A stretch of DNA of 64,000 nucleotides from Pseudanabaena sp. lw0831 (GCF_016584665.1 NZ_BBJB01000002.1:1-64000), one strand, 5' to 3'. Shown: positions 1 to 64,000, counted from the first letter of the stretch. Program-made: numbers and translations. The notes: generated by a model from the sequence alone, not told the origin.

Positions 1-1
1 C

Positions 2-106
2 CCGCCGCAACATTTTTGGTTTTTATATCGTGGTGAAGTTGGATTAGATGAAGATTTGTATCGTATTCAATCAATTCACACAGAGCATCACACAACTACC
101 TGTCAT
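2..106 (+). other. Leader-like repeat, copy 1 (possible gene-end remnant)
   Basis: This stretch upstream of the YggT gene stays open in one frame and reads ...DLYRIQSIH... A 26-base core (gatttgtatcgtattcaatc, then aattca) recurs exactly at 1741-1766, upstream of the csbD-like gene, followed by weaker similarity. It could be the decayed 3' end of a gene duplicated twice, or a shared regulatory leader of two stress genes. The window edge prevents a decision. Confidence 0.4.
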
Positions 107-139
107 GTTAGGACTAAGGCTAATAGCTTTAGTCCTAAC
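107..139. repeat. Perfect palindrome, 15-bp arms
   Basis: Two exactly complementary 15-base arms (107-121 and 125-139) flank the loop AAT, just upstream of the YggT start. It could terminate transcription from upstream or be a repeat element. It belongs to the class of gene-end palindromes seen throughout the first 31 kb. Confidence 0.6.
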
Positions 140-160
140 AAAAAAATCAATGGTTTAAAA

Positions 161-577
161 ATGAACGACAATCAACGGGATGAAAACAATCTTGAAAGAC
201 GGCAAGATCTAAGACAAGACGAAGAGACTTTTCGTCTTAGACAAGAGGAAGATCGTCTAGGAAAGGCGCAGCGCAGTGGTATTTATTATTGGATAGTTAA
301 TACTATTTATTGGCTGGGAGGAATAATAGAACTATTACTGATGTTAAGGTTTGTATTGCGTTTGTCTGGGGCTAATACTCAAAATGAATTTGCTAGATTC
401 ATTAATAACTTATCCGCACCATTTATTGCTCCATTTTCTACTTTATTTATTAGCCCTACTTCAGATGGTGGCGCGAACATATTTGATTTGAATATTATAA
501 TTGCAATTATCGCCTATGCAATTTTGAGCTATCTGCTGATTTCCTTAGTCAGATTTATTTTTTATAATAGAGTATAA
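161..577 (+). CDS. YggT family membrane protein
   Basis: A 138-residue protein with a charged, Gln/Arg/Glu-rich N-terminal tail (about residues 1-38), then two hydrophobic segments (about 45-65 and 108-130) separated by a loop with the phrase APFIAPFSTLF. This is the YggT/Ycf19 layout, where paired helices flank a conserved proline-rich stretch. Family members are small inner or thylakoid membrane proteins linked to osmotic tolerance and, in plastids and cyanobacteria, to thylakoid and division phenotypes. The frame is open further upstream, but the ATG at 161 gives the usual family length and avoids the palindrome. No strong ribosome site precedes it. It opens a block of small stress-type genes. 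Confidence 0.8.
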   Translation: MNDNQRDENNLERRQDLRQDEETFRLRQEEDRLGKAQRSGIYYWIVNTIYWLGGIIELLLMLRFVLRLSGANTQNEFARFINNLSAPFIAPFSTLFISPTSDGGANIFDLNIIIAIIAYAILSYLLISLVRFIFYNRV

Positions 578-614
578 GCACAACGTTTCGCGATTTACAG
601 CAATTTACGATCAA

Positions 615-679
615 CCGAACCACAATAATTTTTTTAAAAGTGTTGCTTTACAACACTTTTAAAAAAATTATTGGTTCGG
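615..679. terminator. Long hairpin after YggT gene (CACAATAA family)
   Basis: Arms CCGAACC-CAATAATTTTTTTA... and their complement enclose a CTTTA loop. The downstream arm carries a T-rich run, so a factor-independent terminator is plausible. Arms and flanks (GATCAA before, GGTTTGAGCGCAAAG after) resemble the hairpin at 47095-47144, so this is a dispersed element. Confidence 0.65.
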
Positions 680-703
680 GTTTGAGCGCAAAGCGCTATA
701 GGA

Positions 704-766
704 AAATCCTAATAACTTTATTGAAAATATTGCTTAGCAATATTTTCAATAAAGTTATTAGGATTT
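704..766. repeat. Long palindrome upstream of hydroxylase gene
   Basis: Arms of about 28 bases are exactly complementary around TTGC-TTA-GCAA. The right arm reaches the TTG that is the most upstream possible start of the following gene, so the hairpin probably lies in that gene's 5' region or terminates upstream transcription. Confidence 0.65.
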
Positions 767-1589
767 GTTTAACAGAAAAATTTTGTGGAGGAGTGTGAAT
801 GCAAGATATAAAGATAGGGAGGCTAAATTGCTAGATCACTCATTTTGGTTTTATGGTGTTGCTTTTTTTGGAATTATTCTCGGCAGATATTTTCTGGTGG
901 CGGGGGGAACGTATTTGTGCTTTTATTGGCTCTTGCGTCAGTCTTTAGAGGAACAAAAGCTACAACAGAATCCTTCTTGGCAATCGATTAAACGGGACAT
1001 TGAACTTTCTGTACTTTCGGCAGCCGTGTTTGCGATCGCCTCAGCATTGATCGTATCGGGATATGGTTGGAACCTCACACTCATCTACAGCGATCCACAA
1101 CAGTATGGACTTTGGTATCTAGGTATAAGTTATGGTCTAGTGTTGATTCTGCAAGATGCCTATTTCTATTTCACTCATCGCTTATTTCACCACCCATCAC
1201 TTTTTCATTGGTTACATCAGGGGCATCACCGATCTCGCTATCCCACTCCTTGGACATCCTTTGCATTTGATCCTTTAGAGGCGATCATTAGCTCTCTTTT
1301 TTTAGTCGGTATTGTCTTGATCATTCCACTACATTTCATTACTCTAATTGCAGTGCTGACTACAATGACGATCTGGGCAGTGTTAAATCATCTAGGAATT
1401 GATCGATTTCCTCTATCATTTCCTCACCATTGGCTAGGTAAGTGGTTCATTGGTCCAGCCCATCATTCGATCCATCATCTCAAGTACACTTTCCATTATG
1501 GTCTTTATTTCACCTTCTGGGATAGGTTCTTAAATACTCAAGACGCTAGTTATGAGAGGAGATTTAATGAACAATCTTCTAAGAAATAA
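765..1589 (+). CDS. Fatty acid hydroxylase / sterol desaturase family protein
   Basis: An integral membrane di-iron oxygenase-like protein. The histidine clusters of the superfamily are present in order: HRLFH, HQGHH and HSIHH, in the C-terminal half, with hydrophobic helices between them. Family enzymes hydroxylate or desaturate lipids, carotenoids or sterols; the substrate cannot be read here, but membrane lipid or carotenoid is most likely in a cyanobacterium. The start is uncertain. The longest frame begins with TTG at 765 inside the palindrome. A GTG at 795 sits three bases after GGAGGAG and would remove ten residues. The His motifs do not depend on this choice. The gene lies between two repeats and is probably transcribed alone. 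Confidence 0.8.
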   Translation: MFNRKILWRSVNARYKDREAKLLDHSFWFYGVAFFGIILGRYFLVAGGTYLCFYWLLRQSLEEQKLQQNPSWQSIKRDIELSVLSAAVFAIASALIVSGYGWNLTLIYSDPQQYGLWYLGISYGLVLILQDAYFYFTHRLFHHPSLFHWLHQGHHRSRYPTPWTSFAFDPLEAIISSLFLVGIVLIIPLHFITLIAVLTTMTIWAVLNHLGIDRFPLSFPHHWLGKWFIGPAHHSIHHLKYTFHYGLYFTFWDRFLNTQDASYERRFNEQSSKK

Positions 1590-1590
1590 T

Positions 1591-1694
1591 ATGTAGCTAA
1601 GCAAAATTAAATCAAAAACCAAGACCAATAACTGTACCGCCCACTGCGCGGGCGGTACAGTTATTGGTCTTGGTTTTTGATTTTGCCAATGTAC
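1591..1694. mobile_element. MITE-like element, GTAGCTAAGCA type, copy 1
   Basis: The element has near-terminal inverted repeats (GTAGCTAAGCAAAATTAAAT and its imperfect complement ending GTACTTA). Inside is a perfect 33-base-arm palindrome (1610-1682) with CTGTACCGCCC/GGGCGGTACAG at its centre. The element at 42931-43036 shares the ends and the centre. No coding capacity is present, so it must be mobilised in trans if mobile. Confidence 0.6.
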
Positions 1695-1695
1695 T

Positions 1696-1728
1696 TAAAG
1701 AGTGATGTGCATAACACATCACTCTTTA
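1696..1728. repeat. Short palindrome
   Basis: AAAGAGTGATGTG and its complement flank a CATAA loop, directly after the MITE-like element. No function can be assigned; it may be a terminator. Confidence 0.5.
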
Positions 1729-1740
1729 TTTAGTGATTAC

Positions 1741-1827
1741 GATTTGTATCGTATTCAATCAATTCATTCAGAAAATCAAACGGTCGGCTGTCACAGTGGT
1801 CTTAGAACTCCAGAGTTATTAATTTGA
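1741..1827 (+). other. Leader-like repeat, copy 2
   Basis: The first 26 bases are identical to part of the window start. The shared frame reads DLYRIQSIH and runs to a TGA at 1825. It lies 40 bases upstream of the CsbD-like start. It is either the remnant of a duplicated gene end or a common control region for stress genes. Confidence 0.4.
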
Positions 1828-1867
1828 CTCTGGCAAATAGTTCTCAAACCAAATTAAGGAGTCAATC

Positions 1868-2050
1868 ATGAGTTTAGAAGATAGAGCTAAAGCAACAGCT
1901 AAAAATGTTGAAGGCAAAGTGCAAGAAGCAGTCGGGGATCTGACTGGTGACACTAAAAATCAGGTAGAAGGCAAGGCAAAGCAAGCTGAGGCAAAAGTTC
2001 GCCATGCTGCTGAAGATGTCAAAGACGAAGTCAAGAAAGTTATTGACTAG
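1868..2050 (+). CDS. CsbD family stress protein
   Basis: A 60-residue, highly charged, helix-forming protein. It shows the family hallmarks: an N-terminal AKNVEGKVQEAVGDLTGD segment and Lys/Glu/Ala-rich repeats. CsbD proteins are general-stress proteins under SigB control in Bacillus and induced by salt, cold or nutrient stress elsewhere; their biochemical role is unknown. An AAGGAG ribosome site lies six bases before the ATG. A leader-like repeat shared with the YggT gene lies just upstream, hinting at common control. It is soluble, with no signal peptide or membrane segment. Confidence 0.9.
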   Translation: MSLEDRAKATAKNVEGKVQEAVGDLTGDTKNQVEGKAKQAEAKVRHAAEDVKDEVKKVID

Positions 2051-2076
2051 TAGTTTTTTGCTATAGCATCTTGCGG

Positions 2077-2119
2077 TTCAAGATTGTGTCCCCGACTTTG
2101 ACGTGGACACAATCTTGAA
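2077..2119. terminator. Hairpin after csbD-like gene
   Basis: Exactly complementary 15-base arms (TTCAAGATTGTGTCC and complement) enclose a 13-base loop. The position just after the stop codon suggests termination, but no T-run follows. Confidence 0.5.
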
Positions 2120-2159
2120 TATCTCGATCGCAATACTAATTCCCGAAAGTATGATTGTC

Positions 2160-2208
2160 TTTCAATAAATTAAAACCCTTGCTGGGCTTGGGTTTTAATT
2201 TATTGAAA
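2160..2208. repeat. Palindrome upstream of pterin dehydratase gene
   Basis: Nineteen-base arms (TTTCAATAAATTAAAACCC and complement) flank TTGCTGGGCTT. The downstream arm is T-rich, so it may work as a terminator for the previous gene. Confidence 0.55.
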
Positions 2209-2263
2209 ATAGGATTGTCATTTTGAGAATTGGTATAAAACCATCCCATCATAATTATTTTTT

Positions 2264-2545
2264 ATGACTAAACAGAAGTTGACGGACAAAGAAATTACCA
2301 CAGCGATCGCAAAACTACCTGAGTGGAAAGTTGTTGATGGAAAGCTAAATAGAGCTTTCAAGTTTGATAGCTTTGTCGCTGCTTTTGCCTTTATGACCAA
2401 AGTGGCTTTTGCTGCCGACAAAATGGATCACCACCCCGAATTGTTTAATGTCTATAACCGTGTAGTAATTGATTTAGCTACCCATGATGTAGATGGCATC
2501 AGTAATCTAGATATTGATTTAGCTCAAAAAATCAATGATTTGTAG
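2264..2545 (+). CDS. 4a-hydroxytetrahydrobiopterin dehydratase (PCD/DCoH family)
   Basis: A 93-residue protein matching pterin-4-alpha-carbinolamine dehydratase in length and motif. The catalytic stretch DKMDHHPELFNVYNRV is followed by the conserved His of LATHDVDG and the Asp of SNLDIDLA. The enzyme dehydrates 4a-hydroxytetrahydropterin to regenerate quinonoid dihydropterin after aromatic amino acid hydroxylation. In cyanobacteria its partner is often not phenylalanine hydroxylase, and a molybdopterin or other pterin role has been suggested. No hydroxylase is visible in the window. The stop codon lies inside the left arm of the following palindrome. Confidence 0.9.
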   Translation: MTKQKLTDKEITTAIAKLPEWKVVDGKLNRAFKFDSFVAAFAFMTKVAFAADKMDHHPELFNVYNRVVIDLATHDVDGISNLDIDLAQKINDL

Positions 2546-2585
2546 ATGAGATGGGTGGCGCTTTGCGCCACCCATCTCATCTACA
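2541..2585. terminator. Perfect 21-bp palindrome over the stop codon (GGCGC core)
   Basis: Arms of 21 bases match exactly around the core GGCGC-TTT-GCGCC. The left arm starts in the last codon and includes the stop codon of the pterin dehydratase gene. It is one of at least eight palindromes with this core in the window. Confidence 0.75.
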
Positions 2586-2632
2586 GGATATTAAATTTCT
2601 ATCAATTCACTCTAACTAGTAAAGAGAAAATT

Positions 2633-2785
2633 ATGTTAAATCTAATCTGGACTGGCGTTGGTGTACTTCTTATTCTCTGGGTTTTAGGATTCTCAATCAA
2701 CATTGGTGGCGGCTTAATCCATATACTTTTGGTTTTAGCCGTGATTGGAGTTGTCTACAACTTATTGATAGGGCGAACAATCTAA
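2633..2785 (+). CDS. lmo0937-like small membrane protein
   Basis: A 50-residue protein made almost wholly of two hydrophobic segments (about residues 3-20 and 27-46) joined by a glycine-rich turn (NIGGGLIH). Size and pattern match the lmo0937 family (DUF5670-like), small membrane proteins often near general-stress genes. The frame is open upstream through the palindrome, but the ATG at 2633 follows AAAGAGAAAA, a weak ribosome site, and gives the family length. Its role is unknown; it may act in membrane stress. Confidence 0.7.
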   Translation: MLNLIWTGVGVLLILWVLGFSINIGGGLIHILLVLAVIGVVYNLLIGRTI

Positions 2786-2797
2786 TCAGCGGGTATT

Positions 2798-2852
2798 CAA
2801 CTAGAGGTTAGGATAGGCAGCGCAAAGCGCTGCCTATCCTAACCTCTAGTTG
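2798..2852. terminator. Perfect 26-bp palindrome (AGCGC-AAA-GCGCT core)
   Basis: Two exactly complementary 26-base arms flank AAA. It lies 12 bases after a stop codon. Only the core resembles neighbouring copies; the arm sequence is unique. Confidence 0.7.
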
Positions 2853-2880
2853 CTGCCATATTAAGTAATACTAGGAAATC

Positions 2881-3183
2881 ATGAAGACTAATACACAAAA
2901 AGCATTTGAGTTGGATGGAAAAGTAGTTGGAAAGATACTTAGAGGATCTGAATTTCCTCAGTCTCCCGATCGTCCAGATCCAATTGGAACCCTATCCACC
3001 GATATTTCTTTTGAGGGAATAGTGATCGAAAAGGCTGAGAAAGTAGTTTTTAGAATTACTGAGGTCAATGATCATGGAAATAAGCAGATTGATCAGGTTC
3101 GAGAGCGAGGAACACAAGCTATTAACATTGGTCAAATCTTTTCTGTAGATGAGTTGACTGGATGGGATATTCGAGCTGTTTAA
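2881..3183 (+). CDS. Hypothetical protein, 100 aa
   Basis: Not recognised. It is a soluble, charged protein without signal peptide or membrane segment. The pattern of alternating hydrophobics (ISFEGIVIEKAEKVVFRITE) suggests a small beta-rich fold. The C-terminal third ends in an SVDELTGWDIRAV tail. It starts with ATG shortly after TACTAGGAAATC (a weak AGGA site). It sits in the stress-gene block and ends at a palindrome shared with the convergent MFS gene. Confidence 0.6.
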   Translation: MKTNTQKAFELDGKVVGKILRGSEFPQSPDRPDPIGTLSTDISFEGIVIEKAEKVVFRITEVNDHGNKQIDQVRERGTQAINIGQIFSVDELTGWDIRAV

Positions 3184-3195
3184 TATAAATAAATC

Positions 3196-3248
3196 AAAAC
3201 CAAAAAAATAATGGCGGCGCTTCGCGCCGCCATTATTTTTTTGGTTTT
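3196..3248. terminator. Bidirectional terminator palindrome (GGCGC-TTC-GCGCC)
   Basis: Perfect 25-base arms surround the loop TTC between two convergent genes. The arms hold A-runs and T-runs on the outside of each stem, as expected for a terminator that works in both directions. Confidence 0.75.
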
Positions 3249-3315
3249 ATATCCTAGACAAAATTTGCATTGATATAACAAACCCAGTAAGTTTTTTGAA
3301 AATTGGTAATATTTA

Positions 3316-4653
3316 TTATTTCTCGCGAACGAATAGTAAAGGAATAACAGCTACTAAACGCAGAATTGCGGAGAGAAAAAATACACCAAAGATTCCTTCA
3401 TAATGAGCGTTCTGCGCTAAGATTCCACCTACTGTCGTTCCTAGAGCACTACCTATACCTGCGATCGCAGAGGCGATCGCAAAGAACGTTGCATGATGTT
3501 GAATCGGGGCGATCGCAATCTGGATGTTATTACTTCCTAAATCAATTGCCGCCCAAGCTCCACCCAAAAAGAGATGAAATATTAGTAAATAGATCCATAA
3601 CTGTGATTGGACTTGGGGTATTCCTGTGAACAACCAAAATAACGGCGTAATCGCGATCGCTAGCCCAGCAAATATTAATAAAGGTCGATTGCCAACGCGA
3701 TCGCTTAGTCTTCCCCATACTAATAACATCAGCATATTTGCACCACTGCCTAGACTGCTAAACAGAGTTACCCAAGTTATATCAACACCAAGATTTTCTA
3801 ACATATAGAGATTAAAAAATGGTGTGCTGAGGTTAACCGCAAATCCCCAGAATGCGAAATAGATTAGAAAAACAATCAGATTGCGATCTTTAAATGGAGA
3901 GATTAAATTATTAATCAAACCATTGAATAGATCTGCTAGATAATTCGTTTGATCACTTTCAGGCTCGTATTCTACTTGACAGGGAGTTTGATATTTTTGA
4001 GGATTAATATCGATCATAAATTGCTGACAGGCTAAACTCGCTAAACCTGCGAGGATGCTAATACTTAAGACAATTCCATAACCTGCGATCGCACCACCTT
4101 GCCAATAGGAAACAACAAAACTCGCGATCGGTAGACAAAGCAAACTCACGATATTACTGACAACATTACGAATGCTGTAATATCGCCCACGCAGTTTTGA
4201 CGGAACTAATGCCGCCAGCCAACTCATCCAAGAAGCGCTACCTAGCGCTGCAAAAATGCTGGAAGCAACAACCAAAGTTAAGGTCAAATACACAAGTTGT
4301 TCGGAGACCCCGGCATTTGCACCTTTAAAGATAAGACATACAAGTAGAACTAGCCAAAGTAGTCGAGATGGTAAAAATGTCCAAATTCCATAATCATGAC
4401 GACTATAAGAGCGATTAGATAATAATGCTCCTAGCGGCTGTAAGAGATTTGCTAGCATTGGCAGAGACGAGACCATCCCAATTTCAAATGGACTCGCGCC
4501 CAAATCCAGCAAAAAGCTACTCAGTAAGACACCCCCAGTAATATTACTAAAAATTGTTGATAAACCACCATCAATAGTCGATGCTCTGAGGCTAGTGCGA
4601 ACTGATACTTTATGGTCTTTGTCTACTTCTTTAGTGTGCGTTTCAATTGTCAA
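3316..4653 (-). CDS. MFS transporter
   Basis: A protein of about 445 residues with twelve hydrophobic segments in two halves, separated by a polar loop near residues 200-240. It has an MFS-like loop motif (WGRLSDRVGNRPLLI) after helix 8. Substrate is not predictable; the family exports or imports sugars, drugs and metabolites. The frame extends to 4737, but that part lies inside the MITE-like element and encodes no membrane segment. A TTG at 4653, six bases after GTAGG, is a more sensible start and leaves a short polar N-terminus. If this is right, the MITE inserted immediately upstream and may have changed expression. Confidence 0.8.
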   Translation of the reverse strand: MTIETHTKEVDKDHKVSVRTSLRASTIDGGLSTIFSNITGGVLLSSFLLDLGASPFEIGMVSSLPMLANLLQPLGALLSNRSYSRHDYGIWTFLPSRLLWLVLLVCLIFKGANAGVSEQLVYLTLTLVVASSIFAALGSASWMSWLAALVPSKLRGRYYSIRNVVSNIVSLLCLPIASFVVSYWQGGAIAGYGIVLSISILAGLASLACQQFMIDINPQKYQTPCQVEYEPESDQTNYLADLFNGLINNLISPFKDRNLIVFLIYFAFWGFAVNLSTPFFNLYMLENLGVDITWVTLFSSLGSGANMLMLLVWGRLSDRVGNRPLLIFAGLAIAITPLFWLFTGIPQVQSQLWIYLLIFHLFLGGAWAAIDLGSNNIQIAIAPIQHHATFFAIASAIAGIGSALGTTVGGILAQNAHYEGIFGVFFLSAILRLVAVIPLLFVREK

Positions 4654-4682
4654 AACAAACCTACAATTGCTCTTATCTAGTT

Positions 4683-4775
4683 TAGGACTTACGCAAAAAT
4701 GGCTTAAAATCAGCATTTCATCGTAGGGGCAATTCATGAATTGCCCCTACATTTCGTTCTTTTGCGTAAGTCCTA
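4683..4775. mobile_element. 93-bp MITE with 5-bp target duplication
   Basis: The ends are perfect 16-base inverted repeats, TAGGACTTACGCAAAA and complement. A TAGTT direct repeat sits on each side (4678-4682 and 4776-4780), a good target site duplication. A perfect palindrome, GTAGGGGCAATTCA and complement, occupies the inside (4723-4750). There is no transposase. The GGACTTACGCA end is familiar from cyanobacterial transposons, so mobilisation in trans is likely. Confidence 0.8.
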
Positions 4776-4965
4776 TAGTTGCTTCGACAGAATCAATTCT
4801 AATTCTAATTTTTGGATTATTGATAAAGATTTACAACATTCTCATACAAATCAAGCAGTTCCATCGTTCTTAAACATCTGGATATACATTATGTCAAACA
4901 TCTATCTGTAACGATACGTTTGAGTACGTAAATTTTATGTGTCATTATTTAGGAGATCTTAATAT

Positions 4966-5691
4966 ATGAACAGTAGGCAACTACCTTCAACATCACGGCG
5001 TTCCCTAATCAAATGGGGGATTTATGGACTTGGTGCTCTAACGATCGCGGTTATGCCTAGAGCAATTAATGCCCAAACAAGCAGCCGTGGCAAGACTCTT
5101 ACATTTAATGCTAATGACATTGGTATTCTCAACTTTGCCTTGTTATTGGAAGAACTAGAAGCTGCTTTTTATGCAGCCGTTGTCAGTTCGGGCAAAATTA
5201 CCAGCAGCAAAGAAATGGAGTATATGCGATATTTGGGTGGTCAAGAAGCCGCTCATGTCACATTTTTACGCAGCGTTCTAGCTGACCAAGTTCTATTTAC
5301 TACTCAAGATTTAAGTTTTAACCAATCCACCCTCAATAATCTTCTGGCTAGCCGCGATAGTATTTTAAATACTGCCGTTACATTAGAAGATGTTGGTGTT
5401 CATGCTTATAACGGTGCAGGGCCAAGCCTAACCAACCCCGTATTTCTTCTCGCTGCTGGTTCGATCGTTTCTGTAGAAGCCCGACACGCGGCTGGTGTGC
5501 GCGCTTTACTCAGTAAACCAACCACAGAACCTGATAGCGATCGCCTTGTTAAGGATGCAGACTTAAATTCTACACTCAATCCATTTAAAGGACGAGCTTA
5601 TGACGAACTATATACGCCGAAACAAATTGTCGCCATTGTTGGTTCGCTAAATATACTCAACAATTCTATTGGTGGGTCTCTAGTTGCTTAA
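4966..5691 (+). CDS. Exported ferritin-like protein (Tat signal)
   Basis: A 241-residue protein of the ferritin-like class related to plant desiccation protein PCC13-62. The N-terminus carries a twin-arginine motif (SRRSLIKWG) and a hydrophobic stretch ending near AINAQ, so the folded protein is probably exported. The four-helix-bundle motifs are visible: LLEELEAAFY, EAAHVTFLR, LEDVGVHAY and SVEARHAAGVR. Their Glu and His residues could hold a di-metal site. Family members appear in desiccation and oxidative-stress responses, but enzymatic activity is unproven. A GGAGA ribosome site precedes the ATG. A second family member follows immediately, so the two are probably co-transcribed. Confidence 0.85.
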   Translation: MNSRQLPSTSRRSLIKWGIYGLGALTIAVMPRAINAQTSSRGKTLTFNANDIGILNFALLLEELEAAFYAAVVSSGKITSSKEMEYMRYLGGQEAAHVTFLRSVLADQVLFTTQDLSFNQSTLNNLLASRDSILNTAVTLEDVGVHAYNGAGPSLTNPVFLLAAGSIVSVEARHAAGVRALLSKPTTEPDSDRLVKDADLNSTLNPFKGRAYDELYTPKQIVAIVGSLNILNNSIGGSLVA

Positions 5692-5777
5692 CTAAAGCGC
5701 TAACCATGGGTTCACCCTCAAATTATTCACTTCCAAATACAGTTGCAAATATATTCATACAGAAGGTCGCAGACGAT

Positions 5778-6629
5778 ATGACATCTTACTACGTCACTTT
5801 GAGAATGAGCCTCAAGAACCTAGCTTGTAGAGCCATACGCCCTATCAAGTTCAGCTTGGCACTTATTCCTTTACTATTTTTGTTCTTGTTCTTCAGTCCA
5901 CCTGCTCCAGCCTATGCTCAGGATGCAGTGCTAAGCCCTAAAGAAGTAGCAGAATATGCGCTCACCTTAGAAAAGCTTGAAGCAGACTTTTACCGCCGTG
6001 CTGCTGATGCGTCTGTAAATGGAGGTTTAGTCTCGGCACCTCAAATTGCCAAAGATGCGATCGCTTCTTATGGCGAAGATGAAGCTAAACATGTAACTGA
6101 TCTTTCGGCTGCATTACGCTCTATTGGTGGTCAACCTGAAGCAATTAAAATTCCTGCAAATCCCAACTATAGTGCGATCTTAGGTCGCGATCCTTTTGCT
6201 AATCCTACCGATTTTCTATTGGCAGGTCAATATGTGGAAGATCTTGGCGTGGCGGCTTATAAAGGACAGGTTCAGAATTTGCTTGCCGCAGGTGATGCAG
6301 GTAAACCGATTTTAGCGGCTGCCTTGGAAATCCATAGCGTAGAAGCTCGTCATGCTGCTGGCATCAGATTTTTACGCCAGATGCTGTTAGGAGCAGATGT
6401 ACGTCCTTGGATTGCGACTAATGCAAGTCCTAGTGAAGTGATCTATAACGAGAATCGCTCTGGTTCTCCAATTCCATTTAATCTGGATGCTTTTGATGGT
6501 TATGCGACTAGAGATGAGGTACTTGCTTTAGTCGGCCCCATTTTAAATGTCGCTACTAATCAACCAAGTGAAGTACCCACCACTCCAACTACAAATGAAC
6601 CTCCAGCACCAGTTCGGGGTTTATGGTAA
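5778..6629 (+). CDS. Exported ferritin-like protein (Sec signal)
   Basis: A second ferritin-like protein, about 283 residues. A basic N-terminus and a long hydrophobic core (about residues 27-46) end at PAPAYAQD, a typical Sec cleavage site. The bundle motifs parallel its neighbour: LTLEKLEADFYRRA, GEDEAKHVTDL, YVEDLGVAAY and SVEARHAAGIR. A Pro/Thr-rich tail ends the protein. The frame is open from 5706, but the ATG at 5778 gives a normal signal peptide; an ATG at 5805 is also possible. The Tat/Sec pair of paralogues implies the same fold is delivered folded and unfolded, perhaps with different metals. Confidence 0.83.
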   Translation: MTSYYVTLRMSLKNLACRAIRPIKFSLALIPLLFLFLFFSPPAPAYAQDAVLSPKEVAEYALTLEKLEADFYRRAADASVNGGLVSAPQIAKDAIASYGEDEAKHVTDLSAALRSIGGQPEAIKIPANPNYSAILGRDPFANPTDFLLAGQYVEDLGVAAYKGQVQNLLAAGDAGKPILAAALEIHSVEARHAAGIRFLRQMLLGADVRPWIATNASPSEVIYNENRSGSPIPFNLDAFDGYATRDEVLALVGPILNVATNQPSEVPTTPTTNEPPAPVRGLW

Positions 6630-6635
6630 GCAATA

Positions 6636-6669
6636 GCCGTAGGTGCTATTCATGAATAGCACCTACGGC
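6636..6669. terminator. Perfect 34-bp palindrome (ATTCATGAAT core)
   Basis: Seventeen bases are followed immediately by their exact complement, centred on ATTCATGAAT. The same centre with different arms occurs at 4723-4750 and 7465-7510. It lies just after the ferritin-like gene. Confidence 0.7.
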
Positions 6670-6701
6670 AAAACTCTTATATAACATGGGAAACATTAAC
6701 T

Positions 6702-7469
6702 ATGCCTAATCCAGTTAAAGAAAAGATTACAACCAATCTCACCAAGGCAAAGGGAGAAGGTAAGATTCGGGCTGAACACATTCGCGAAATTGTCAAAGAT
6801 GCGGTCGGACAGACAGTAGCTGAGCTAAGAGAAGGCAGTGGTGAGATCGGTTTGATTGTCAAAGATGCTATTTCTACGATAATTGCTGACTTGAAAGGAA
6901 GTGGAAAGGACACCACCGAGAAAATCACGGCTTCTATTGAAGGAGCCATCGAAGGAAGCACTTATCATCGACAGCAAGCACTCAATCAACGCCGAGCGAA
7001 ACTGTTAGAGATTCAAACTCAATTGGATTGGCAGCAGGAACAATTGGATCGCGAAAGTAGTGAAATCCTGATTGATATCAAAGATTCAGAATCGAATAAT
7101 CTGATTGATGACGATTCAGCAGCGATTAATCTTGCAGTCGATACTGTCCAAGAACATCAAGAGTCGGGAATTTTGCAAGAGCAATATCTCAAGCTCAAAG
7201 CTCAACTTGCCAATTTAGATATAAAACTTGCCATTCGTTATGGCGATCGCTACAACGAGATTAAGCAACAATGGGAAAACGCTAAAACTTGGTATGGCAA
7301 GCAAAAGACCGAAGCAGAAGCAAGCGATACAACGCCTTTGCAGCAAAAAGTTACCGATATTGAAACTAATATCGGTGAGCTTGGTACAGCCGCAGCCCGT
7401 AAAGAGCAAGAAGTTAAACAGCATTTACAAGACCTTTGGGAAAGTAAGGGTGTTGGCATTAAGCATTGA
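6702..7469 (+). CDS. Coiled-coil hypothetical protein, 255 aa
   Basis: Not recognised. It is a soluble protein dominated by predicted helix. Residues about 1-80 contain two related amphipathic repeats (IREIVKDAVGQTVAELREG and LIVKDAISTIIADLKGSG). Residues about 85-255 are a coiled coil rich in Gln, Lys and Glu. The composition recalls LEA-like or apolipoprotein-like stress proteins, which would suit the neighbouring ferritin-like, YqaE and CsbD genes, but this is inference. The last codon and stop lie inside the following palindrome. Confidence 0.65.
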   Translation: MPNPVKEKITTNLTKAKGEGKIRAEHIREIVKDAVGQTVAELREGSGEIGLIVKDAISTIIADLKGSGKDTTEKITASIEGAIEGSTYHRQQALNQRRAKLLEIQTQLDWQQEQLDRESSEILIDIKDSESNNLIDDDSAAINLAVDTVQEHQESGILQEQYLKLKAQLANLDIKLAIRYGDRYNEIKQQWENAKTWYGKQKTEAEASDTTPLQQKVTDIETNIGELGTAAARKEQEVKQHLQDLWESKGVGIKH

Positions 7470-7510
7470 TTTAGTAGGGGTAATTCATGAATTACCCCTA
7501 CTAAATCAAT
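7465..7510. terminator. Perfect 46-bp palindrome over the stop codon
   Basis: A 23-base arm joins its exact complement, centred on ATTCATGAAT. The left arm starts in the last sense codon and includes the stop. The GTAGGGGYAATTCATGAAT part matches the inside of the MITE at 4683-4775 except for one compensated base pair. Confidence 0.75.
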
Positions 7511-7518
7511 TAGCCGAC

Positions 7519-7575
7519 AACTAATATTTTTGTTAAAAGTACGGCTTCGCAGTACTTTTAACAAAAATATTAGTT
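7519..7575. repeat. Long hairpin upstream of YqaE gene
   Basis: Twenty-four-base arms (AACTAATATTTTTGTTAAAA, then GTAC) enclose GGCTTCGCA. Like the hairpin at 615-679 it is followed by TTTTAGCGCAAAGC. The downstream arm is T-rich on the plus strand only in part. Confidence 0.6.
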
Positions 7576-7646
7576 CTGCTTTTAGCGCAAAGCATTGTAA
7601 TCGATCAATCAGATTAATTCCATTTCATTGCAAAGAGTACTCAACT

Positions 7647-7814
7647 ATGAAACTAATCCAAATTGTTTTCGCAATTCTACTTCCACCCCTTGGGGTTTTC
7701 CTAACTTACGGCTTCAGTACTACTTTTTTAATCAATATTGGGCTAACTCTATTGGGTTGGGTTCCAGGCATTATTCACGCTATTTGGGCAATTACTAAAC
7801 AGCAAGACCAATAG
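7647..7814 (+). CDS. YqaE/Pmp3 family membrane protein
   Basis: A 55-residue protein with two hydrophobic segments. It contains the family phrase FAILLPPLGVFLTYG at the first helix and LGWVPGIIHAIWAI at the second. Pmp3/RCI2 proteins are tiny plasma membrane proteins induced by cold, salt and desiccation that modulate membrane potential and ion balance in yeast and plants. The ATG at 7647 follows an AAAGAG site and gives the standard length; the upstream open frame runs through the palindrome and is not credible. Confidence 0.92.
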   Translation: MKLIQIVFAILLPPLGVFLTYGFSTTFLINIGLTLLGWVPGIIHAIWAITKQQDQ

Positions 7815-7875
7815 ATCGTGCAGCATGAAGCGCAGCATGATCTTCACCTTACCAACAAACATCGGGAGAAAAAAT

Positions 7876-8229
7876 ATGGTTGGATACTTTGTAACGATAC
7901 TGGCAACGGCTCTAGGACTTCTAGTTGTCGATATGGTTGTGCCAGGTGTAGATATTGCGAATTTCCCAGCGGCTTTAATCGCAGCGGTCGTGATTGGATT
8001 TGTCAATGCTTTTATTGGACCAGTTGTTAAACTTCTGTCTCTACCAATCACCTTTATTACTTTAGGATTATTTTCGTTTATTGTAAATGGAATATTACTC
8101 TGGTTGGCTTCGATTATCGTTCCTGGGTTTACGATGAATGGACTATTAGCCTTGATTTTAGCTCCAATTGTTCTATCTTTTGTTAGTACTTTCTTGAACA
8201 AGTACTTTGTTGAGAAAGGAGTCGGCTAG
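7876..8229 (+). CDS. Phage holin family 4_2 / YvlD-like membrane protein
   Basis: A 117-residue protein with four hydrophobic helices. The conserved family stretch VVIGFVNAFIGPVVKLLSLPITFITLGLF (described, not quoted in full in databases here) spans helices 2-3, and GFTMNGLLALILA precedes the last helix. Despite the Pfam name, chromosomal copies such as YvlD are envelope-stress membrane proteins rather than lysis holins. The ATG at 7876 follows GGGAGAAAA. It overlaps the leader of the next lipoprotein gene by close spacing (one base), so the pair is an operon. Confidence 0.85.
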   Translation: MVGYFVTILATALGLLVVDMVVPGVDIANFPAALIAAVVIGFVNAFIGPVVKLLSLPITFITLGLFSFIVNGILLWLASIIVPGFTMNGLLALILAPIVLSFVSTFLNKYFVEKGVG

Positions 8230-8230
8230 T

Positions 8231-8668
8231 ATGAACATTTTTTATTATGTTCGGAAAACATTATTAGTCTTAGCTTTAATGCTGATTTTGACCTTCACAA
8301 GTGCTTGTGGATCTTCTCAAACTAAAACTTCTAATCCAGTAATGACGAATCAGAATTCGGAGTATAGTCAATTAGAGCGCGGCAATTCTGCCGCAGGTCA
8401 GGATTTTGGCGATTGGGTGATTAAGACTGGTCAAGGCTTGATTAAGGATGCTTATGTGCGCGATCGCAACAAGCTAGGAGTCGTGATTTCGCCTAAAGTT
8501 TTACCAACTGAAGTAAAAGCTTTAACCAAATCATTAGTCCAAGGTTTCCGACACAATTCCCCTAATCAAGACCTAACTATTTTAATCTATGCTCCTGATA
8601 AGAAGCTAATTTTAACTGCTCGATATGATACTCAGTCCCAGCAAATTGATTATCAGCAAGCAAGTTAA
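8231..8668 (+). CDS. Putative lipoprotein, 145 aa
   Basis: The N-terminus has a short basic region, a hydrophobic core and the lipobox LTFTSAC, so Cys is probably lipidated after cleavage. A Ser/Asn-rich linker follows. The C-terminal domain (about residues 60-145) alternates strands (LGVVISPKVL, DLTILIYAP, KLILTARYD) and may be a small alpha/beta fold. No family was recognised. The start codon lies one base after the previous stop and reuses the GAAAGGAG site inside that gene, indicating translational coupling. Confidence 0.7.
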   Translation: MNIFYYVRKTLLVLALMLILTFTSACGSSQTKTSNPVMTNQNSEYSQLERGNSAAGQDFGDWVIKTGQGLIKDAYVRDRNKLGVVISPKVLPTEVKALTKSLVQGFRHNSPNQDLTILIYAPDKKLILTARYDTQSQQIDYQQAS

Positions 8669-8674
8669 GAGTAA

Positions 8675-8705
8675 GTAATGTGAGGCGCAAAGCGCCTCAC
8701 ATTAC
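8675..8705. terminator. Palindrome with GGCGC-AAA-GCGCC core
   Basis: Exact 14-base arms flank AAA, seven bases after the lipoprotein stop. Same core as 2541-2585 with different arms. Confidence 0.65.
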
Positions 8706-8739
8706 TCAATTTTGATTGATATTTTACTTGAGATAAATT

Positions 8740-9039
8740 ATGGATAATCAAAACACAACTTCCATTAATCCCAATGATTCCTATGATGCTTATTGGCGAG
8801 AGAATCATGGTACTCGTCCTTACATTGACAAAAAGACTCCCTATGCAGACTATCAACCTGCTTATCAAACTGGGCATGAAGGCTACGATCGCTATCTTGG
8901 CAAGAGCTTTGATGAAGCTGAAGCAGAACTCAAACTAGACTATGAAGCAATTTTAGCCCAAAAAGCTGAGACGGGATTAGCTTGGGTCAAGGTTATAGAT
9001 GCAGTTCGAGATGCTTGGGACAAAGCAGGAACTACTTAA
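8740..9039 (+). CDS. Conserved hypothetical protein, 99 aa
   Basis: A soluble acidic protein with many Tyr residues. The sequence pattern YWRENHGTRPYI, then YQPAYQTGHEGYDRYLGKSF, then an EAEAELKLDYE helix and a final VRDAWDKAG helix, resembles a small protein family found in many unrelated bacteria; as I recall it has no assigned function. There is no signal peptide or membrane segment. It belongs to the stress-gene block and ends just before a MITE-like element. Confidence 0.65.
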   Translation: MDNQNTTSINPNDSYDAYWRENHGTRPYIDKKTPYADYQPAYQTGHEGYDRYLGKSFDEAEAELKLDYEAILAQKAETGLAWVKVIDAVRDAWDKAGTT

Positions 9040-9044
9040 GAAAG

Positions 9045-9142
9045 CATTTGAGAATTACTTTCTGGCGCTAAAAACTCTAAGAGATCCCCCTCAAACCCCC
9101 TTAAAAAGGGGGATTGAGGGGGATCTAGACAATTCTTAAATG
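9045..9142. mobile_element. MITE-like element, CATTTRAGAATT ends, copy 1
   Basis: The ends are inverted 12-mers, CATTTGAGAATT and AATTCTTAAATG. Inside is the hairpin AGATCCCCCTCAA...CCCCC-TTAAAAA-GGGGG...GGGGGATCT. The element at 12914-13041 is the same in opposite orientation with a longer centre. There is no coding capacity. Confidence 0.7.
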
Positions 9143-9169
9143 GTCTCTAAAGACCCAGCAAGGTTTTTG

Positions 9170-9202
9170 AATCCTCAAAATGGCAACGCCATTTTGAGGA
9201 TT
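9170..9202. repeat. Palindrome with TGGC-AAC-GCCA core
   Basis: Exact 15-base arms flank AAC, upstream of the next gene. It is followed by TTGGTAT, as are related palindromes near 9850 and 19330. Confidence 0.6.
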
Positions 9203-9241
9203 GGTATTAGCTCTTTTGAATCATTTATTAACATAATAACT

Positions 9242-9751
9242 ATGCCAAACACTAGCGATGAATATAAAAACCAAGTCATGAAAGATTTGGCAGAGGGAAA
9301 CAAAGAAATTCTCCCTGAAGAGTCAGAAAATTATCAAAACTTTGATGATTTTGCCCAAAGATCTTCCCGCGAAGAACGCCGCAATCTATTTAGCGATCTC
9401 TTTCAGAAAGATCGTATTACTCCAGCAGAAATGGAGCCAGAATTACAAAAGGCGGTCGCAGGGATTCACCCCAACCAACGAGATGACGTAGCCAGAGAAT
9501 TCTTCAAACATCTAAAAAAGCGTGGTCTGAATGAGCGTGCTATTGAACAGCAATTAGGATTGTCTAGCCATAATCCTAGCCGCATGACATCAGATGATGT
9601 TGCTAAGTTGGCTAGTTTTACTTACCACTCGCATCCTGATATTTTCCAAGAAGTTTTGGCAATTCAACCTGCACTTGTAAAATTCCTGAGTAATCCTCTT
9701 GTGGGAGCTGCGTTAGGTGCGATCGCGGCTAAATGGTTTGGTCGGAAATAA
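9242..9751 (+). CDS. Hypothetical protein, 169 aa
   Basis: Not recognised. An acidic N-terminal region (about residues 1-60) precedes two helical segments (TPAEMEPELQKAVAGIH and REFFKHLKKRGLNERAIE). The last 25 residues are hydrophobic and Ala/Gly-rich (NPLVGAALGAIAAKWFG), compatible with membrane association or a glycine-zipper hairpin. The frame is open from 9140, but that start lies at the end of the MITE; the ATG at 9242 is preferred. Confidence 0.6.
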   Translation: MPNTSDEYKNQVMKDLAEGNKEILPEESENYQNFDDFAQRSSREERRNLFSDLFQKDRITPAEMEPELQKAVAGIHPNQRDDVAREFFKHLKKRGLNERAIEQQLGLSSHNPSRMTSDDVAKLASFTYHSHPDIFQEVLAIQPALVKFLSNPLVGAALGAIAAKWFGRK

Positions 9752-9763
9752 CCCCAATCTTCA

Positions 9764-9852
9764 AAATGGCAACTCCATTTTGAGAATCCAAAAACCTTAC
9801 TGAATTTGATTTTTGATCCTCGAAACTGTGGCCACACCTTCGAGGATTGGTA
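9764..9852. repeat. Intergenic repeat, CCTTACTGA type, copy 1
   Basis: The order is an ATGGC..CCAT hairpin, the phrase CCTTACTGARTTTG, then a second hairpin ending ATTGGTAT. A similar order is seen at 19232-19332. Parts also appear at 3280-3310 and 9157-9207. It appears to be a dispersed non-coding repeat. Confidence 0.5.
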
Positions 9853-9871
9853 TAACCACTAGTGACAGAAA

Positions 9872-10573
9872 ATGCGTTTTCCCTCATTCAATTTTGTCAA
9901 TCTATTCAGAGGCTCAAGGAATACAATTCCTTCGGAAAATGGAAGTGCTGACATTAGCAATCACCGTATTGATGCTTTAGTCGATGCTTTTTTCGCGATC
10001 GCATTAACTCTGCTAGTACTAGATATCAAAACATTTCATGTAAATTCAGATGCCGAATTGACTCAGGAGCTGATTGCACTTATCCCGAAGTTTTTCACTT
10101 ACTTTCTTAGTTTTATGATCTTGGGGCTACTGTGGTTTGAGCATCAAATGGTATCGCACTATATTTCACGATCTGATCGTGCTCATATTTGGCTCAACCT
10201 ATTATTTTTGATGTCAATTTCATTAATTCCTTTTTCAGCATCATTGTTAGGAGAAAACCTTTCTCATCGTTCAGCAACTACTTTTTATGGCATAAATCTC
10301 TTCGTTACTGGAGTAATTCAATATTTAGATTGGGAATATGTAACTCGAAAAAATCGTTTGATTGATGAAGGTCTAAATCGAAGGCTAGTCCGCTCTGTCC
10401 AAAAAACATTTTTATTGGTTCCACTCAGCTATGCGATCGGGATTGAAGCTTCATTCTTTAGTATTTCAGTGAGTATAGCCCTTTACGGTTTAGCCACACT
10501 TGCAGGAGCATTAAGAATGAATGCAATTTTTCATCAATCCCACAAGTTCGATCAACAAAACCAAAAAGAATGA
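9872..10573 (+). CDS. TMEM175-like (DUF1211) membrane protein
   Basis: A 233-residue membrane protein with about six hydrophobic segments. The family signature lies in the first helix: RIDALVDAFFAIALTLLVLD corresponds to the R-x3-F-S-D filter helix of TMEM175 potassium channels, although Val-Asp replaces the usual Phe-Ser-Asp. LGLLWFEHQMVSHYI and an Arg/Asp-rich loop also fit. Bacterial members form tetrameric potassium-permeable channels. The filter change could alter conductance. The last codons and stop (QNQKE-stop) lie in the left arm of the following palindrome. Confidence 0.8.
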   Translation: MRFPSFNFVNLFRGSRNTIPSENGSADISNHRIDALVDAFFAIALTLLVLDIKTFHVNSDAELTQELIALIPKFFTYFLSFMILGLLWFEHQMVSHYISRSDRAHIWLNLLFLMSISLIPFSASLLGENLSHRSATTFYGINLFVTGVIQYLDWEYVTRKNRLIDEGLNRRLVRSVQKTFLLVPLSYAIGIEASFFSISVSIALYGLATLAGALRMNAIFHQSHKFDQQNQKE

Positions 10574-10611
10574 AAGTGCGGCTTTGCGGCACTTTCATTC
10601 TTTTTGGTTTT
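10557..10611. terminator. Bidirectional palindrome mirroring the gene end
   Basis: Twenty-three-base arms flank GGCTTTGCG. The left arm contains the last five codons and the stop of the TMEM175-like gene, and the right arm mirrors them exactly. It sits between convergent genes and likely terminates both. Confidence 0.7.
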
Positions 10612-10617
10612 GAGCAC

Positions 10618-12876
10618 CTAAGCTTCGATGATTACGCGGACATTGCCGCGTTTTTTGCTGACTCGACATGCCGTAGTATCTCCAGAACGCTCAAACTCTA
10701 GATCTAGCAAGGTCTGTCCAATCCGTAAATTGTGAATCGATAGATGGCTAATAGAACTTAGCAAACAGGGATCGATAATGTGAAGTTTATTATTGGGAGC
10801 ATCAGGTGCAAAATTGACCATGATCGAAATCAATTGAAATATTGTTCCCGTTGCCCAAGCTTGGGGTGAACAAGCGACAGGATACTGCACTGGCAAACTA
10901 AAACCATCATGCTCATAGCCACATAATAGCTCAGGGGGACGGTTATAGGGTTGGGCAATCGTCATATCAATTAAGCCTTGCGTAATCCGCAGTGATTGCT
11001 TCACCAAATTATGCGATCGCATACCAAGGGCAATCAGACTATTATCATGGGGCCAGACAGAACCAATATGATACCCCATCGGATTATAGGCAGGAGAGAG
11101 ACTACTAAGAGTACGAATTCCCCAACCATTAAACATATCAGGCGCATTTAAACGCGCCGCTACAGAGATCGCTTTTTCGTGATCGAAGATGCCTAAATTT
11201 AAGCAATGTCCGGGGTTAGAAGTAATACTATCAACTGGTTTACCTCGTCCATCAAGAGCCAGAGCGCAATAATCTTGATCGAGCATCCAAAAATCTTGAT
11301 TGAACCGCAATTTTAAATCTCTTGCTTGCGATCGCCAGAGTTCAGCTAAATCAAATAATTGCCTTTTCTCGGCCACCTCACTCATGCGGATCTTTGCCGC
11401 ATAAACATAGCCCTGCACCTCACAAAGGGCGATCGCCCCTTCAGCAAGTTCTCCCTTGCTATTGACAATACAATTCTCAGAATCTTTCCAGCCTTGATTG
11501 AGTAAACCTTTTTTAGAGGCGCGATGGTAAATGAGATAGCCCGTTTCTTGACAGTTGCGATCGATCCACGCCATCGCTGAAAGCGCATTTGGCCATAGCC
11601 GATCTAACGTTGTCTGGTCAGTAGTCCAAGCAAAATATTCGGCATAGAGCATTAACCAAAGAGGAGTAGCATCAACAGTACCATAGTAAGGAGTATGGGG
11701 GATTTCGTGACAACGAGCCATCTCTCCAAGCCTGATTTCATGGAGTATTTTCCCTTTCTGTTCATCGCGCCATTCATTATCAACTTTGCCTTGGAAGTGA
11801 GCTAAAATCGAGAGTGTATCACGGGCGATCGTGGGGTCTAAAATTAAGGTTTGAGATGCCGAAATGATCGAATCTCTTCCAAATAAAGTCGAGAACCAAG
11901 GAACTCCCGCCGAGAGAAAATTATTCTTTTCTGATGTTTGTCTTAGCAAATAAATATCCTGTACAGCGCGATCAATCACTTGATTCAGAGATTTATTATC
12001 AGTTTGAATTTTGGTGATTTGCTCCGTCCAGAGTTTCTCTTCTAATAACTCCTCCGTTTTTGCCTGTGCAAATGTTTCAGGGATATTGACAATTGAAGTC
12101 GGGCGATTATTAGTAAATAAATGAATCCGATATCCCAAAGTTCTAGATTCATGAGCCGCCAAATCTAAATGCCAGATAGCCGTATAGCTTTGAATTTCTT
12201 GAGGCTGAAAAGAACTAAATTGAATCCGCGATTCCATCAAAGAACCATCTAATCCTTCATAGGCGAGAACTATTTCTTTAGGTAATGCTTCAGAAGATTT
12301 CTGATCTAGATTTGGCAAATAGTGTAGGAAACTGCCCCTTTTCTCACGCTTAGATCCTCGCACTTCAAATAAATCTAAGAAATCAGCATCAAAGCTTAGA
12401 CTAAGGGTAAAACTAACTGGATGTGTATTGTAGTTAGTTATTGTGGTCTCCTCAAAAAAACCACCTTTGATCACAATTTCTCGATGGATGTCTATGGTTT
12501 CTGCTTTAATTTGACCATCTTTTTTATTGTCAATCTCCGGATTTGAGCACAAAACTGTCATCGCAAAGCCTTTGCGAGCCGTGCTGCTAAAAGCAATAGG
12601 CGATCGCCCATCAATTTGTAGTTCTAAACGACTAAGAAACCTTGTATCGCGACAAAATAAGCCCATGCTGTCTTCAAGCCCACCGATGCGACAGCTAAGG
12701 TCAGAAATATTTCCCAATGTATCAGTAATCAAGAATAAATCATCATCTTTCAAGGTCAGCGTAGAAATAGGATGTTCACCAATTACACAAATCCATGGTG
12801 TAATTAGCGTTTTATCGATAGGAATATATTTTCTCCCATCAACTTCAATTGTAGCGATTTCAATGGTTTCAGGCAT
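10618..12876 (-). CDS. Amylo-alpha-1,6-glucosidase-like glycogen debranching protein
   Basis: A 752-residue protein. Residues about 30-250 match the N-terminal GDE beta domain, with DTLGNISDLSCRIGGLEDS and LFCRDTRFLSRLELQIDGR. Residues about 290-700 form an (alpha/alpha)6 barrel typical of the catalytic C-terminal domain. It contains GVPWFSTLFGRDSIISA, the acidic HETPYYGTVDATPLWL-type stretch (here HTPYYGTVDATPLW), and WPHDNSLIALG near the end. Such proteins hydrolyse alpha-1,6 branch residues or related glucans, although many cyanobacterial members are uncharacterised. There is no signal peptide, so it is cytosolic. Two glycosyltransferase genes lie upstream on the same strand, suggesting a sugar-polymer or compatible-solute context. 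Confidence 0.88.
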   Translation of the reverse strand: MPETIEIATIEVDGRKYIPIDKTLITPWICVIGEHPISTLTLKDDDLFLITDTLGNISDLSCRIGGLEDSMGLFCRDTRFLSRLELQIDGRSPIAFSSTARKGFAMTVLCSNPEIDNKKDGQIKAETIDIHREIVIKGGFFEETTITNYNTHPVSFTLSLSFDADFLDLFEVRGSKREKRGSFLHYLPNLDQKSSEALPKEIVLAYEGLDGSLMESRIQFSSFQPQEIQSYTAIWHLDLAAHESRTLGYRIHLFTNNRPTSIVNIPETFAQAKTEELLEEKLWTEQITKIQTDNKSLNQVIDRAVQDIYLLRQTSEKNNFLSAGVPWFSTLFGRDSIISASQTLILDPTIARDTLSILAHFQGKVDNEWRDEQKGKILHEIRLGEMARCHEIPHTPYYGTVDATPLWLMLYAEYFAWTTDQTTLDRLWPNALSAMAWIDRNCQETGYLIYHRASKKGLLNQGWKDSENCIVNSKGELAEGAIALCEVQGYVYAAKIRMSEVAEKRQLFDLAELWRSQARDLKLRFNQDFWMLDQDYCALALDGRGKPVDSITSNPGHCLNLGIFDHEKAISVAARLNAPDMFNGWGIRTLSSLSPAYNPMGYHIGSVWPHDNSLIALGMRSHNLVKQSLRITQGLIDMTIAQPYNRPPELLCGYEHDGFSLPVQYPVACSPQAWATGTIFQLISIMVNFAPDAPNNKLHIIDPCLLSSISHLSIHNLRIGQTLLDLEFERSGDTTACRVSKKRGNVRVIIEA

Positions 12877-12913
12877 TATGTTGTGGGGATATTAATTTCT
12901 TGATTTTAGAACT

Positions 12914-13041
12914 CATATAAGAATTGTCTAGATCCCCCCAGCCCCCTTAAAAAGGGGGGAGAATTTAATTCTTCCCCCTTTTTAAGGGGGATTGAGGGAG
13001 ATCTCTTAGGGCTTTTGACCACAGAAAGTAATTCTTAAATG
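12914..13041. mobile_element. MITE-like element, CATTTRAGAATT ends, copy 2
   Basis: This is the inverted counterpart of 9045-9142: on the minus strand it reads CATTTAAGAATTACTTTCT...CTAGACAATTCTTATATG. The centre is enlarged, with two CCCCCTTTTTAAGGGGG-type stems separated by AGAATTTAATTCT, as if part of the hairpin had been duplicated. Confidence 0.7.
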
Positions 13042-13055
13042 GTTTCTTAAGAATT

Positions 13056-13085
13056 AAGATTGTCGGCGCAAAGCGCCGCCAATCC
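13056..13085. repeat. Palindrome with CGGCGC-AAA-GCGCCG core
   Basis: GATTGTCGGCGC and GCGCCGCCAATC pair with one mismatch around AAA, just beyond the stop of the minus-strand glycosyltransferase gene. It is a likely terminator. Confidence 0.6.
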
Positions 13086-13088
13086 AGT

Positions 13089-14384
13089 TCAGGCTGACTT
13101 ATTCATGATTGGCATTTTGTAACTCCAAGCCTGCTCATGCATAATCGATCGCGCCAAAACATGACGATAAAGTTCACTCAACTGAATGGTTACTCCAGTC
13201 CAACTAAATCGCTGATTGACATTTGCTGATGCTTGCTTCCGCATTTTTCTGACCCATAACTCATCAAAAAGAATCCGATGAATACCGTTAGCAAAAGCTT
13301 CGACATCTTTCGGCTCAACTAAAAGCCCAGTTTCTTCAGGAATGATCGTGAATTTCAAACCACCCACATTTGAAGCGACCACAGGTACACCGCAAGCCAT
13401 TGCCTCGATCGCCACTAGCCCAAAGGGTTCATAGTGGCTAGGAATCACACAAACATCAGCGGCAGTATAGTAAAGCGGCAAAATATCATGCCCAATCCTA
13501 CCTGTAAAAATCGTGGAATCCGTCAATCCTAATTCATCTACAATATTTTCAATCCTTTTTCTCTCATCACCATCAGGCATATCTATGGAACTTCCACCGA
13601 CAATGATCAGCTTGAGATTTTGGATATCCTGTTCTTTTAATAGCGCAAAAGCTCTCACCAAAGTCTCAATACCTTTCCGTTCATCAAATCTACCAACATA
13701 GAGAACTACTTTCTCAAGGCTCCCTAATTTCAATTTTGCCCGTGCATGAGTTTTAGATGTCAACCGAAAGTTATCAGTATCAGTTCCGCAAGGAATAATC
13801 TCAATTTGACCAAGGGTCGAAACAAGCGATCGCAAAGTTTCTTGCTCTTGAGGACTAGTTGCCACAACACAATTAGCCCGTTCTAGAATCTCGCGCTCAA
13901 TCCTCAAACGAATACTCGCAACTTGCGGGATTTTAACCTGAGATTGATATTTCACGGCTCCTAAAGAATGATAAGTATGTACCAACTGGATACCACTAGT
14001 TTTTTGCAACTCCATTCCAGCCCAAGCAGACAGCCAGTAATTAGTATGAACCAATGGATAATTTAAACCTTGAGTCCTTTGAAATGATTGAAATGAACTC
14101 ACAAACTCTGGCATATGTTCAAACAATTTATCTCTAGGAATATATGCTTCGGCTCCAGCTTTGAGTCGGATCGTTCGGCAATAAGGCGAATGCTGAACAA
14201 TATCTTGATCGTCAGCACAGACTTTGCGAGTAAACATATCCACCTGCCAACCCAGTGCGGCAAGAGTCTCGCCAATATGGCGCACATATACATTTTGTCC
14301 GCCCGCTTCTTCCCGACCAACATCTGCCGCAGGGTCAGCATGATCGGAAATGAGTGCGATCGCCTGTCTATTTAAACTAAGCAT
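13089..14384 (-). CDS. Glycosyltransferase family 4 (sucrose-synthase-like N-terminus)
   Basis: A 431-residue GT-B fold enzyme. The N-terminus has IALISDHADPAADVGREEAG and GGQNVYVRHIGETLA, a signature shared by GT4 enzymes of the sucrose-phosphate synthase and MshA type. The donor-binding site is seen in LYVGRFDERKGIETLVRAF and the E-x7-E motif EPFGLVAIEAMACGVPVV. These enzymes use a nucleotide sugar with retention of configuration. The acceptor is unknown; sucrose phosphate synthesis cannot be excluded but the phosphatase domain is missing. No membrane segment is present. A second GT4 gene lies 68 bases upstream on the same strand. Confidence 0.85.
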   Translation of the reverse strand: MLSLNRQAIALISDHADPAADVGREEAGGQNVYVRHIGETLAALGWQVDMFTRKVCADDQDIVQHSPYCRTIRLKAGAEAYIPRDKLFEHMPEFVSSFQSFQRTQGLNYPLVHTNYWLSAWAGMELQKTSGIQLVHTYHSLGAVKYQSQVKIPQVASIRLRIEREILERANCVVATSPQEQETLRSLVSTLGQIEIIPCGTDTDNFRLTSKTHARAKLKLGSLEKVVLYVGRFDERKGIETLVRAFALLKEQDIQNLKLIIVGGSSIDMPDGDERKRIENIVDELGLTDSTIFTGRIGHDILPLYYTAADVCVIPSHYEPFGLVAIEAMACGVPVVASNVGGLKFTIIPEETGLLVEPKDVEAFANGIHRILFDELWVRKMRKQASANVNQRFSWTGVTIQLSELYRHVLARSIMHEQAWSYKMPIMNKSA

Positions 14385-14407
14385 AATATTTCTCTCCTTT
14401 TTTTATT

Positions 14408-14444
14408 TAGAGACTGGTCAGCGCAACGTGCCGACCAGTCTCTA
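14408..14444. terminator. Hairpin between the two glycosyltransferase genes
   Basis: Twelve-base arms TAGAGACTGGTC and complement enclose AGCGCAACGTGCC. It separates two genes of the same strand, so it may attenuate readthrough or protect mRNA ends. Confidence 0.5.
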
Positions 14445-14452
14445 ATGAGTTC

Positions 14453-15529
14453 CTATTGCATTACTAGATCTCGCTTTTGACCGTTTCGAGAGTATTTTGC
14501 TCCCAAAATCTTCTGATAGACAGCTTCATATCCATCTGTCATCCGTTTTACGGTGAAATTAATCAGGACATGTTCTCGACAGTTATAGCGATCTAACTTG
14601 GCTACCTTCGCGATCGCATCTATACACTCAACAACGGTATGGCAAAGAAATCCACTCACTCCATCGGCAATCACTTCAGGTGCTGAACCCAAACTCATCG
14701 CAATTACAGGTGTCCCAGTGACCATCGACTCAATCATCACTAGTCCAAATGGCTCTTTCCATGTAATCGGAAAGAGCGTTGCTACGGCTCCACCCATGAG
14801 AACGTTTTTTTGCTGATGATTAGCCTCGCCTAGAAATTCGATCTGTTTTCCATCAATATGGGGTCGAATTTTTTGTTCAAAATATTCTAAATCTATGGGG
14901 TTAGGATCGATTTTTCCAGCCATCTTCAGATGCCATCCAGATCGTTTCGCAATTTCAATTGCTAAATGCGCTCCCTTTTCAGGTGACATTCTACCCAAAA
15001 AAGCCAGATACGGTGGATGCTCTGGCTGGGGATAAAAGCTAAAAGTGTTCGTGTCAATACCGTTATAAATGGTAGATACATAGTTTAGCCCTAAACTCAT
15101 ATCCCTCTGTGAATTAGAAATACTGATGAAGGGTTGTTTACGCACATGAGTAAATAGCTTCTCATTATCGGCAGTAAAGATACCATGCAGCGTATGAACT
15201 GTAGGCGTTTTTACTAGATTTGAGTAGGGAAGCGCTACGCAACCGACATGGGAATGAATAATGTCAAATTGATCGGCATTCTCATAGACCCGCGCCATAT
15301 TGAGCATGTCGTAGATAGTTGGATCTTTAACACTAGTATCTAAACGCAAAGCTCTGGGATGAACTGATTCTAATTTTGCTGAGGTCGTAGAGTCACCTGA
15401 CGCAAATAAAGTGACCTCATGTCCACGCTTGACTAGCTCTTCTGTAAGCAAACTTACTACGAGTTCAGTGCCTCCATAAGCTGGGGGAGGAACCTGCTCC
15501 CATAGTGGTGAAACTTGGGCAATTCTCAT
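14453..15529 (-). CDS. Glycosyltransferase family 4
   Basis: A 358-residue GT-B enzyme. The N-terminal MRIAQVSPLWEQVPPPAYGG is a common opening for this subgroup; the glycine-rich loop (AYGGTELVVSLLTEELVKRG) binds the acceptor side. FLGRMSPEKGAHLAIEIAKR and EPFGLVMIESMVTGTPVIA provide the donor site and E-x7-E motif. The ATG at 15529 is chosen because AGGAG lies eight bases upstream; the longer frame starts before that site. Substrates are unknown. Close relatives are often found beside debranching-type glucosidases, as here. Confidence 0.85.
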   Translation of the reverse strand: MRIAQVSPLWEQVPPPAYGGTELVVSLLTEELVKRGHEVTLFASGDSTTSAKLESVHPRALRLDTSVKDPTIYDMLNMARVYENADQFDIIHSHVGCVALPYSNLVKTPTVHTLHGIFTADNEKLFTHVRKQPFISISNSQRDMSLGLNYVSTIYNGIDTNTFSFYPQPEHPPYLAFLGRMSPEKGAHLAIEIAKRSGWHLKMAGKIDPNPIDLEYFEQKIRPHIDGKQIEFLGEANHQQKNVLMGGAVATLFPITWKEPFGLVMIESMVTGTPVIAMSLGSAPEVIADGVSGFLCHTVVECIDAIAKVAKLDRYNCREHVLINFTVKRMTDGYEAVYQKILGAKYSRNGQKRDLVMQ

Positions 15530-15617
15530 TATGAATCTCCTGTTTATAACTTTTATCACAGGCGATTACGGCTGCTTCTAAAGGTTGTTGTCTTACTTAA
15601 GGAAACTATATCTGAGC

Positions 15618-15649
15618 AATGTTTTAGATAATGTATATCTAAAACATTG
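15618..15649. repeat. Palindrome in intergenic region
   Basis: CAATGTTTTAGATA and complement flank ATGTA. It lies about 90 bases upstream of a glycosyltransferase start and could be an operator or a repeat. The remainder of 15530-15785 shows no gene. Confidence 0.45.
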
Positions 15650-15702
15650 GATTATATGAGTTGTATATGAATGTATTAAAACTTTATAGAGAAGGAAATC
15701 TT

Positions 15703-15757
15703 AAAGCCCAAAAAAGCAAAACGCCCGCTAAGCGGGCGCTTTGCTTTTTTGGGTTTT
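15703..15757. terminator. Long palindrome with CGCCCGC-TAA-GCGGGCG core
   Basis: Arms of about 25 bases, AAAGCCCAAAAAAGCAAAA, then CGCCCGC, with one or two mismatches, lie beyond the stop of the methyltransferase gene. They end in T-rich sequence in the minus-strand reading, so a terminator for the phospholipid operon is likely. Confidence 0.65.
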
Positions 15758-15785
15758 AGTCTTGTATTACGCCAAGGTACGCAAC

Positions 15786-16646
15786 TCAGATTTGCTTTTC
15801 AGCCGTCACAACTCCAAAAATACCATTGGGTTCCATTTGCACCTGAAAGTTTTGAAAACCAGCCGCTTCAGCCCATTGGCGAATGAGTTCCCAAGAGCGC
15901 ACCCGCATTACCCAAGGAAGTCCAGTATGAGCTGGCAAAGTGCGAGCAATCATTTCTAGCTGAGGATGTTGCGGCTGAATCGTGAAAATCAGCGTTCCTG
16001 ATGGATCGAGAATTCGATAGAGTTGCCGAAAGTGATTTTTAATCAGTGCGTCATTTGGCAAAATCTCATGTAGTCCTGAAACAATTACCAAGTTTGGTCT
16101 TGGCAACACCCGATCAAGATCTTCGTCATTGAACGCATCAGCCTGTTCGATCTGAGCGGTAACTCCGAATTGCGTCGCTAACTGACGAGCCTTGGTAACA
16201 TTCTCTAATTTGTAATCACGCAAGGTGGCAACGATCGCATAATTTTCAAATTCTTGCAACACCTCTAGATCGTAGCGACCACCACCACAAGCAACATCCA
16301 ACAAATGACAAGGAATATTTTGTTGTTGATAGGACTGTAAAACATTGCGAAGTGTGGTTTTCATCAACTGCGATCGCGATCTAATGCCGCGCCATCCCTG
16401 AGAGTTGAGATAGAACCAGTCAATGAGAGTTCCTAGAGGTGTAAGGCCCTTGGGCTGATTTTTATAAACATACTCCAGCATCACACCAGAATCAAAGCCA
16501 TACTGAAAGCCGATCTGAATGCCTTGCGATAGTTTGCCAATGGTTTTGAGAGAGAGATTCATCAATCCGTAGTACCAAGCTTTAGGATTCCAGATCGGTA
16601 GGGGAAGCAAGAGTTGTTCGTAGGTGGGGAATGATTTTTGTAGCAT
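15786..16646 (-). CDS. Class I SAM-dependent methyltransferase (YnbC-type domain)
   Basis: A 286-residue protein. The SAM-binding motif I is LLDVACGGGRYDLEVL near residues 115-130, followed by the motif II-like acidic end ATLRDYK, and the IVSGLHEILPND segment. The N-terminal third (FQYGFDSGVMLEYVYKNQPKG) is typical of the methyltransferase half of the hydrolase/methyltransferase fusions such as E. coli YnbC. The alpha/beta hydrolase half is missing here. It follows PlsC-, CdsA- and CDP-alcohol-transferase genes, which strengthens the YnbABC comparison and suggests methylation of a phospholipid head group or a related lipid. A four-copy heptanucleotide repeat lies 18 bases upstream of the start. 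Confidence 0.75.
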   Translation of the reverse strand: MLQKSFPTYEQLLLPLPIWNPKAWYYGLMNLSLKTIGKLSQGIQIGFQYGFDSGVMLEYVYKNQPKGLTPLGTLIDWFYLNSQGWRGIRSRSQLMKTTLRNVLQSYQQQNIPCHLLDVACGGGRYDLEVLQEFENYAIVATLRDYKLENVTKARQLATQFGVTAQIEQADAFNDEDLDRVLPRPNLVIVSGLHEILPNDALIKNHFRQLYRILDPSGTLIFTIQPQHPQLEMIARTLPAHTGLPWVMRVRSWELIRQWAEAAGFQNFQVQMEPNGIFGVVTAEKQI

Positions 16647-16663
16647 GAAAACCTCTGGGGGGT

Positions 16664-16691
16664 GAAAAAGGAAAAAGGAAAAAGGAAAAAG
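16664..16691. repeat. Tandem heptanucleotide repeat (GAAAAAG)4
   Basis: Four exact copies. On the coding strand of the downstream methyltransferase gene the unit reads CTTTTTC, the same unit and orientation found before the LRR-Roco gene (33320-33354). It may vary in copy number and affect expression. Confidence 0.85.
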
Positions 16692-16712
16692 TAGATTGAA
16701 TAAGGCTTAGTA

Positions 16713-16824
16713 GTAGCCCTGCACTCAAGTGCGGGCTAAAAGCTAAAACCCGTTGAAACGGGTTGAATTTCTTCAGTCGGTTTCAAACGACTTTAGCTTT
16801 TAGCCAAGAACTTGAGTTCTTGGT
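16713..16824. repeat. Multi-hairpin repeat with GCTAAAAGCT ends
   Basis: Four short hairpins lie in tandem: CCCTGCACTCAAGTGCGGG, AACCCGTTGAAACGGGTT, AGTCGGTTTCAAACGACT and CCAAGAACTTGAGTTCTTGG. GCTAAAAGCT and AGCTTTTAGC form an outer inverted repeat. A partial copy occurs at 38747-38817. The layout resembles non-autonomous elements of cyanobacteria. Confidence 0.65.
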
Positions 16825-17466
16825 TTATCTTTCTGCTGATAGCGCCTGTACACGCTCTGTTAGTTGCTGGAGAAAGGTTTGTTTTTGTCCATTCCAGTAC
16901 ATAGCTTCACCAATGCAGATCGAGCAGAGTAATGGGACGATGAGGAAGTCGCCTTTGGGGAGAGCTTTGCCGAGACCATGAAGAAAAATGGGAACAATCG
17001 GTACATGAGGATGTTGCTTGGCTAGATGGGAGATGCCACTTCTAAACTCACCGATGCTTTCAGGAGTGCCTCTAGTGCCTTCAGGATAGAGAATAAGAAT
17101 CTGATTTTCGGCGATCGCATCGGCACAGTTTTTAAAGAAATTGCGATGGTTGCAGCTATTGTCTCGGCAGTTACCCGATTCAGTTGAAACGGGAATAATA
17201 TGTAGAATGTGACGTGCAAACCATGCTAAGCAAGGATTTTGTTGTAGAAAATATTCTTCATTGGCGACGGGACGAAGATACTGCACCTTTGACAAGGGGA
17301 ATAGCGACAAGAGAACAAGGGTATCCAGATGGCTATTGTGATTAGCGACTAGAATTGCGGGGCCAGTTGTGGGCAATCTCTCCCGATGTTGGATGCGCAA
17401 TCCTAGTAAGACTAAGACGATGATTTTTGTGGTCAGAAAGAAGATGACGCTAATAATTTGTTTCAT
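16825..17466 (-). CDS. Lysophospholipid acyltransferase (PlsC-like)
   Basis: A 213-residue protein with an N-terminal hydrophobic anchor (about residues 4-24). The catalytic H-x4-D box is NHNSHLD, and the substrate-binding box is YPEGTRG. Family enzymes transfer an acyl group to 1-acylglycerol-3-phosphate or another lysolipid to make phosphatidic acid. The start overlaps the stop of the upstream cdsA-like gene by four bases, so translation is coupled. In an operon with phosphatidate cytidylyltransferase and a CDP-alcohol transferase, it could supply or remodel the lipid used by the pathway. A repeat separates it from the methyltransferase gene. Confidence 0.87.
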   Translation of the reverse strand: MKQIISVIFFLTTKIIVLVLLGLRIQHRERLPTTGPAILVANHNSHLDTLVLLSLFPLSKVQYLRPVANEEYFLQQNPCLAWFARHILHIIPVSTESGNCRDNSCNHRNFFKNCADAIAENQILILYPEGTRGTPESIGEFRSGISHLAKQHPHVPIVPIFLHGLGKALPKGDFLIVPLLCSICIGEAMYWNGQKQTFLQQLTERVQALSAER

Positions 17467-18416
17467 AGCAATTGTCCGTGGAAGTAAAAGTAAACTGTGA
17501 AGTGGAAAAACAGAGGAGCGGTGTAAGTGAGGCTATCAATGCGATCCAAGATGCCGCCATGTCCTGGGAGCAGATTGCCACTATCTTTAATGCCCAAATC
17601 TCTTTTTAGCGCAGAGATATTCACATCACCGATGAATCCTGTCAGGCTGAGCAGTAGTCCTAGAAAACCAGCATGGATTAAATCAAAGGGAGTTAACCAA
17701 GGTGCTAATGCGATCGCTAATCCTGTGGTTGTCAAAATCCCTCCTAGCAATCCTTCTACAGTTTTATTGGGACTGACTTTGGGAATGATTTTATGGCGGC
17801 CAAATAGCTTGCCGAAGATATATTGAGAAATATCGTTGATTTCAGTCAGCAGTAATAAATACACTAATAAGCCTGTACCACCGGCGATCGGATTGCCGCT
17901 CAGTGGCAGCATGATTAGGTAAGAGAGATGGCTAATCGTATATACATTCAGCATGAGTCCCCAATGAATTGTCCCGATCGCATTCAGAAACCCTTCAGTC
18001 TCGCCGTTGAGCAACATGCGCATCGGTAGGAACAGAAACATATAGATGGGAATGAAGATTAAAAACATTCCGTACCAGCCAATGTAAATCCAAAAATATT
18101 GGAGGACTATGGCAAGGTAGGCCCAGAGTAAAACTCGGCGATCGCTAAAGCGCGTGGGAATTACAGAGAAATATTCTCGGAGAGCGATAAAACTGAGAAA
18201 CATAAAAAAGATGATGGAAACGGGATGTTTCAGCAATATGGCGAGGCTAAAAATAGTCACCATCACCCACCAAGATTTGATACGAGCATTTAGTTCGCTA
18301 TAGTCTGTATCCCAATGACTTAAAGCTAAACCGAGGACGGTAAGGGTGGCGATCGTAAGTAATCCAAAAATTCCAGCGAGAGTATATAACACTGGTGCAG
18401 CTAAATTTATTTCCAT
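17463..18416 (-). CDS. Phosphatidate cytidylyltransferase (CdsA/YnbB-like)
   Basis: A 317-residue protein with about eight hydrophobic helices. The CdsA signature is complete near the C-terminus: SALKRDLGIKDSGNLLPGHG followed by GILDRIDSL. The enzyme makes CDP-diacylglycerol from phosphatidate and CTP in the membrane. It overlaps the CDP-alcohol transferase gene by ten bases and the PlsC gene by four. The chromosome of a cyanobacterium should carry another housekeeping cdsA, so this copy probably serves a special lipid; that cannot be tested in this window. Confidence 0.9.
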   Translation of the reverse strand: MEINLAAPVLYTLAGIFGLLTIATLTVLGLALSHWDTDYSELNARIKSWWVMVTIFSLAILLKHPVSIIFFMFLSFIALREYFSVIPTRFSDRRVLLWAYLAIVLQYFWIYIGWYGMFLIFIPIYMFLFLPMRMLLNGETEGFLNAIGTIHWGLMLNVYTISHLSYLIMLPLSGNPIAGGTGLLVYLLLLTEINDISQYIFGKLFGRHKIIPKVSPNKTVEGLLGGILTTTGLAIALAPWLTPFDLIHAGFLGLLLSLTGFIGDVNISALKRDLGIKDSGNLLPGHGGILDRIDSLTYTAPLFFHFTVYFYFHGQLL

Positions 18417-19045
18417 GATTCAACCTCCTGTAACATTCCTTGAGTGCGATTAATAATTGTCCAAATTTGCAGAAAAATCACTCCAATTAAAAGGATGTTG
18501 AGCCATTGAGAAGGAGCAACCCCTAAGCCAAGGAGCAAACCAATTAAGCCAAATACAAAGGCGCGATCGCTTTTGCCCATTGGGCCTTCGTAATGGCGTT
18601 TATGGTCAATCTCATAGCCCAAGACCCCGACCATTTCCGAAGCGATCGCTAATATTACAATTCCAACAATCAAGGGAGCAGAAATACCAGCAATTAGAGC
18701 AAATGGTAGATAGAGAAAAACATCAGATATGACATCTCCCATCTCATTAAGAATGCAGCCCAATGCTGATTTCTGATTATGTTCGCGAGCCAGCATTCCA
18801 TCGATCGCATTCAGCCCCATGCGTACTAATAAGGCGATCGGCAGAGAGCAGAGAACCAGTTGCGTCGTGGGCAAAAAAGGATTCGCGAGTTGTGTACTTT
18901 GCACAAGTACTAGTCCCGTAACCCCTGACAAAAAAATCGCCGCTCCCGTAACTTGGTTAGGAGAAATTTGCCATGTTGCCAATTGGGTTACTAATGGACG
19001 GAGCAGATTTTGAAAGGCTGATTTGGCTTGGTAGATTGAAATCAT
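18407..19045 (-). CDS. CDP-alcohol phosphatidyltransferase family protein (YnbA-like)
   Basis: A 212-residue membrane protein with about six helices. The CDP-alcohol phosphotransferase motif is present as NAIDGMLAREHNQKSALG followed by NEMGDVISD. The usual first aspartate of D-x2-D-G is Asn here. From memory, E. coli YnbA has the same NAxDGMLARE phrase, so the change would be a subfamily trait rather than damage. It is the first gene of a four-gene overlapping operon. It probably joins CDP-diacylglycerol to an alcohol head group; the head group is unknown. Confidence 0.85.
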   Translation of the reverse strand: MISIYQAKSAFQNLLRPLVTQLATWQISPNQVTGAAIFLSGVTGLVLVQSTQLANPFLPTTQLVLCSLPIALLVRMGLNAIDGMLAREHNQKSALGCILNEMGDVISDVFLYLPFALIAGISAPLIVGIVILAIASEMVGVLGYEIDHKRHYEGPMGKSDRAFVFGLIGLLLGLGVAPSQWLNILLIGVIFLQIWTIINRTQGMLQEVESWK

Positions 19046-19231
19046 TAGCTTCTCCGAAAACTCATGAGCTAATCATGCAACCTGTCCCCCTGTAATGAGA
19101 ATGACTTGATCGAGCAGACTGCGATCGCCTCGAAGTAGATCGAAGTAGGGCGAAGTTTTTTAAATATGTTTATAGACTAGGCGATCACAATTTTTGTGAA
19201 TAGATCAGCGCCCTCGGTACAAATATATACA

Positions 19232-19332
19232 AAAGCTGAAAATGGCTACGCCATTTTCAGCTTTTGAAAACCCTTACTGAGTTTGTTTTTTAATTCTCGA
19301 AAGTGTCCCCACACCTTCAAAAATTGGTATTA
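19232..19332. repeat. Intergenic repeat, CCTTACTGA type, copy 2
   Basis: An AAAGCTGAAAATGGC-TAC-GCCATTTTCAGCTTT palindrome is followed by CCCTTACTGAGTTTG, a CTCGAAAGTG hairpin remnant and ATTGGTATTACT. The order matches 9764-9852. Nothing else was seen in 19046-19231 apart from a few gcgatcgc sites. Confidence 0.55.
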
Positions 19333-19373
19333 CTTGTTTTTTTTGCTAAAATAGCAATCATCATTAACCTTAT

Positions 19374-19399
19374 CTTTTTTTCCTTTTTCCCTTTTCCTT
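19374..19399 (+). repeat. Degenerate CTTTTTC tract upstream of HicB gene
   Basis: A pyrimidine run (TTTTTTCCTTTTTCCC, then TTTTCCTT) ends eight bases before the HicB start. It looks like an eroded version of the exact heptanucleotide arrays at 16664 and 33320. Confidence 0.5.
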
Positions 19400-19407
19400 A
19401 AAACGTT

Positions 19408-19632
19408 ATGCTAAAACCTATCTCTAATTATTTCACCATCGAAACTGAACAAGAAGACGATACTCGTTGGATTGCTGAAATCTTAGAAATTTCAGGGGTT
19501 CTTGTGTATGGCAACTCTCAACAACAGGCAATAACTAAAGCTCAAGCTCTAGCTTTGAGAGTCATAGCTGATAAATTAGAACATGGAGAAATGGCTTTTG
19601 GTTTGACGAGTTTTGAATTTGTTGCAGCATAG
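19408..19632 (+). CDS. hicB: HicB family antitoxin
   Basis: A 74-residue protein with the partial RNase H-like HicB fold: FTIETEQEDDTRWIAEILEI, then SGVLVYGNSQQQAITKAQAL. It lacks a clear C-terminal DNA-binding domain, as do the short cyanobacterial HicB proteins. It is expected to bind and inhibit the downstream HicA mRNA interferase. The two genes are 12 bases apart. The antitoxin is first, the order common in cyanobacteria. Confidence 0.8.
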   Translation: MLKPISNYFTIETEQEDDTRWIAEILEISGVLVYGNSQQQAITKAQALALRVIADKLEHGEMAFGLTSFEFVAA

Positions 19633-19644
19633 AGAATTTATCAA

Positions 19645-19857
19645 ATGAGTCACTGGTCATCAGTAAAAGCCAGAAAAGTATTATCTGGGCTAGAAAAAAT
19701 TGGATGGAAAGTCAAACGACAGTCAGGATCTCACAAAATTTTAGAGAGAGAAGGTTGGGAAGATTATGTTTTTGCTTTTAGAGACAGCGATGAAATTGGG
19801 ACAAAAATGCTTGCTCGTATAGCGAAGAAAACGGGACTGAAACCAGCAAACCTATAA
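19645..19857 (+). CDS. hicA: HicA family mRNA interferase toxin
   Basis: A 70-residue basic protein with the double-stranded-RNA-binding-like HicA fold. The hallmark GWKVKRQSGSHKILER includes the catalytic His of G-S-H. The C-terminus ARIAKKTGLKPANL is typical. HicA cleaves mRNA and halts growth until neutralised by HicB. Pairing with the preceding antitoxin is clear. Six bases separate it from the next gene, so the three may be co-transcribed. Confidence 0.85.
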   Translation: MSHWSSVKARKVLSGLEKIGWKVKRQSGSHKILEREGWEDYVFAFRDSDEIGTKMLARIAKKTGLKPANL

Positions 19858-19863
19858 GTAAAT

Positions 19864-20886
19864 ATGCCAATCTCGCCAGCAATTCGTCCCGAAGCCCTTG
19901 AACAGTGGCTTCCAGAAATGATCCAACAACATTATGTAGTGTTGCTACTACGGCGTATCGGGATGACGCGGCGCAGAGCCGATTGCTTTGTGCGACTAGC
20001 GCTCTACTTATTTTTAAAAGATTGCCAAGCGCGAAAGGTGCTTCCGAAACCACCACTTACAGAGTTATCGTTTCCACAAGGATGGGTTGAATGTAGTTGT
20101 CTCGAAGCCGCAGATGTGTTTTACAGCGACAAAGATCGCGGAGGCGATCGCTCGGCGGGGATGATGCTTAATAAGTTGGTTGATCTGGGGCTAATTCAAA
20201 AACAGTTTGACGGCAACTGCACCCAAGTAAAAATTCAACCACTGCCAGATCTGCTTAAAAGTGAAACTCTCAACTTAAATATAAGCTTTGAGATCGAGCC
20301 ATTTGACCCTCGCAGCGATGCAATTCCGATCGCAAATTTGTTAGCTAGTAACTACAACTGGCTCAATCGCAATAACGATGCAGTCACCTATCGCATTGCC
20401 AATATTCTCCGCGATTGGGCTAGTCAATATGCGACAGGCTTACGAGTATTGCGTCGTGGTGACAATCAAAACCCTGTTGGGTTTTATGCTTTCTATCCGA
20501 CTAAACGGGAATCAGAAATAAAGTTTTTTGAGCCTCCTAGTCGCGGACTGCATTTGAGTCAAGTTTCTGATATCGATCCTTTTCAGATGGCTTTGGCAGG
20601 AGATGAAACCTGTCAGTCTATTTTTGTGAGGAGTTGGGTGATTGATAGTGAATATCGACAGGCATCTCAGCCTAGCCTTTTGCTAGATTCTCAACAAACT
20701 CTCCAGAGAATGCAGCAAGATTTCCCGAATCTATGGGATATGTACACTTTAATCATTCACCCCAATTATGCCGCGTTAGCTGGAGCTTTAGGATTTCAGA
20801 AGACTAGTTCCGATCCGAAGATGCCTCTCTATTGGATGTATCAAGCAGTAGATCGCTTTCTCAAACTTGATATGCAAAAATTATAG
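19864..20886 (+). CDS. Conserved cyanobacterial hypothetical protein, 340 aa
   Basis: Not recognised with certainty. The N-terminal half has an Arg-rich helical region (RRIGMTRRRADCFVRLALYL) and a likely winged-helix-like segment (MMLNKLVDLGLIQKQF). The C-terminal half has strand-helix alternation (GFYAFYPT, YTLIIHPNYAALAGALGF) that could be an acetyltransferase-like fold. No catalytic residues are identified. It begins six bases after the HicA stop, so it may be co-expressed with the toxin-antitoxin pair. It ends at a bidirectional palindrome. Confidence 0.6.
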   Translation: MPISPAIRPEALEQWLPEMIQQHYVVLLLRRIGMTRRRADCFVRLALYLFLKDCQARKVLPKPPLTELSFPQGWVECSCLEAADVFYSDKDRGGDRSAGMMLNKLVDLGLIQKQFDGNCTQVKIQPLPDLLKSETLNLNISFEIEPFDPRSDAIPIANLLASNYNWLNRNNDAVTYRIANILRDWASQYATGLRVLRRGDNQNPVGFYAFYPTKRESEIKFFEPPSRGLHLSQVSDIDPFQMALAGDETCQSIFVRSWVIDSEYRQASQPSLLLDSQQTLQRMQQDFPNLWDMYTLIIHPNYAALAGALGFQKTSSDPKMPLYWMYQAVDRFLKLDMQKL

Positions 20887-20890
20887 CCGT

Positions 20891-20941
20891 AAACCCAAAA
20901 GAGAGTGGCGGCGCAAAGCACCGCCACTCTCTTTTGGGTTT
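20891..20941. terminator. Bidirectional palindrome (GGCGGCGC-AAA-GCACCGCC)
   Basis: Twenty-four-base arms pair with one mismatch around AAA, between convergent genes. The right arm touches the stop codon of the V4R-like gene. The arms start with AAACCCAAAAGA, similar to 30969-31021. Confidence 0.75.
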
Positions 20942-21516
20942 TATGTTTTGACTTCAACCATATATTGAATACGCTTTGAATTAAGATCCCACTCTGTCGC
21001 CTTAGCCATCAAATCTTGACCAGTGAGAGCAGAAAACCACCCTCCTAAAAAACCTGCCTCCACACTAAAAGATTTAACCTCAGCGTTAGTATTGATTTTC
21101 AATATTCCTGAATTCTCGATTGTCACTAGCAAAAGTCCATCTTGAGCATGAGTGAAATCAACAATGATTTTGCCTAGCCCATGTACTCCCCAAAGCTGCT
21201 GTAAGATCGCGAAAAACTCTGGAGCATTCATATTTGCGATCGCAGTTCCATAATAACCTTCAATTTCCTTAGAAACTCTAGAGTAAAAAGACTTGCCCCA
21301 ACTATATCCAAAGGTGTAAAAAGCCATCGAAGCAGCTTCCCCAGCCTCAGCCAATAACGTTTCATGAATGCAATTGAGCAAGACTTCTGGAATTGCGATC
21401 AAACGTTTTCCATCTCGATTGGCTAAAAGCCCAGAGGCTGAGTCAGACTGTACATATGCTCTGGGTGAAAAGTAGTTGGAGGGTAATGACGCAGGACGTA
21501 CTTTGGTTGAATTCAT
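20941..21516 (-). CDS. V4R-domain-like protein (degenerate), Pap-type cluster
   Basis: A 191-residue soluble protein. The C-terminal half follows the V4R fold: EAGFLGGWFSALTGQDLMA then a final strand IQYMVEV. The Cys residues that hold ligand or metal in many V4R domains are absent. V4R domains bind tetrapyrroles or hydrophobic ligands and include the 4-vinyl reductase subunit. In Synechocystis two V4R genes (slr0144, slr0147, from memory) belong to a photosystem II assembly operon with ferredoxin-like genes; this locus has the same elements. A good AAGGA ribosome site precedes the ATG. It is the last gene of the cluster. Confidence 0.7.
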   Translation of the reverse strand: MNSTKVRPASLPSNYFSPRAYVQSDSASGLLANRDGKRLIAIPEVLLNCIHETLLAEAGEAASMAFYTFGYSWGKSFYSRVSKEIEGYYGTAIANMNAPEFFAILQQLWGVHGLGKIIVDFTHAQDGLLLVTIENSGILKINTNAEVKSFSVEAGFLGGWFSALTGQDLMAKATEWDLNSKRIQYMVEVKT

Positions 21517-21554
21517 GATTATTTTCCTTAGAGATTTACAACAAAAAAGAACTA

Positions 21555-21590
21555 TTTTTTTGTGGCGCGGCAGAGATGCGCCACAAAAAA
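21555..21590. repeat. Hairpin between cluster genes (TGGCGC stem)
   Basis: TTTTTTGTGGCGC and GCGCCACAAAAAA enclose GGCAGAGAT. It separates two genes of one strand and may partly terminate transcription. Confidence 0.55.
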
Positions 21591-21599
21591 TAATTATTC

Positions 21600-22064
21600 T
21601 TACTTACCACTCATCATTTCATGAGCCATTTGCACATAGGGAGTCATCAATTCTACTTGATTTTCGGGCAGTCGCGCCTTAATTGCCTCCCCTAGAAACT
21701 TGTAGCCTTGATAGTTTAGCTGCATAGCCAGAAAGATATTCTGCTGCCAGTAAAGCACCCGATCTTTAAGCATTTCTGCATCTTCAAAGAGCATGGCAAG
21801 AGCAAGGCAGCGCAATCCCAAGGTCATATCACGTTGGCATCGATCTACACCCAGTGTATCCATCGGTCTAGCTTCAAAGCGATCTCCATTTCTCATAGCT
21901 GTCACGGCATGGCTAATGATTTCTGACTCCTTGCGCTCTATGGCGCTGTAGGCTAGTTTACGAGCCTGCCAAGTGGACAAAGTCTTGTCTAAAAGCTGAA
22001 AATCTTTAGCGTCAACGTAGTTTCCATCAGCATTCTTCAGTACGTTTTCTAGTAATGTAATCAT
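21600..22064 (-). CDS. Phycobiliprotein-like (phycobilisome domain) protein
   Basis: A 154-residue helical protein with the globin-like phycobiliprotein pattern. The segment RCQRDMTLGLRCLALAM aligns with the chromophore helix of allophycocyanin and phycocyanin (C-x-R-D-x3-x-L-R), including the bilin-attachment Cys and the Arg and Asp that contact the bilin. DAEMLKDRVLYWQQN matches the following D-x-L-x-x-R-V-L helix. The N-terminal part is shorter and diverged, so it is not a normal rod or core subunit. It may bind a bilin as sensor or carrier. Neighbouring genes encode V4R and ferredoxin-type proteins, as in the slr0144-0152 operon. A GAGG ribosome site precedes the ATG. Confidence 0.75.
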   Translation of the reverse strand: MITLLENVLKNADGNYVDAKDFQLLDKTLSTWQARKLAYSAIERKESEIISHAVTAMRNGDRFEARPMDTLGVDRCQRDMTLGLRCLALAMLFEDAEMLKDRVLYWQQNIFLAMQLNYQGYKFLGEAIKARLPENQVELMTPYVQMAHEMMSGK

Positions 22065-22215
22065 TTTTATTACCTCTGTTTAGTTAATTCTTAAAACTTG
22101 AAATAGACTTGAAATCAAACTTCTTCATACAATCTTAAAAACCTATGTCACCTTCTGCGCCATCGGTGCAGGTTTTGGATTTGGCTTTTAATGGTGTCAA
22201 GACACTTAAAATCAT

Positions 22216-22566
22216 TTAATCCCAACTAATCTTATCCTTGACGTAAGATATAGTCGATGAATTAGAAGTTTGGGTAGTGGATTGCCACTTCACTGTTGCA
22301 AATAGCTTCTCAACGGTCAGAGATTCAACATTATGTGAATTGCGAACGCCAACTAGTGGGGAAACATGCAGAACAACCCTCTTTTGCTGACTTGCTCTTG
22401 TACGGATATCAACAACAGTACTTGGGCGTTTACCAGTACTAGGGTTGAGCGATCGCTTAATCCAACGATTAAATCCACTCCAAATCCCCTTTAACCACCG
22501 CCACAACAAGCCCGATACATCTGTCTTCAAAATATTGACGGAACTGGGACTATTTTTCTTTTTCAT
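22216..22566 (-). CDS. Small basic hypothetical protein, 116 aa
   Basis: Not recognised. The protein is rich in Arg, Lys and Ser. An amphipathic stretch with several Trp residues (LLWRWLKGIWSGFNRWIKR) lies at residues 18-38 and could bind membrane or another protein. The C-terminus is Ser/Thr-rich and probably flexible. A strong AGGATAAATC site precedes the ATG. It lies 17 bases after the V4R gene in the same operon. It might be a linker-like partner of the phycobiliprotein-like product, but this is guesswork. Confidence 0.6.
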   Translation of the reverse strand: MKKKNSPSSVNILKTDVSGLLWRWLKGIWSGFNRWIKRSLNPSTGKRPSTVVDIRTRASQQKRVVLHVSPLVGVRNSHNVESLTVEKLFATVKWQSTTQTSNSSTISYVKDKISWD

Positions 22567-22583
22567 GATTTATCCTGCCCAAC

Positions 22584-23294
22584 TTAGGCTTTAACTAAAA
22601 GGTCAACTTCAAGGGGGATTTCTTCAGCACTGAAGCGTTGTTCGATCTCCGAAACAGTTGCGCCTGAAGACATCCAGAACTCGGCGGCGCGAATACGTTT
22701 CGCGGAGCCAACTAAAAAACGACAATAATCATTACCCATGGAATAGCATTGAACCTCTGTACTACTAAGATCTTTCTCGAAGATTACACTGAAGAATCCT
22801 GCTAATAGACCAGCATAAAGATGACATACTGGCTTACCAATTTGCCCCAAAGTCTTTGCCACAGCAGAGTCAAAGAGATCGACAAAAATAAAACCTTCTT
22901 TTAAAGAACTCATGTCTAAGCTCCATGTCCCCCAACCTTGAGCCGTTAGCGGCCACCACCAAGTTTCCATTGCAAAGGCAAGATTAGAGGTGGCTAAGGT
23001 CAGGTTGTAGTATTCCTTGAACCAGCTTGCGAACGCGATCGCATCTTGCTTACCCCAGTTTTGACCGATCATATAGAGTAGCCAACCAGCAGAGTCGCCC
23101 ACTTCATGCTCTAAACCCTTCAGTAAGGAAACGATAAAATCTTCACCTACCAAGAGATTGCGTTGCTTGTGATAGTCTTTAATCTCTCCTTCCTTCATAT
23201 TAAAATCAAAAAAGGTATAGCGGCTGTAATGACATACTTGCCATACTGATGGCATAGGCGTGGCTGGAGTCCGAAAGCTTGTAATCTCAGGCAT
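22584..23294 (-). CDS. V4R domain protein
   Basis: A 236-residue soluble protein. The V4R core is clear in the second half: LYAGLLAGFFSVIFEKDLSS, then VQCYSMGNDYCRFLVGS, where the two Cys residues occupy the usual ligand positions. The N-terminal half has an extra region with aromatic clusters (ETWWWPLTAQGWGTW). A small helical C-terminus (ATVSEIEQRFSAEEI) follows. V4R domains bind tetrapyrrole-like ligands. This copy keeps the conserved Cys pair, in contrast to the paralogue at 20941-21516. It is likely the slr0144/slr0147 counterpart. Confidence 0.8.
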   Translation of the reverse strand: MPEITSFRTPATPMPSVWQVCHYSRYTFFDFNMKEGEIKDYHKQRNLLVGEDFIVSLLKGLEHEVGDSAGWLLYMIGQNWGKQDAIAFASWFKEYYNLTLATSNLAFAMETWWWPLTAQGWGTWSLDMSSLKEGFIFVDLFDSAVAKTLGQIGKPVCHLYAGLLAGFFSVIFEKDLSSTEVQCYSMGNDYCRFLVGSAKRIRAAEFWMSSGATVSEIEQRFSAEEIPLEVDLLVKA

Positions 23295-23411
23295 GATCTA
23301 AATTTTCCTATTTAAAATTAGTTTTCAATTAAGTCCCTCAGCATAGTTAAGGAGTAAAACCAGAGCCTGTACTGCGCGGGTGGCAAAGGCTTCTAGGTTT
23401 TGCTTAGCTAC

Positions 23412-24416
23412 TTATTTGATGGCACTGCGGGTTAGTAAAGTTCCCATCTCCCTCTCAAATTCCCGATCAACCTCTTGCATCCTCTGTAAAGCGGAGCGTA
23501 GAATTAACTTGCCCTCATATACGAGAGTCTCCCCAGTAATCGGGTGAATCAGAGATTGTTGCGCCTTTTTACCGACCAATGACTCTAGCTCAGCTTCAGA
23601 ACCAACATATTTGCCTTTGGGGATTTCAACCACCAATCCAGCTTCAAGGATTTTACATTGACAGGCAAGACGAGCATTAGATTTCTCAATCCGCATTAGA
23701 TTTAAGGTAATCAGTTCTTGCTCAGTTGGTGGAGTGAGACATTCCATCCCTTCTTGAACAAAAACATGGCAGGTAGCGCAACGACCTTGCCCCCCACAAG
23801 CTTTTAAGATCTTGGCATGGTTGCTGAGCAAAGCACTGAGCAGGCGAGTACCTTTAGCAGATTTGGTGGATTTCCCATCGATTGTGAGTGCGATCGCATC
23901 ACCTTTAAGACTAGGAGCAGAAGATGATAAAGATAAAGCTTGCTTCTGGGCACGAATTACACTCGTCACATTTTGAATTACCTTTACAAATTGATTATGG
24001 TTGGCGGGGTCACTGCTGACTACATCATTAAACCCTTTCTTTTCCATAATCCAGTTACGGTAGAAGTCAGGGATCACAGCATCATGAGACACCATAATCA
24101 CTGGCAAATCTTTCCACTCTTGGTGACAGATACGATAGATTTCAAAACAGCTACTCTGATCGACGTTACCAAGCAACAATAGATCGGTGGAACCAAAAGA
24201 CATGGTTTCAATTAGTTCTGTGTATTCACCACAGATATAGATATTCCACTTGCCAATGTCTTGCACAGTCTGCAGCAACCGTTGCAGCACAATTGGATTG
24301 GATTCAGCAATCACGATCCTCAAGGTAGGATTATAAGGGCGATCACTCATTGAATTGTTGGAACTTTGCCCCGAACTTGACTGGTTTTTACTTTCGATAT
24401 GGTTAACTTGGTTCAT
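23412..24416 (-). CDS. Pseudo-receiver/[2Fe-2S] ferredoxin fusion
   Basis: A 334-residue protein with two domains. Residues about 30-155 resemble a response-regulator receiver (RIVIAESNPIVLQRLLQTV, then DLLLLGNVDQ, then LPVIMVSHD). The phosphoacceptor Asp is replaced by Gly in LLLLGN, so it cannot be phosphorylated normally. Residues about 165-275 are an adrenodoxin-type ferredoxin: KACGGQGRCATCHVFV gives three Cys, and ARLACQCKI gives the fourth. The C-terminus (about 280-334) is helical. The ferredoxin half resembles Slr0148 (from memory). The fusion suggests redox sensing coupled to a receiver-type interaction surface. The start is preceded by AAGGC. Confidence 0.85.
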   Translation of the reverse strand: MNQVNHIESKNQSSSGQSSNNSMSDRPYNPTLRIVIAESNPIVLQRLLQTVQDIGKWNIYICGEYTELIETMSFGSTDLLLLGNVDQSSCFEIYRICHQEWKDLPVIMVSHDAVIPDFYRNWIMEKKGFNDVVSSDPANHNQFVKVIQNVTSVIRAQKQALSLSSSAPSLKGDAIALTIDGKSTKSAKGTRLLSALLSNHAKILKACGGQGRCATCHVFVQEGMECLTPPTEQELITLNLMRIEKSNARLACQCKILEAGLVVEIPKGKYVGSEAELESLVGKKAQQSLIHPITGETLVYEGKLILRSALQRMQEVDREFEREMGTLLTRSAIK

Positions 24417-24479
24417 AATATTTGCCTTTTTTTAGATGGTTTCGCGATAATCTTGCACTATATTTAATCAACTTATTAA

Positions 24480-25325
24480 CTAAATCAAGGCGATTGCTTG
24501 CAGTTGAGAAGACAGTTTACTCCGCTGACCTTGGGCGTTCAGGATCATCGCCAAGACGTAATCGGTGGGAATGGGAGGACAAAATAAGTACCCTTGGTAA
24601 GTATCACAACCCAAATAAGTTACTTGTTCGAGCTGCTGAAGTGTTTCCACACCTTCAGCAACCACTTCTACTCCTAACTTTATTGCCATATCAACAATTG
24701 CCTCTAATATAATGGAAACTGATTTTTGGTATCGAGAGTCTTGATGCACAAGCCCTTGAATGAATCGCCGATCAATTTTGATAATGCTAGTGGGCAATTC
24801 AGATATGTATTCTAAAGAGCAATAACTAGTACAAAAATCATCTAAGGCAATCTTAATCCCAAGTTCGCGCAGCCCCTGAAGCACAAATTTAATATCAGCC
24901 ATATTCGTGATTGCGGAACTCTCCGTAACTTCAATGCCAATGCATGACGGTGGCAGATTATATTCTTGGAGTAAGGTTGCGATCACGGTCAAGCATTCCT
25001 TTTCTTGTAAATAACGGGTGGAAAAATTTAGGAATACGGGAACTGAAACGCCAAGCTCTTGCCAAGTCACAATTTGAGTAAGTGCTTTGCGAAGTAGCCA
25101 TTTGTGAAACTTGGCAACTAAACTAGTTTCACTAACCTCTAAAGCTCCAATAAATTGTGCCGTATCGACATTGCCAAGAGCAGAGGATTGCCATCGAGTT
25201 AGGGCTTCCATACTAACGATTTTATTGCTGCTGACACTACTTTGAAGCTGATAATGTAGAAGCAATTCATTGTTGTTTATTGCTTCTTCGATTAATTGGG
25301 CGCTAATCTCATTTGTGTCTTTCAT
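24480..25325 (-). CDS. EAL domain cyclic-di-GMP phosphodiesterase
   Basis: A 281-residue stand-alone EAL protein. The EAL motif is EALTRWQ. The metal and catalytic residues appear in CIGIEVTESS, KIALDDFCTSY (the usual G is Cys, the DD pair is kept), IIKIDRRFIQGL and VVAEGVETLQQLE. QGYLFCPPIP ends the domain. All residues needed for hydrolysis of cyclic di-GMP seem present. No receiver or PAS domain is attached, so control probably comes through protein partners in the cluster, which has two pseudo-receivers. In cyanobacteria cyclic di-GMP controls motility, aggregation and phototaxis. Confidence 0.85.
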   Translation of the reverse strand: MKDTNEISAQLIEEAINNNELLLHYQLQSSVSSNKIVSMEALTRWQSSALGNVDTAQFIGALEVSETSLVAKFHKWLLRKALTQIVTWQELGVSVPVFLNFSTRYLQEKECLTVIATLLQEYNLPPSCIGIEVTESSAITNMADIKFVLQGLRELGIKIALDDFCTSYCSLEYISELPTSIIKIDRRFIQGLVHQDSRYQKSVSIILEAIVDMAIKLGVEVVAEGVETLQQLEQVTYLGCDTYQGYLFCPPIPTDYVLAMILNAQGQRSKLSSQLQAIALI

Positions 25326-25407
25326 TTTGGGAATAACTGTTAGATGAATGATTGGATTGATTTGGGTGGGTAAAGATGGGTTCTCAGTGCCAAGTTAAGG
25401 CTTGTAG

Positions 25408-26235
25408 TTAGCCAAGAGAAATAATTTGATCGACTTGAATGGATAAATTACTACTCAGCACGATCGCAACATAACCACCAATGATGCGATCGCATTCCTT
25501 GAGAAATCCTCTAACCCAGAGCTTTAAACTTTGATACTGCTCATCAGTAAGTTGCTCGTCGGGAATATCTTCGCTGAAGTAAGAAATGCCCCCCGTATAT
25601 TCAACTGACCAGCATCCGATCCAAGGATGCTCTAGTACAGTAGCAGTAAGAGCTTTTTTCCAATAGTTACCCAGCACCATTTCACCGAAGTATTTCTTGC
25701 TAAAATCAGTGAGTTGGTTAAGTGCAGATATTGCTTGCTGATAGGTTAAACCTTGAAGAGATGCTTGTGGAAGAATCGCAGTAGCTACTTCTACAAATTC
25801 GTTAACGTTCTCTTTGCCAAGCAACATTTGTTGCAGTTTTGCTTTTATCAAATGTATATTCTGAGGAGAACTGCTTAAAACTTCATAGACCCCCTTAGAG
25901 ATTACCCAGTCTCGAAAAAATTGGTTGACGCTAATTCCATCAGTCAACAAAATTATCGGCACATTTTGAAATTGATTGGCATATCTACGATACGCTTCTA
26001 AAATACTGATTTCTGGCAAATTACCGAGAATGAATAAATCAGGAGTTTGTAAACCTATGGCTTGATCGATCTCCTCACAATTGCCACAACCCATAACCAG
26101 ATGATGATCTTTTGTTAACGCATCAACCATTGAACGGCGAATTGACACATTTGATTCGGCAAGAACAACTACAAGCGATCGCTGATTAGTTGCACTTATA
26201 GTTACATTTTGGCTTTTTTTGCTTAGTAGTTGCAT
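25408..26235 (-). CDS. Pseudo-receiver protein with unknown C-terminal domain
   Basis: About 275 residues from the ATG at 26235, which lies after AGGAAA; the frame is open further upstream. Residues about 15-135 repeat the receiver-like pattern of the ferredoxin fusion: VVLAESNVSIRRSMVDALT, DLFILGNLPE, VPIILLTDG and YEVLSSSPQN. Again Gly replaces the phosphoacceptor Asp in LGN. Residues about 140-275 are a separate domain not recognised (LTYQQAISALNQLTDFSKKY; HPWIGCWSVEYTGGISYF). The shared LGN receiver indicates the two proteins are paralogues that may bind a common partner. Confidence 0.7.
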   Translation of the reverse strand: MQLLSKKSQNVTISATNQRSLVVVLAESNVSIRRSMVDALTKDHHLVMGCGNCEEIDQAIGLQTPDLFILGNLPEISILEAYRRYANQFQNVPIILLTDGISVNQFFRDWVISKGVYEVLSSSPQNIHLIKAKLQQMLLGKENVNEFVEVATAILPQASLQGLTYQQAISALNQLTDFSKKYFGEMVLGNYWKKALTATVLEHPWIGCWSVEYTGGISYFSEDIPDEQLTDEQYQSLKLWVRGFLKECDRIIGGYVAIVLSSNLSIQVDQIISLG

Positions 26236-26335
26236 TTTCCTGTATTCCTTCCTTAGCTCGACTGAAAGAATCATAGGGTAGCAACTGGATAAAGCTTTAA
26301 CTCGTTTTTTACAAATTAGTCGATTTTTGACATAA

Positions 26336-26400
26336 GTTTTCAACCAACAAAAAAGAGTTGCGGCGCGAAGCGCCGCAACTCTTTTTTGTTGGTTGAAAAC
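26336..26400. terminator. Perfect 31-bp palindrome (GCGGCGC-GAA-GCGCCGC)
   Basis: Two exact 31-base arms flank GAA, ending directly against the stop codon of the response-regulator gene. This is the longest perfect stem of the family. It lies between two genes of the same strand, so it should reduce readthrough. Confidence 0.75.
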
Positions 26401-27159
26401 TTACTTGGCTATAACTATACTTTGAAATTCTTTAGGAGTAACGCCCACCAACTTTAAGAAATGGCGGTTAAATTGGCTGTGAGTCGTAAACCCACATTCC
26501 AGAGCCACATCGTTAATTAGTTGATCCCGCTGTTTTAATAGGAGTTTTGCTTTTTCGATACGTTGCTGAATAATATACTGGTATGGTGAGCAACCAATTT
26601 CTTGACGAAAGAATCGACAGAAGTAAGCAGAATTCATGCCAATAGCTCCAGATAGCACATCCAAATTAATTTCATGGTGAAGATGATCTTCAATATAGAC
26701 AAGCGTAGATTTTAGACGATAGCTAGCAGAAGCTTTTTCAGCTAAGGATTGATCTTTTTCGAGTTCAGATTTATTCTTTTGAGCCGCATGAGTCGATAGA
26801 GCTACTGCTATTGAGGAAAGAAGTTGTTCACGGCGAAAAGGCTTGAGTACATACCCCATAGGGCTGGTGAGTTGCGCCCGTTCAACCGTTTCGCGATCGC
26901 TAAAAGCTGTGAGGTAAAGGAAGGGAATATTGTATAAAGATTGAATATGGGCGGCAGTTTCGATCCCATCAATTTCTCCCTTAATCCGAATATCTAGCAA
27001 GATCAGATCGGGCTGTAATTCGATGGTTTTTCTAATTGCGGTTTGACCATCAGATGCGATCGCACAAACACAATATCCCTCATCCTGTAAAAGTTGAGAA
27101 ATATGCTGAGCCACCAATCTTTCATCTTCGACAATCAATGTTTGAATGGGCATATTCAT
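26401..27159 (-). CDS. Response regulator with AraC-type DNA-binding domain
   Basis: A 252-residue protein. The receiver has the acidic pair VEDER, the phosphoacceptor in LILLDIRIKGEIDG, Thr in LTAFSD and Lys in LKPFRRE. A linker of about 30 residues leads to an AraC/XylS helix-turn-helix pair: LDVLSGAIGMNSAYFCRFFR and INDVALECGFTTHSQFNRHF, ending with VTPKEFQ. It is a normal phosphorylatable regulator. The histidine kinase gene 138 bases upstream is the obvious partner. Two ATG codons are close; the first is used here. Confidence 0.9.
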   Translation of the reverse strand: MNMPIQTLIVEDERLVAQHISQLLQDEGYCVCAIASDGQTAIRKTIELQPDLILLDIRIKGEIDGIETAAHIQSLYNIPFLYLTAFSDRETVERAQLTSPMGYVLKPFRREQLLSSIAVALSTHAAQKNKSELEKDQSLAEKASASYRLKSTLVYIEDHLHHEINLDVLSGAIGMNSAYFCRFFRQEIGCSPYQYIIQQRIEKAKLLLKQRDQLINDVALECGFTTHSQFNRHFLKLVGVTPKEFQSIVIAK

Positions 27160-27236
27160 TCATAAACAACTTTTTTGAAATTACCGCACATCGCAATTAT
27201 ATCACTTAGATAGCATTGAAAGTTCTACATGTTTTG

Positions 27237-27270
27237 GCGCAGCAATAACCAATTTTGGGATTTGCTGCGC
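27237..27270. repeat. Short inverted repeat
   Basis: GCGCAGCAA and TTGCTGCGC are separated by 16 bases, between kinase and regulator genes of the same strand. The meaning is unclear; it may be a weak terminator. Confidence 0.4.
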
Positions 27271-27296
27271 TAGCGGTGCGGTGATTTTCCTTTATA

Positions 27297-30200
27297 TTAC
27301 GCAAGATTTGGGAAAGAGATCCGAATCATTAAGCCATTTTTGCCATCATAGATCAAATTCCCTTCTAATTGTTCGGTTAAGCTTTGAATTAGTTGTATTC
27401 CCAAACCTTCCGAATTTTCTAGCTCGAAACCCTCTGGTAGTCCCACCCCATTATCAGATACAGTCAGAATTATTTGGTGGGTTTCTTGAATGAGACTAAT
27501 CTTGATCTGACCATGCTTTTCAGAGAAAGCATACTTCAAGGCATTGGAAACTAGCTCATTAATAATTAAGCCCAATGGGATCGATTGATCTAGAGATAGA
27601 AAAATATCTCCAACCTCTATCTCTAGATGGATCAGTTCTACGCTAATTCCGTAGCATTCAAACAGGTTGGCAGTTAAGTTGCTAATGTAGTTATGGAAAT
27701 CAATATGTGCAAGATCATCACTCCGATAAAGTTGTTCGTGAATCAGTGACATAGCGAGAATACGATTTTGATATTCTTCGGTAAGGATCTTAATCTCAGA
27801 TGGAGCATTACGGAACTGTAAGTATAGAATACTAGACATGACTTGCAGGTTGTTTTTGACTCTATGGTGAATCTCCTTGAGTAAAACTTTTTTCTGGTTC
27901 AATTCATTCATCAGTTGCCGTTCAAATTGCTGACGATTATGCAATTCGATCTGGACTTGTTCATAGAGACTAGCTTGTTGAATCGCGATCGCTAATTGAT
28001 TGGCAATTTGTTTTAATAAATCTACTTCCTCTTGTTGCCAGTGACGATATTGAGCGCAGGAATGAACTATTAATAGTCCCCATAACTGATCGTTTTTTTT
28101 ACAATCAGCACGATTGATTTCTTGAGGCTTTCCCGAATCAGTATATTGGATTATTGGAATAACAATTTGAGATTTAATGCTAGCTAGTTTAACAAACTTT
28201 TGGGAGTATTCATTTGAAGTTACATCTGAACCATCTAGTACAACATCGCGGCTGAAATTAAGGTGGTAATTAATGGACTTAACGGCTATGTCAGAAGAAT
28301 AAAGGGCAAGATCGTGGTTAAGATTAAGGTGATAATTAATTGCCTCAATCGTAAAATAATTATCTGCGATATCCATATCAATAATTGATAGATATTCGGG
28401 GTTGACCATTTCTTTCACAACTTTGGTAAAACCATCTATGAATTGAAAGATAACAACGCGATCGCCATTTAACAATCTTTTGATTTCATTAACAGCGGTG
28501 GTCAGGATCTCGTTTATATTGAGGGATTGGTGAATTTGTTGGGTAATATGTGTCATGAAGTGTTGACGCTCCATTTGCTGCTTTAATGTCGCCGCTGTCT
28601 GGCTCAGAGCTTCTCGGCTTTGGGTTATTTCGATTTCGATTTGTTTGCGCTGGGTGACATCTTGAGCAAGGGACAACATAGAAATCAGGTTTCCATTCTC
28701 ATCCATAAGTACTGAGTTGTACCATTCGCAATGGATGACTGTGCCATCTTTTTGGTAGTTGCGATTTTGGCAGGTTTGAGGAATGCCTTTCATCAATAGT
28801 TCTGCAATCTTTTTTACATGTGGTATATCATCCTCAAAGATGAGTTGGCACTCATAAATCCCTTTGCCTAAGACTTCCTCGGCTTTCCAACCAAATATTT
28901 TTTCAGCTTGCTGTGACCAGTATTCCACCCGAAATTCTCGATCCCAACGAATAGTTGCTAAAGGAGAGTTCTCAATATGATAGTTCAATTCTTTTTGCGA
29001 TCTTGCTAACTTAAACTCAGCCATTTTGCGATCGCTAATATCTCTTTGCGCGCCAAAGTGTCCAGTTATTCTACCTTCTTGATCGTATAAGCAGATATAG
29101 TCTCCTTCTACCCACATTTGAGAACCATCAAGTCGCCTTTCGGTTGTATCTACATACAATCTTCCTAGGTCAAAAAGACTTCTCCAAGCAGCTTTACCTT
29201 GCTCTATATCATGAGAAAAGAAATCTATAGGAGTAGCACCTAAAAGCTCCTCTTCCTTTGCCTTATACTGATCGAGCATGGCTTGGTTGGCTCTAGTTAT
29301 CCTGTGGTGTGAAAAAATATAATCAAGCGCCGCTTCTTTATCAATGCTGTTATCCCAAGTAATTGGCTGATCTAACATCATAAAGAAAAAGCCTTCTAAG
29401 GAATTATTGAAAAACAAATCAAGCAACTGTTTGCTCTCAGCAAGAGATCTCTCAGCTTGTTTGCGATCGCTGATATCAGTCAATGTGCCAATGTAGCCAG
29501 TTACAGTACCACTAGCATCAACTTCCTTTGCTACTTGAACGTAGTACCAATTAATGCTGCCATCTGGACGTAAATACCGTCCCTCACTTTGATTAATAAT
29601 CGCACTGGAAGAAGCAAATCCTTCAGACCAATGGGCAATCATATATTCTCGGTCTTCTGGTGGTAAGGCTTCCATCCATCCAAAGCCTAATGCAGATTCT
29701 TTCGATCTACCTGTCATCTCAGACCAGCGATCATTGACATAGATGCAGTTCAAAGGTTTATCAAAACGAAAGATCCCCACAGGACTAAACTCAGAGAGTA
29801 CTCGATAGCGAGTTTCACTTTCTTGGAGAGCAATTGTGCGTTGCTCCACCCGCATCTCTAGTTCTTGATTTAATAAATGTAACTCTTGAGTTGCGCGATC
29901 GCGCTCTAAAGCAATTCCTGCAATATTTGCAGCTAGTGACACAATTTCTAGTTCTTGGGCTTTGGGAGTATAAATTTCGCGGTGATACACTCCAAAAGCA
30001 CCTAAGATAAGACCTTCACTGGTTATGATGGGAAATGACCAACAAGCACGTAATCCATGCTCTAGAGCCAATTCCCTATAGTCCTTCCATAGGAAATCGG
30101 TGGCAATATCGGAAACAATTACAGGCTCTTTGCGAAAGACTGTCGTACCACAGGAACCCACACCCTCGCCAATAGATATGCCATCGATTGCTTTCATATA

Positions 30201-30908
30201 GGATTCTGATAACTGAGGAGCCGAACCGTGGTGTAGTTTTCCATGGCGATCGCAAACTAAAATCGAACATAGAGCATTACCTAGCTGCGACTCGATCGCG
30301 AGAACCAACATATCTAGAATTTTAGAAAGCTTTTCACCTTTAGCAATCTTTTCTAAAATCGCATTCTGAATTTTCAACAAATTCTCATTAGCTTGGCGAT
30401 CGCGTAGTTCTTTATGCAACTGCCTCGATAACAAGTTATGGATAGACAGTAGAAAATCACTGCTGTGCTGAGGTTTCTCTACTCCTCCAATTTCATGTTT
30501 TTGTAATTTGAGTTCTGTTTCAGCTAATTTTTGTTTTAGTGCAGCCTTTGCGATCGCCTGACCAATGGCAAAAGATATTAGTTCGGGAGTCAGTGTTTCT
30601 TTAGCAAGACAATCTTCAGTATTTTGGCTAACGATATCCGCATTCTTGGCTTCACATAAGATCACCACAGGCACAAAAGCTATGTTGATTTGCAGGAGTA
30701 TCTCTCTATCAATCGGGTTGGATAATTCCCAATCTAGGACAATACATGCAGATGGATCTTGTTGGTAGGTGGCTAAGGCTGCGGCGGCTGACTCGCATCG
30801 CTGGATTTGATCGGAATATTGGCGATCGCTACTCCATAGATGACTGTAATCAAGGTTACTTGTAACAATCAAAATCCTAAAATTATTGTCAGCACCTAAA
30901 CTAATCAT
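27297..30908 (-). CDS. Multi-sensor histidine kinase (receiver-GAF-PAS3-GAF-HisKA_2)
   Basis: About 1203 residues, soluble. Domain order (numbered from 30908): receiver-like region about 8-125, with a possible phosphoacceptor in CIVLDWEL; GAF about 175-340; three PAS/PAC units about 350-480, 485-625 and 630-755 (each ending near DISDRK or DVTQRK); a second GAF about 775-985; and a HisKA_2-type dimerisation helix with phosphorylatable His in LLKEIHHRVKNNLQ. The ATP-binding domain has INELVSNALKYAF, DNGVGLP and SEGLGIQLI. The second GAF contains an insertion with a duplicated INYHLN phrase. No Cys for a bilin was identified in either GAF. The frame extends to 30977, but that start lies in a palindrome. 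Confidence 0.88.
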   Translation of the reverse strand: MISLGADNNFRILIVTSNLDYSHLWSSDRQYSDQIQRCESAAAALATYQQDPSACIVLDWELSNPIDREILLQINIAFVPVVILCEAKNADIVSQNTEDCLAKETLTPELISFAIGQAIAKAALKQKLAETELKLQKHEIGGVEKPQHSSDFLLSIHNLLSRQLHKELRDRQANENLLKIQNAILEKIAKGEKLSKILDMLVLAIESQLGNALCSILVCDRHGKLHHGSAPQLSESYMKAIDGISIGEGVGSCGTTVFRKEPVIVSDIATDFLWKDYRELALEHGLRACWSFPIITSEGLILGAFGVYHREIYTPKAQELEIVSLAANIAGIALERDRATQELHLLNQELEMRVEQRTIALQESETRYRVLSEFSPVGIFRFDKPLNCIYVNDRWSEMTGRSKESALGFGWMEALPPEDREYMIAHWSEGFASSSAIINQSEGRYLRPDGSINWYYVQVAKEVDASGTVTGYIGTLTDISDRKQAERSLAESKQLLDLFFNNSLEGFFFMMLDQPITWDNSIDKEAALDYIFSHHRITRANQAMLDQYKAKEEELLGATPIDFFSHDIEQGKAAWRSLFDLGRLYVDTTERRLDGSQMWVEGDYICLYDQEGRITGHFGAQRDISDRKMAEFKLARSQKELNYHIENSPLATIRWDREFRVEYWSQQAEKIFGWKAEEVLGKGIYECQLIFEDDIPHVKKIAELLMKGIPQTCQNRNYQKDGTVIHCEWYNSVLMDENGNLISMLSLAQDVTQRKQIEIEITQSREALSQTAATLKQQMERQHFMTHITQQIHQSLNINEILTTAVNEIKRLLNGDRVVIFQFIDGFTKVVKEMVNPEYLSIIDMDIADNYFTIEAINYHLNLNHDLALYSSDIAVKSINYHLNFSRDVVLDGSDVTSNEYSQKFVKLASIKSQIVIPIIQYTDSGKPQEINRADCKKNDQLWGLLIVHSCAQYRHWQQEEVDLLKQIANQLAIAIQQASLYEQVQIELHNRQQFERQLMNELNQKKVLLKEIHHRVKNNLQVMSSILYLQFRNAPSEIKILTEEYQNRILAMSLIHEQLYRSDDLAHIDFHNYISNLTANLFECYGISVELIHLEIEVGDIFLSLDQSIPLGLIINELVSNALKYAFSEKHGQIKISLIQETHQIILTVSDNGVGLPEGFELENSEGLGIQLIQSLTEQLEGNLIYDGKNGLMIRISFPNLA

Positions 30909-30968
30909 CGCAGAAGCCCACCGTAAAAATAATATTGTACTAACTACCGCAGTTAGTGGTACAAAGCC

Positions 30969-31021
30969 AAAACCCAAAAGATAGTTGCGGCGCTTTGCGC
31001 CGCAACTATCTTTTGGGTTTT
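30969..31021. terminator. Perfect 25-bp palindrome (GCGGCGC-TTT-GCGCCGC)
   Basis: Exact 25-base arms, AAAACCCAAAAGATAGTTGC and onward, flank TTT. The right arm overlaps the stop codon of the upstream J-domain gene. Probably terminates it. Confidence 0.75.
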
Positions 31022-32045
31022 ACCGCTGAAATTGCGATAAAAACTCTAACATCAACTCCTCTTCTGTCATTTGCTGCTGCATCAAATCAGTGGGACCTCT
31101 CAAAAACTCTTGAATCGTGATGCGGCGATCGCGAAAATCAAGCACAAATTTATGTAGTTGTTCAACGACTTCGACATGAGCCTCAACCTCAAATAAAGCC
31201 TCACCAATAGGATCGCCGCCATATTTAGTAATCTTCTTAAAAACAGCAGTCATTTCACCCTGTTGAGTTTTCTTTGTGAGTTTAAGTTGCTGCTTGAGAG
31301 TAGTAAGCTGCTCCTTAAGAAAAGAATTTTCTGACTCCACTTTTGCGCAATGTCGGGTCAGATCATCGGAACTATCGCGATCGATCAGTGCTTCCAGTTC
31401 TTGCTGCTTCTCAATCTCCAAAAGTCTCGCCAAGTCGCCATTTTGATAAGCTAGATTAATTTCCTTCATCACCTCAGTCCGAAAAGCTTTTTCCACTTCA
31501 TCAGTAACTTTGTCAGGATGAAAGCGATCGGCAAGACGCAAAAAAAGCTGGCGAATTTTTTTTAGATCGTCGCGATCGGGTCTTGCAATATCTTCCATGA
31601 CTTCCTGATGAGATCTCCCCTCATAGCCTCTCCATTCCGTCTCTTCCTCAGAATCATCAACTTCCACATCAGCACTAGAGGGTAACTGCTGAGGACTGAT
31701 CAGCCCATCTGCTTGGAGATGGTAGTAAACTGACTCAATATCTTTTCGAGATTTCTTCCCCAACTTTCTAACAGCAAAGATTTCCTTAAATACATCATGG
31801 ATTTGGCGATCGAGTTCCAATATTTTTTGACGAAAAGGGGCGATGCGCTGAGCAATCTGAATCCCAACGTCCTTAATGCTATCGTTGAGATTGTTTAACT
31901 TAGTACGGTTTGACTCAATTTGTTTGAGTAATTTCTCATTTTCTTTTTCCAGAAAATTGAGCCGATTCCGCAAGTCAGAAAGACCAAGGCTACCTTGAGA
32001 AGGTATAGCTGGAGAAGGATTAGAGGTTTTAGATTGTCGCGCCAT
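31020..32045 (-). CDS. J-domain protein with coiled coils
   Basis: A 341-residue protein. Residues about 20-75 are a coiled coil. The J-domain-like part (about residues 160-215) has the DnaJ hallmark HPD in LRLADRFHPDKVTDEVEKAF. A second coiled coil (about 235-265) follows. The terminal 70 residues are helical and include a FLRGPTD segment. No Gly/Phe or zinc region is present, so it is a class III co-chaperone or a specialised Hsp70 recruiter. It lies upstream of the kinase cluster, separated by a terminator. Confidence 0.8.
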   Translation of the reverse strand: MARQSKTSNPSPAIPSQGSLGLSDLRNRLNFLEKENEKLLKQIESNRTKLNNLNDSIKDVGIQIAQRIAPFRQKILELDRQIHDVFKEIFAVRKLGKKSRKDIESVYYHLQADGLISPQQLPSSADVEVDDSEEETEWRGYEGRSHQEVMEDIARPDRDDLKKIRQLFLRLADRFHPDKVTDEVEKAFRTEVMKEINLAYQNGDLARLLEIEKQQELEALIDRDSSDDLTRHCAKVESENSFLKEQLTTLKQQLKLTKKTQQGEMTAVFKKITKYGGDPIGEALFEVEAHVEVVEQLHKFVLDFRDRRITIQEFLRGPTDLMQQQMTEEELMLEFLSQFQR

Positions 32046-32351
32046 AGAGTTTAAATGAGGAAGAGCTAAGTGTCAAAACTGTCATCCAGTAAAATCGTAC
32101 CATCTGTATCTACGATCGCATTTTAATTTGCGATCGCGATCCACCTTTCCACGCTTCTTTTATCTAACTTCTTTGTTCTTTACCAAAAAAGTAGTATGAC
32201 AAGAATTGGACTGGAGCAAATGGCACTGGTCGGTTAAGACGTGAGGGAAGTAAAGCCTCGCAATGATAGCAACTCCAGCATAGAAATCGGTCGATGATAT
32301 AGTCCGATCCCCATAGCTGGAGTCTTGTTTTTCGGAAGGCTATGGTCAGAA

Positions 32352-32456
32352 ATGAGTCAGCGCGTAATTCTTGATACTGGTGTTTCATCTAAAAAGATCG
32401 CTGATCGCCTGTCTAAAAACCTTGTAAAATATTGTGAATCTGATCGATTAGGGTGA
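32352..32456 (+). pseudogene. Truncated PIN-type toxin fragment
   Basis: A 34-codon frame begins MSQRVILDTG, the usual opening of PIN ribonucleases, but leaves the family pattern afterwards. It stops directly before the putative antitoxin gene. It may be a decayed toxin. The rest of 32046-32351 has no clear gene, only a few gcgatcgc sites and short inverted repeats. Confidence 0.35.
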
Positions 32457-32459
32457 ATT

Positions 32460-32678
32460 ATGATTACGTTTGAAAGTGCGCTTGATGCGGTTAGTCAGTT
32501 GTCAATCGATCAGCAGGAAATGTTAATTGATATTCTCAAAAAACGTAATGCTGAGGTGAGAAGGCGGCAAATTCTGGAGGAATGTCGTGAGGGATTGGCT
32601 GAGTATCGCTCTGGTGGATTAAAGGCTCAGACTGCGGAGGAAGCGATCGCCGATCTGCGTAGTTATGTACAATCTTGA
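32460..32678 (+). CDS. Putative antitoxin-like small protein, 72 aa
   Basis: An acidic helical protein. Its opening (MITFESALDAVSQLSIDQQE) and the EYRSGGLKAQTAEEAIADL segment match a family common in cyanobacteria just upstream of RelE-type or PIN-type toxins; this is recollection, not a database result. The downstream neighbours are a DUF433/DUF5615 toxin-antitoxin pair 25 bases away. It may be the antitoxin of a lost toxin or part of the same set. Confidence 0.6.
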   Translation: MITFESALDAVSQLSIDQQEMLIDILKKRNAEVRRRQILEECREGLAEYRSGGLKAQTAEEAIADLRSYVQS

Positions 32679-32702
32679 TAGTGATTTAGTGAGGTCTTGC
32701 GA

Positions 32703-32933
32703 ATGAAATATCTAGCGCGAATTACATTGGATTCTCAAGTGATGGGTGGTAAGCCTTGCATTCGGGGAATGCGGGTGACTGTGGGTACATTGGTTGGACT
32801 ATTGGCAGTTGGACATTCGGTTGAAGAAATTTTAAATGCTTATCCTTATTTAGAGAAGGAGGATATTATGGCGGCGTTGTCCTATGCGGCTTGGCGGTCT
32901 GAGGAGGTTGAGGTTGCTTTGGTGTCGGCATGA
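32703..32933 (+). CDS. DUF433 antitoxin
   Basis: A 76-residue protein. The signature ITLDSQVMGGKPCIRGMRVT is that of DUF433, a winged-helix-like antitoxin. YPYLEKEDIMAALSYAAW is the usual second half. The ATG at 32703 follows GAGG by eight bases; an upstream TTG is possible. The stop overlaps the next start by four bases (ATGA), the standard arrangement with DUF5615 toxins. Confidence 0.9.
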   Translation: MKYLARITLDSQVMGGKPCIRGMRVTVGTLVGLLAVGHSVEEILNAYPYLEKEDIMAALSYAAWRSEEVEVALVSA

Positions 32934-33301
32934 AGATCTTGATTGATATGAATTTGTCGCCTGATTGGGTAAATTATTTTGCAGCATCTGGAATAGAAGC
33001 TATACACTGGTCAAGAGTGGGTAGCGCATCGGCAAAGGATCGAGAAATTATGGAATATGCTCCAGCCAATGGTTTTATTGTGTTTACGCATGATCTTGAT
33101 TTTGGGGCAATTCTGGCGGCGACTCAGGCTGATGCGCCTAGTGTGTTACAAATTCGTACTCAGGAAACTTTTGCTGGTGTAATTGGAGATGTGGTAATGG
33201 CTGGTATCGCACAGTTTCGTGAAGAGCTTGAAACTGGTGCGTTAGTTTCTATTGATATGCAGCGATCGAAGGTAAGAATTTTACCAATTCGCAAAAATTA
33301 G
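32930..33301 (+). CDS. DUF5615 PIN-like toxin
   Basis: A 123-residue PIN-like nuclease (Mut7-C type). The conserved opening MKILIDMNLSPDWVNYF has the first acidic residue; IEAIHWSRVG, DREIMEYA and FIVFTHDLDFG carry the other acidic residues of the active site. The family is paired with DUF433 antitoxins and is thought to cleave RNA. Translation is coupled to the antitoxin by a four-base overlap. It is followed closely by the heptanucleotide repeat and the LRR-Roco gene. Confidence 0.88.
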   Translation: MKILIDMNLSPDWVNYFAASGIEAIHWSRVGSASAKDREIMEYAPANGFIVFTHDLDFGAILAATQADAPSVLQIRTQETFAGVIGDVVMAGIAQFREELETGALVSIDMQRSKVRILPIRKN

Positions 33302-33319
33302 CCTTATCCTAAAAACAAA

Positions 33320-33354
33320 CTTTTTCCTTTTTCCTTTTTCCTTTTTCCTTTTTC
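33320..33354 (+). repeat. Tandem heptanucleotide repeat (CTTTTTC)5
   Basis: Five exact copies end three bases before the ATG of the LRR-Roco-CHAT gene, where the ribosome site should be. Copy-number change would alter leader length by seven bases and perhaps translation. The unit is shared with 16664-16691, in the same orientation relative to the gene. Confidence 0.9.
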
Positions 33355-33357
33355 CTT

Positions 33358-36300
33358 ATGAATGATGCAGAGCTATTGGCAATAATCGCACAAGCAGAAC
33401 GTGAGGGCTGGACAGAACTCGATCTATCGGGAAACGATCTGTCCGAGTTACCTATGGAAATTGGAAAGTTAACACAACTTGAGACTTTGATTTTGGGAAA
33501 GAGGCTTGAAGATTCTGAAAAAGTAAGAAATCGCTATCTTCAAAAGATTTCGGGCAATAATTTAAAAATGCTTCCACTGGAACTATTGAATTTGCCTAAC
33601 TTACGTAAGTTGGATCTAAGTGGCAACCCTTTGGAGAGCATTCCGATTGTGATAACTCAAATGTTGCAATTAGAAGAACTCTCTTTACTTCGGGTAGCGC
33701 TAAATAAAATACCAGATGAGATATCCAACTTAGTCAATCTCAGACAGCTTGACCTCCGTTACAACAAAATCACTCAGATACCAGATGCATTAGCAAATTT
33801 AGCTAATCTCACACAGCTTGACCTCCGTTCCAACCAAATTACCCAGATACCAGATGCAATCACCAACTTAGCCAATCTTACACAGCTTTACCTCAGTTCC
33901 AACCAAATTACTCAGATACCAGATGCAATTGCCAACTTAGCCAATCTTACACAGCTTTACCTCAGTTCCAACCAAATTACTCAGATACCAGATGCAATTG
34001 CCAGCTTAACCAAGCTTACACAGCTTTACCTCAGCTCTAACCAAATTACTCAGATACCAGATACGATCATCAACTTAGCCAATCTTACTAGCCTTGACCT
34101 TTCTTATAATCAAATTAAGGAAATTACAAAGCAAGTTTTATTATTACCAAATTTACAGAAATTTTATTTGGAAGGAAGTCAGCTTCTCGAACTAACAAAA
34201 CTATATGCACAAAAAAATAATCTTACTATAGCGCCAGAAATTCTTTCGTCAAGTAATGATAATGGACAAAGTGCATTTGATTATGTCAGTCAACTAATAC
34301 TAGTAAGTAATCGACCACTACATGAAGCCAAACTCTTACTGATCGGACAAGGAAGTGTCGGCAAAACATCTCTAATGGAAAGGTTGATTCGCGATCAATA
34401 TGACAAAAATCAAGTTCAAACTGATGGACTCAATGTCGAAACTTGGAACGTCGAGGTCAATAGCAAAGACATTCGCCTCAATGTTTGGGACTTTGGCGGA
34501 CAGGAAATCTATCATGCCACCCATCAATTTTTCCTAACCAAGCGTAGCCTCTATCTGCTAGTTTGCAACTGTCGCACCAGCGAAGAAGAGAACCGCATCG
34601 AATATTGGTTAAAACTGATCGAAAGCTTTGGCGGTAAATCACCTGTGATTATTGTCGGCAACAAAAAAGACGAACAACCCCTCGACATCAACCGCAAGGC
34701 TCTCCGCGAAAAATATCCCAATATCAAAGCAATTATCGAAACATCTTGCTCAAAGAATGAAGGAATTGATGAACTTCGCGCCGCTATTTTGAAGCAAGTT
34801 GGCGACCTCAAAGAAGTCTATGATCTGCTTCCCTTGACATGGTTTGAAGTCAAACAACAACTCGAATCCATGCCCGAAGACTTCATTACCTACAATCGCT
34901 ACCTCAACATTTGCCACGAAAATAAAATCCCCGAAGAACAAAACCAAGAACAACTAATTGACCTGCTCCATCGTCTCGGCTTAGTTCTCAACTTCCGCGA
35001 TCACCCCATCCTCAAGGATACCAACGTTCTTAAACCCAACTGGGTGTCAGAAGGCATTTATGCCCTGCTCAGCGATGAAGAACTCAAAACCAAAACCAAA
35101 GGCATTTTCACCCCCGCAGACCTCACCCGCATCCTCGATCCAGAACGCTATCCCACCAAGCGCCACACCTACTTAATCGAATTAATGAAAGAATTCGAGC
35201 TTGGTTTTGCATTAGCCTGTCACCCACCTCAATTCCTAATCGCGGGACTATTGCCAAAAGATCAACCAGACAAAACCGAACTCCAAGGCGAAACCCTCGA
35301 ATTTCAATACCATTACAAAGTTCTCCCTGAAAGCATCATCTCTCGCTTCATCGTCAATGAACACGATCGCATTCACAACCATACCTACTGGCGCAGTGGC
35401 GTAATGCTGCAATACCAAGAAAACAACGAAACCTACAACATCGCCCGTATTAAAGCCGATCCTGAAGACAAAAAAATCTTCATCGCCATTAGCGGACGCA
35501 AAGAAACCCGCCGACTATTTTTAGGTGTTCTCCGCGACACCTTCAAAAGAATCCACAACACCCTCCCTAACCTCGAAATCACCGAATGGGTTCCCGTCCC
35601 CAATCATCCCAAACACGATCCGCTCAAATACACTGAACTCCTTGGACTTGAAGCAATGGGTGAAACTAACAAAATAATTGGTGAACTCAAACTAAAACTC
35701 GATTTACGTCAATTACTAGACGGCTATGAATCCTTAGAATCTCGTCAAAAAGTGATCAGAGGTGATGACATTAGTAGTATTGAAGATAGGCGATCGCGCA
35801 ATGAAAAAGCTGAAAATCGAGGCGACACCTATCACTTCTACGCAGAAACAGGACAGGTAATTACGGGCAGTGTAAAACCCGCAGGAAACAATATTGGAAC
35901 TCAGAACAATAACCTCAGTCAAAACCCTGTACCCGAAGTATCACAACCAAATAAAACCAACAGCGCAACTAAACCCATGAAAACAATCCTCATGCTAGCG
36001 GCAAATCCTAAAAATTCAGTCTCTCTACGACTACAAGAAGAAGAACGCGACATCAAAGAACGTCTACGCCTCGCAGGTTATGGCACAGAACCCATCAAAA
36101 CTGCTGTGGCTGTTCGTCCTAGAGATATCCAGCAAGCCATGCTAGACTTCAAACCGCAAATCATTCATTTCTCAGGGCATGGAGCCGATGAAGATGGATT
36201 AGTATTTGAAGATATTAATGGACAGTCTAAATTAATTGGTGGAGAAGACTTAGCCGATCTCTTTGACTTATTTAGCGATCGCATTGAATGCGTTGTCCTC

Positions 36301-36528
36301 AATGCTTGCTATAGCGAAACCCAAGCCGAAGCAATCCGCCAAAACATCAAATATGTAATTGGCATGAATCAAACTATCGACGATCTCGCCGCCATTGAGT
36401 TTGCCGTTGGTTTTTATGCAGCGATCGGTGCAGGAGAAACTTACGAGTTTGCCTTCAAACTAGGCTGTAGCGCTATCCGCCTAGCAGGAATTAAGGAATA
36501 TACAACTCCTCAGCTTTTGAAGAAATAA
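33358..36528 (+). CDS. LRR-Roco GTPase fused to CHAT protease
   Basis: A 1056-residue protein. Leucine-rich repeats occupy about residues 15-280, with several near-identical 23-residue units (LYLSSNQITQIPDAI). The Roc GTPase follows: P-loop GQGSVGKT about 330, switch motif WDFGGQE about 378 and NKKDE about 435. A COR-like region spans about 500-780. A linker with the phrase DTYHFYAETGQV leads to a CHAT domain at about 874-1056. The catalytic His lies in HFSGHG (about 941) and the Cys in LNACYS (about 984). CHAT proteases are caspase relatives used in bacterial immunity and type III-E CRISPR. The architecture suggests a ligand-sensing GTPase switch controlling proteolysis. There is no membrane segment. 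Confidence 0.92.
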   Translation: MNDAELLAIIAQAEREGWTELDLSGNDLSELPMEIGKLTQLETLILGKRLEDSEKVRNRYLQKISGNNLKMLPLELLNLPNLRKLDLSGNPLESIPIVITQMLQLEELSLLRVALNKIPDEISNLVNLRQLDLRYNKITQIPDALANLANLTQLDLRSNQITQIPDAITNLANLTQLYLSSNQITQIPDAIANLANLTQLYLSSNQITQIPDAIASLTKLTQLYLSSNQITQIPDTIINLANLTSLDLSYNQIKEITKQVLLLPNLQKFYLEGSQLLELTKLYAQKNNLTIAPEILSSSNDNGQSAFDYVSQLILVSNRPLHEAKLLLIGQGSVGKTSLMERLIRDQYDKNQVQTDGLNVETWNVEVNSKDIRLNVWDFGGQEIYHATHQFFLTKRSLYLLVCNCRTSEEENRIEYWLKLIESFGGKSPVIIVGNKKDEQPLDINRKALREKYPNIKAIIETSCSKNEGIDELRAAILKQVGDLKEVYDLLPLTWFEVKQQLESMPEDFITYNRYLNICHENKIPEEQNQEQLIDLLHRLGLVLNFRDHPILKDTNVLKPNWVSEGIYALLSDEELKTKTKGIFTPADLTRILDPERYPTKRHTYLIELMKEFELGFALACHPPQFLIAGLLPKDQPDKTELQGETLEFQYHYKVLPESIISRFIVNEHDRIHNHTYWRSGVMLQYQENNETYNIARIKADPEDKKIFIAISGRKETRRLFLGVLRDTFKRIHNTLPNLEITEWVPVPNHPKHDPLKYTELLGLEAMGETNKIIGELKLKLDLRQLLDGYESLESRQKVIRGDDISSIEDRRSRNEKAENRGDTYHFYAETGQVITGSVKPAGNNIGTQNNNLSQNPVPEVSQPNKTNSATKPMKTILMLAANPKNSVSLRLQEEERDIKERLRLAGYGTEPIKTAVAVRPRDIQQAMLDFKPQIIHFSGHGADEDGLVFEDINGQSKLIGGEDLADLFDLFSDRIECVVLNACYSETQAEAIRQNIKYVIGMNQTIDDLAAIEFAVGFYAAIGAGETYEFAFKLGCSAIRLAGIKEYTTPQLLKK

Positions 36529-36623
36529 ATGTAGGATGGGTTAGCGATCGCGTAACCCATCAACCTCACAACGCAGCTCCAATTTATCGATGAAACCAAA
36601 ATATCCCTTTGAAAAAAATATAT

Positions 36624-37058
36624 ATGAGTGAAACCAGTCCCAAACTGATTAATGAAAACATTTCCATTACTGTAACCCTTGAGGATAACGGTTACTATCT
36701 TTGCCACTTATCAAACCCATCACCAGATCCATCCCAAAACACCATTAATTCCTACGGTCAAACCCAAGAACACGCGATCGCGATCGCCCTCGAACAATTA
36801 GCCGATAAATATCGCCAAATTGCCGAAGACCAGCAAAATATAGATATACTCACGGTAGAGCGCTCGCTTGATGGCGAAGCAATTAGCAAGCTCTACCATG
36901 TAACACTTCATTTTGAATGCACTATTGACGCAGAATCGAAATTTGAAGCAATGCACGACACAATAATGGGCAATACTGTAGTAGAAAATGGCAAAATCAC
37001 TGTCATAGAAGTTGCTGAAGATCTGCCATTTGCAGATATTTTAGAACTTGGTGCGTAG
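36624..37058 (+). CDS. Hypothetical protein, 144 aa
   Basis: Not recognised. The N-terminal half (ISITVTLEDNGYYLCHLSNP, then SYGQTQEHAIAIALEQLADK) has the strand-strand-helix order of HicB-like domains, with a gap for a Pro/Ser loop. The second half (LYHVTLHFECTIDAESKFEA) is a separate alternating segment. It lies 95 bases after the LRR-Roco-CHAT gene and could be its partner or inhibitor, but the sequence offers no proof. The ATG at 36624 follows TTGAAAAAAA, a poor site. Confidence 0.55.
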   Translation: MSETSPKLINENISITVTLEDNGYYLCHLSNPSPDPSQNTINSYGQTQEHAIAIALEQLADKYRQIAEDQQNIDILTVERSLDGEAISKLYHVTLHFECTIDAESKFEAMHDTIMGNTVVENGKITVIEVAEDLPFADILELGA

Positions 37059-37113
37059 TTAGAACAAAAAAAAGAAAAGCGCGATTGCACCTTTCTTTTT
37101 TATGATGGTAGTC

Positions 37114-38745
37114 ATGCCAAGATTTCAAAGCCGACTTTTTAATTGGATTGATACCTCCTTACCCGCCCAAATCGGACGCAGCGTAAGGCGATCGCTCGAT
37201 CAAAAAATTCGCCAACTCGCAGGACTACCGATCCAAGAGTTGCCACGCTTGCTAGCCTATCAAGCAGCCAAAGCAGCGCTATATCCCATATATCTGCTCA
37301 CCTCGACCACCAAACGCATTTTCCCAGCCCTCGATCGCAGCAAAATTGATCCCAAAGAAAAACTGCGATCGCAACCAGAAGCAACAGGGCTACTACCAAA
37401 ATCTGCAAGCCAAGAACTAGATCAAACAACAGATCAAAAAGTAGAGCCAACTAATGACCTACCCAAGCCAGAAATCCCATTATTTTTTCGTCCATTAGCT
37501 AAATTTTTAGACTGGATCGATCGCACCAAAGCGCAATTAGATCGCAAAATATTTGCGATCGTGAAACGACAGCCAGAAAACCTCTCAACCACCAAAGCCT
37601 CAGAACTAGAACCAAAACTAATCGCCAATCGTCTCTTTGCTGAAATCTGGCGGCAACAGATAGACCAAGCCCAAGCAGAACAAAACTCATTAAAAGAAAA
37701 TAACGGACTATCTGAAAATGTCGCTCTAGGCAAAAACAAAAGACTAGAGCAATTACGACGCTTGATAGAAGCTGCGATCGCCTACTTCTTTGGCAATCAA
37801 GAACAGACTCAAGATCAAAGCATAGAAAGTAATCAAGTAGACGCAGAAATATTCGGGACAGAATCCCCAGAAGTGTTGTCAGATAGCCCCAAGCTCAGAC
37901 GGCGACGAGTCACTGCGGCAAAATCTGGAAAGCTCAAAGAAAATGCACCTCTAGCCGAAATCAACAATCTCGATCGGTTGCGAGATCTTATAGCTGCCGC
38001 AATTGATTATTTTATTGGCAAGCGATCGCTAGATGGCGATCTTGATGGCAATCCAGCTGCCAATGCTGATGGCATCAGTGGAACACAGTCCGACCTGCTG
38101 ACAGAAAAAATAATTGATAAGATTCAGTCCAGAGTTAGCAGTTATCCCAATCGCGCTCCAAATCCTGAGTTAGAATTTGATGACGCTCTCAAACTCGACA
38201 ATCAACTCGAACGTCTCCAAAAGTTAATCGAAGATGCGATCGCCTATTTTTTTGGTAAGCAGCGATCTCAACCAACCCTAGATGAAACCTCGGACATTAC
38301 TCCCAGCGCTGAGGCTTGGTTAACGATGGAGGATCTATTTGGCGATGATAATGGACCCTGGCCGCTCCCATTGGAATATGAATCCATCGCATTTAGCAAA
38401 TCACCAGATCGGACAGCCATCCATTCATCGAGTGAGTTACAGAATTTTGAAACCACGACCACCCAAATCTCCCAAGATCAACTTGAAGGTAGTCTAGTTT
38501 TTGAGGAAGAATTATTGATGTATCAATCGCAAAGCTCCGACAGCGATAGCGATCGACCTCTACGAGCATGGATTGAAACGAAGGCAAATCTTTGGGGCTA
38601 CGCCAACAATCCTGTAATGAGATTACTCATTTGGATTGATGCGATCGTTGTCAAGATCGAAAACTTGATTATTAAATTATGGAAAGGATTAATCAATTTT
38701 CCGAAACGCCTAATTAATTTCATCCGTTATGGAAAATTTAGATAG
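37114..38745 (+). CDS. Cyanobacterial hypothetical protein with internal repeats
   Basis: Not recognised. About 543 residues, rich in Gln, Lys and Asp. A helical motif occurs three times: LEQLRRLIEAAIAYFFGNQ, LDRLRDLIAAAIDYFIGKR and LERLQKLIEDAIAYFFGKQ, each followed by a disordered acidic linker. Both ends resemble each other: the N-terminal FQSRLFNWIDTSLPAQIG and the late MRLLIWIDAIVVKIENLI. The repeats look amphipathic and may bind membranes or oligomerise. An ATG at 37102 is an alternative start. An imperfect hairpin (AAAAAAGAAAAG...CTTTCTTTTTT) lies just upstream. Confidence 0.6.
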   Translation: MPRFQSRLFNWIDTSLPAQIGRSVRRSLDQKIRQLAGLPIQELPRLLAYQAAKAALYPIYLLTSTTKRIFPALDRSKIDPKEKLRSQPEATGLLPKSASQELDQTTDQKVEPTNDLPKPEIPLFFRPLAKFLDWIDRTKAQLDRKIFAIVKRQPENLSTTKASELEPKLIANRLFAEIWRQQIDQAQAEQNSLKENNGLSENVALGKNKRLEQLRRLIEAAIAYFFGNQEQTQDQSIESNQVDAEIFGTESPEVLSDSPKLRRRRVTAAKSGKLKENAPLAEINNLDRLRDLIAAAIDYFIGKRSLDGDLDGNPAANADGISGTQSDLLTEKIIDKIQSRVSSYPNRAPNPELEFDDALKLDNQLERLQKLIEDAIAYFFGKQRSQPTLDETSDITPSAEAWLTMEDLFGDDNGPWPLPLEYESIAFSKSPDRTAIHSSSELQNFETTTTQISQDQLEGSLVFEEELLMYQSQSSDSDSDRPLRAWIETKANLWGYANNPVMRLLIWIDAIVVKIENLIIKLWKGLINFPKRLINFIRYGKFR

Positions 38746-38746
38746 A

Positions 38747-38817
38747 AGCCCTGCACTCAAGTGCAGGCTAAAAGCTCAAACCCGTTGAAACGAGTTAATT
38801 AGCCTACATTCAGTAGG
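38747..38817. repeat. Partial multi-hairpin repeat (AGCCCTGCACTC type)
   Basis: The first half of the element at 16713-16824 is repeated: AGCCCTGCACTCAAGTGCAGG, split here as a hairpin, then GCTAAAAGCTCAAACCCGTT. The right part is replaced by a shorter inverted repeat. It lies two bases after a stop codon. Confidence 0.6.
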
Positions 38818-38841
38818 GAATCGGGACTAAAGAATGAGATT

Positions 38842-38909
38842 TGTAGGGGCGGGTTTTGCCGATATACCCTGCTTGCAGTAAAGAATTATCAACTAAACCC
38901 GCCCCTACA
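38842..38909. repeat. Inverted repeat TGTAGGGGCGGGTTT
   Basis: Perfect 15-base arms flank 38 bases, between two convergent genes. The ends resemble common cyanobacterial MITE termini. No target duplication was identified. Confidence 0.6.
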
Positions 38910-38932
38910 GCACTACTTATAAGATGTTCTTT

Positions 38933-40846
38933 CTAAAGCACAGCGGCGCATAATTTTTGCCAATGCTTCCAAATGATCACCATTGCCATGGTGTCAAGGC
39001 GGCAATATTGATAGAGTAATTCTTTCCATTGCGATCGCATTGCTTGATTGTGAAGCCCCAGATCGCGATTTTCGCCAAACATCAAGTCTTGATAGGCAAG
39101 CATCGCGCCAGCGCCCTCATTCACAACTTGAATGAGATCGCCTATTTGCAATTGTGCTAATACATCATAGGGATTGAGAATCTCGCCATCAACTTCTCGA
39201 TAGTATTCCTGAAAATAAGGGATTTCATGCAAATAGGGATTGGTTTTCCAGATCGCAGGCAACACACATTTTAGAGAAGTGCGACCTTTCATTAATGGAT
39301 GGAAGTAATGCTTAAGGGTGATAGCATTCATATCGACTAAATTGGATTTGCCCTTAGTTCCTAGTTTGGCAGTATTGGCAAGCCATGTTTGTAACTGAGG
39401 ATTGTGATATCCATAGGTTTGCATTTGATAGTAGATATCACGCAACACACTATTCTCATGGGTTGCCCATGTCAGAATAGTACCGCGATCGCCAAGGGCT
39501 TCCATCAACGATTCAGCGAACTGGAAATTTGGAAAAGTATTTTCTAAATCAAGCCATTCAGTTTGAACAGGGAGCGCATCTGGCTCTGCGATCGTGTGAC
39601 AACTCCACTGAAAGGCAACCTGCTCATAGGTTTGCATCCCTGCGCGATAGGGGATGACCATGCGTGAAGTTTCAAAATCAATAAAATGAATCGGATATTC
39701 AACCTGTTTGATAATTGTCGGGAGTTGCTCAGAAATCCATTCCTTATTCTTTTGGGTATATTCAATCTGAATCAATTGGCGATAGCTATAAGTATAATCA
39801 TCGAGTGCTTCTAAGGGAACGTCAAACATACTTGCTTTCCCTTGCAAAATTAACTCATTGACCAGAGGAGCCTCATGGCTACCAATTCTCCCCATTTGAT
39901 AGAGTTCTAGTACATGATGTTCTACATCAGCAAGATCGCCCCAACATTGCTTAAATCCATCGCGCTCATCGCGATCGTTAGCACGATATTCGCAGCTTTT
40001 ACAGCCCTTACTAATCGGTGCAAAGATTTCAGGAGATCGCTCGATTAGGTAGTCTAGATATTTTTGAGCAGCGGTAATCGTTGGCTCGATTAATTCAGCA
40101 ACTTCAGTTTCGATGCTAACCTTGGTAAGAAATTGATCTTTTTCTAGTTCCTGAATATCCCCAGTAAAATTAACAGCAACACCATTGAGTTTGGAAAAGG
40201 AATTTCGATGGCTGGATAGACGCTGAATCTGAAAATAGGAGGCAAAATTGTCAATTGCGGTGGTTTTTGTGCGATCGGGAACCAGCAAGTAAGGCGAAAT
40301 CTCAACCTTGAGATCTGGTAAATGCTGAGCTAGCATTTCTTGCAAAATCCCGACTTGGTAAGCGACATCTTCAATGATGTATCTCCATTCACCGCCGACT
40401 TTACCAGTACGTTTATTACGAAAGAGCGAAAGATTGCGATATTTGACTAAGTCTTCGTGGGTATTACTATCAAATCCCTTAGATCTAATTTCAATAATTT
40501 CAATGCGATCGCCTTGCTTCACCAGAATATCCGCACGGGCAAGCTTATGATTGTGATAAAGAACAGGCTCAAAGAGAACTACATTCTCTTGTTGTAAATA
40601 AGCGATCGTTTCTTGGGCAGCATTGACTAAGCTTTCCTCAGTTTTGAGGTTTGCAGAAATATAGATCCCATCTGGATAAAGCAGGTGGGCAATCTTACTA
40701 ACAATAAAATTTCCGTCAGCTAATATTCTGGTATACCCATCAACGCGATCGACAGTAGGATAGCCCAACTTCTTGTAATAAAGTTTGGTTGTACAACTGC
40801 GGGCAGTCTTAAGATCGGATTTCGTTAGATAAATAGGGTGAGACAT
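38933..40846 (-). CDS. DUF2779 protein with Cas4-like nuclease and DEDD exonuclease-like domain
   Basis: About 637 residues. The N-terminal part (about 1-260) is a PD-(D/E)xK-like region with IEIIEIRSKGF. A first Cys in ARSCTTKLYY and later CKSCEYRAND and FKQCWGD give four Cys that could bind an Fe-S cluster as in Cas4 and AddB. The C-terminal DUF2779 region has a DEDD exonuclease pattern: HFIDFETS, LTWATHENSVLRD and YCRLDTMAMVIIWKHW. The ATG at 40846 removes a leader that overlaps a promoter-like region. Such proteins are of unknown role, but nucleic acid processing is expected. It is not next to any CRISPR array in this window. Confidence 0.8.
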   Translation of the reverse strand: MSHPIYLTKSDLKTARSCTTKLYYKKLGYPTVDRVDGYTRILADGNFIVSKIAHLLYPDGIYISANLKTEESLVNAAQETIAYLQQENVVLFEPVLYHNHKLARADILVKQGDRIEIIEIRSKGFDSNTHEDLVKYRNLSLFRNKRTGKVGGEWRYIIEDVAYQVGILQEMLAQHLPDLKVEISPYLLVPDRTKTTAIDNFASYFQIQRLSSHRNSFSKLNGVAVNFTGDIQELEKDQFLTKVSIETEVAELIEPTITAAQKYLDYLIERSPEIFAPISKGCKSCEYRANDRDERDGFKQCWGDLADVEHHVLELYQMGRIGSHEAPLVNELILQGKASMFDVPLEALDDYTYSYRQLIQIEYTQKNKEWISEQLPTIIKQVEYPIHFIDFETSRMVIPYRAGMQTYEQVAFQWSCHTIAEPDALPVQTEWLDLENTFPNFQFAESLMEALGDRGTILTWATHENSVLRDIYYQMQTYGYHNPQLQTWLANTAKLGTKGKSNLVDMNAITLKHYFHPLMKGRTSLKCVLPAIWKTNPYLHEIPYFQEYYREVDGEILNPYDVLAQLQIGDLIQVVNEGAGAMLAYQDLMFGENRDLGLHNQAMRSQWKELLYQYCRLDTMAMVIIWKHWQKLCAAVL

Positions 40847-40891
40847 ACTGCCAAAAAAACTTCGCAGTATAAATTTAGCACGAGAGAGCTT

Positions 40892-40935
40892 AAACCCCAA
40901 AAAAGAAAAGCGCCCGCTTTTCTTTTTTGGGGTTT
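40892..40935. terminator. Palindrome AAACCCCAAAAAAGAAAAGC
   Basis: Exact 20-base arms flank GCCC, between the DUF2779 gene and the end of the DUF4255 gene on the same strand. T-rich in the minus reading, so it probably ends the injection-system cap operon. Confidence 0.7.
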
Positions 40936-40945
40936 TGAGATTGCA

Positions 40946-42214
40946 TCACGAAATCGTGATTTTAGGGCTGTTGTACCAATTGTAAGTTGGACTGTCAGGA
41001 TCGTCATCCACACCCAACTTACTCTCCGCACCATCAATTCGCATCCGCACCAAATACTCACCCGCCTTGACATTCGTAATTAGGATCTCAATTGTGGAGC
41101 TAGTATCAGGTAGAGGTGGACGATCGAATAGATAGACAGAAGGACTATCAGCCGTCCATTCATTCAGGGCTAAAACTACTTTCTGCTTCTCCCGCACTAG
41201 CACATCTAACTGCACCACCACCACCGCCGATCGCAAGTCTTCTTCGATCGCTTCTAGTTGAGTCACAGTCACACTCACAATCGTCGGACATAGTACAAAT
41301 GGCATCACATTCGAGGCGATCGCATTGGTAATCAATGGCGAAGTGCTACTAATGCGATGGATGACTTGCAAACTCTGTACTCCCGCTTGGATTTGTGGTA
41401 GAACCATATCCGCAAGCGAAAAAGTGATTTCGCGATCCTGCACCGAAGTTGGCGTAATTACCAAATCCCCAACATGGATTTCTACAGTCTGGCTCTGGAG
41501 AGATCGCCCACGAACGATCATTACACTACCGATCACAATCGGCTCAAATCGACTGCCCTGAGCCACAACTTGCTCAATATAGGGCGAAGCAGGAAACGGA
41601 ACCAGCCCCGCGGGTGAAGCATCGCGAATTGGCAAGGCTCTCTGAAAGTTTTCCCGACCTTCGACAATCACTAGACAAGCTCGATAGGCGATCGATAACA
41701 CATAGGGAACTTGATAAAATACTGACCAAGCTTTAGATAAATCTTCAAGCGAAATATCTATTGGCACAATATTGATCTGTTGAATCTGATCGGCAAGATC
41801 GGAATCCAACAGAAATGGAAATGTCGAATCATTGCAAGTCGAACGAATCATTTCAGTGGTAAGAATTCGTTTGTCCGCAAGGGTGCTTACTACGCTTCCT
41901 AATACTCTTTGTGGCTGTAGTTCTGCATCATTGCCATAGCAACTCATCATGTAACAAAGATCGACAGCCACTTGACGATTGAGAGGATTGCCCTTGGTGC
42001 GATTGGGCGTAGAGTCATAGTTGGCTAGTGAAGGATTGCTGGTTACTTGGTATAGAAAGATATTTACTCCCACCTCAGGCGCACCTGTGGAAATCCCCCC
42101 TGGAGGTAAAGTAGTAGCTCGCGCACCTTCAATATCCTGTTGAATGACTGACTGCAATACCCGTTGCAATGTAGCCGTTACCGTCGCGATCGCTAAATAA
42201 TTACTCATCTCCAC
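40946..42214 (-). CDS. DUF4255 (Pvc16-type) tail terminator of a contractile injection system
   Basis: A 422-residue protein. The N-terminal 200 residues are the Pvc16/DUF4255 domain: YLAIATVTATLQRVLQSVI, then VGVNIFLYQVTSNPSLANYD and NRQVAVDLCYMMSCYG. In eCIS particles this protein caps the sheath-tube end. The C-terminal half contains alternating strands resembling Ig-like IPT domains (IVRGRSLQSQTVEIHVGDLV). The start overlaps the upstream regulator gene by 14 bases, so the two are co-translated. It lies opposite to the sheath operon across a short divergent region. Confidence 0.88.
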   Translation of the reverse strand: MEMSNYLAIATVTATLQRVLQSVIQQDIEGARATTLPPGGISTGAPEVGVNIFLYQVTSNPSLANYDSTPNRTKGNPLNRQVAVDLCYMMSCYGNDAELQPQRVLGSVVSTLADKRILTTEMIRSTCNDSTFPFLLDSDLADQIQQINIVPIDISLEDLSKAWSVFYQVPYVLSIAYRACLVIVEGRENFQRALPIRDASPAGLVPFPASPYIEQVVAQGSRFEPIVIGSVMIVRGRSLQSQTVEIHVGDLVITPTSVQDREITFSLADMVLPQIQAGVQSLQVIHRISSTSPLITNAIASNVMPFVLCPTIVSVTVTQLEAIEEDLRSAVVVVQLDVLVREKQKVVLALNEWTADSPSVYLFDRPPLPDTSSTIEILITNVKAGEYLVRMRIDGAESKLGVDDDPDSPTYNWYNSPKITIS

Positions 42215-42899
42215 TCACCAAACCTAATTTCAACGCCCTGACGATCGCCTGTGTGCGGCTAGCCACACCTAACTTCTCAAATACACTAGTGAGATGCGCT
42301 TTGACTGTGGCGATCGTCACATGTAGATAGCGAGAAATATCTTCGTTTGATGCTCCTTTAATGAGCCAGTTCAATACCTCCTGTTCGCGATCGGTAAGAT
42401 GGATTGTGGAATGCCCCTGTAGCGATCGCCCTGCATAAAAATGAAAAATCCGAAAGAAGCTCGTTGCAATATCGGGTGGCAAAAAGATTTCATCATTCAT
42501 AACCGTCGAGATTGCCTCATAAAGTTGACTGCCAATGCGATCTTTCGCCACATACCCTCTTGCTCCCAATTGCATTGCTCTAAATACTAATTCATCTTCA
42601 CGATTCGCAGACAAAATTAAAACTTTGCCATGATAATCTAACTTTTTGAGATCCATCAGCACTTTTAGCCCACTATCTTCGGGTGATTTTAAATCCAGTT
42701 TTACATCTAAAAGAATTAATGCAGGCTTCTGCTCGACTACCAGTTTGATTGCTTGGTCGCAAGAGGTAGCTTCCCCAACAATTTTAAACTGGAGATAACA
42801 ATCATCACTATAAAAACTTAGCAGTGTGTGTAACCCGCGACGGAAATTGGAGTCATTTTCTACCAATAAAACCGATACTATCTGAGCCGTTGTTGTCAT
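42201..42899 (-). CDS. NarL/LuxR-type response regulator
   Basis: A 232-residue protein. The receiver has VENDS for the acidic pair, LILLDVKLDL for the phosphoacceptor, Ser in LILSANR and Lys in YVAKDRI. The LuxR helix-turn-helix is LTDREQEVLNWLIKGASNE, then ISRYLHVTIATVKAHLTSVF. It is immediately upstream of and overlapping the DUF4255 cap gene and divergent from the sheath operon, so it is the best candidate regulator of the injection system. No cognate kinase is adjacent. Confidence 0.9.
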   Translation of the reverse strand: MTTTAQIVSVLLVENDSNFRRGLHTLLSFYSDDCYLQFKIVGEATSCDQAIKLVVEQKPALILLDVKLDLKSPEDSGLKVLMDLKKLDYHGKVLILSANREDELVFRAMQLGARGYVAKDRIGSQLYEAISTVMNDEIFLPPDIATSFFRIFHFYAGRSLQGHSTIHLTDREQEVLNWLIKGASNEDISRYLHVTIATVKAHLTSVFEKLGVASRTQAIVRALKLGLVSGDE

Positions 42900-42930
42900 A
42901 GATCATTTGCTATAGATCTTTATCTAGAAG

Positions 42931-43036
42931 TAAGTAGCTAAGCATAATTAAATATAAAATCCCAAAATCTGTACCGCTCGCGTAGCGGGCGGTACAGATT
43001 TTAGTTTTGGTTTTTTAATTATGCTGAGTTACTTAT
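42931..43036. mobile_element. MITE-like element, GTAGCTAAGCA type, copy 2
   Basis: The outer ends TAAGTAGCTAAGCATAATTA and TAATTATGCTGAGTTACTTA are inverted repeats. The centre is an AAAATCTGTACCGC stem. It shares ends and centre with 1591-1694. It fills most of the divergent promoter region of the injection-system operons and may supply or disturb control signals. Confidence 0.65.
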
Positions 43037-43123
43037 TTAGAAGTATAGACTAAAGTCTAATAACCCTTAATTTTGATCATCCCTACTGTATACGTCTATA
43101 GACATAGTTATTACGGGTGGCAT

Positions 43124-44833
43124 ATGGCACTAGACTACTTCGCCCCGGGCGTATACGTCGAAGAGGTTGATAAAGGCAGTCGTCCCATTGAAGGCATCAG
43201 CCTCAGTGTGGCAGGTTTTATCGGGTTTACCGAAGACGTACGCGGAGATGCTGAGCTTTTTAAACCAATGATGGTCACATCATGGGATCAATACCGTGAA
43301 TACTTCGCAGCCCCTGGTTCCGATGGATACACTGACTTTGATGCTTACTTGCCCTTCGCCGTTAATGGTTGGTTCGTTAATGGTGGTGGACGTTGCTGGG
43401 TGTCTAGCATCGGCACAAAACTTCCCGGATCTGAGCCTCCAGCCCCTGAGGCAACTGCACTTCGGATTGGCACATCGAACAACAAGCCCACCTTGATGTT
43501 TAACATCAAGCCAGCCCCAGCCTCTGAAAGCCAGTTAGCGCTTCCTTCGACCAGCGATCGCATCAAAGTCATCATTCAAGAAAGCACTCCCAAACCCTTG
43601 CCTGAAGATGCTCCTGCCGATACCGAGCCACCCCTAAATACTGGTGAATTTTTCAACGTAATCGTTGTCCAAGGTGGACAAGAACTGGAAAAATACGAGC
43701 ATGTCTCGATGAATCCACAGGTAGCTACAGCTGTCGCTGACTATGTTGTAACCGCGATCGCTGATTCAGAATATGTCACCATCGCCGATATCTCCACCAG
43801 TGGACAACCTCTCTCTCGTCGCCCCGCCAATGGTGCTTATGAAATTGCACCACCGCCTTATATTTCCTCGATCGATCGCTTTGCTCGCGACTTGCTAGGA
43901 CAAAGAGACGATCGCACTGGCATTCAAGGCATGTTTGAAATCGATGAAACGGCGATGATTGCCTGCCCAGATCTAATGCGCGTCTATGAAGCAGGTTTGA
44001 TCGACATCGATCAAGTACATGGTGTCATGGAAATGATGCTCAGCATGTGCGAAAACTCCTTCCCAGGTCCCGCCTTCCGCATGGCAGTAATCGATCCTCC
44101 TCCGATCAAGCCATCCAAAGGCATGGAAGCTGTATCTCCCGATCGCCAAAAGCCTCAAGACGTAGCCCAATGGTTGAGCATGTTCAACCGCCGTTCCATG
44201 TTTGGCGCACTCTACTACCCTTGGATCAAAGTCGCCAACCCTCGCAAAGGCGGCAAACCATCCTACGTTCCACCCTGTGGACATGTTATGGGGCTTTGGT
44301 GTCGCACTGACCAATCACGCGGTATCTTCAAAGCTCCTGCTAACGACACCCCTAGAGGCGTTCTTGGCTTAGCCTACGAAACCAATATGCGTGAGCAAGA
44401 AATGCTCAACCCCATCGGCATCAATTGCATCCGTAACTTTGCCAGCTACAATCGTGGCTTCAAGGTATGGGGCGCACGCACCTTGGTCGAGCCAGACAAC
44501 ATTCAATGGCGCTACATCAGTGTCCGCCGCTTGATTAGCTATATTGAGAAATCGATTGAAATTGGTACTCAATGGGTTGTCTTTGAACCCAACGACACCG
44601 ACTTGTGGGCAAGAGTAACCCGTACCGTCAGTAACTTCCTCGAAGGACTTTGGCGGAATGGAGCATTATTTGGCGGCGCATCATCAGAAGCGTTTTATGT
44701 CAAATGTGATGCCACTCTCAATACCCACGAAACCATGATGATGGGTCGTTTATATATTGAAGTCGGTATTTGTCCTGTCCGTCCTGCTGAATTTGTGATC
44801 TTCCGCGTCAGTCAGTGGTCACCTAACAGTTAA
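43124..44833 (+). CDS. Contractile injection system sheath protein
   Basis: A 569-residue protein of the phage tail sheath superfamily. The opening LDYFAPGVYVEEVDKGSRPI and SVAGFIGFTEDVRGDAE are typical, as is the C-terminal domain (VVFEPNDTDLWARVTRTVSN then FLEGLWRNGALFGG, ending in a EFVIFRVSQ-type strand). Sheath subunits contract to drive the inner tube through a membrane. The ATG at 43124 follows an ACGGGTGGC site; the 17 codons upstream are not conserved. It is followed by three tube genes on the same strand, so this is the start of the structural operon. Confidence 0.92.
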   Translation: MALDYFAPGVYVEEVDKGSRPIEGISLSVAGFIGFTEDVRGDAELFKPMMVTSWDQYREYFAAPGSDGYTDFDAYLPFAVNGWFVNGGGRCWVSSIGTKLPGSEPPAPEATALRIGTSNNKPTLMFNIKPAPASESQLALPSTSDRIKVIIQESTPKPLPEDAPADTEPPLNTGEFFNVIVVQGGQELEKYEHVSMNPQVATAVADYVVTAIADSEYVTIADISTSGQPLSRRPANGAYEIAPPPYISSIDRFARDLLGQRDDRTGIQGMFEIDETAMIACPDLMRVYEAGLIDIDQVHGVMEMMLSMCENSFPGPAFRMAVIDPPPIKPSKGMEAVSPDRQKPQDVAQWLSMFNRRSMFGALYYPWIKVANPRKGGKPSYVPPCGHVMGLWCRTDQSRGIFKAPANDTPRGVLGLAYETNMREQEMLNPIGINCIRNFASYNRGFKVWGARTLVEPDNIQWRYISVRRLISYIEKSIEIGTQWVVFEPNDTDLWARVTRTVSNFLEGLWRNGALFGGASSEAFYVKCDATLNTHETMMMGRLYIEVGICPVRPAEFVIFRVSQWSPNS

Positions 44834-44842
44834 CGATTTATT

Positions 44843-44871
44843 AAGAAGAACACCCATAGGGTGTTCTTCTT
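44843..44871. terminator. Hairpin after sheath gene
   Basis: AAGAAGAACACCC and GGTGTTCTTCTT surround ATAG, ten bases beyond the sheath stop, followed by TATATAAA. A terminator or processing site would set sheath and tube mRNA levels apart. Confidence 0.6.
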
Positions 44872-44906
44872 ATATAAACCCCTAAAATTTGTGTTAGTCA
44901 TGCAAT

Positions 44907-44947
44907 GTAATTGTGTTGTGAGCGCCTCGCTCCCGCAACACAATTAC
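44907..44947. repeat. Second hairpin between sheath and tube genes
   Basis: GTAATTGTGTTG and CAACACAATTAC enclose 17 bases. The 257 bases between the two genes hold no ORF; these two hairpins are all that was seen, and the tube operon may have its own promoter after them. Confidence 0.55.
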
Positions 44948-45090
44948 TAAAAAAACTACTTTGCAACACTACCAAATTTATTTATCGCTTTTTTAAGATT
45001 TATGCTGCAATTCTTACCGATTGATAGCTTTAGATTTTAAAATAGTTATTTATCAGCACAAACCTGTAAATCAGATTTCAAGGAGGAAGA

Positions 45091-45564
45091 ATGGCAGAAC
45101 TTAAACCAATTCCTACTAGTCGATACTATGTAGAATTTGCTGGGTTGGAAGAAAAACTAATTAAAAGTGTATCTGAAGTTAGTTTTACAGGGCAAACCGC
45201 AGGGCATGAAAAGCCACTAGCATCCACTAAGGGCGGCAAAACCCTTTGGCAAAGTACATCGGCAGGTTTTGAAGAAAACCCCAATGTTACGATTGAAGTC
45301 TATGTTACCGAAGGGGATATGTCCTTCTACAATTGGTTCCTAGCCACCATGCCTAAAAGTGAAGGAGGCAAAGGAGAGTGGTCAAAGAACCGTAAGAATG
45401 GTTCAATCACTGCTTACGACAGCGAAGATGCAGAGGTAATTCGTTGGGATCTAATCAACTGTTGGGCTAAATCTTACAAAGTAAGTGATTTTAGCTCTGA
45501 AAGTAAAGATTTAGCGGTCGAAACCTACGAAATTATCGCTGAACAAATCAACCGAGTGAAGTAG
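45091..45564 (+). CDS. Tail-tube protein (gp19 family), first copy
   Basis: A 157-residue protein of the T4 gp19 / Pvc tube family. The opening SRYYVEFAGLEEKLIKSVSE and the strands EENPNVTIEVYVTEGDM match. The C-terminal YKVSDFSSESKDLAVETYEI is characteristic of this family. It forms the inner tube in which cargo is carried. A perfect AAGGAGG site precedes the ATG. It is followed by two paralogues that diverge from it, as in other eCIS loci where one copy polymerises and others cap or adapt. Confidence 0.9.
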   Translation: MAELKPIPTSRYYVEFAGLEEKLIKSVSEVSFTGQTAGHEKPLASTKGGKTLWQSTSAGFEENPNVTIEVYVTEGDMSFYNWFLATMPKSEGGKGEWSKNRKNGSITAYDSEDAEVIRWDLINCWAKSYKVSDFSSESKDLAVETYEIIAEQINRVK

Positions 45565-45616
45565 ATTCGCTTACATTTCGTCTATGGCATTATTAAAATT
45601 TTGAGGGCATAAAAAT

Positions 45617-46090
45617 ATGGCAAAAGGTGAAATTTTAGCCTCTTCTAAATATTACTTTAGCTTAACGGGGCTGGAGGACTTGGTTGTGAAAAAGGTGAGT
45701 GGTATTGGCTCCACTCTCCAAACGGCAGGAGACAGTAAGTCCTATGGAGTATCGAAAGGCGCTAAATCAGTAATTCAAGCTACTGTTACAGGTTCAACTA
45801 ATAGCAAGCTCACTGTTGAGTTTGTCTGTACTGTCGGTGACGATCGCCTGATCAAATGGTACAGTAACTCGCATTCTGAATCATTTGCAGGTGGTGGAAC
45901 TCAAACCAAGGGCGAGCGCAAAACTGGTACAATTACTCTTTACAATCAGGGCGGTGAGGCTGCTGCGACTTGGGAAGTGACTGGAGTCATGCCTGCCAGC
46001 TACAAGTCAATTAAGCTAGAAGCTGGTTCTGAAGGACTAGCCACCGAGACGATTGAATTTGTATATGAGACTTTGCACCGCAAAACTTAA
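45617..46090 (+). CDS. Tail-tube protein (gp19 family), second copy
   Basis: A 157-residue paralogue of the preceding gene. The phrases SSKYYFSLTGLEDLVVKKVS and YGVSKGAKSVIQATVTG align with the tube family. The segment YKSIKLEAGSEGLATETIEF near the C-terminus corresponds to the first copy's YKVSDF. It may be the adaptor next to the baseplate. It is 52 bases downstream of the first tube gene. Sequence similarity to the first copy is moderate, so this is not a recent duplication. Confidence 0.87.
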   Translation: MAKGEILASSKYYFSLTGLEDLVVKKVSGIGSTLQTAGDSKSYGVSKGAKSVIQATVTGSTNSKLTVEFVCTVGDDRLIKWYSNSHSESFAGGGTQTKGERKTGTITLYNQGGEAAATWEVTGVMPASYKSIKLEAGSEGLATETIEFVYETLHRKT

Positions 46091-46150
46091 AAAACAGGGA
46101 TGAGTGGTGCTGAGCATCACTCATCCTAAAATTTGCAAGAAGGTAATTTC

Positions 46151-46642
46151 ATGGCAGACGAACCGCAAATAGAATTTTTAGCTAATTCTAAATTTTATGT
46201 AGAAATTACTTTGCAGGGTAGTCTCGAAAAAATTGACGGCTACTTTATGGAATGTAGTGGGTTTTCGCGCAGTCAGGAAGCAATTGAAATTGTTGAAGTC
46301 ACTCCGCAAGTATGGGGCAAGAGCAGTTCGACGAAAGGACGCGTTGTCCGTACAAAGCTACCTGGAAATGTCAAAAGCGAGAATATTACGCTCAAACAAG
46401 GGCTGAATATTTCCATGACCATGTGGAATTGGTTAAAAGCCGTTGAAAATGGTAACTGGGCGCAACAACTCCGAGATGGTGATATCACTATTTACGATCA
46501 ATCTTCTACAGAAAAAGCAAGATTTCGATTTAATGGCGCTTGGCCGATGCGTTACAAAGTGTCAGACTTTAAAGCTGATGGTAGCGAATTTGCGATTACT
46601 GAGGTAGAGTTATGCGTCAGGGACTTTTTACGCATTAGTTAA
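46151..46642 (+). CDS. Tail-tube protein (gp19 family), third copy
   Basis: A 163-residue protein of the same family. NSKFYVEITLQGSLEKIDGY, MTMWNWLKAVENGNW and YKVSDFKADGSEFAITEVEL are typical of the tube-adaptor copy. The ATG at 46151 follows AGAAGG; the ORF begins six codons earlier. Three gp19-type genes in a row fit the eCIS layout in which tube, tube-initiator and adaptor are separate subunits. Confidence 0.87.
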   Translation: MADEPQIEFLANSKFYVEITLQGSLEKIDGYFMECSGFSRSQEAIEIVEVTPQVWGKSSSTKGRVVRTKLPGNVKSENITLKQGLNISMTMWNWLKAVENGNWAQQLRDGDITIYDQSSTEKARFRFNGAWPMRYKVSDFKADGSEFAITEVELCVRDFLRIS

Positions 46643-46682
46643 TAGATTAATTAAACGCTTATGGTTAAAATATGGTTCAAAT

Positions 46683-47021
46683 ATGATTCAAACAGAGTTT
46701 GAATTTACGTTACCCAAGGGTTATGTGGATGGTGATGGCAATCTGCATCGTAAAGGTGTAATGCGTTTGTCTAGAGCGATCGATGAGATTGTACCAATGC
46801 GTGATCCGCGTGTAAGGAGTAATCCTGCTTATGCAACTGTAATTATTTTAGCTAGAGTAATTATTAAATTAGGGGGATTAGAAGAAATTAGTTCGATGGT
46901 AATCGAAAATTTATTCGCTAGCGATCTCAGTTATTTACAAAAGTTTTATCGACAGATTAATGAGCTAGAAGATGCAGAATGGAGTGGGTTACCTGAAGAG
47001 ACAGAACATCCTGCTAGCTGA
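46683..47021 (+). CDS. Tail assembly chaperone-like protein of injection system
   Basis: A 112-residue protein. TEFEFTLPKGYVDGDGNLHR, then KGVMRLSRAIDEIVPMRDPR, is the phrase found in the small gene that follows the gp19 genes of eCIS loci. The helical C-terminus ENLFASDLSYLQKFYRQIN is typical. It is probably a tube-assembly factor rather than a structural subunit. The operon ends here; no LysM, spike, gp25 or AAA+ gene follows within the window. Confidence 0.8.
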   Translation: MIQTEFEFTLPKGYVDGDGNLHRKGVMRLSRAIDEIVPMRDPRVRSNPAYATVIILARVIIKLGGLEEISSMVIENLFASDLSYLQKFYRQINELEDAEWSGLPEETEHPAS

Positions 47022-47094
47022 GATATCTACAAAAGATAAGATATAGCACTTTGTCCAGATCTTATCTTGCAGTACTTTCCGATCAAATGAATCA

Positions 47095-47144
47095 CAATAA
47101 ATTTTTAAAAGTGTGGCAAAGCCACACTTTTAAAAATTTTATTG
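47095..47144. terminator. Hairpin GTGGC-AAA-GCCAC after injection-system operon
   Basis: Arms CAATAAATTTTTAAAAGTGT and complement, with one bulged base, flank the GGC-AAA-GCC core. Arms and flanks (GATCAAATGAATCA, TTTGGATTTGAG) match the hairpin at 615-679. It lies between the convergent injection operon and a minus-strand gene. Confidence 0.7.
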
Positions 47145-47549
47145 GTTTGGATTTGAGATCAAAGTGTTATCAGAAACTTTAGCGATTTCTTGTAATATCT
47201 GGTCAAACACTTTCCTTAAGATTAGCTTTTCCGTGGAAAACACATGGGGAACTTCATCGACATCATCCAAAGAATTACTATCTAAAACTAGACAGCTTTC
47301 GCAATCAGCCATCAGCCATTCTAGTTGGAGTAACGCCTCGCGATCACCTAATTCGCTGCTATAGCCCTCTCGAAATTCAAGCTCTATATCTGAGTCGTAA
47401 CCATCAACGGGAATAAAAGCAGTTAATTTTGCATGATAACGAAGATTAAACTCTACAGCATATCCCAGCTTGATTAAGATCTTTTCTAACAATGTATAAG
47501 TAAGCATATTAAGGTTGATCCTAAACTGGTGGGGCTCCATCGATCGCAT
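47139..47549 (-). CDS. Hypothetical protein, about 137 aa
   Basis: Not recognised. It is a soluble protein with alternating strands (FNLRYHAKLTAFIPVDGYDS) and an acidic C-terminus. The longer frame starts with TTG at 47600 and overlaps the end of the WD40 gene by 17 bases; the ATG at 47549 is preferred, with 47540 also possible. Its closeness to the NB-ARC-WD40 gene suggests a common transcript. The right arm of the palindrome overlaps its stop. Confidence 0.5.
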   Translation of the reverse strand: MRSMEPHQFRINLNMLTYTLLEKILIKLGYAVEFNLRYHAKLTAFIPVDGYDSDIELEFREGYSSELGDREALLQLEWLMADCESCLVLDSNSLDDVDEVPHVFSTEKLILRKVFDQILQEIAKVSDNTLISNPNQ

Positions 47550-47583
47550 CTTCAGCTTTACTATTATATCGTGGCGATCCCCT

Positions 47584-50500
47584 TTATAAAAAATCCTCAA
47601 TTGCGCCTAAAGCTTTGAGTGTAGATTTTTGAGCCTCAGTCAATCCCTTTACCTTAGCAATATTTGTATCTTCATAGGGTCTAGGAATTTTCAGCAATTT
47701 TAAACTCTTTCCAGTTTGAATATTCCAAAGCCGATTAGTCCCATCTTCGCCGCCACTAGCTAAAATTTGTCCTCCAGCACTAAAAATCACATCACCCATA
47801 TAACCAATCCCAAAATCTTCTTCCAAATTGGTTAAGTATTGATGAGTCTGTAAACACCAGAGCTTTATCCGTAAGGTATATCCACTGAATGCGAGGATCG
47901 GAGAAGTTGGACTTAGAGAAAGCGTCCAGATCGGAAACTGGCTTTGTATTGTCTTAGTACAAATTCCTGTTGCTAGATCCCAGAACTTGATTGAGCGATC
48001 TACACTGCCACTAATTAACATTCCCTCTTGACTAAAAGCTAAGCTTTCGATGCGATCGCTATGTCCCGCTAAAGTCATCAGACATTCAGGCGATCGCAGA
48101 TCCCAAATTTTAATCGTGCCATCCCAACTGCCACTAGCAAGGATTTCACCATTGGCATGAATCACTAAGGCTTGGATCGGACTGATATGACCGCACAAAG
48201 TATTTAAACATTCTCCCGTTTGCAGATGCCAAAGCTTAATTGTGCGATCGCCACTTCCTGAAATCAACATCTCGCCATTAGGAGAGAAAATCACAAATCT
48301 CACCCAAGTAGAATGTCCTTGGAGGATTTGGGCGCAGGTTCCATTTTTACTGTCAAAAATCTTGACCGTATGGTCATAGTTACCACAGGCAAAGGTTTGC
48401 TGGTCGGGGCTAAAGGCAACTTGCATCACTCCCGATGTACCCAGATCGAAATTTCTCAAACATTTTGCATTCTGCACATCCCAAACCCTGATGCTCTGTT
48501 CTTCATAACTAAATGAGAAGAGAAGATCGCCATCAGGACTAAAAACAACAGGTTTAGTAGCTCTATGATACCCCTGAATGGTTCTAATACATTGACCAGT
48601 TCCCACATCCCATAACTTCACAATCCGATCGTCGCTTCCACTAACTAACACCTTCGTATCGGGACTAAAGGCAACCGACCAAATGCGATTTTTGTGACCA
48701 TACAGAGTTCTAATTACTTCACCCGTACTCACTGACCAAAGCTTCACCGTTTCATCATCACCCGCACTCGCTAGCATTTGACCATCGGCACTGAAAGCGA
48801 TCGCCCAAATCTGTTTCTGATGCCCAGCGATCTCGCTCACAATTTGCCCCGTATTAACATCCCAAATCTTGATCAGACCATCTTCACCAGCACTAGCAAG
48901 CTGTCCTTCTAAACTATGAGCTTCGATTTGTGGCGCAAAGGCTAGGGAATAGACCGCATTAAAATCTACAATTGTCCGCCGACATTCTCCAGTTTGCACG
49001 CTCCATAGTTTAATGGTTCGATCTAAGCTGCAACTGGCAAGCATTTGACCATCAGGACTAAAGGCAACCGATCTCACGATCTGCTCGTGTCCCTCTAAGG
49101 TCATCAAGCATTTGCCTGTCTTGACTTTGGTAAGTTTGACTGTGCGATCGCCACCACAACTAGCAATCAGTCGATCGTCAGGACTAAAGGCAATGCTAGC
49201 AACCCCAAGCGCATGGGCTTCCATCGAAAGGAGACATTCTCCTGTTTTGACTTTCCACAGCTTAATTGTGCGATCAAGGCTACCGCTCGCAAGCGTTTTG
49301 CCATCATGACTGAAGGCAAGCGCAAATATAAATTCGCTATGGGCTTGGGTTTTGAAGAGTTGACTGCCATCAGTTACAAGCCATAGATAAATCCAACCCC
49401 TAACATCGCTAGTGGCTAAAATCTTGCCATCTGGACTAAAGGCAGTCGCCATCACACTACTAAAGGTCACGCGAAAAGCAGATTTAGACAGATCGCAGTT
49501 AGAGAAGTTCACTCGATGAAGTTCCACTTCTCTAAGGTCAGCTTGCCAAATCGATAAATTAGAGAAATCGTAACCCGTCAGATCTATATGCAGATAGCAG
49601 AGGAGATTCAGCAAATTGCCACCTGCATAGCCTTGCTTTGGTGGAATTTCTGTTTTAAGCCTCGTTAATGCTGCTGCGATCGCTTGATAGTCCACCTTAT
49701 CCGCAACAGACTGGAGGATAAAGCGAGTTTGAGCGTCGCGAATGTAATCTTTGGCAGTGGCTTCGATGAGAGCGTGACTATGGAGCAAATTCAGTTTCTG
49801 TTCAGCGCAGTTAATCTCCTGACAAATCTTTTCGATGAATTGATAATTGACATATTCCATCACTACAGGCTGGAGCGTAAATCCAGTAGCCGTAACTTCG
49901 AGCAGCGATCGCTTTTTCAATAATTCCAGAGTCGTGATTAGTCTTTGCTTGGATTCTCGCGATAGTAAGCTCTCCTTGAGACTGAGAATCGAAATTGGTT
50001 CGCGGGCGATCGCTAGCCAATACATCACCTCCTGCTCCGCTTCCGATAGTCTCAAAAATTGCCGATGGAGCAAATCCTGAATATCACCAAAGGTCAGTCC
50101 ACCTTCCCGCATTAAAGCTAGCATTTGGGCAACATCACCGCCCAGTAAATCACGAATCCCTGCGGCGACAATTTTCAGAGCTAGGGGATTGCCCGCATAA
50201 TGCGTGATAATTTCCTGCCATTCTGCATCATTCGCCGCAATAGATTCTCGCTCGAATATCTGCAATCCATCCTGTTGCGATAAGCCTGATAAATTTAGCG
50301 ATCGCACTTTGTCACCGATCAATCGCGATAGTTCGGGTGGTGTTTCGCGACTGGTCATCACCAAACAGCTTTGATGGCTACGTTCGCCGATATATCTCAG
50401 CAAATCGCCATAACCTTCATAACCAGATCGATAGTAATAGCGATCGCTCAGAATCGATTCCCAATTATCAATTACCAGCAAACATCGCCGCGCATCTAAA

Positions 50501-51033
50501 TAGCGCATCAGTAGGTCAAGCTGTGCAGGTAAAGTATCGGGAAGTTCAAGCGGTTGTGGATGAGAGAGAAATTGCAAAATATCGGTGAGGATGCTCTCGA
50601 AGGATGGGGCATTGCGGAGCGATCGCCAGATCGTAAATTCAAATTCTTCTTTTAATTGATGGGCTAGTTGCGACGCTAACGAAGTTTTGCCCATGCCACC
50701 CATGCCCAAAATGGTGACAATTTGATAGCGATCGCCCATTATCCATTGCTCTAGCTGTTGTAGTTCGGCAGTACGTCCATAGAAATTACGAACTTGCTGC
50801 GCCCCTTTCAAATCGATTTGTGGAGTCCTTGCGATCGCCTCTTGCAAATCCACACCCAAAAATTCACAGATCTGCGTGAATGTATCTTGGCGAATATCAT
50901 CCCCCTGAAAAAAACGCTTAGCCACACCAATCGATCCAGCCCTTTCTAAGACTTGGCTAGCGGTTTGGGACAGTCCAAGCTGACGCAATTTGTCCTTGAG
51001 TATTTGCTGTCCTCGTTTAGACGCTTTTGCCAT
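47584..51033 (-). CDS. STAND NTPase with NB-ARC and WD40 propeller
   Basis: An 1149-residue protein. The N-terminus (about 1-80) is a helical region (KRGQQILKDKLRQLGLSQTA) like the helix-turn-helix leader of cyanobacterial NB-ARC proteins. The P-loop GMGGMGKTS lies at about 110-118 and Walker B CLLVIDNWES at about 184-193. Around residues 480-520 there is a pentapeptide-like stretch (DFSNLSIWQADLREVELHRV). About fourteen WD40 units follow (IKLWDVxTGxCL type), enough for two propellers. The layout is that of APAF-1-like signal transducers in which the propeller senses a ligand and the NTPase oligomerises. No effector domain beyond the N-terminal helices is visible. Confidence 0.9.
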   Translation of the reverse strand: MAKASKRGQQILKDKLRQLGLSQTASQVLERAGSIGVAKRFFQGDDIRQDTFTQICEFLGVDLQEAIARTPQIDLKGAQQVRNFYGRTAELQQLEQWIMGDRYQIVTILGMGGMGKTSLASQLAHQLKEEFEFTIWRSLRNAPSFESILTDILQFLSHPQPLELPDTLPAQLDLLMRYLDARRCLLVIDNWESILSDRYYYRSGYEGYGDLLRYIGERSHQSCLVMTSRETPPELSRLIGDKVRSLNLSGLSQQDGLQIFERESIAANDAEWQEIITHYAGNPLALKIVAAGIRDLLGGDVAQMLALMREGGLTFGDIQDLLHRQFLRLSEAEQEVMYWLAIAREPISILSLKESLLSRESKQRLITTLELLKKRSLLEVTATGFTLQPVVMEYVNYQFIEKICQEINCAEQKLNLLHSHALIEATAKDYIRDAQTRFILQSVADKVDYQAIAAALTRLKTEIPPKQGYAGGNLLNLLCYLHIDLTGYDFSNLSIWQADLREVELHRVNFSNCDLSKSAFRVTFSSVMATAFSPDGKILATSDVRGWIYLWLVTDGSQLFKTQAHSEFIFALAFSHDGKTLASGSLDRTIKLWKVKTGECLLSMEAHALGVASIAFSPDDRLIASCGGDRTVKLTKVKTGKCLMTLEGHEQIVRSVAFSPDGQMLASCSLDRTIKLWSVQTGECRRTIVDFNAVYSLAFAPQIEAHSLEGQLASAGEDGLIKIWDVNTGQIVSEIAGHQKQIWAIAFSADGQMLASAGDDETVKLWSVSTGEVIRTLYGHKNRIWSVAFSPDTKVLVSGSDDRIVKLWDVGTGQCIRTIQGYHRATKPVVFSPDGDLLFSFSYEEQSIRVWDVQNAKCLRNFDLGTSGVMQVAFSPDQQTFACGNYDHTVKIFDSKNGTCAQILQGHSTWVRFVIFSPNGEMLISGSGDRTIKLWHLQTGECLNTLCGHISPIQALVIHANGEILASGSWDGTIKIWDLRSPECLMTLAGHSDRIESLAFSQEGMLISGSVDRSIKFWDLATGICTKTIQSQFPIWTLSLSPTSPILAFSGYTLRIKLWCLQTHQYLTNLEEDFGIGYMGDVIFSAGGQILASGGEDGTNRLWNIQTGKSLKLLKIPRPYEDTNIAKVKGLTEAQKSTLKALGAIEDFL

Positions 51034-51211
51034 ATTTTCTCGCCATAGTTTTGAAGGGCTAGCACTCTTTGCTAGCCCTATTTTACAGATCGCGGCAATA
51101 GCGATCGCTTAAAAACTGATCCTCTAACTGATCCAAACCGTGAGTCTTCAGAACAAATTAACTCAGGCATCCTATTAGTCAAGCGTTATACATAGCTAAT
51201 CGGAGTTAGAC

Positions 51212-51397
51212 ATGAACAAGAATTTTTGGCTCAAAGGTTTTCAAGTTAAAGCAATCATCATCTCGCTGTCGTTAGCCTTACCAGTCGTCGTCATGGCACA
51301 AACCTTTAGCGATCGCAAAGCCACTGCTACTCCTGACGTACCTGCATATTCCTACTCAATCGCCGACCTAGCCAATGCAATGCGCTGGCATTGGTAA
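51212..51397 (+). CDS. Small secreted peptide, 61 aa
   Basis: A short protein with a Sec-type signal: a basic start MNKNFWLKGFQVK, a hydrophobic core (IIISLSLALPVVV) and an MAQ cleavage site. The predicted mature part is only about 31 residues, with YSYSIADLANAMRWHW at the end. A CGGAG site precedes the ATG. No family is recognised. A secreted or periplasmic role is likely. Confidence 0.6.
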   Translation: MNKNFWLKGFQVKAIIISLSLALPVVVMAQTFSDRKATATPDVPAYSYSIADLANAMRWHW

Positions 51398-51450
51398 ATA
51401 CGGTTCCAGAAAAAATACTATTCCAATTTGATAAAGCCTAAATTAATAAT

Positions 51451-52347
51451 GTGTTTAAAAAGTATCTTGTCAAGATTACGATTGGCATCTCCGCATCTCT
51501 ATTGACAGCATACATAGGAATCTCTGTGATTGCCGCAAATCTCCTCTCAACTCCTACCAGAATTTTTGATGCCAAAGCAGTATCAGTCTTTAGTAAATCT
51601 CCAGAAGACATTAATTTCCTAGCTGCTGATGGAGTGGAAATAGCAGGATGGTTTCTTCCTTCAAAACTTAATAAGAAGGCGATCATCCTTGTACACGGAA
51701 TGAATTCCAGTCGTACAGCAGAAATGGGTGGGCGTTTCCCAGGATTTGCTGCGGGATTGAATCGTGAGGGCTTTACAATTTTAATGATTGACTTGCGTGG
51801 TCATGGACAAAGTGGAAATGCGAGATTTACATTTGGGATAACCGAAAGACGAGATGTGATTGCGGCAGTGAATTGGTTAAAACGTAGAGGCTATCAGCCC
51901 AAAGCAATTGGCGTGCTTGGCGTATCTATGGGAGCATCAACCGCGATCGGTGCAACAGCAGAAGATTCTGATATTGGAGCCTTAGTTACGGATAGCGCCT
52001 ATGCTGAAGTCTACCCAGTGATGCAACAGAATTGGAGCAATGTTTCAGGACTTCCCAATATTTTTTTGCCATCAACAATGATGTTGGGAAGTTGTCTGAC
52101 TGGTTACGATCTCACCATGTCTAAGCCCGTTAACGAAATTGGAAAGATTGCTCCTCGTCCTGTGTTGATTATTCATAGCAGATCTGACCCCTTCACTCCC
52201 GTAAATCAAGCCTATGTTTTGAAATCGGCAAATCCTCTATCAGTTTATTGGGAGACATCGGCGACTAAACATGCTGAAAGCTACAATACAAATCCTCAAA
52301 CTTACATTAGAAAAGTTTCTGATTTCTTTAGCCAGAACCTAAACTAA
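51451..52347 (+). CDS. Alpha/beta hydrolase
   Basis: A 298-residue protein with a hydrophobic N-terminus (about residues 8-29), so it is anchored or exported. The serine-hydrolase motifs are complete: VHGMNSSRTAE for the oxyanion loop, the nucleophile in LGVSMGAST, the acid in HSRSDPFTP and the His in TKHAESY. The start is GTG at 51451 (the ATG two bases upstream is out of frame). The family includes esterases and peptidases of dienelactone or S9 type. A repeat follows the stop codon. Confidence 0.82.
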   Translation: MFKKYLVKITIGISASLLTAYIGISVIAANLLSTPTRIFDAKAVSVFSKSPEDINFLAADGVEIAGWFLPSKLNKKAIILVHGMNSSRTAEMGGRFPGFAAGLNREGFTILMIDLRGHGQSGNARFTFGITERRDVIAAVNWLKRRGYQPKAIGVLGVSMGASTAIGATAEDSDIGALVTDSAYAEVYPVMQQNWSNVSGLPNIFLPSTMMLGSCLTGYDLTMSKPVNEIGKIAPRPVLIIHSRSDPFTPVNQAYVLKSANPLSVYWETSATKHAESYNTNPQTYIRKVSDFFSQNLN

Positions 52348-52348
52348 G

Positions 52349-52460
52349 TAGGTCATCAAAAGGAACCTGTAAATGAACAGATCCCCGACTTTTTCTATGC
52401 AAGTAAAGACAATTTGCGAATTCACAAAAAAAGTCGGGGATCTTAATCTATGCTTTTTAG
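52349..52460. repeat. Hairpin repeat AGATCCCCGACTTTTT, copy 1
   Basis: A long inverted repeat, AGATCCCCGACTTTTTC and near-complement AAAAAAGTCGGGGATCT, encloses about 30 bases. Flanks GGTCATCAAAAGGAACCTGT and TGCTTTTTAG are shared with 53336-53455 and (inverted) 62686-62785. It lies between genes. Confidence 0.75.
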
Positions 52461-52528
52461 AATAACTCCGCAAATTTCCTTTGGTAGACTACTAGATTAG
52501 CAATCAAGTTTTGATGAAGGTATGATTC

Positions 52529-53329
52529 ATGTGTATGTTCTCTAGCGAAATCCAAGAAGTTAAAGATACGAAAATCTTTGCACGCTTGTCTGGCAGAGAG
52601 ACTCAGTACTTAGTTTACAGTATGTCTTTAGCTGCCGACCAAGAACTCGCGATGATTCTGCCCTTACCTGTAGCCATGACATCTCACAAGTCGCTGATAC
52701 GTTTCATTTCTTTAGAGAATTATCCTGATTTCTTCTCACACATAATTCAAGTGTTTGATACAGGTGATGATATGAGGTCGCCAGATATGGTAAGGTCGAG
52801 ATCGATTCTAGAAGTTCATCAAGTAGGTAGTTATGAAGCCAGTTTTGTACCAAGCTTGGTAGATTTTGTGCGTTTAGATCCGCGATTTCAATTGCCTGAA
52901 TCGATCTGGAATTCATTGCCCCAATATAGCGACTATGGTTTTGCCGTTTTTCATTTGCGGGTCAACAAAGAAGGAAAAAGCGAACCTTTCCATCCAATGG
53001 CTTTTGAGTTTGCAACCCGATCTCCAGATCGCCTCTTCTTCCCAACAATTCACGTACATGATGGAATGATTCATAACCAAGCATACTTCGATCATCATCT
53101 ATTGTACCAAAGTAATTTCGACCCAGTAGAGCAGATTGAGTCTGTGCTGCTGATGGATGCAATGAATGGTGATCGCTCAAGTATCGACTATACACGCTTT
53201 ACATATTTACCTGCTAGAAAATTTTTCCATATTGAAAAAACGTTAGGAATTGTTGATGGTTCTCAACCATGTCGAGCAGTCCGCATACATGGAGAATTTC
53301 CCAATCAAGATATCGTGCTTGCAGCTTAG
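52529..53329 (+). CDS. Conserved hypothetical protein, 266 aa
   Basis: Not recognised with confidence. The opening MCMFSSEIQEVKDTKIFARL, then YSMSLAADQELAMILPLPV, is reminiscent of a widespread but uncharacterised family, from memory. The body is rich in aromatic and charged residues with several conserved-looking His (FPTIHVHDGMIHNQ). There is no signal peptide or helix long enough to span the membrane. The repeat on both sides suggests it is an isolated transcription unit. Confidence 0.6.
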   Translation: MCMFSSEIQEVKDTKIFARLSGRETQYLVYSMSLAADQELAMILPLPVAMTSHKSLIRFISLENYPDFFSHIIQVFDTGDDMRSPDMVRSRSILEVHQVGSYEASFVPSLVDFVRLDPRFQLPESIWNSLPQYSDYGFAVFHLRVNKEGKSEPFHPMAFEFATRSPDRLFFPTIHVHDGMIHNQAYFDHHLLYQSNFDPVEQIESVLLMDAMNGDRSSIDYTRFTYLPARKFFHIEKTLGIVDGSQPCRAVRIHGEFPNQDIVLAA

Positions 53330-53335
53330 GTAATT

Positions 53336-53455
53336 AGGTCATCAAAAGAAACCTGTAAATGCACAGATCCCCGACTTTTTCTAAGCGAGTAAAGACCATT
53401 TGCGAATTCAAAAAAAAAGTCGGGGATCTCAACCTGTGCTTTTTAGGCTTGTTTA
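53336..53455. repeat. Hairpin repeat AGATCCCCGACTTTTT, copy 2
   Basis: Same element as 52349-52460: GGTCATCAAAAGAAACCTGT, stem 53365-53429, and TGCTTTTTAGG. Two copies in the same orientation flank the MCMFSS gene, which could therefore be deleted by recombination. Confidence 0.75.
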
Positions 53456-53521
53456 TACCTACCGACTTAGCTTTAGCTTCTACAAAAACTTATTATTTTT
53501 ACTTATAATGGATTTATAAAT

Positions 53522-54718
53522 ATGCTAATAAAGAAATGGCAAGTAATTTCTAGTCTAGCAATTCTACTGCTAACATCGGCTGGATTTTGCTGGTGGAAAT
53601 TCTATCTTTATCCGAAACAGACCTTATTTCAGTCAGGTAAAATAGCGGAGAACTTCCGTTCAATGGAAAGTATCTTTCCTAGCAGACCGATCGCAAAATC
53701 TACTCAACCCTACAAACTGCAAGAAAATATTCGTGAATTAAATATTTCCTACAAATTCGGCGGCAAAAACTACGCAATGCCCGATCTGCTCGATCGCACT
53801 TTCACTACTGGTATTATAGTTGTTAAAAATGATGCGATCGTCTACGAGCAGTATTTTCGAGGCAACTCGGCGAGCGCTCGGAATACATCTTGGTCGATGG
53901 CAAAATCATTTATATCGGCACTCGTTGGTATTGCGATCGCTGAAGGCAAAATCAATAGCATCAACGATCCGATCACGAAATATGTCCCCGAACTGATTAA
54001 TTCTGGCTATAACAATGTTCTCATCAAGCATATTCTCCAAATGTCTTCAGGCGTTCGCTTTGATGAAGGATACTCCAATCCGAAGTCTGATATTAATGAA
54101 CTTTTGCCTAAGTTGTTTCTCTATGCTCGTCCGATGGATCGAGCTATATTTGATTTTCCATCAGAAAAAGTCTCTGGCAAAGAATTTCACTATATGAGTT
54201 TGGATTCCCACGTATTGGGATTATTACTCAGACGTGCCACAGGAAGAAATATTGCCGATTACTTTCAAGAAAAACTATGGCAGCCTCTCGGAGCCGAATC
54301 TGATGCATCTTGGTTGACCGATCTGTACGGCACTGAAGTTACTTTTTGCGGTCTTAATGCGACTCTACGGGACTATGCAAAATTTGGACTACTCTATCTC
54401 CATGAAGGCAAACTTAATGGCAAGCAAATCATTCCGCAAAGTTGGGTCAAAGAATCTACTATTCCAGATCGCCCAGATATGCAAGCGGGGGCTACAGATT
54501 TTAACGAATATGCTGGCTTTGGCTATCAATATCAATGGTGGATTCCACCTGATACCGATGGAGATTTCGTCGCATTAGGTCATCGTGGACAGTTTCTTTA
54601 TATTAATCCCAAGCATCAAGTGGTAATAGTTAAAACTAGCGCCGCAGAGAAACCCTTAAATAGTGAAATTAGGTTAGAAACAATGGCACTGTTACGGGCG
54701 ATCGCTAGTTCTTTCTAA
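53522..54718 (+). CDS. Beta-lactamase-related serine hydrolase
   Basis: A 398-residue protein with an N-terminal membrane anchor (about residues 7-25). The S-x-x-K nucleophile motif is SWSMAKSF near residue 125, followed by the tyrosine motif region FHYMSLDSHVLGLLL and, near the end, GHRGQFLYINPKHQVVIVK that corresponds to the third motif (here H-R-G). It belongs to the penicillin-binding/class C beta-lactamase-like family, which includes esterases and peptidases. A role in beta-lactam resistance is not implied. Confidence 0.85.
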   Translation: MLIKKWQVISSLAILLLTSAGFCWWKFYLYPKQTLFQSGKIAENFRSMESIFPSRPIAKSTQPYKLQENIRELNISYKFGGKNYAMPDLLDRTFTTGIIVVKNDAIVYEQYFRGNSASARNTSWSMAKSFISALVGIAIAEGKINSINDPITKYVPELINSGYNNVLIKHILQMSSGVRFDEGYSNPKSDINELLPKLFLYARPMDRAIFDFPSEKVSGKEFHYMSLDSHVLGLLLRRATGRNIADYFQEKLWQPLGAESDASWLTDLYGTEVTFCGLNATLRDYAKFGLLYLHEGKLNGKQIIPQSWVKESTIPDRPDMQAGATDFNEYAGFGYQYQWWIPPDTDGDFVALGHRGQFLYINPKHQVVIVKTSAAEKPLNSEIRLETMALLRAIASSF

Positions 54719-54722
54719 ATAA

Positions 54723-54953
54723 CTATAGTGACTGACACGAGAGCAGTTTAGCTTGTGGGTAGCTAGTTTGTAATTGCTTTTGCCTTTCTTGATTCGATCG
54801 CCCATAGGTATTGAGCGATCGCACCGTATCAGGTGTAGGCAATCCAGAAAGCACTTCTTGTCCAAGATCTCCAAAAATGACTACCTCTTTAATTTGCACA
54901 TCGCGGTTTTGGTGTTGCTGATAAAGATCGTTATAGGTGGAGGCGCTTGCCAT
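54723..54953 (-). pseudogene. Fragment of duplicated small membrane protein gene
   Basis: The 76-codon frame reads STYNDLYQQHQNRDVQIKEV and onward to the end, parallel to the C-terminal two thirds of the gene at 57346-57723 (about 80 per cent base identity by eye). The N-terminal membrane segment is missing. It begins directly after the LRR region of this cluster, on the same strand. It is a decayed partial copy. Confidence 0.75.
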
Positions 54954-55048
54954 TTGGCTTAGGGATAAATAGCTTGAAACTCACTCTTTATCTGCCTATG
55001 TTAACCCGATTCAGTTTCGGGGGGACGAAACTGGGAAATGGCACACAA

Positions 55049-55312
55049 CTAGACATCCATGATTTGGTTGTCCCAGAAGTAGAGAGTCGTGAGTTTATTT
55101 GAATTAGAGATCGCATCTGGTATCTGTGTGATTTGGTTAGACCTGAAGTCAAGCATAAACAGCTTGGTTAAATTAGCGATCGCATCTGGTATCTGTGCGA
55201 TTTGGTTGGAATCGAGAAAAAGACTTGTCAGATTGGTTAAATTAGCAATCGCATCAGGTATCTGCGTGATTTGATTGGAACTGAGATCAGTGACCTTGAG
55301 AACTGAGGTCAA
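55049..55312 (-). pseudogene. C-terminal LRR segment, out of frame
   Basis: This frame carries four more leucine-rich repeats (VTDLSSNQITQIPDAIANLT and so on) that continue the protein encoded at 55287-56300. A 22-base tandem duplication, ctcaaggctcttgacctcag (plus tt) against ctcaaggtcactgatctcag, shifts the frame at about 55300. The gene is therefore split unless frameshifted at translation. Confidence 0.75.
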
Positions 55313-56300
55313 GAGCCTTGAGATTAATTAAATTAGCAATCGCTTCGGGTATATCTGTGATTAGGTTTCTACGGAGGTTAAGAGCCTTGAGATTAGTTAA
55401 ATTAGCGATCTCATCGGGTATAACTTTGATGTGGTTCCATTCGAGGTCAAGCGTAGTCAGATTTGCTAGGTTGGCAAGTGCGTCTGGTATCGTCGTAACT
55501 CTGTTCCTGTCAAGGTAAAGCATAGTCAAATTTGTTAAGTTGGCGATTGCATCGGGTATCGTCGTGATTTGGTTGCTAGAGAGGGAAAGCTTATCCAGAT
55601 TTACCAAGTTGGCGATCGCGTCTGGTATGGCTGTAATTTGATTGTTATCGAGGAAAAGCATAGTTAGATTTGTTAAGTTAGCGATCGCATCTGGGATCTG
55701 CGTGATTTGGTTGTATGTGAGGTCAAGCGTTGTCAGATTTGCTAAGTTAGCAATCGCATCTGGGATCTGCGTGATTTGGTTGTATGTGAGGTCAAGCGTT
55801 GTCAGATTTGCTAAGTTAGCAATCGCATCTGGGATCTGCGTGATTTGGTTGTATGTGAGGTCAAGCGTTGTCAGATTTGCTAAGTTAGCAATCGCATCTG
55901 GGATCTGCGTGATTTGGTTGTATGTGAGGTCAAGCGTAGTTAGATTTCCTAAGCTGGTGATCACCTCAGGAATCGCTGTGATTTGGTTGAAAGAGAGGTC
56001 AAGCGTAGTCAGATTTGCTAAGTTGGTGATCACCTGAGGAATCATCGCAATTTGATTATATGAAATGGATAGTTCTTTGAGATTGGTTAATTGAAAAATC
56101 TCTTGGGGAATAGCAGTTAAACGATTTCCTTTTATCTTCCTTTCGCCAGCCTCCAACTTACCTAAAATCAACTTTTCCAGACTTTGCAACCGTCCAATTC
56201 CGCTTGGCAATCCTTCCAGATCGTTTCCCGACAGATCGAGTTCTGTCCATCCCTCACGCTCAGCCTGTGCGATTATTGCCAATAAATCTGTTTCGTTCAT
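55287..56300 (-). CDS. Leucine-rich repeat protein (frameshifted)
   Basis: A 337-residue protein of bacterial LRRs. The N-terminus LLAIIAQAEREGWTELDLSG is nearly the same as that of the LRR-Roco-CHAT protein, so both derive from one ancestor. About thirteen 23-residue units follow; four have identical base sequence over most of their length. The frame ends early (SSQGH-stop) because of a 22-base duplication; a second frame at 55049-55312 would add about four repeats. It lies last in the CHAT-VWA-prohibitin cluster and could be its sensor. No GTPase or effector domain is attached. Confidence 0.8.
   Translation of the reverse strand: MNETDLLAIIAQAEREGWTELDLSGNDLEGLPSGIGRLQSLEKLILGKLEAGERKIKGNRLTAIPQEIFQLTNLKELSISYNQIAMIPQVITNLANLTTLDLSFNQITAIPEVITSLGNLTTLDLTYNQITQIPDAIANLANLTTLDLTYNQITQIPDAIANLANLTTLDLTYNQITQIPDAIANLANLTTLDLTYNQITQIPDAIANLTNLTMLFLDNNQITAIPDAIANLVNLDKLSLSSNQITTIPDAIANLTNLTMLYLDRNRVTTIPDALANLANLTTLDLEWNHIKVIPDEIANLTNLKALNLRRNLITDIPEAIANLINLKALDLSSQGH
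55684..55936. repeat. Identical 69-bp tandem LRR units
   Basis: Three exact copies of a 69-base unit (55684-55752, 55753-55821, 55822-55890) and 46 bases of a fourth. Each encodes one 23-residue LRR. Perfect identity means very recent expansion or active homogenisation. Array length should differ between strains. Confidence 0.9.
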
Positions 56301-56349
56301 AAATTTATAAATTTAAAGAAAAATTAGAAATGAGAGAGAATTGCCGTAA

Positions 56350-57228
56350 CTATTTGTTTGGTGTGGGATTGCCAGTGGGAGCACTGATGTTGATAAAGGG
56401 TAAAACTCCATTGCTAGACATCACCACTGGAAATTTACCATCCCATTTCTCGATCGCCTGTTTCTGTAAAATTTCTGGACTCAAAGAAGTTTGTAACAAC
56501 TTTTGTGATTCTGCTTGTCCTCGAGCAATTGCGATCGCAGTTTCTGCATCCTTTGCAGCTTTTTTAGATTCGTAGTCAGCCTTTTGCAGTGCCTGTTCTG
56601 CAACAATCTTGTCAGAAATCGCCTTTTGTTCGGCAATTTGTTTGTCTTCTGTCGCCCTAGTGAATTCATCAGACGCAGTGACATTTAGAACTGATAGATC
56701 GGTTATCACAAGCCCGTAGGACTCTAATCGCTGTTTCGCCTTTGTTTCTAATTCGCGTTTCAGTTCCGTGCGTTCGATCAAATTCTTTTCGAGACTCCTT
56801 GCTGGAATGCTCGCCTTCACAATTTCCTCTAGAACAGGAGCGATGATTCGCGATACCAACTCTTCGTTATTCCCAAATTGTTGATAGACTTGTTGGATTT
56901 TGTCTGGTGGAATTTGCCAATTGAGAGTGACTTTTGTAGTAATTCGTTGTAAATCCTTGGTTCGAGCGGTTCCTTCAATGTCGGTTCTTTGAATGCGAAT
57001 ATTCACAATTCTTACGGAAGATATAAAAGGAACAATCGGATGAGTGCCTTCATTCAGGACAACCTCTTGAGACTTGTTAAAACTAACAAGAATGCCGCGC
57101 TCACCTGCATTAACAACTGCAAAGGATTTGGGAAGAACTACAGTCAAAGCTAAAAAAATTATACCTCCAAACCAATAGTGCTTTTTATTCAACGACCAAA
57201 GGAATTCGCTTAATTTAATACTAAACAC
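56350..57228 (-). CDS. Prohibitin (SPFH/band 7) family protein
   Basis: A 292-residue protein with one N-terminal membrane segment (about residues 18-38). The SPFH domain shows the prohibitin phrases NAGERGILVSFNKSQEVVLN, IRIQRTDIEGTARTKDLQRI and TTKVTLNWQIPPDKIQQVY. A coiled coil (about 155-245, rich in Lys, Gln and Glu) follows, with a Pro/Asn-rich tail. Prohibitins form ring-like membrane scaffolds. The position between the VWA-CHAT genes and the LRR gene suggests a scaffold for the complex. Confidence 0.88.
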   Translation of the reverse strand: MFSIKLSEFLWSLNKKHYWFGGIIFLALTVVLPKSFAVVNAGERGILVSFNKSQEVVLNEGTHPIVPFISSVRIVNIRIQRTDIEGTARTKDLQRITTKVTLNWQIPPDKIQQVYQQFGNNEELVSRIIAPVLEEIVKASIPARSLEKNLIERTELKRELETKAKQRLESYGLVITDLSVLNVTASDEFTRATEDKQIAEQKAISDKIVAEQALQKADYESKKAAKDAETAIAIARGQAESQKLLQTSLSPEILQKQAIEKWDGKFPVVMSSNGVLPFINISAPTGNPTPNK

Positions 57229-57345
57229 GATCGCCTCCGAGCTTTCTAAGTAGATATTTTTTCTAATGACTTCTCAATCTAAATAACGAGAAATACGCAT
57301 CTAGTTACATAAGTTTACAAACCATCGCTAATTTCCTCTAAGGCA

Positions 57346-57723
57346 CTATTGCGATTGACAAGAGAGCAGTTTGGCTAGTGGGTAAGTAGATTGCAGTTGT
57401 TTCAGACGCTCTTGATTCGATCTCCCATAGGTATTGAGCGATCGCACAGTATCGGGCAAAGGCACTCCAGAAAGTATCTCCTGTCCTAGATCGCCAAAAA
57501 CAATGACCTCTTTAATTTGGAGATCGCGGTTTTGGTGTTGCTGATAAAGATCGTTGTAGGTGGAGGCGATCGCTTGCCATTGATCTTGAGGACAAAAACT
57601 GCGATCGATGAGAACGGTAATTTGAGTTGGGGGAAAAACAAAGGCGATCGCACCGCCAACAATGCCAAAAACCAACCATCCCAAACCAAGCGTAGTTACA
57701 AGTTTACGATTAAGTTTATTCAT
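57346..57723 (-). CDS. Small single-span membrane protein
   Basis: A 125-residue protein with one hydrophobic segment (about residues 9-30) followed by a soluble domain: FPPTQITVLIDRSFCPQDQW, ASTYNDLYQQHQNRDLQIKE, VIVFGDLGQEILSGVP and SLNTYGRSNQERLKQLQSTY. There is no recognised family. The Cys pair could form a disulphide in the periplasm. The ATG at 57723 is five bases after the VWA stop, so the two are in one operon. A decayed copy lies at 54723-54953. Confidence 0.7.
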   Translation of the reverse strand: MNKLNRKLVTTLGLGWLVFGIVGGAIAFVFPPTQITVLIDRSFCPQDQWQAIASTYNDLYQQHQNRDLQIKEVIVFGDLGQEILSGVPLPDTVRSLNTYGRSNQERLKQLQSTYPLAKLLSCQSQ

Positions 57724-57727
57724 AGGT

Positions 57728-59512
57728 TTACAGGTTTGTCTGAAAGATTTCCTTGAGTAGGTTCTGGACATTTTGAGGTGTCCCGACTTGGACTGTAGAC
57801 TCTCTTAGAGCTGCGATCGCAGCAAGCTCTTTCTGATTGACTTCACCATAGGCGATCGGATAAATTCGCACTTCGCTAAACTTCATCAGATCCTTGACTT
57901 CCTCAAATTTAAGTCCTGAAGTTACTTCGCCATCGGTCAGTAATAGCAAGCGAAATACACCTGTAGGATCGGCTTTGCGGCGTTCCATGAGAGGGGCTAA
58001 ACCTGCGATCGCACCATCATAGAGGGCAGTACTACCATCGGCTTCGAGTGCATCGATTGCTGCTAGCAAGCGCTTATGTTGTAAGGCATCGAAAGGAGAT
58101 AAGTTGACTACATTCTTGACGCGATCGCTAAAAGTGATCAAACCAACCTGATTTCCAGCATTGATTTCTTTAGTGGCAATGCGTAGCCCTTCCTTAACAG
58201 CTTGCATTCTCGCGCCAGTCATTGAGCCACTTGTATCAATCACCAACATCATATAGACAGTTCGCCCACCATCTTTACGCTGCTTCCAGAAGGTAAGGGC
58301 AGTTTTCAGGACTTCTCCAGAAGGATTAATGGGTAGATCTTTTCGTTTGAGATGTTGCAAAATTTCGGGAGTTGTTAAAGCGAGCTTTTGCATTGGTTCA
58401 GAAGTTGCAAATTCAGCAAACTTTTGTAATGCTTCCCGTTGTTCAGGAGTATTCCAATCAAATCCGACTAAGGGGGCATTATGAGGCAAGCCAAAGGGCA
58501 CATAGGTAACTTGCTCAAAACCTGGTAACTTCTTGAGTGAGTTAAAGGCAACTCCATCAAGTGGAAAGGCTTGCATTTTTTGTTGGTCACGGATGAAGAT
58601 GTCCTTTAGCTCTAGGGTCGTAACTGATGTCACGATCACTTGTTTCTGGAAAGCATCAAATACGGAACTAACTTGGGGAACCTTTAAGTCTTGAACTGTT
58701 AGCGGTTGCTTATCGCGATCGTGTCCTGCTGCTCGCCAGAGAATTGTATAGAGGAGATTTAAAGCGGTCGAACTGGAATAAGGGTTTGGATAGCCAATCG
58801 AGATTTTGCCTGTAGTAATCGCATCTAGCAATCTCTCGAATGTTACTTCTCCGCCTTTAGCGAGTTCTTGATAGGTATCATTTCTTACGGCAAAGCCTGT
58901 TCCATTGGGCTGTAATACTGGTACGATCATCTTCGTATTAATGCCATCACTTTTAAGGATGTCTACCCACAGATCGCTGGATGGAGTATAGGCAGCAGGT
59001 TTAAAAGTTTTAGAGGCAATCAATCTTGCACCTAAACCAGAAGGAGTATTCCGAATACCAACCTGTATTACTTGTCCCGAACCTGTAGTCACATTTTTGG
59101 AATTGAAGGCTTCTGCAACGTCCACAAGCCAGCGTTCATCCTGTTTTTGAGCATTAGCTTTTTCAGCAGAGCTAACAATCTCAAGATAAATATTTTTAGG
59201 GTTATTATTTGGCTGAGCGCCATACAAAGGAAAGTCTTCAATCTTCGGTAGAGGTTCTTTAATGCTATCAGTGGAATATCGCGCCGCCAATGCATCGGCA
59301 ACTAGCGCTTGCTCGATTCTGATTTTGGGTAGGAAATCATTTTGAATAGCTTTGCTAGCCGTCTCGAAAGAGTCGATCTTAATCGTTCCACAAGCAACAA
59401 GAAATGTCAGGCTAAGCCCGATCGCAAACCAAAGCGATCTGGGAGATTTGAGTTTTTTGAATAGGTAGTCTCTCGGATTCTTTGCGCTGTTATTAATCAT
59501 TTTAATGGACAT
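57728..59512 (-). CDS. VWA-domain lipoprotein with substrate-binding-like N-terminus
   Basis: A 594-residue protein. The N-terminus holds a basic region, a hydrophobic core and the lipobox LTFLVACG. Residues about 70-380 resemble a periplasmic solute-binding fold of the VWA-fused type (VGIRNTPSGLGARLIASKTF; VPFGLPHNAPLVGFDWNTPE). The C-terminal VWA domain has the MIDAS motif DTSGS at about 425-429, plus conserved Thr and Asp in ADGSTALYDGAI and LLLTDGEVTSG. It therefore probably binds a protein partner or a ligand outside the cytoplasmic membrane. It is translated next to the small membrane protein. Confidence 0.85.
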   Translation of the reverse strand: MSIKMINNSAKNPRDYLFKKLKSPRSLWFAIGLSLTFLVACGTIKIDSFETASKAIQNDFLPKIRIEQALVADALAARYSTDSIKEPLPKIEDFPLYGAQPNNNPKNIYLEIVSSAEKANAQKQDERWLVDVAEAFNSKNVTTGSGQVIQVGIRNTPSGLGARLIASKTFKPAAYTPSSDLWVDILKSDGINTKMIVPVLQPNGTGFAVRNDTYQELAKGGEVTFERLLDAITTGKISIGYPNPYSSSTALNLLYTILWRAAGHDRDKQPLTVQDLKVPQVSSVFDAFQKQVIVTSVTTLELKDIFIRDQQKMQAFPLDGVAFNSLKKLPGFEQVTYVPFGLPHNAPLVGFDWNTPEQREALQKFAEFATSEPMQKLALTTPEILQHLKRKDLPINPSGEVLKTALTFWKQRKDGGRTVYMMLVIDTSGSMTGARMQAVKEGLRIATKEINAGNQVGLITFSDRVKNVVNLSPFDALQHKRLLAAIDALEADGSTALYDGAIAGLAPLMERRKADPTGVFRLLLLTDGEVTSGLKFEEVKDLMKFSEVRIYPIAYGEVNQKELAAIAALRESTVQVGTPQNVQNLLKEIFQTNL

Positions 59513-59539
59513 GAATTTATCCTTTCAGGTTGGCATTTT

Positions 59540-60664
59540 CTAATAATTAGGTAGATCGGCATCAACTTTTAAGATGCCTCTCCATGGAGGGTGATCGTTT
59601 GATTCATAGGGAGGCAGTTGCAAAAAAATACATATAGACTCAGCGATTTTATGAGCTTCATTACGCGATTTTAAAATTCCTATGCTTGAAAAGTTTATTG
59701 AAAACAAAAAAGAGTTTTCAATATCATAAATATAGATCTTATAAATAAAGATTTTAAATATCGGTATTACTTTCTCCTGTAAAGAATATTTATTTTCTGA
59801 AAAGGAATATTTAAAATAATCCTTAGGGAAGTTGTGAATTGTTGTCATCGAATAAGTTCCTTCGTTGTTTCCCTCTCTACTCAATGAATATAAGTCTGTT
59901 TCAAATCTAATACTTTTTTGATCGATTTGTTTGTCTAAGAAAATTTTTTTTATTCTTTGGAGTGTAATTTCACGAATAAGTTTTCTGTTGTAAGATCTTT
60001 GGATTTTCAGCTTTCCATTTTCCTTGTCAAATATGTAGATATTTGTGTTTATCCTATACAGAATAAAAGTTGACAGAGCAATTAATACTGATAAGTAACA
60101 ACAGATTGCAATAAAAACATAAGATAAATGCTCGAAGAAAGTCGAGACATTAAAATCAAAAGTTCTTTTTGTTTGAATTAACACTTTAGATTGTTTCCCA
60201 TCTTCCAAGAATTTATTTAATTGAGAATATTGATCGTCTACTAAACTTCTTGAAGTGTAAAGAGGAATTTCTTCTGCTCCTGCTAAAAGTATTAATAAAT
60301 CATTTCTATATAGTGTCCCACGAAAATTATTTGGCTTCCTCATTACCCTAACAAATTTTCCATGCTTTGAATCGAATGCTTTTTCTATATTGCCAAATAA
60401 ATTATTGCCAGATAAAGAGCAAGCAATCTCATTTTCAATCCGATTGCAGCTTAACTTTGAAGAGTTTAAAGCTTTTGGGATCATTGAGATTTCTTCCGAA
60501 AGGAAGAATGTTAAAGAGACTGGCAAGTTTACTCCGAAGACCACATCCAAAATAACCGCCGAAATAATTATAGTCTTGATGAGCAAGAGAGGGAAAGGAG
60601 TGCGAATTATAAGCCTGTTTTGATCACAACTAATGAATTGAGAAAATGAAGATTGAGAAGGCAT
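59540..60664 (-). CDS. Hypothetical membrane protein, 374 aa
   Basis: Not recognised. It has a first hydrophobic segment (about residues 27-47) and a second (about 175-205), separated by a domain of about 120 residues with two Cys in KLSCNRIENEIACSLSG. A C-terminal cytoplasmic region is rich in Lys, Ile and Phe and resembles a bacterial PH-like fold in the alternation of strands (IYIFDKENGKLKIQRSYNRK). It is markedly AT-rich relative to the neighbours, which may indicate transfer. The ATG at 60664 follows AGGAGAG; its start lies within 20 bases of the CHAT gene's stop. Confidence 0.65.
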   Translation of the reverse strand: MPSQSSFSQFISCDQNRLIIRTPFPLLLIKTIIISAVILDVVFGVNLPVSLTFFLSEEISMIPKALNSSKLSCNRIENEIACSLSGNNLFGNIEKAFDSKHGKFVRVMRKPNNFRGTLYRNDLLILLAGAEEIPLYTSRSLVDDQYSQLNKFLEDGKQSKVLIQTKRTFDFNVSTFFEHLSYVFIAICCYLSVLIALSTFILYRINTNIYIFDKENGKLKIQRSYNRKLIREITLQRIKKIFLDKQIDQKSIRFETDLYSLSREGNNEGTYSMTTIHNFPKDYFKYSFSENKYSLQEKVIPIFKIFIYKIYIYDIENSFLFSINFSSIGILKSRNEAHKIAESICIFLQLPPYESNDHPPWRGILKVDADLPNY

Positions 60665-60680
60665 GACACTCTCTCCTTTT

Positions 60681-62495
60681 TTAAATTTCATTTGCTTGCA
60701 AAGTGATTTTGTTAGTGTCGATCGCTAATCTCAACTGTGCAGGAAGCTCCATTTTGAGATTGGAACTATTGCGATCTAGCGAAAGCAACAGAACTTGATC
60801 TTGTAAATTTTGCAAAAGTTCGTGAGTTGCTTGGAGGCGATCGTAACTGGCTTGGAGTCGTCGCTGCGCCACCACACGATAGTTCTCAGACTTCACCTGA
60901 CTTGTTGTCGCGATCGCATCAGCAACCTGACCAGCCAATTCCAAAACAGTGATCAAAGTTTCCAAGATATCCACCGTTAGATCTGGTTCCTTCTCCACTA
61001 TTTTTTCGGCATAGACATGCATCTCTCTAGCCCAAGCTTTTGCCCTGCGCCACTGCATCCCAACTGCCAAAGACTTGCGCTCGAATCCATCTAGTTTTGA
61101 AGTAAATACATAGCGATCTAGCAAATTATTTTCATTCAGCCAAGCAAATTCTTTCTTAATTTGCCATGACCACGCACCAAAAATGATCGCCGCGATCGCA
61201 CCACCACTAGCAATCACAATCGGACGTGGGCGCAGTATCGTCACAAAGCAAGCCAATCCCAGAACCGTTCCCGCTAAAAGCATGTAAGTTTGAGGCAATT
61301 GGAATAGCTTTGTCCTTTTATTACTCCGACTAGGCGGTTTTGGCGATGATATGTCTATCATTGGTGTTACTACTTGACTTGGTGGCTTGGTTATTACTGG
61401 CATAGTCATTGTCACTTTCTCCTGCTTGGGCATCGACCACGTTAAAGGTGTTTCGGCGGGGTTTTGGCAAATGATTGGCAACCAAGTTGCACAGGGAAAA
61501 CGATCTTCGATACCTTGCAGCCTTTCTCTCGCTCTCCGTACTGACAAATAGCAAGAGTTTCCACTTGAGAAATCTTCGAGAAAATAACGCAAAAACTTTT
61601 GGGCTACTTCATCGGGGATCGGTTCGCGCATCACGATCACTTGAGGGATATGCAAATCGAATAGCGATCGCGCTAAACCCAAGCCATCGCAAGAGTTAAA
61701 AATCGCTAATCGCAACCCGTTACTAACAGCCGTCCTCAGTGCATAACGCAACTGTTCCATCCTTAGACTTTCCGTTTCGTTGATATAGATCCGACCGATA
61801 TCCTCTTGCGTAGAGCTATGCCCCGCAAAAAAGAGAATATCCCATTGCTGCTGCCATAACTGATCGTTCAGTTGCTGCCGCCTCGGCTCTACTAACAGAG
61901 TCACGTCGGCATTTGGCAATTGCTCTAGCATGGAGCGATCAGCATCTATATCGATACCTTCACTATTGCCAAGAATGACGAGAATACGGATTTTGTCAGA
62001 CTGTTTTTTGGTGGGTTCGATACTGGAGTAGCTAGGAGCAGCGATCGCAATCTCTGACTTGGTAAAGCGACGATCAAATAAGTCCCACAAATGCCAAGGC
62101 ATTTTCTGTAAATAAGGATTTCCCGATTGGAGAAGTACGCGCACTTCATCGGTTCTGTAGATATTATCGGAGACTAACTCCCTAGCAGGGAGAAAAGATG
62201 GCGATCGCAGCCATTGATTGAGATGTTCTGAGAGCTTTTCGGCAGCATCATAACAATCTTCGAGAAAGGAGACATTGGTAACAGCATTCGCATCGGCTGA
62301 GAGCCGAGTTGTTGCTCCTATTTTCAAATAGCGAGACTGCCATGCATCATAAAGCTTAGGCAACTCTTTTGATGGGGGCAAATTTGCCACGATCTCCGAG
62401 GACGGAAGCGCTCCTTCTTCGCCGATTTGAATAGTGACTACAAATCCCTGCTCGAAATTACCGTCATTAAATTTTAGGGTTACTAGCTTCCCCAT
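60681..62495 (-). CDS. CHAT protease with membrane anchor and coiled coil
   Basis: About 604 residues. The N-terminal region (about 1-150) has the phrase KLVTLKFNDGNFEQGFVVTI common to this family. The CHAT domain (about 165-340) carries the catalytic pair: His in FFAGHSSTQ (about 226) and Cys in FNSCDGLG (about 269). A Pro/Lys-rich linker is followed by two hydrophobic helices (about 395-440), and a C-terminal coiled coil (about 470-604). The cytoplasmic protease would be attached to the membrane where the prohibitin and VWA proteins sit. The ATG at 62495 is favoured; the longest frame starts at 62540. Confidence 0.88.
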   Translation of the reverse strand: MGKLVTLKFNDGNFEQGFVVTIQIGEEGALPSSEIVANLPPSKELPKLYDAWQSRYLKIGATTRLSADANAVTNVSFLEDCYDAAEKLSEHLNQWLRSPSFLPARELVSDNIYRTDEVRVLLQSGNPYLQKMPWHLWDLFDRRFTKSEIAIAAPSYSSIEPTKKQSDKIRILVILGNSEGIDIDADRSMLEQLPNADVTLLVEPRRQQLNDQLWQQQWDILFFAGHSSTQEDIGRIYINETESLRMEQLRYALRTAVSNGLRLAIFNSCDGLGLARSLFDLHIPQVIVMREPIPDEVAQKFLRYFLEDFSSGNSCYLSVRRARERLQGIEDRFPCATWLPIICQNPAETPLTWSMPKQEKVTMTMPVITKPPSQVVTPMIDISSPKPPSRSNKRTKLFQLPQTYMLLAGTVLGLACFVTILRPRPIVIASGGAIAAIIFGAWSWQIKKEFAWLNENNLLDRYVFTSKLDGFERKSLAVGMQWRRAKAWAREMHVYAEKIVEKEPDLTVDILETLITVLELAGQVADAIATTSQVKSENYRVVAQRRLQASYDRLQATHELLQNLQDQVLLLSLDRNSSNLKMELPAQLRLAIDTNKITLQANEI

Positions 62496-62685
62496 AATGG
62501 CGATCGCTCCATCAAAAATAGCTACAGACCCATCATGCACATTTTATTTAGATTTGTCATTAAATCACCTTTAAATAAATAAACTAAAAATGGTTGCCTA
62601 GTTTCACATAGCTCTGGCGATCGCCGATCTATGCATTATCCAATCAATTATTTAAGTAGCGCTGCCTTAAAAAACTGAAGATGCA

Positions 62686-62785
62686 AAGATTGAGATCCCC
62701 GACTTTTTGCGTTATTGACAGAATTGATCTGTGATTGCAAAGAAAAAGTCGGGGATCTATGCATTTACAGGTTTCTTTTGCTTAC
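62686..62785. repeat. Hairpin repeat AGATCCCCGACTTTTT, copy 3 (inverted)
   Basis: Stem 62693-62758. On the minus strand it reads CAAAAGAAACCTGTAAATGC, the same flank as the copies at 52349 and 53336. It lies in the promoter region of the CHAT cluster. Apart from this element and the hairpin at 62863-62905, the 433 bases 62496-62928 show no gene. Confidence 0.7.
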
Positions 62786-62862
62786 GCACTTATAAATTCA
62801 TCAGGCTTGAACAATGAACTTACGCCATAGTTTACAAAACTTAAACTTTATTGCCACGCATA

Positions 62863-62905
62863 AAACAAAAACACAAAATGGCGTAGCCATTTTGTGTTTT
62901 TGTTT
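62863..62905. terminator. Palindrome ATGGC-GTA-GCCAT after peptidase gene
   Basis: Exact 20-base arms, AAACAAAAACACAAAATGGC and complement, flank GTA. It ends about 24 bases beyond the stop of the minus-strand peptidase gene. Confidence 0.65.
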
Positions 62906-62928
62906 AACTTCACAAGATCGAAGAAAAC

Positions 62929-64000
62929 TTAGGCTTGGTAAATTGTCTTGCCTGCGACTTTCTTGATGTAATCTTCTGATATGACAGAGGGAAAATCATT
63001 TTTACGAAAACTACGATCTGAGGCAAACACGGTGATGTATGTATACTCTGTGAACTGAAATTCTTTAGCGATTTTGGCGATCGCCTTTTTCTCTTTTTCT
63101 AAGGCTCTAGCACTCAAATGCATCTTAGTCCAGAAAGAATGCTTACATTTAATTGCTAAAACATACATCGGCTTCTCAGGAAAATGGGTTAAATGCTTGC
63201 GAACGAGATAGACAGTTTCGATATCTTTGTAACCCGACAAATACTGCTGTAATTTTTTAACCTCCTCTTCAGGCAGATCGTGAGTGATGAGAGCCTCAAA
63301 ACAACTTACCGAAGCCCTTTCTTGTTGCGCCAAACCAACTTTTTGATAGTGGATTGCTAATTTTTGCTGGTACTTCAGTGCTTCATCATTTTTACCATGT
63401 TGTTTGAGAAATCCGTAAATTAGTTCGCAACTCTGTATAACCGCATCTACATCACCTTGCATCGTAATTTCCAAATGCTCGATCCCTTTAGGATCTTCAT
63501 CTTCAAGCAGAACTTTGCCTAATAGATAATTTGCTCCAGCATGATCGGCTTGCATCGCAACTACATTTTGAGCAAAAGGAAGAGCCACGCGATCGCCCAT
63601 AATTTCACTCGTCCAAAAAGCTCGATTCCATGCTTCAGTGAGATTTAAAATTTCTGATTTAGCCTTTTCTTCAATGGCTTGCAAAGCGATACGAAGTCCT
63701 TGAATATAAGTAAATCTCTCTTTCCATGAAGCCTCAACATTTGTATACCACTCCCGATCAAATTGTTCGGTTAAATTAGCAAGAGAGCTACCCAGAAATT
63801 TTTGGCTCGCTGTCACAGGACTAAAATTCATCGCTGGCAGGGCTGATGGATTAAAACCTAGAGCTTGTATGCGATCGCGCAAACAAGGGTGTGTATCGCT
63901 GGTATCGGTTTTGAGAGCTAGCGATCGCTCTAATAATTTCTGATAAGTCTCAGGCTCTATTTCATTTTGCAAGGATTGAGCAAGTTGAGCAAAGGGAGAA
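62929..64000 (-). CDS. M48 family peptidase-like protein, C-terminal part
   Basis: The gene runs off the right edge; the frame is open to base 64000. The visible 357 residues start SPFAQLAQSLQNEIEPETYQ. The stretch KTDTSDTHPCLRDRIQALGF is the conserved segment after the membrane-spanning region of M48 zinc peptidases. A helical, TPR-like region (about 130-230: ANYLLGKVLLEDEDPKGIEH) follows, and a basic C-terminal domain ends YIKKVAGKTIYQ. The HExxH catalytic site must lie outside the window, so identity is inferred from the post-catalytic motif. Confidence 0.7.
   Translation of the reverse strand, partial: SPFAQLAQSLQNEIEPETYQKLLERSLALKTDTSDTHPCLRDRIQALGFNPSALPAMNFSPVTASQKFLGSSLANLTEQFDREWYTNVEASWKERFTYIQGLRIALQAIEEKAKSEILNLTEAWNRAFWTSEIMGDRVALPFAQNVVAMQADHAGANYLLGKVLLEDEDPKGIEHLEITMQGDVDAVIQSCELIYGFLKQHGKNDEALKYQQKLAIHYQKVGLAQQERASVSCFEALITHDLPEEEVKKLQQYLSGYKDIETVYLVRKHLTHFPEKPMYVLAIKCKHSFWTKMHLSARALEKEKKAIAKIAKEFQFTEYTYITVFASDRSFRKNDFPSVISEDYIKKVAGKTIYQA

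Follow-up and report, generated by a model that had tools for sequence, protein, structure and literature searches.

A Divergent BBAG/V4R/Fe-S Gene Cluster with Asp-Less Receivers and an Embedded EAL Gene in Pseudanabaena sp. lw0831

Introduction

Do the genes of an slr0144-type cluster serve photosystem assembly alone, or can they also work in signalling? The functions of the slr0144-slr0149-type genes and of the BBAG globins, kin of the light-harvesting phycobiliproteins, are not known, which lends interest to a locus of Pseudanabaena sp. lw0831 where such genes stand together with signalling genes. Rockwell et al. 2023 traced such clusters, as lineages, to bilin-synthesis clusters of heterotrophs and reported that BBAG/V4R/Fe-S clusters are duplicated in some cyanobacteria, that the slr0150-slr0152 genes are often missing from other genomes, and that BBAGs with a CxRD motif bound bilins in E. 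coli (PMC10151467). In the literature searched, no account of the gene combination described here was found. In this study, the window is the whole 64,000-nucleotide stretch NZ_BBJB01000002.1:1-64000, and positions are counted from its first letter. The term class II was coined in this analysis for BBAG/V4R/Fe-S clusters that bear a pseudo-receiver.

Results

A preliminary description placed a photosystem-assembly-type gene set, merged with a signalling cluster, at 20941-27159. Gene calls and a Pfam profile search confirmed the gene content, with each named gene at or near its expected position. The V4R, phycobiliprotein-like, ferredoxin-like and small basic genes were all recovered, by Pfam, homology or, for the small basic gene, position (V4R-B without a Pfam match). 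They share the minus strand with two pseudo-receiver genes, an EAL gene, a REC-AraC gene and a giant kinase gene, as had been proposed. The extent required correction, since the kinase gene lies just outside that span and the true unit continues to about 31018. The features are as follows.

20893..20940, no strand: left junction palindrome copy (palindrome search; the same palindrome occurs at the relatives' empty site)
20941..21516, minus strand: V4R-B-like protein, 191 aa (homology, no Pfam match)
21600..22064, minus strand: phycobiliprotein-like globin (cyanobacterial BBAG) with CQRD (PF00502, 1.5e-11)
22216..22566, minus strand: small basic protein (position of the small gene in most clusters)
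22584..23294, minus strand: V4R-A (PF02830, 3.5e-20)
23412..24416, minus strand: Asp-less pseudo-receiver fused to a 2Fe-2S ferredoxin (Fer2, 8.5e-9; degenerate receiver ahead of Fer2)
24480..25325, minus strand: predicted stand-alone EAL phosphodiesterase (PF00563, 1.3e-60)
25408..26235, minus strand: pseudo-receiver with helical C-terminal domain, class II first gene (homologues, model fold)
26349..26387, no strand: perfect palindrome, terminator-like hairpin, between REC-AraC and the module (palindrome search)
26401..27159, minus strand: response regulator REC-AraC (PF00072, 4e-22; PF12833, 1e-21)
27297..30977, minus strand: sensor kinase GAF-PASx3-GAF-HisKA_2-HATPase, 1226 aa from TTG (Pfam domains)
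30972..31018, no strand: right junction palindrome copy, strong terminator-like hairpin (palindrome search)
31020..32045, minus strand: DnaJ-like gene, upstream flank of the block

Read 5' to 3' on the minus strand, the order is DnaJ-like, kinase, REC-AraC, pseudo-receiver, EAL, pseudo-receiver-ferredoxin, V4R-A, small basic protein, globin and V4R-B. The small basic protein is poorly conserved. V4R-B was found with V4R-A as the query and aligns with the V4R-B of other clusters, at 63% identity to locus L060 and 44-51% to other class II homologues. Its gene is truncated at the 3' end, with the last ~28 residues missing, and stops at the left palindrome.

The genome carries three V4R-pair clusters: a canonical one on contig C29, a class II cluster on contig C7, and the window copy. 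The canonical pair is present in nearly all of 22 relatives from the genus, and half of them additionally carry a C7-type cluster; none yielded a copy like that of the window with V4R-A as the query. Trees of V4R-A and of four concatenated proteins placed the canonical clusters apart from class II, and joined the window copy to Chamaesiphon and to L060, its sister module from the uncultured cyanobacterium PMM_0082, with 99-100% support. Within class II, the Pseudanabaena C7-type, Picosynechococcus and G227 clusters fall outside this group. V4R-A is 71% identical to that of L060, 60-71% to other class II proteins and 48-54% to canonical cyanobacterial V4R-A. The class II loci (L021-L032 except L022, L060-L067 and L124) come from other Pseudanabaena, Chamaesiphon, Picosynechococcus PCC 7117 and PMM_0082. 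The module gene order was found again in at least 18 other loci, so the arrangement is far beyond chance. Full-length relatives of the first gene were present in 4 of 386 sampled genomes of the phylum.

The window copy groups a BBAG globin and a 2Fe-2S protein with a pair of V4R proteins from different clades, and so belongs to the BBAG/V4R/Fe-S clusters. It is a paralogue of the canonical slr0144-slr0152 (pap) cluster, in a separate clade, and not its orthologue. The likeness to slr0144-slr0152 that had been noticed thus holds for slr0144-slr0149, where the Fe-S protein, the two V4R clades, the phycobiliprotein-related globin and the small gene are homologous throughout. It does not make this the canonical cluster, which lies on contig C29, and the window copy is a third, divergent paralogue. 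The first gene of the window module encodes an Asp-less receiver where canonical clusters have another N-terminal domain, and the copy differs further by its receiver-fused ferredoxin, internal EAL gene and upstream kinase and AraC genes. No slr0150-slr0152-type genes (ferredoxin, TPR, Ser/Thr kinase) were found between 20 and 32 kb of the window. V4R/Fe-S/globin clusters were also seen in Opitutales, Acidobacteriota, Thiomargarita, Methylococcaceae and Comamonadaceae (L068-L084), several of them next to unidentified, very large ORFs of 1300-2000 aa.

In every class II locus whose 5' end was covered, a gene for an Asp-less receiver with a helical C-terminal domain directly precedes the ferredoxin gene. 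The phospho-Asp position was Gly in all eight aligned first-gene proteins. The model of the window protein has a receiver fold (Z about 17 in a fold search) and a well-predicted C-terminal domain; the matches to the whole protein were filled by receivers, so the search reports on the receiver part alone. Judged from homologues and a Shine-Dalgarno-like sequence, the ATG at 26235 is a more likely start than the TTG at 26343. The gene at the first position of canonical Pseudanabaena clusters shares only the C-terminal domain, at about 26-29% identity. The canonical first genes of L022 (7445-8506), L040 (7167-8237) and L038 (6889-7695) encode a ~125-aa N-terminal domain that gave no Pfam match and no meaningful PDB relative by sequence; their C-terminal domain is common to the class II pseudo-receiver protein.

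The second pseudo-receiver, which forms part of the ferredoxin protein, shares ~35% identity with the C7-type receiver and 27% with that of the neighbouring first gene. It has the same Gly at the phospho-Asp site, and all four Cys ligands of the 2Fe-2S centre are kept. The structure model of the fusion was of low confidence. Other class II modules likewise have a pseudo-receiver gene ahead of the ferredoxin gene, but none of them has a receiver on the ferredoxin, so that the fusion was seen only in the window copy. These results do not fit a merger with an outside signalling cluster where the pseudo-receivers are concerned. Since one is the standard first gene of class II, that part of the supposed merger is conserved; the other is a domain of the same type, carried by the ferredoxin. 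Published pseudo-receivers respond to ligands without phosphorylation, namely to quinones in CikA and KaiA and to c-di-GMP in ShkA (PMC12632262). Like the KaiA and CikA domains, those of the window are cyanobacterial, with a receiver fold that lacks phosphorylation chemistry and a proposed redox-state input, whereas they belong to a stand-alone adaptor-like protein and to a ferredoxin, and are only putative ligand binders.

The globin retains the bilin-attachment motif CxRD, as CQRD. The motif is kept across class II except in Picosynechococcus, and it is absent from both Pseudanabaena canonical globins examined, including the canonical copy of the same genome, which has lost it. From the motif, the window globin would be expected to bind a bilin.

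Within the module, conserved genes flank the EAL gene on either side, sharing its strand and leaving only short gaps; this arrangement was seen only in the window copy. In an alignment to 4RNI and 4RNH, all catalytic residues were present (the EAL Glu, Asn, Glu, DD, Lys, Glu and Gln). In these respects the protein resembles the EAL phosphodiesterases MorA (4RNI) and DosP, whereas it stands alone with no sensory domain of its own, has the loop DDFCTSYCS instead of DDFGTGYSS, and is only predicted to hydrolyse cyclic di-GMP. The two cysteines in this loop (DDFCTSYCSL) are a possible redox switch. The best match in the genus was 38% identical, and no close homologue was found in the sampled genomes of the phylum.

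The synteny comparison divided the proposed combination. The pseudo-receiver gene is conserved beside the V4R and globin genes, but EAL, AraC and kinase genes are absent from beside the module in nearly all class II relatives, and none of those loci has an internal EAL gene or an upstream kinase and AraC pair. The exception is L060, the closest locus, with a receiver-EAL gene directly downstream, 115 bp away on the same strand; this was one of 18 other class II loci checked. Immediate neighbours elsewhere were transporters, SMC, helicase, aminotransferase and similar genes. In L029 and L031, a kinase gene and a REC-GGDEF-EAL gene lie upstream in divergent orientation, and in L025 an EAL protein gene lies 3.9 kb from the module. 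Outside the window, three independent class II contexts thus have an EAL gene within 6 kb, where about 0.67 would be expected; the corresponding count for the nine canonical loci was zero. This small enrichment is suggestive only, because the 6-kb limit was set after the fact and the expectation relies on a rough frequency of one EAL gene per ~250 kb, taken from a genus search.

REC-AraC has an intact receiver and an AraC-type DNA-binding domain. Its single full-length close relative (76%) is in G009, without the module; that homologue (L123, G009:C315) adjoins remnants of a HisKA_2-type kinase and a second, GAF-type kinase. The window kinase has an alternative ATG start at 30926. Bilin binding by its second GAF domain was considered, as the domain is cyanobacteriochrome-like, but no Cys-His pair was seen by eye at the usual place. 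The palindrome at 26349-26387 separates REC-AraC from the module, which makes a single transcript doubtful, and it may well divide the block into two transcripts.

In the three closest genomes (G017, G008 and G019), the genes that flank the block (19864-20886 and 31020-32045) are adjacent, ~40-55 bp apart, with one palindrome copy at the empty site, and the surrounding proteins are 91-98% identical. The nine genes therefore form one block of ~10.1 kb (about 20893-31018), with a palindrome copy at each end. This dispersed palindrome of ~39-47 bp has arms around GGCGC..GCGCC that vary together, is often terminator-like and occurs in about 135 copies in the genome; it may be a bidirectional terminator or a REP-like element. 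Copies in the window were seen at 3203, 20897, 26349 and 30976. The hairpin at the right junction isolates the upstream DnaJ-like gene.

No integrase, transposase or recombinase was found among the ORFs of the block, and its GC content and codon usage are those of the host. The block is therefore described as absent from relatives and not as a typical mobile island. Gain in the window genome is the simplest origin, retention there with loss from the closest relatives is possible, and misassembly at both palindromes is unlikely. Chamaesiphon was dropped as a donor because a flanking gene of L060 is closest to Pseudanabaena (70%), which makes ancient retention possible. Near the block, a HicB/HicA-type toxin-antitoxin pair (19408-19857; HicA PF07927) is seemingly absent from this position in the three close relatives, where the gap is ~220 bp. 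On the other side, an LRR-Roc-COR GTPase gene with a CHAT protease-like C-terminus (33358-36528) adjoins a DUF433/DUF5615 toxin-antitoxin-like pair (32697-33301).

Discussion

We consider it an evenly balanced possibility that the block, whether gained or retained, holds a bilin- and redox-sensing paralogue wired to cyclic di-GMP hydrolysis beside a kinase/AraC pair. The core proteins (pseudo-receiver protein, ferredoxin, V4R-A, basic protein, globin and V4R-B) would probably assemble in the cytosol into a complex holding a 2Fe-2S centre and a bilin or another tetrapyrrole. The two Asp-less receivers may be phosphorylation-independent docking or ligand-responsive modules, and could relay bilin or redox state to the stand-alone EAL protein encoded among them. 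The EAL enzyme, so controlled, would hydrolyse cyclic di-GMP, and the kinase and REC-AraC would most likely set transcription of the module. This wiring is supported by the three clusters, the conserved class II order, the trees, the empty site, the Gly site, CxRD and the EAL residues. It is also favoured by the L060 gene, the proximity of EAL genes and the published ligand-responsive pseudo-receivers. It is weakened by the many relatives without EAL, AraC or kinase genes, by the REC-AraC of G009, by the intervening palindrome and by the shortened V4R-B. Coupling of the module to cyclic di-GMP, as the preliminary description suggested, is plausible as a hypothesis; one independent arrangement, that of L060, supports it. 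We put forward only tentatively, as unlikely though worth stating, the broader claim that BBAG/V4R/Fe-S proteins are a bilin-and-redox sensor complex in which Asp-less receivers, as adaptors, control cyclic di-GMP hydrolysis; such a complex would be a photoreceptor or redox receptor class drawn from phycobiliprotein relatives and unrelated to phytochromes and cyanobacteriochromes.

The block may instead unite chance neighbours without functional coupling, namely a BBAG/V4R module with its own pseudo-receiver, an unrelated EAL gene and a kinase/AraC pair. This fits the unrelated housekeeping or transport genes beside most other class II loci, as well as the module-free REC-AraC homologue and the palindrome ahead of the module. 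Yet the EAL gene lies within the module and in line with its conserved neighbours, the receiver-ferredoxin fusion occurs only in this copy, and the sister locus also has an EAL gene immediately downstream. We hold chance assembly to be possible, on the unlikely side.

A photosystem II assembly or repair operon like slr0144-slr0152, with extra regulators, is very unlikely. The V4R, globin and Fe-S proteins are homologous to those of the slr0144-type cluster, which was reported to stabilise photosystem II intermediates (PMC4853703), but it may be adjacent genes that account for the photosystem role, and BBAG functions are unknown (PMC10151467). The window copy also falls in a different, sparsely distributed class, differs at its first gene and lacks the slr0150-slr0152-type genes. 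Because the canonical cluster is on another contig, an assembly role cannot be assumed for the copy in the block, and that label is unsupported. A decaying or non-expressed acquired cassette is likewise highly improbable: the truncated V4R-B means that the cassette may be partly decayed and the block is in one genome only among those searched, but all other frames are intact, including the 1226-codon kinase, and neither the Fe-S ligands nor CxRD nor the EAL catalytic residues have been lost.

The block suggests that an slr0144-slr0149-type gene set can work as a sensor. A paralogue with pseudo-receivers and an embedded EAL gene brings an output that is concrete and can be measured, from only seven proteins that would have to be reconstituted. 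Were the coupling real, relatives of the phycobiliproteins would serve in signalling as well as in light harvesting or assembly.
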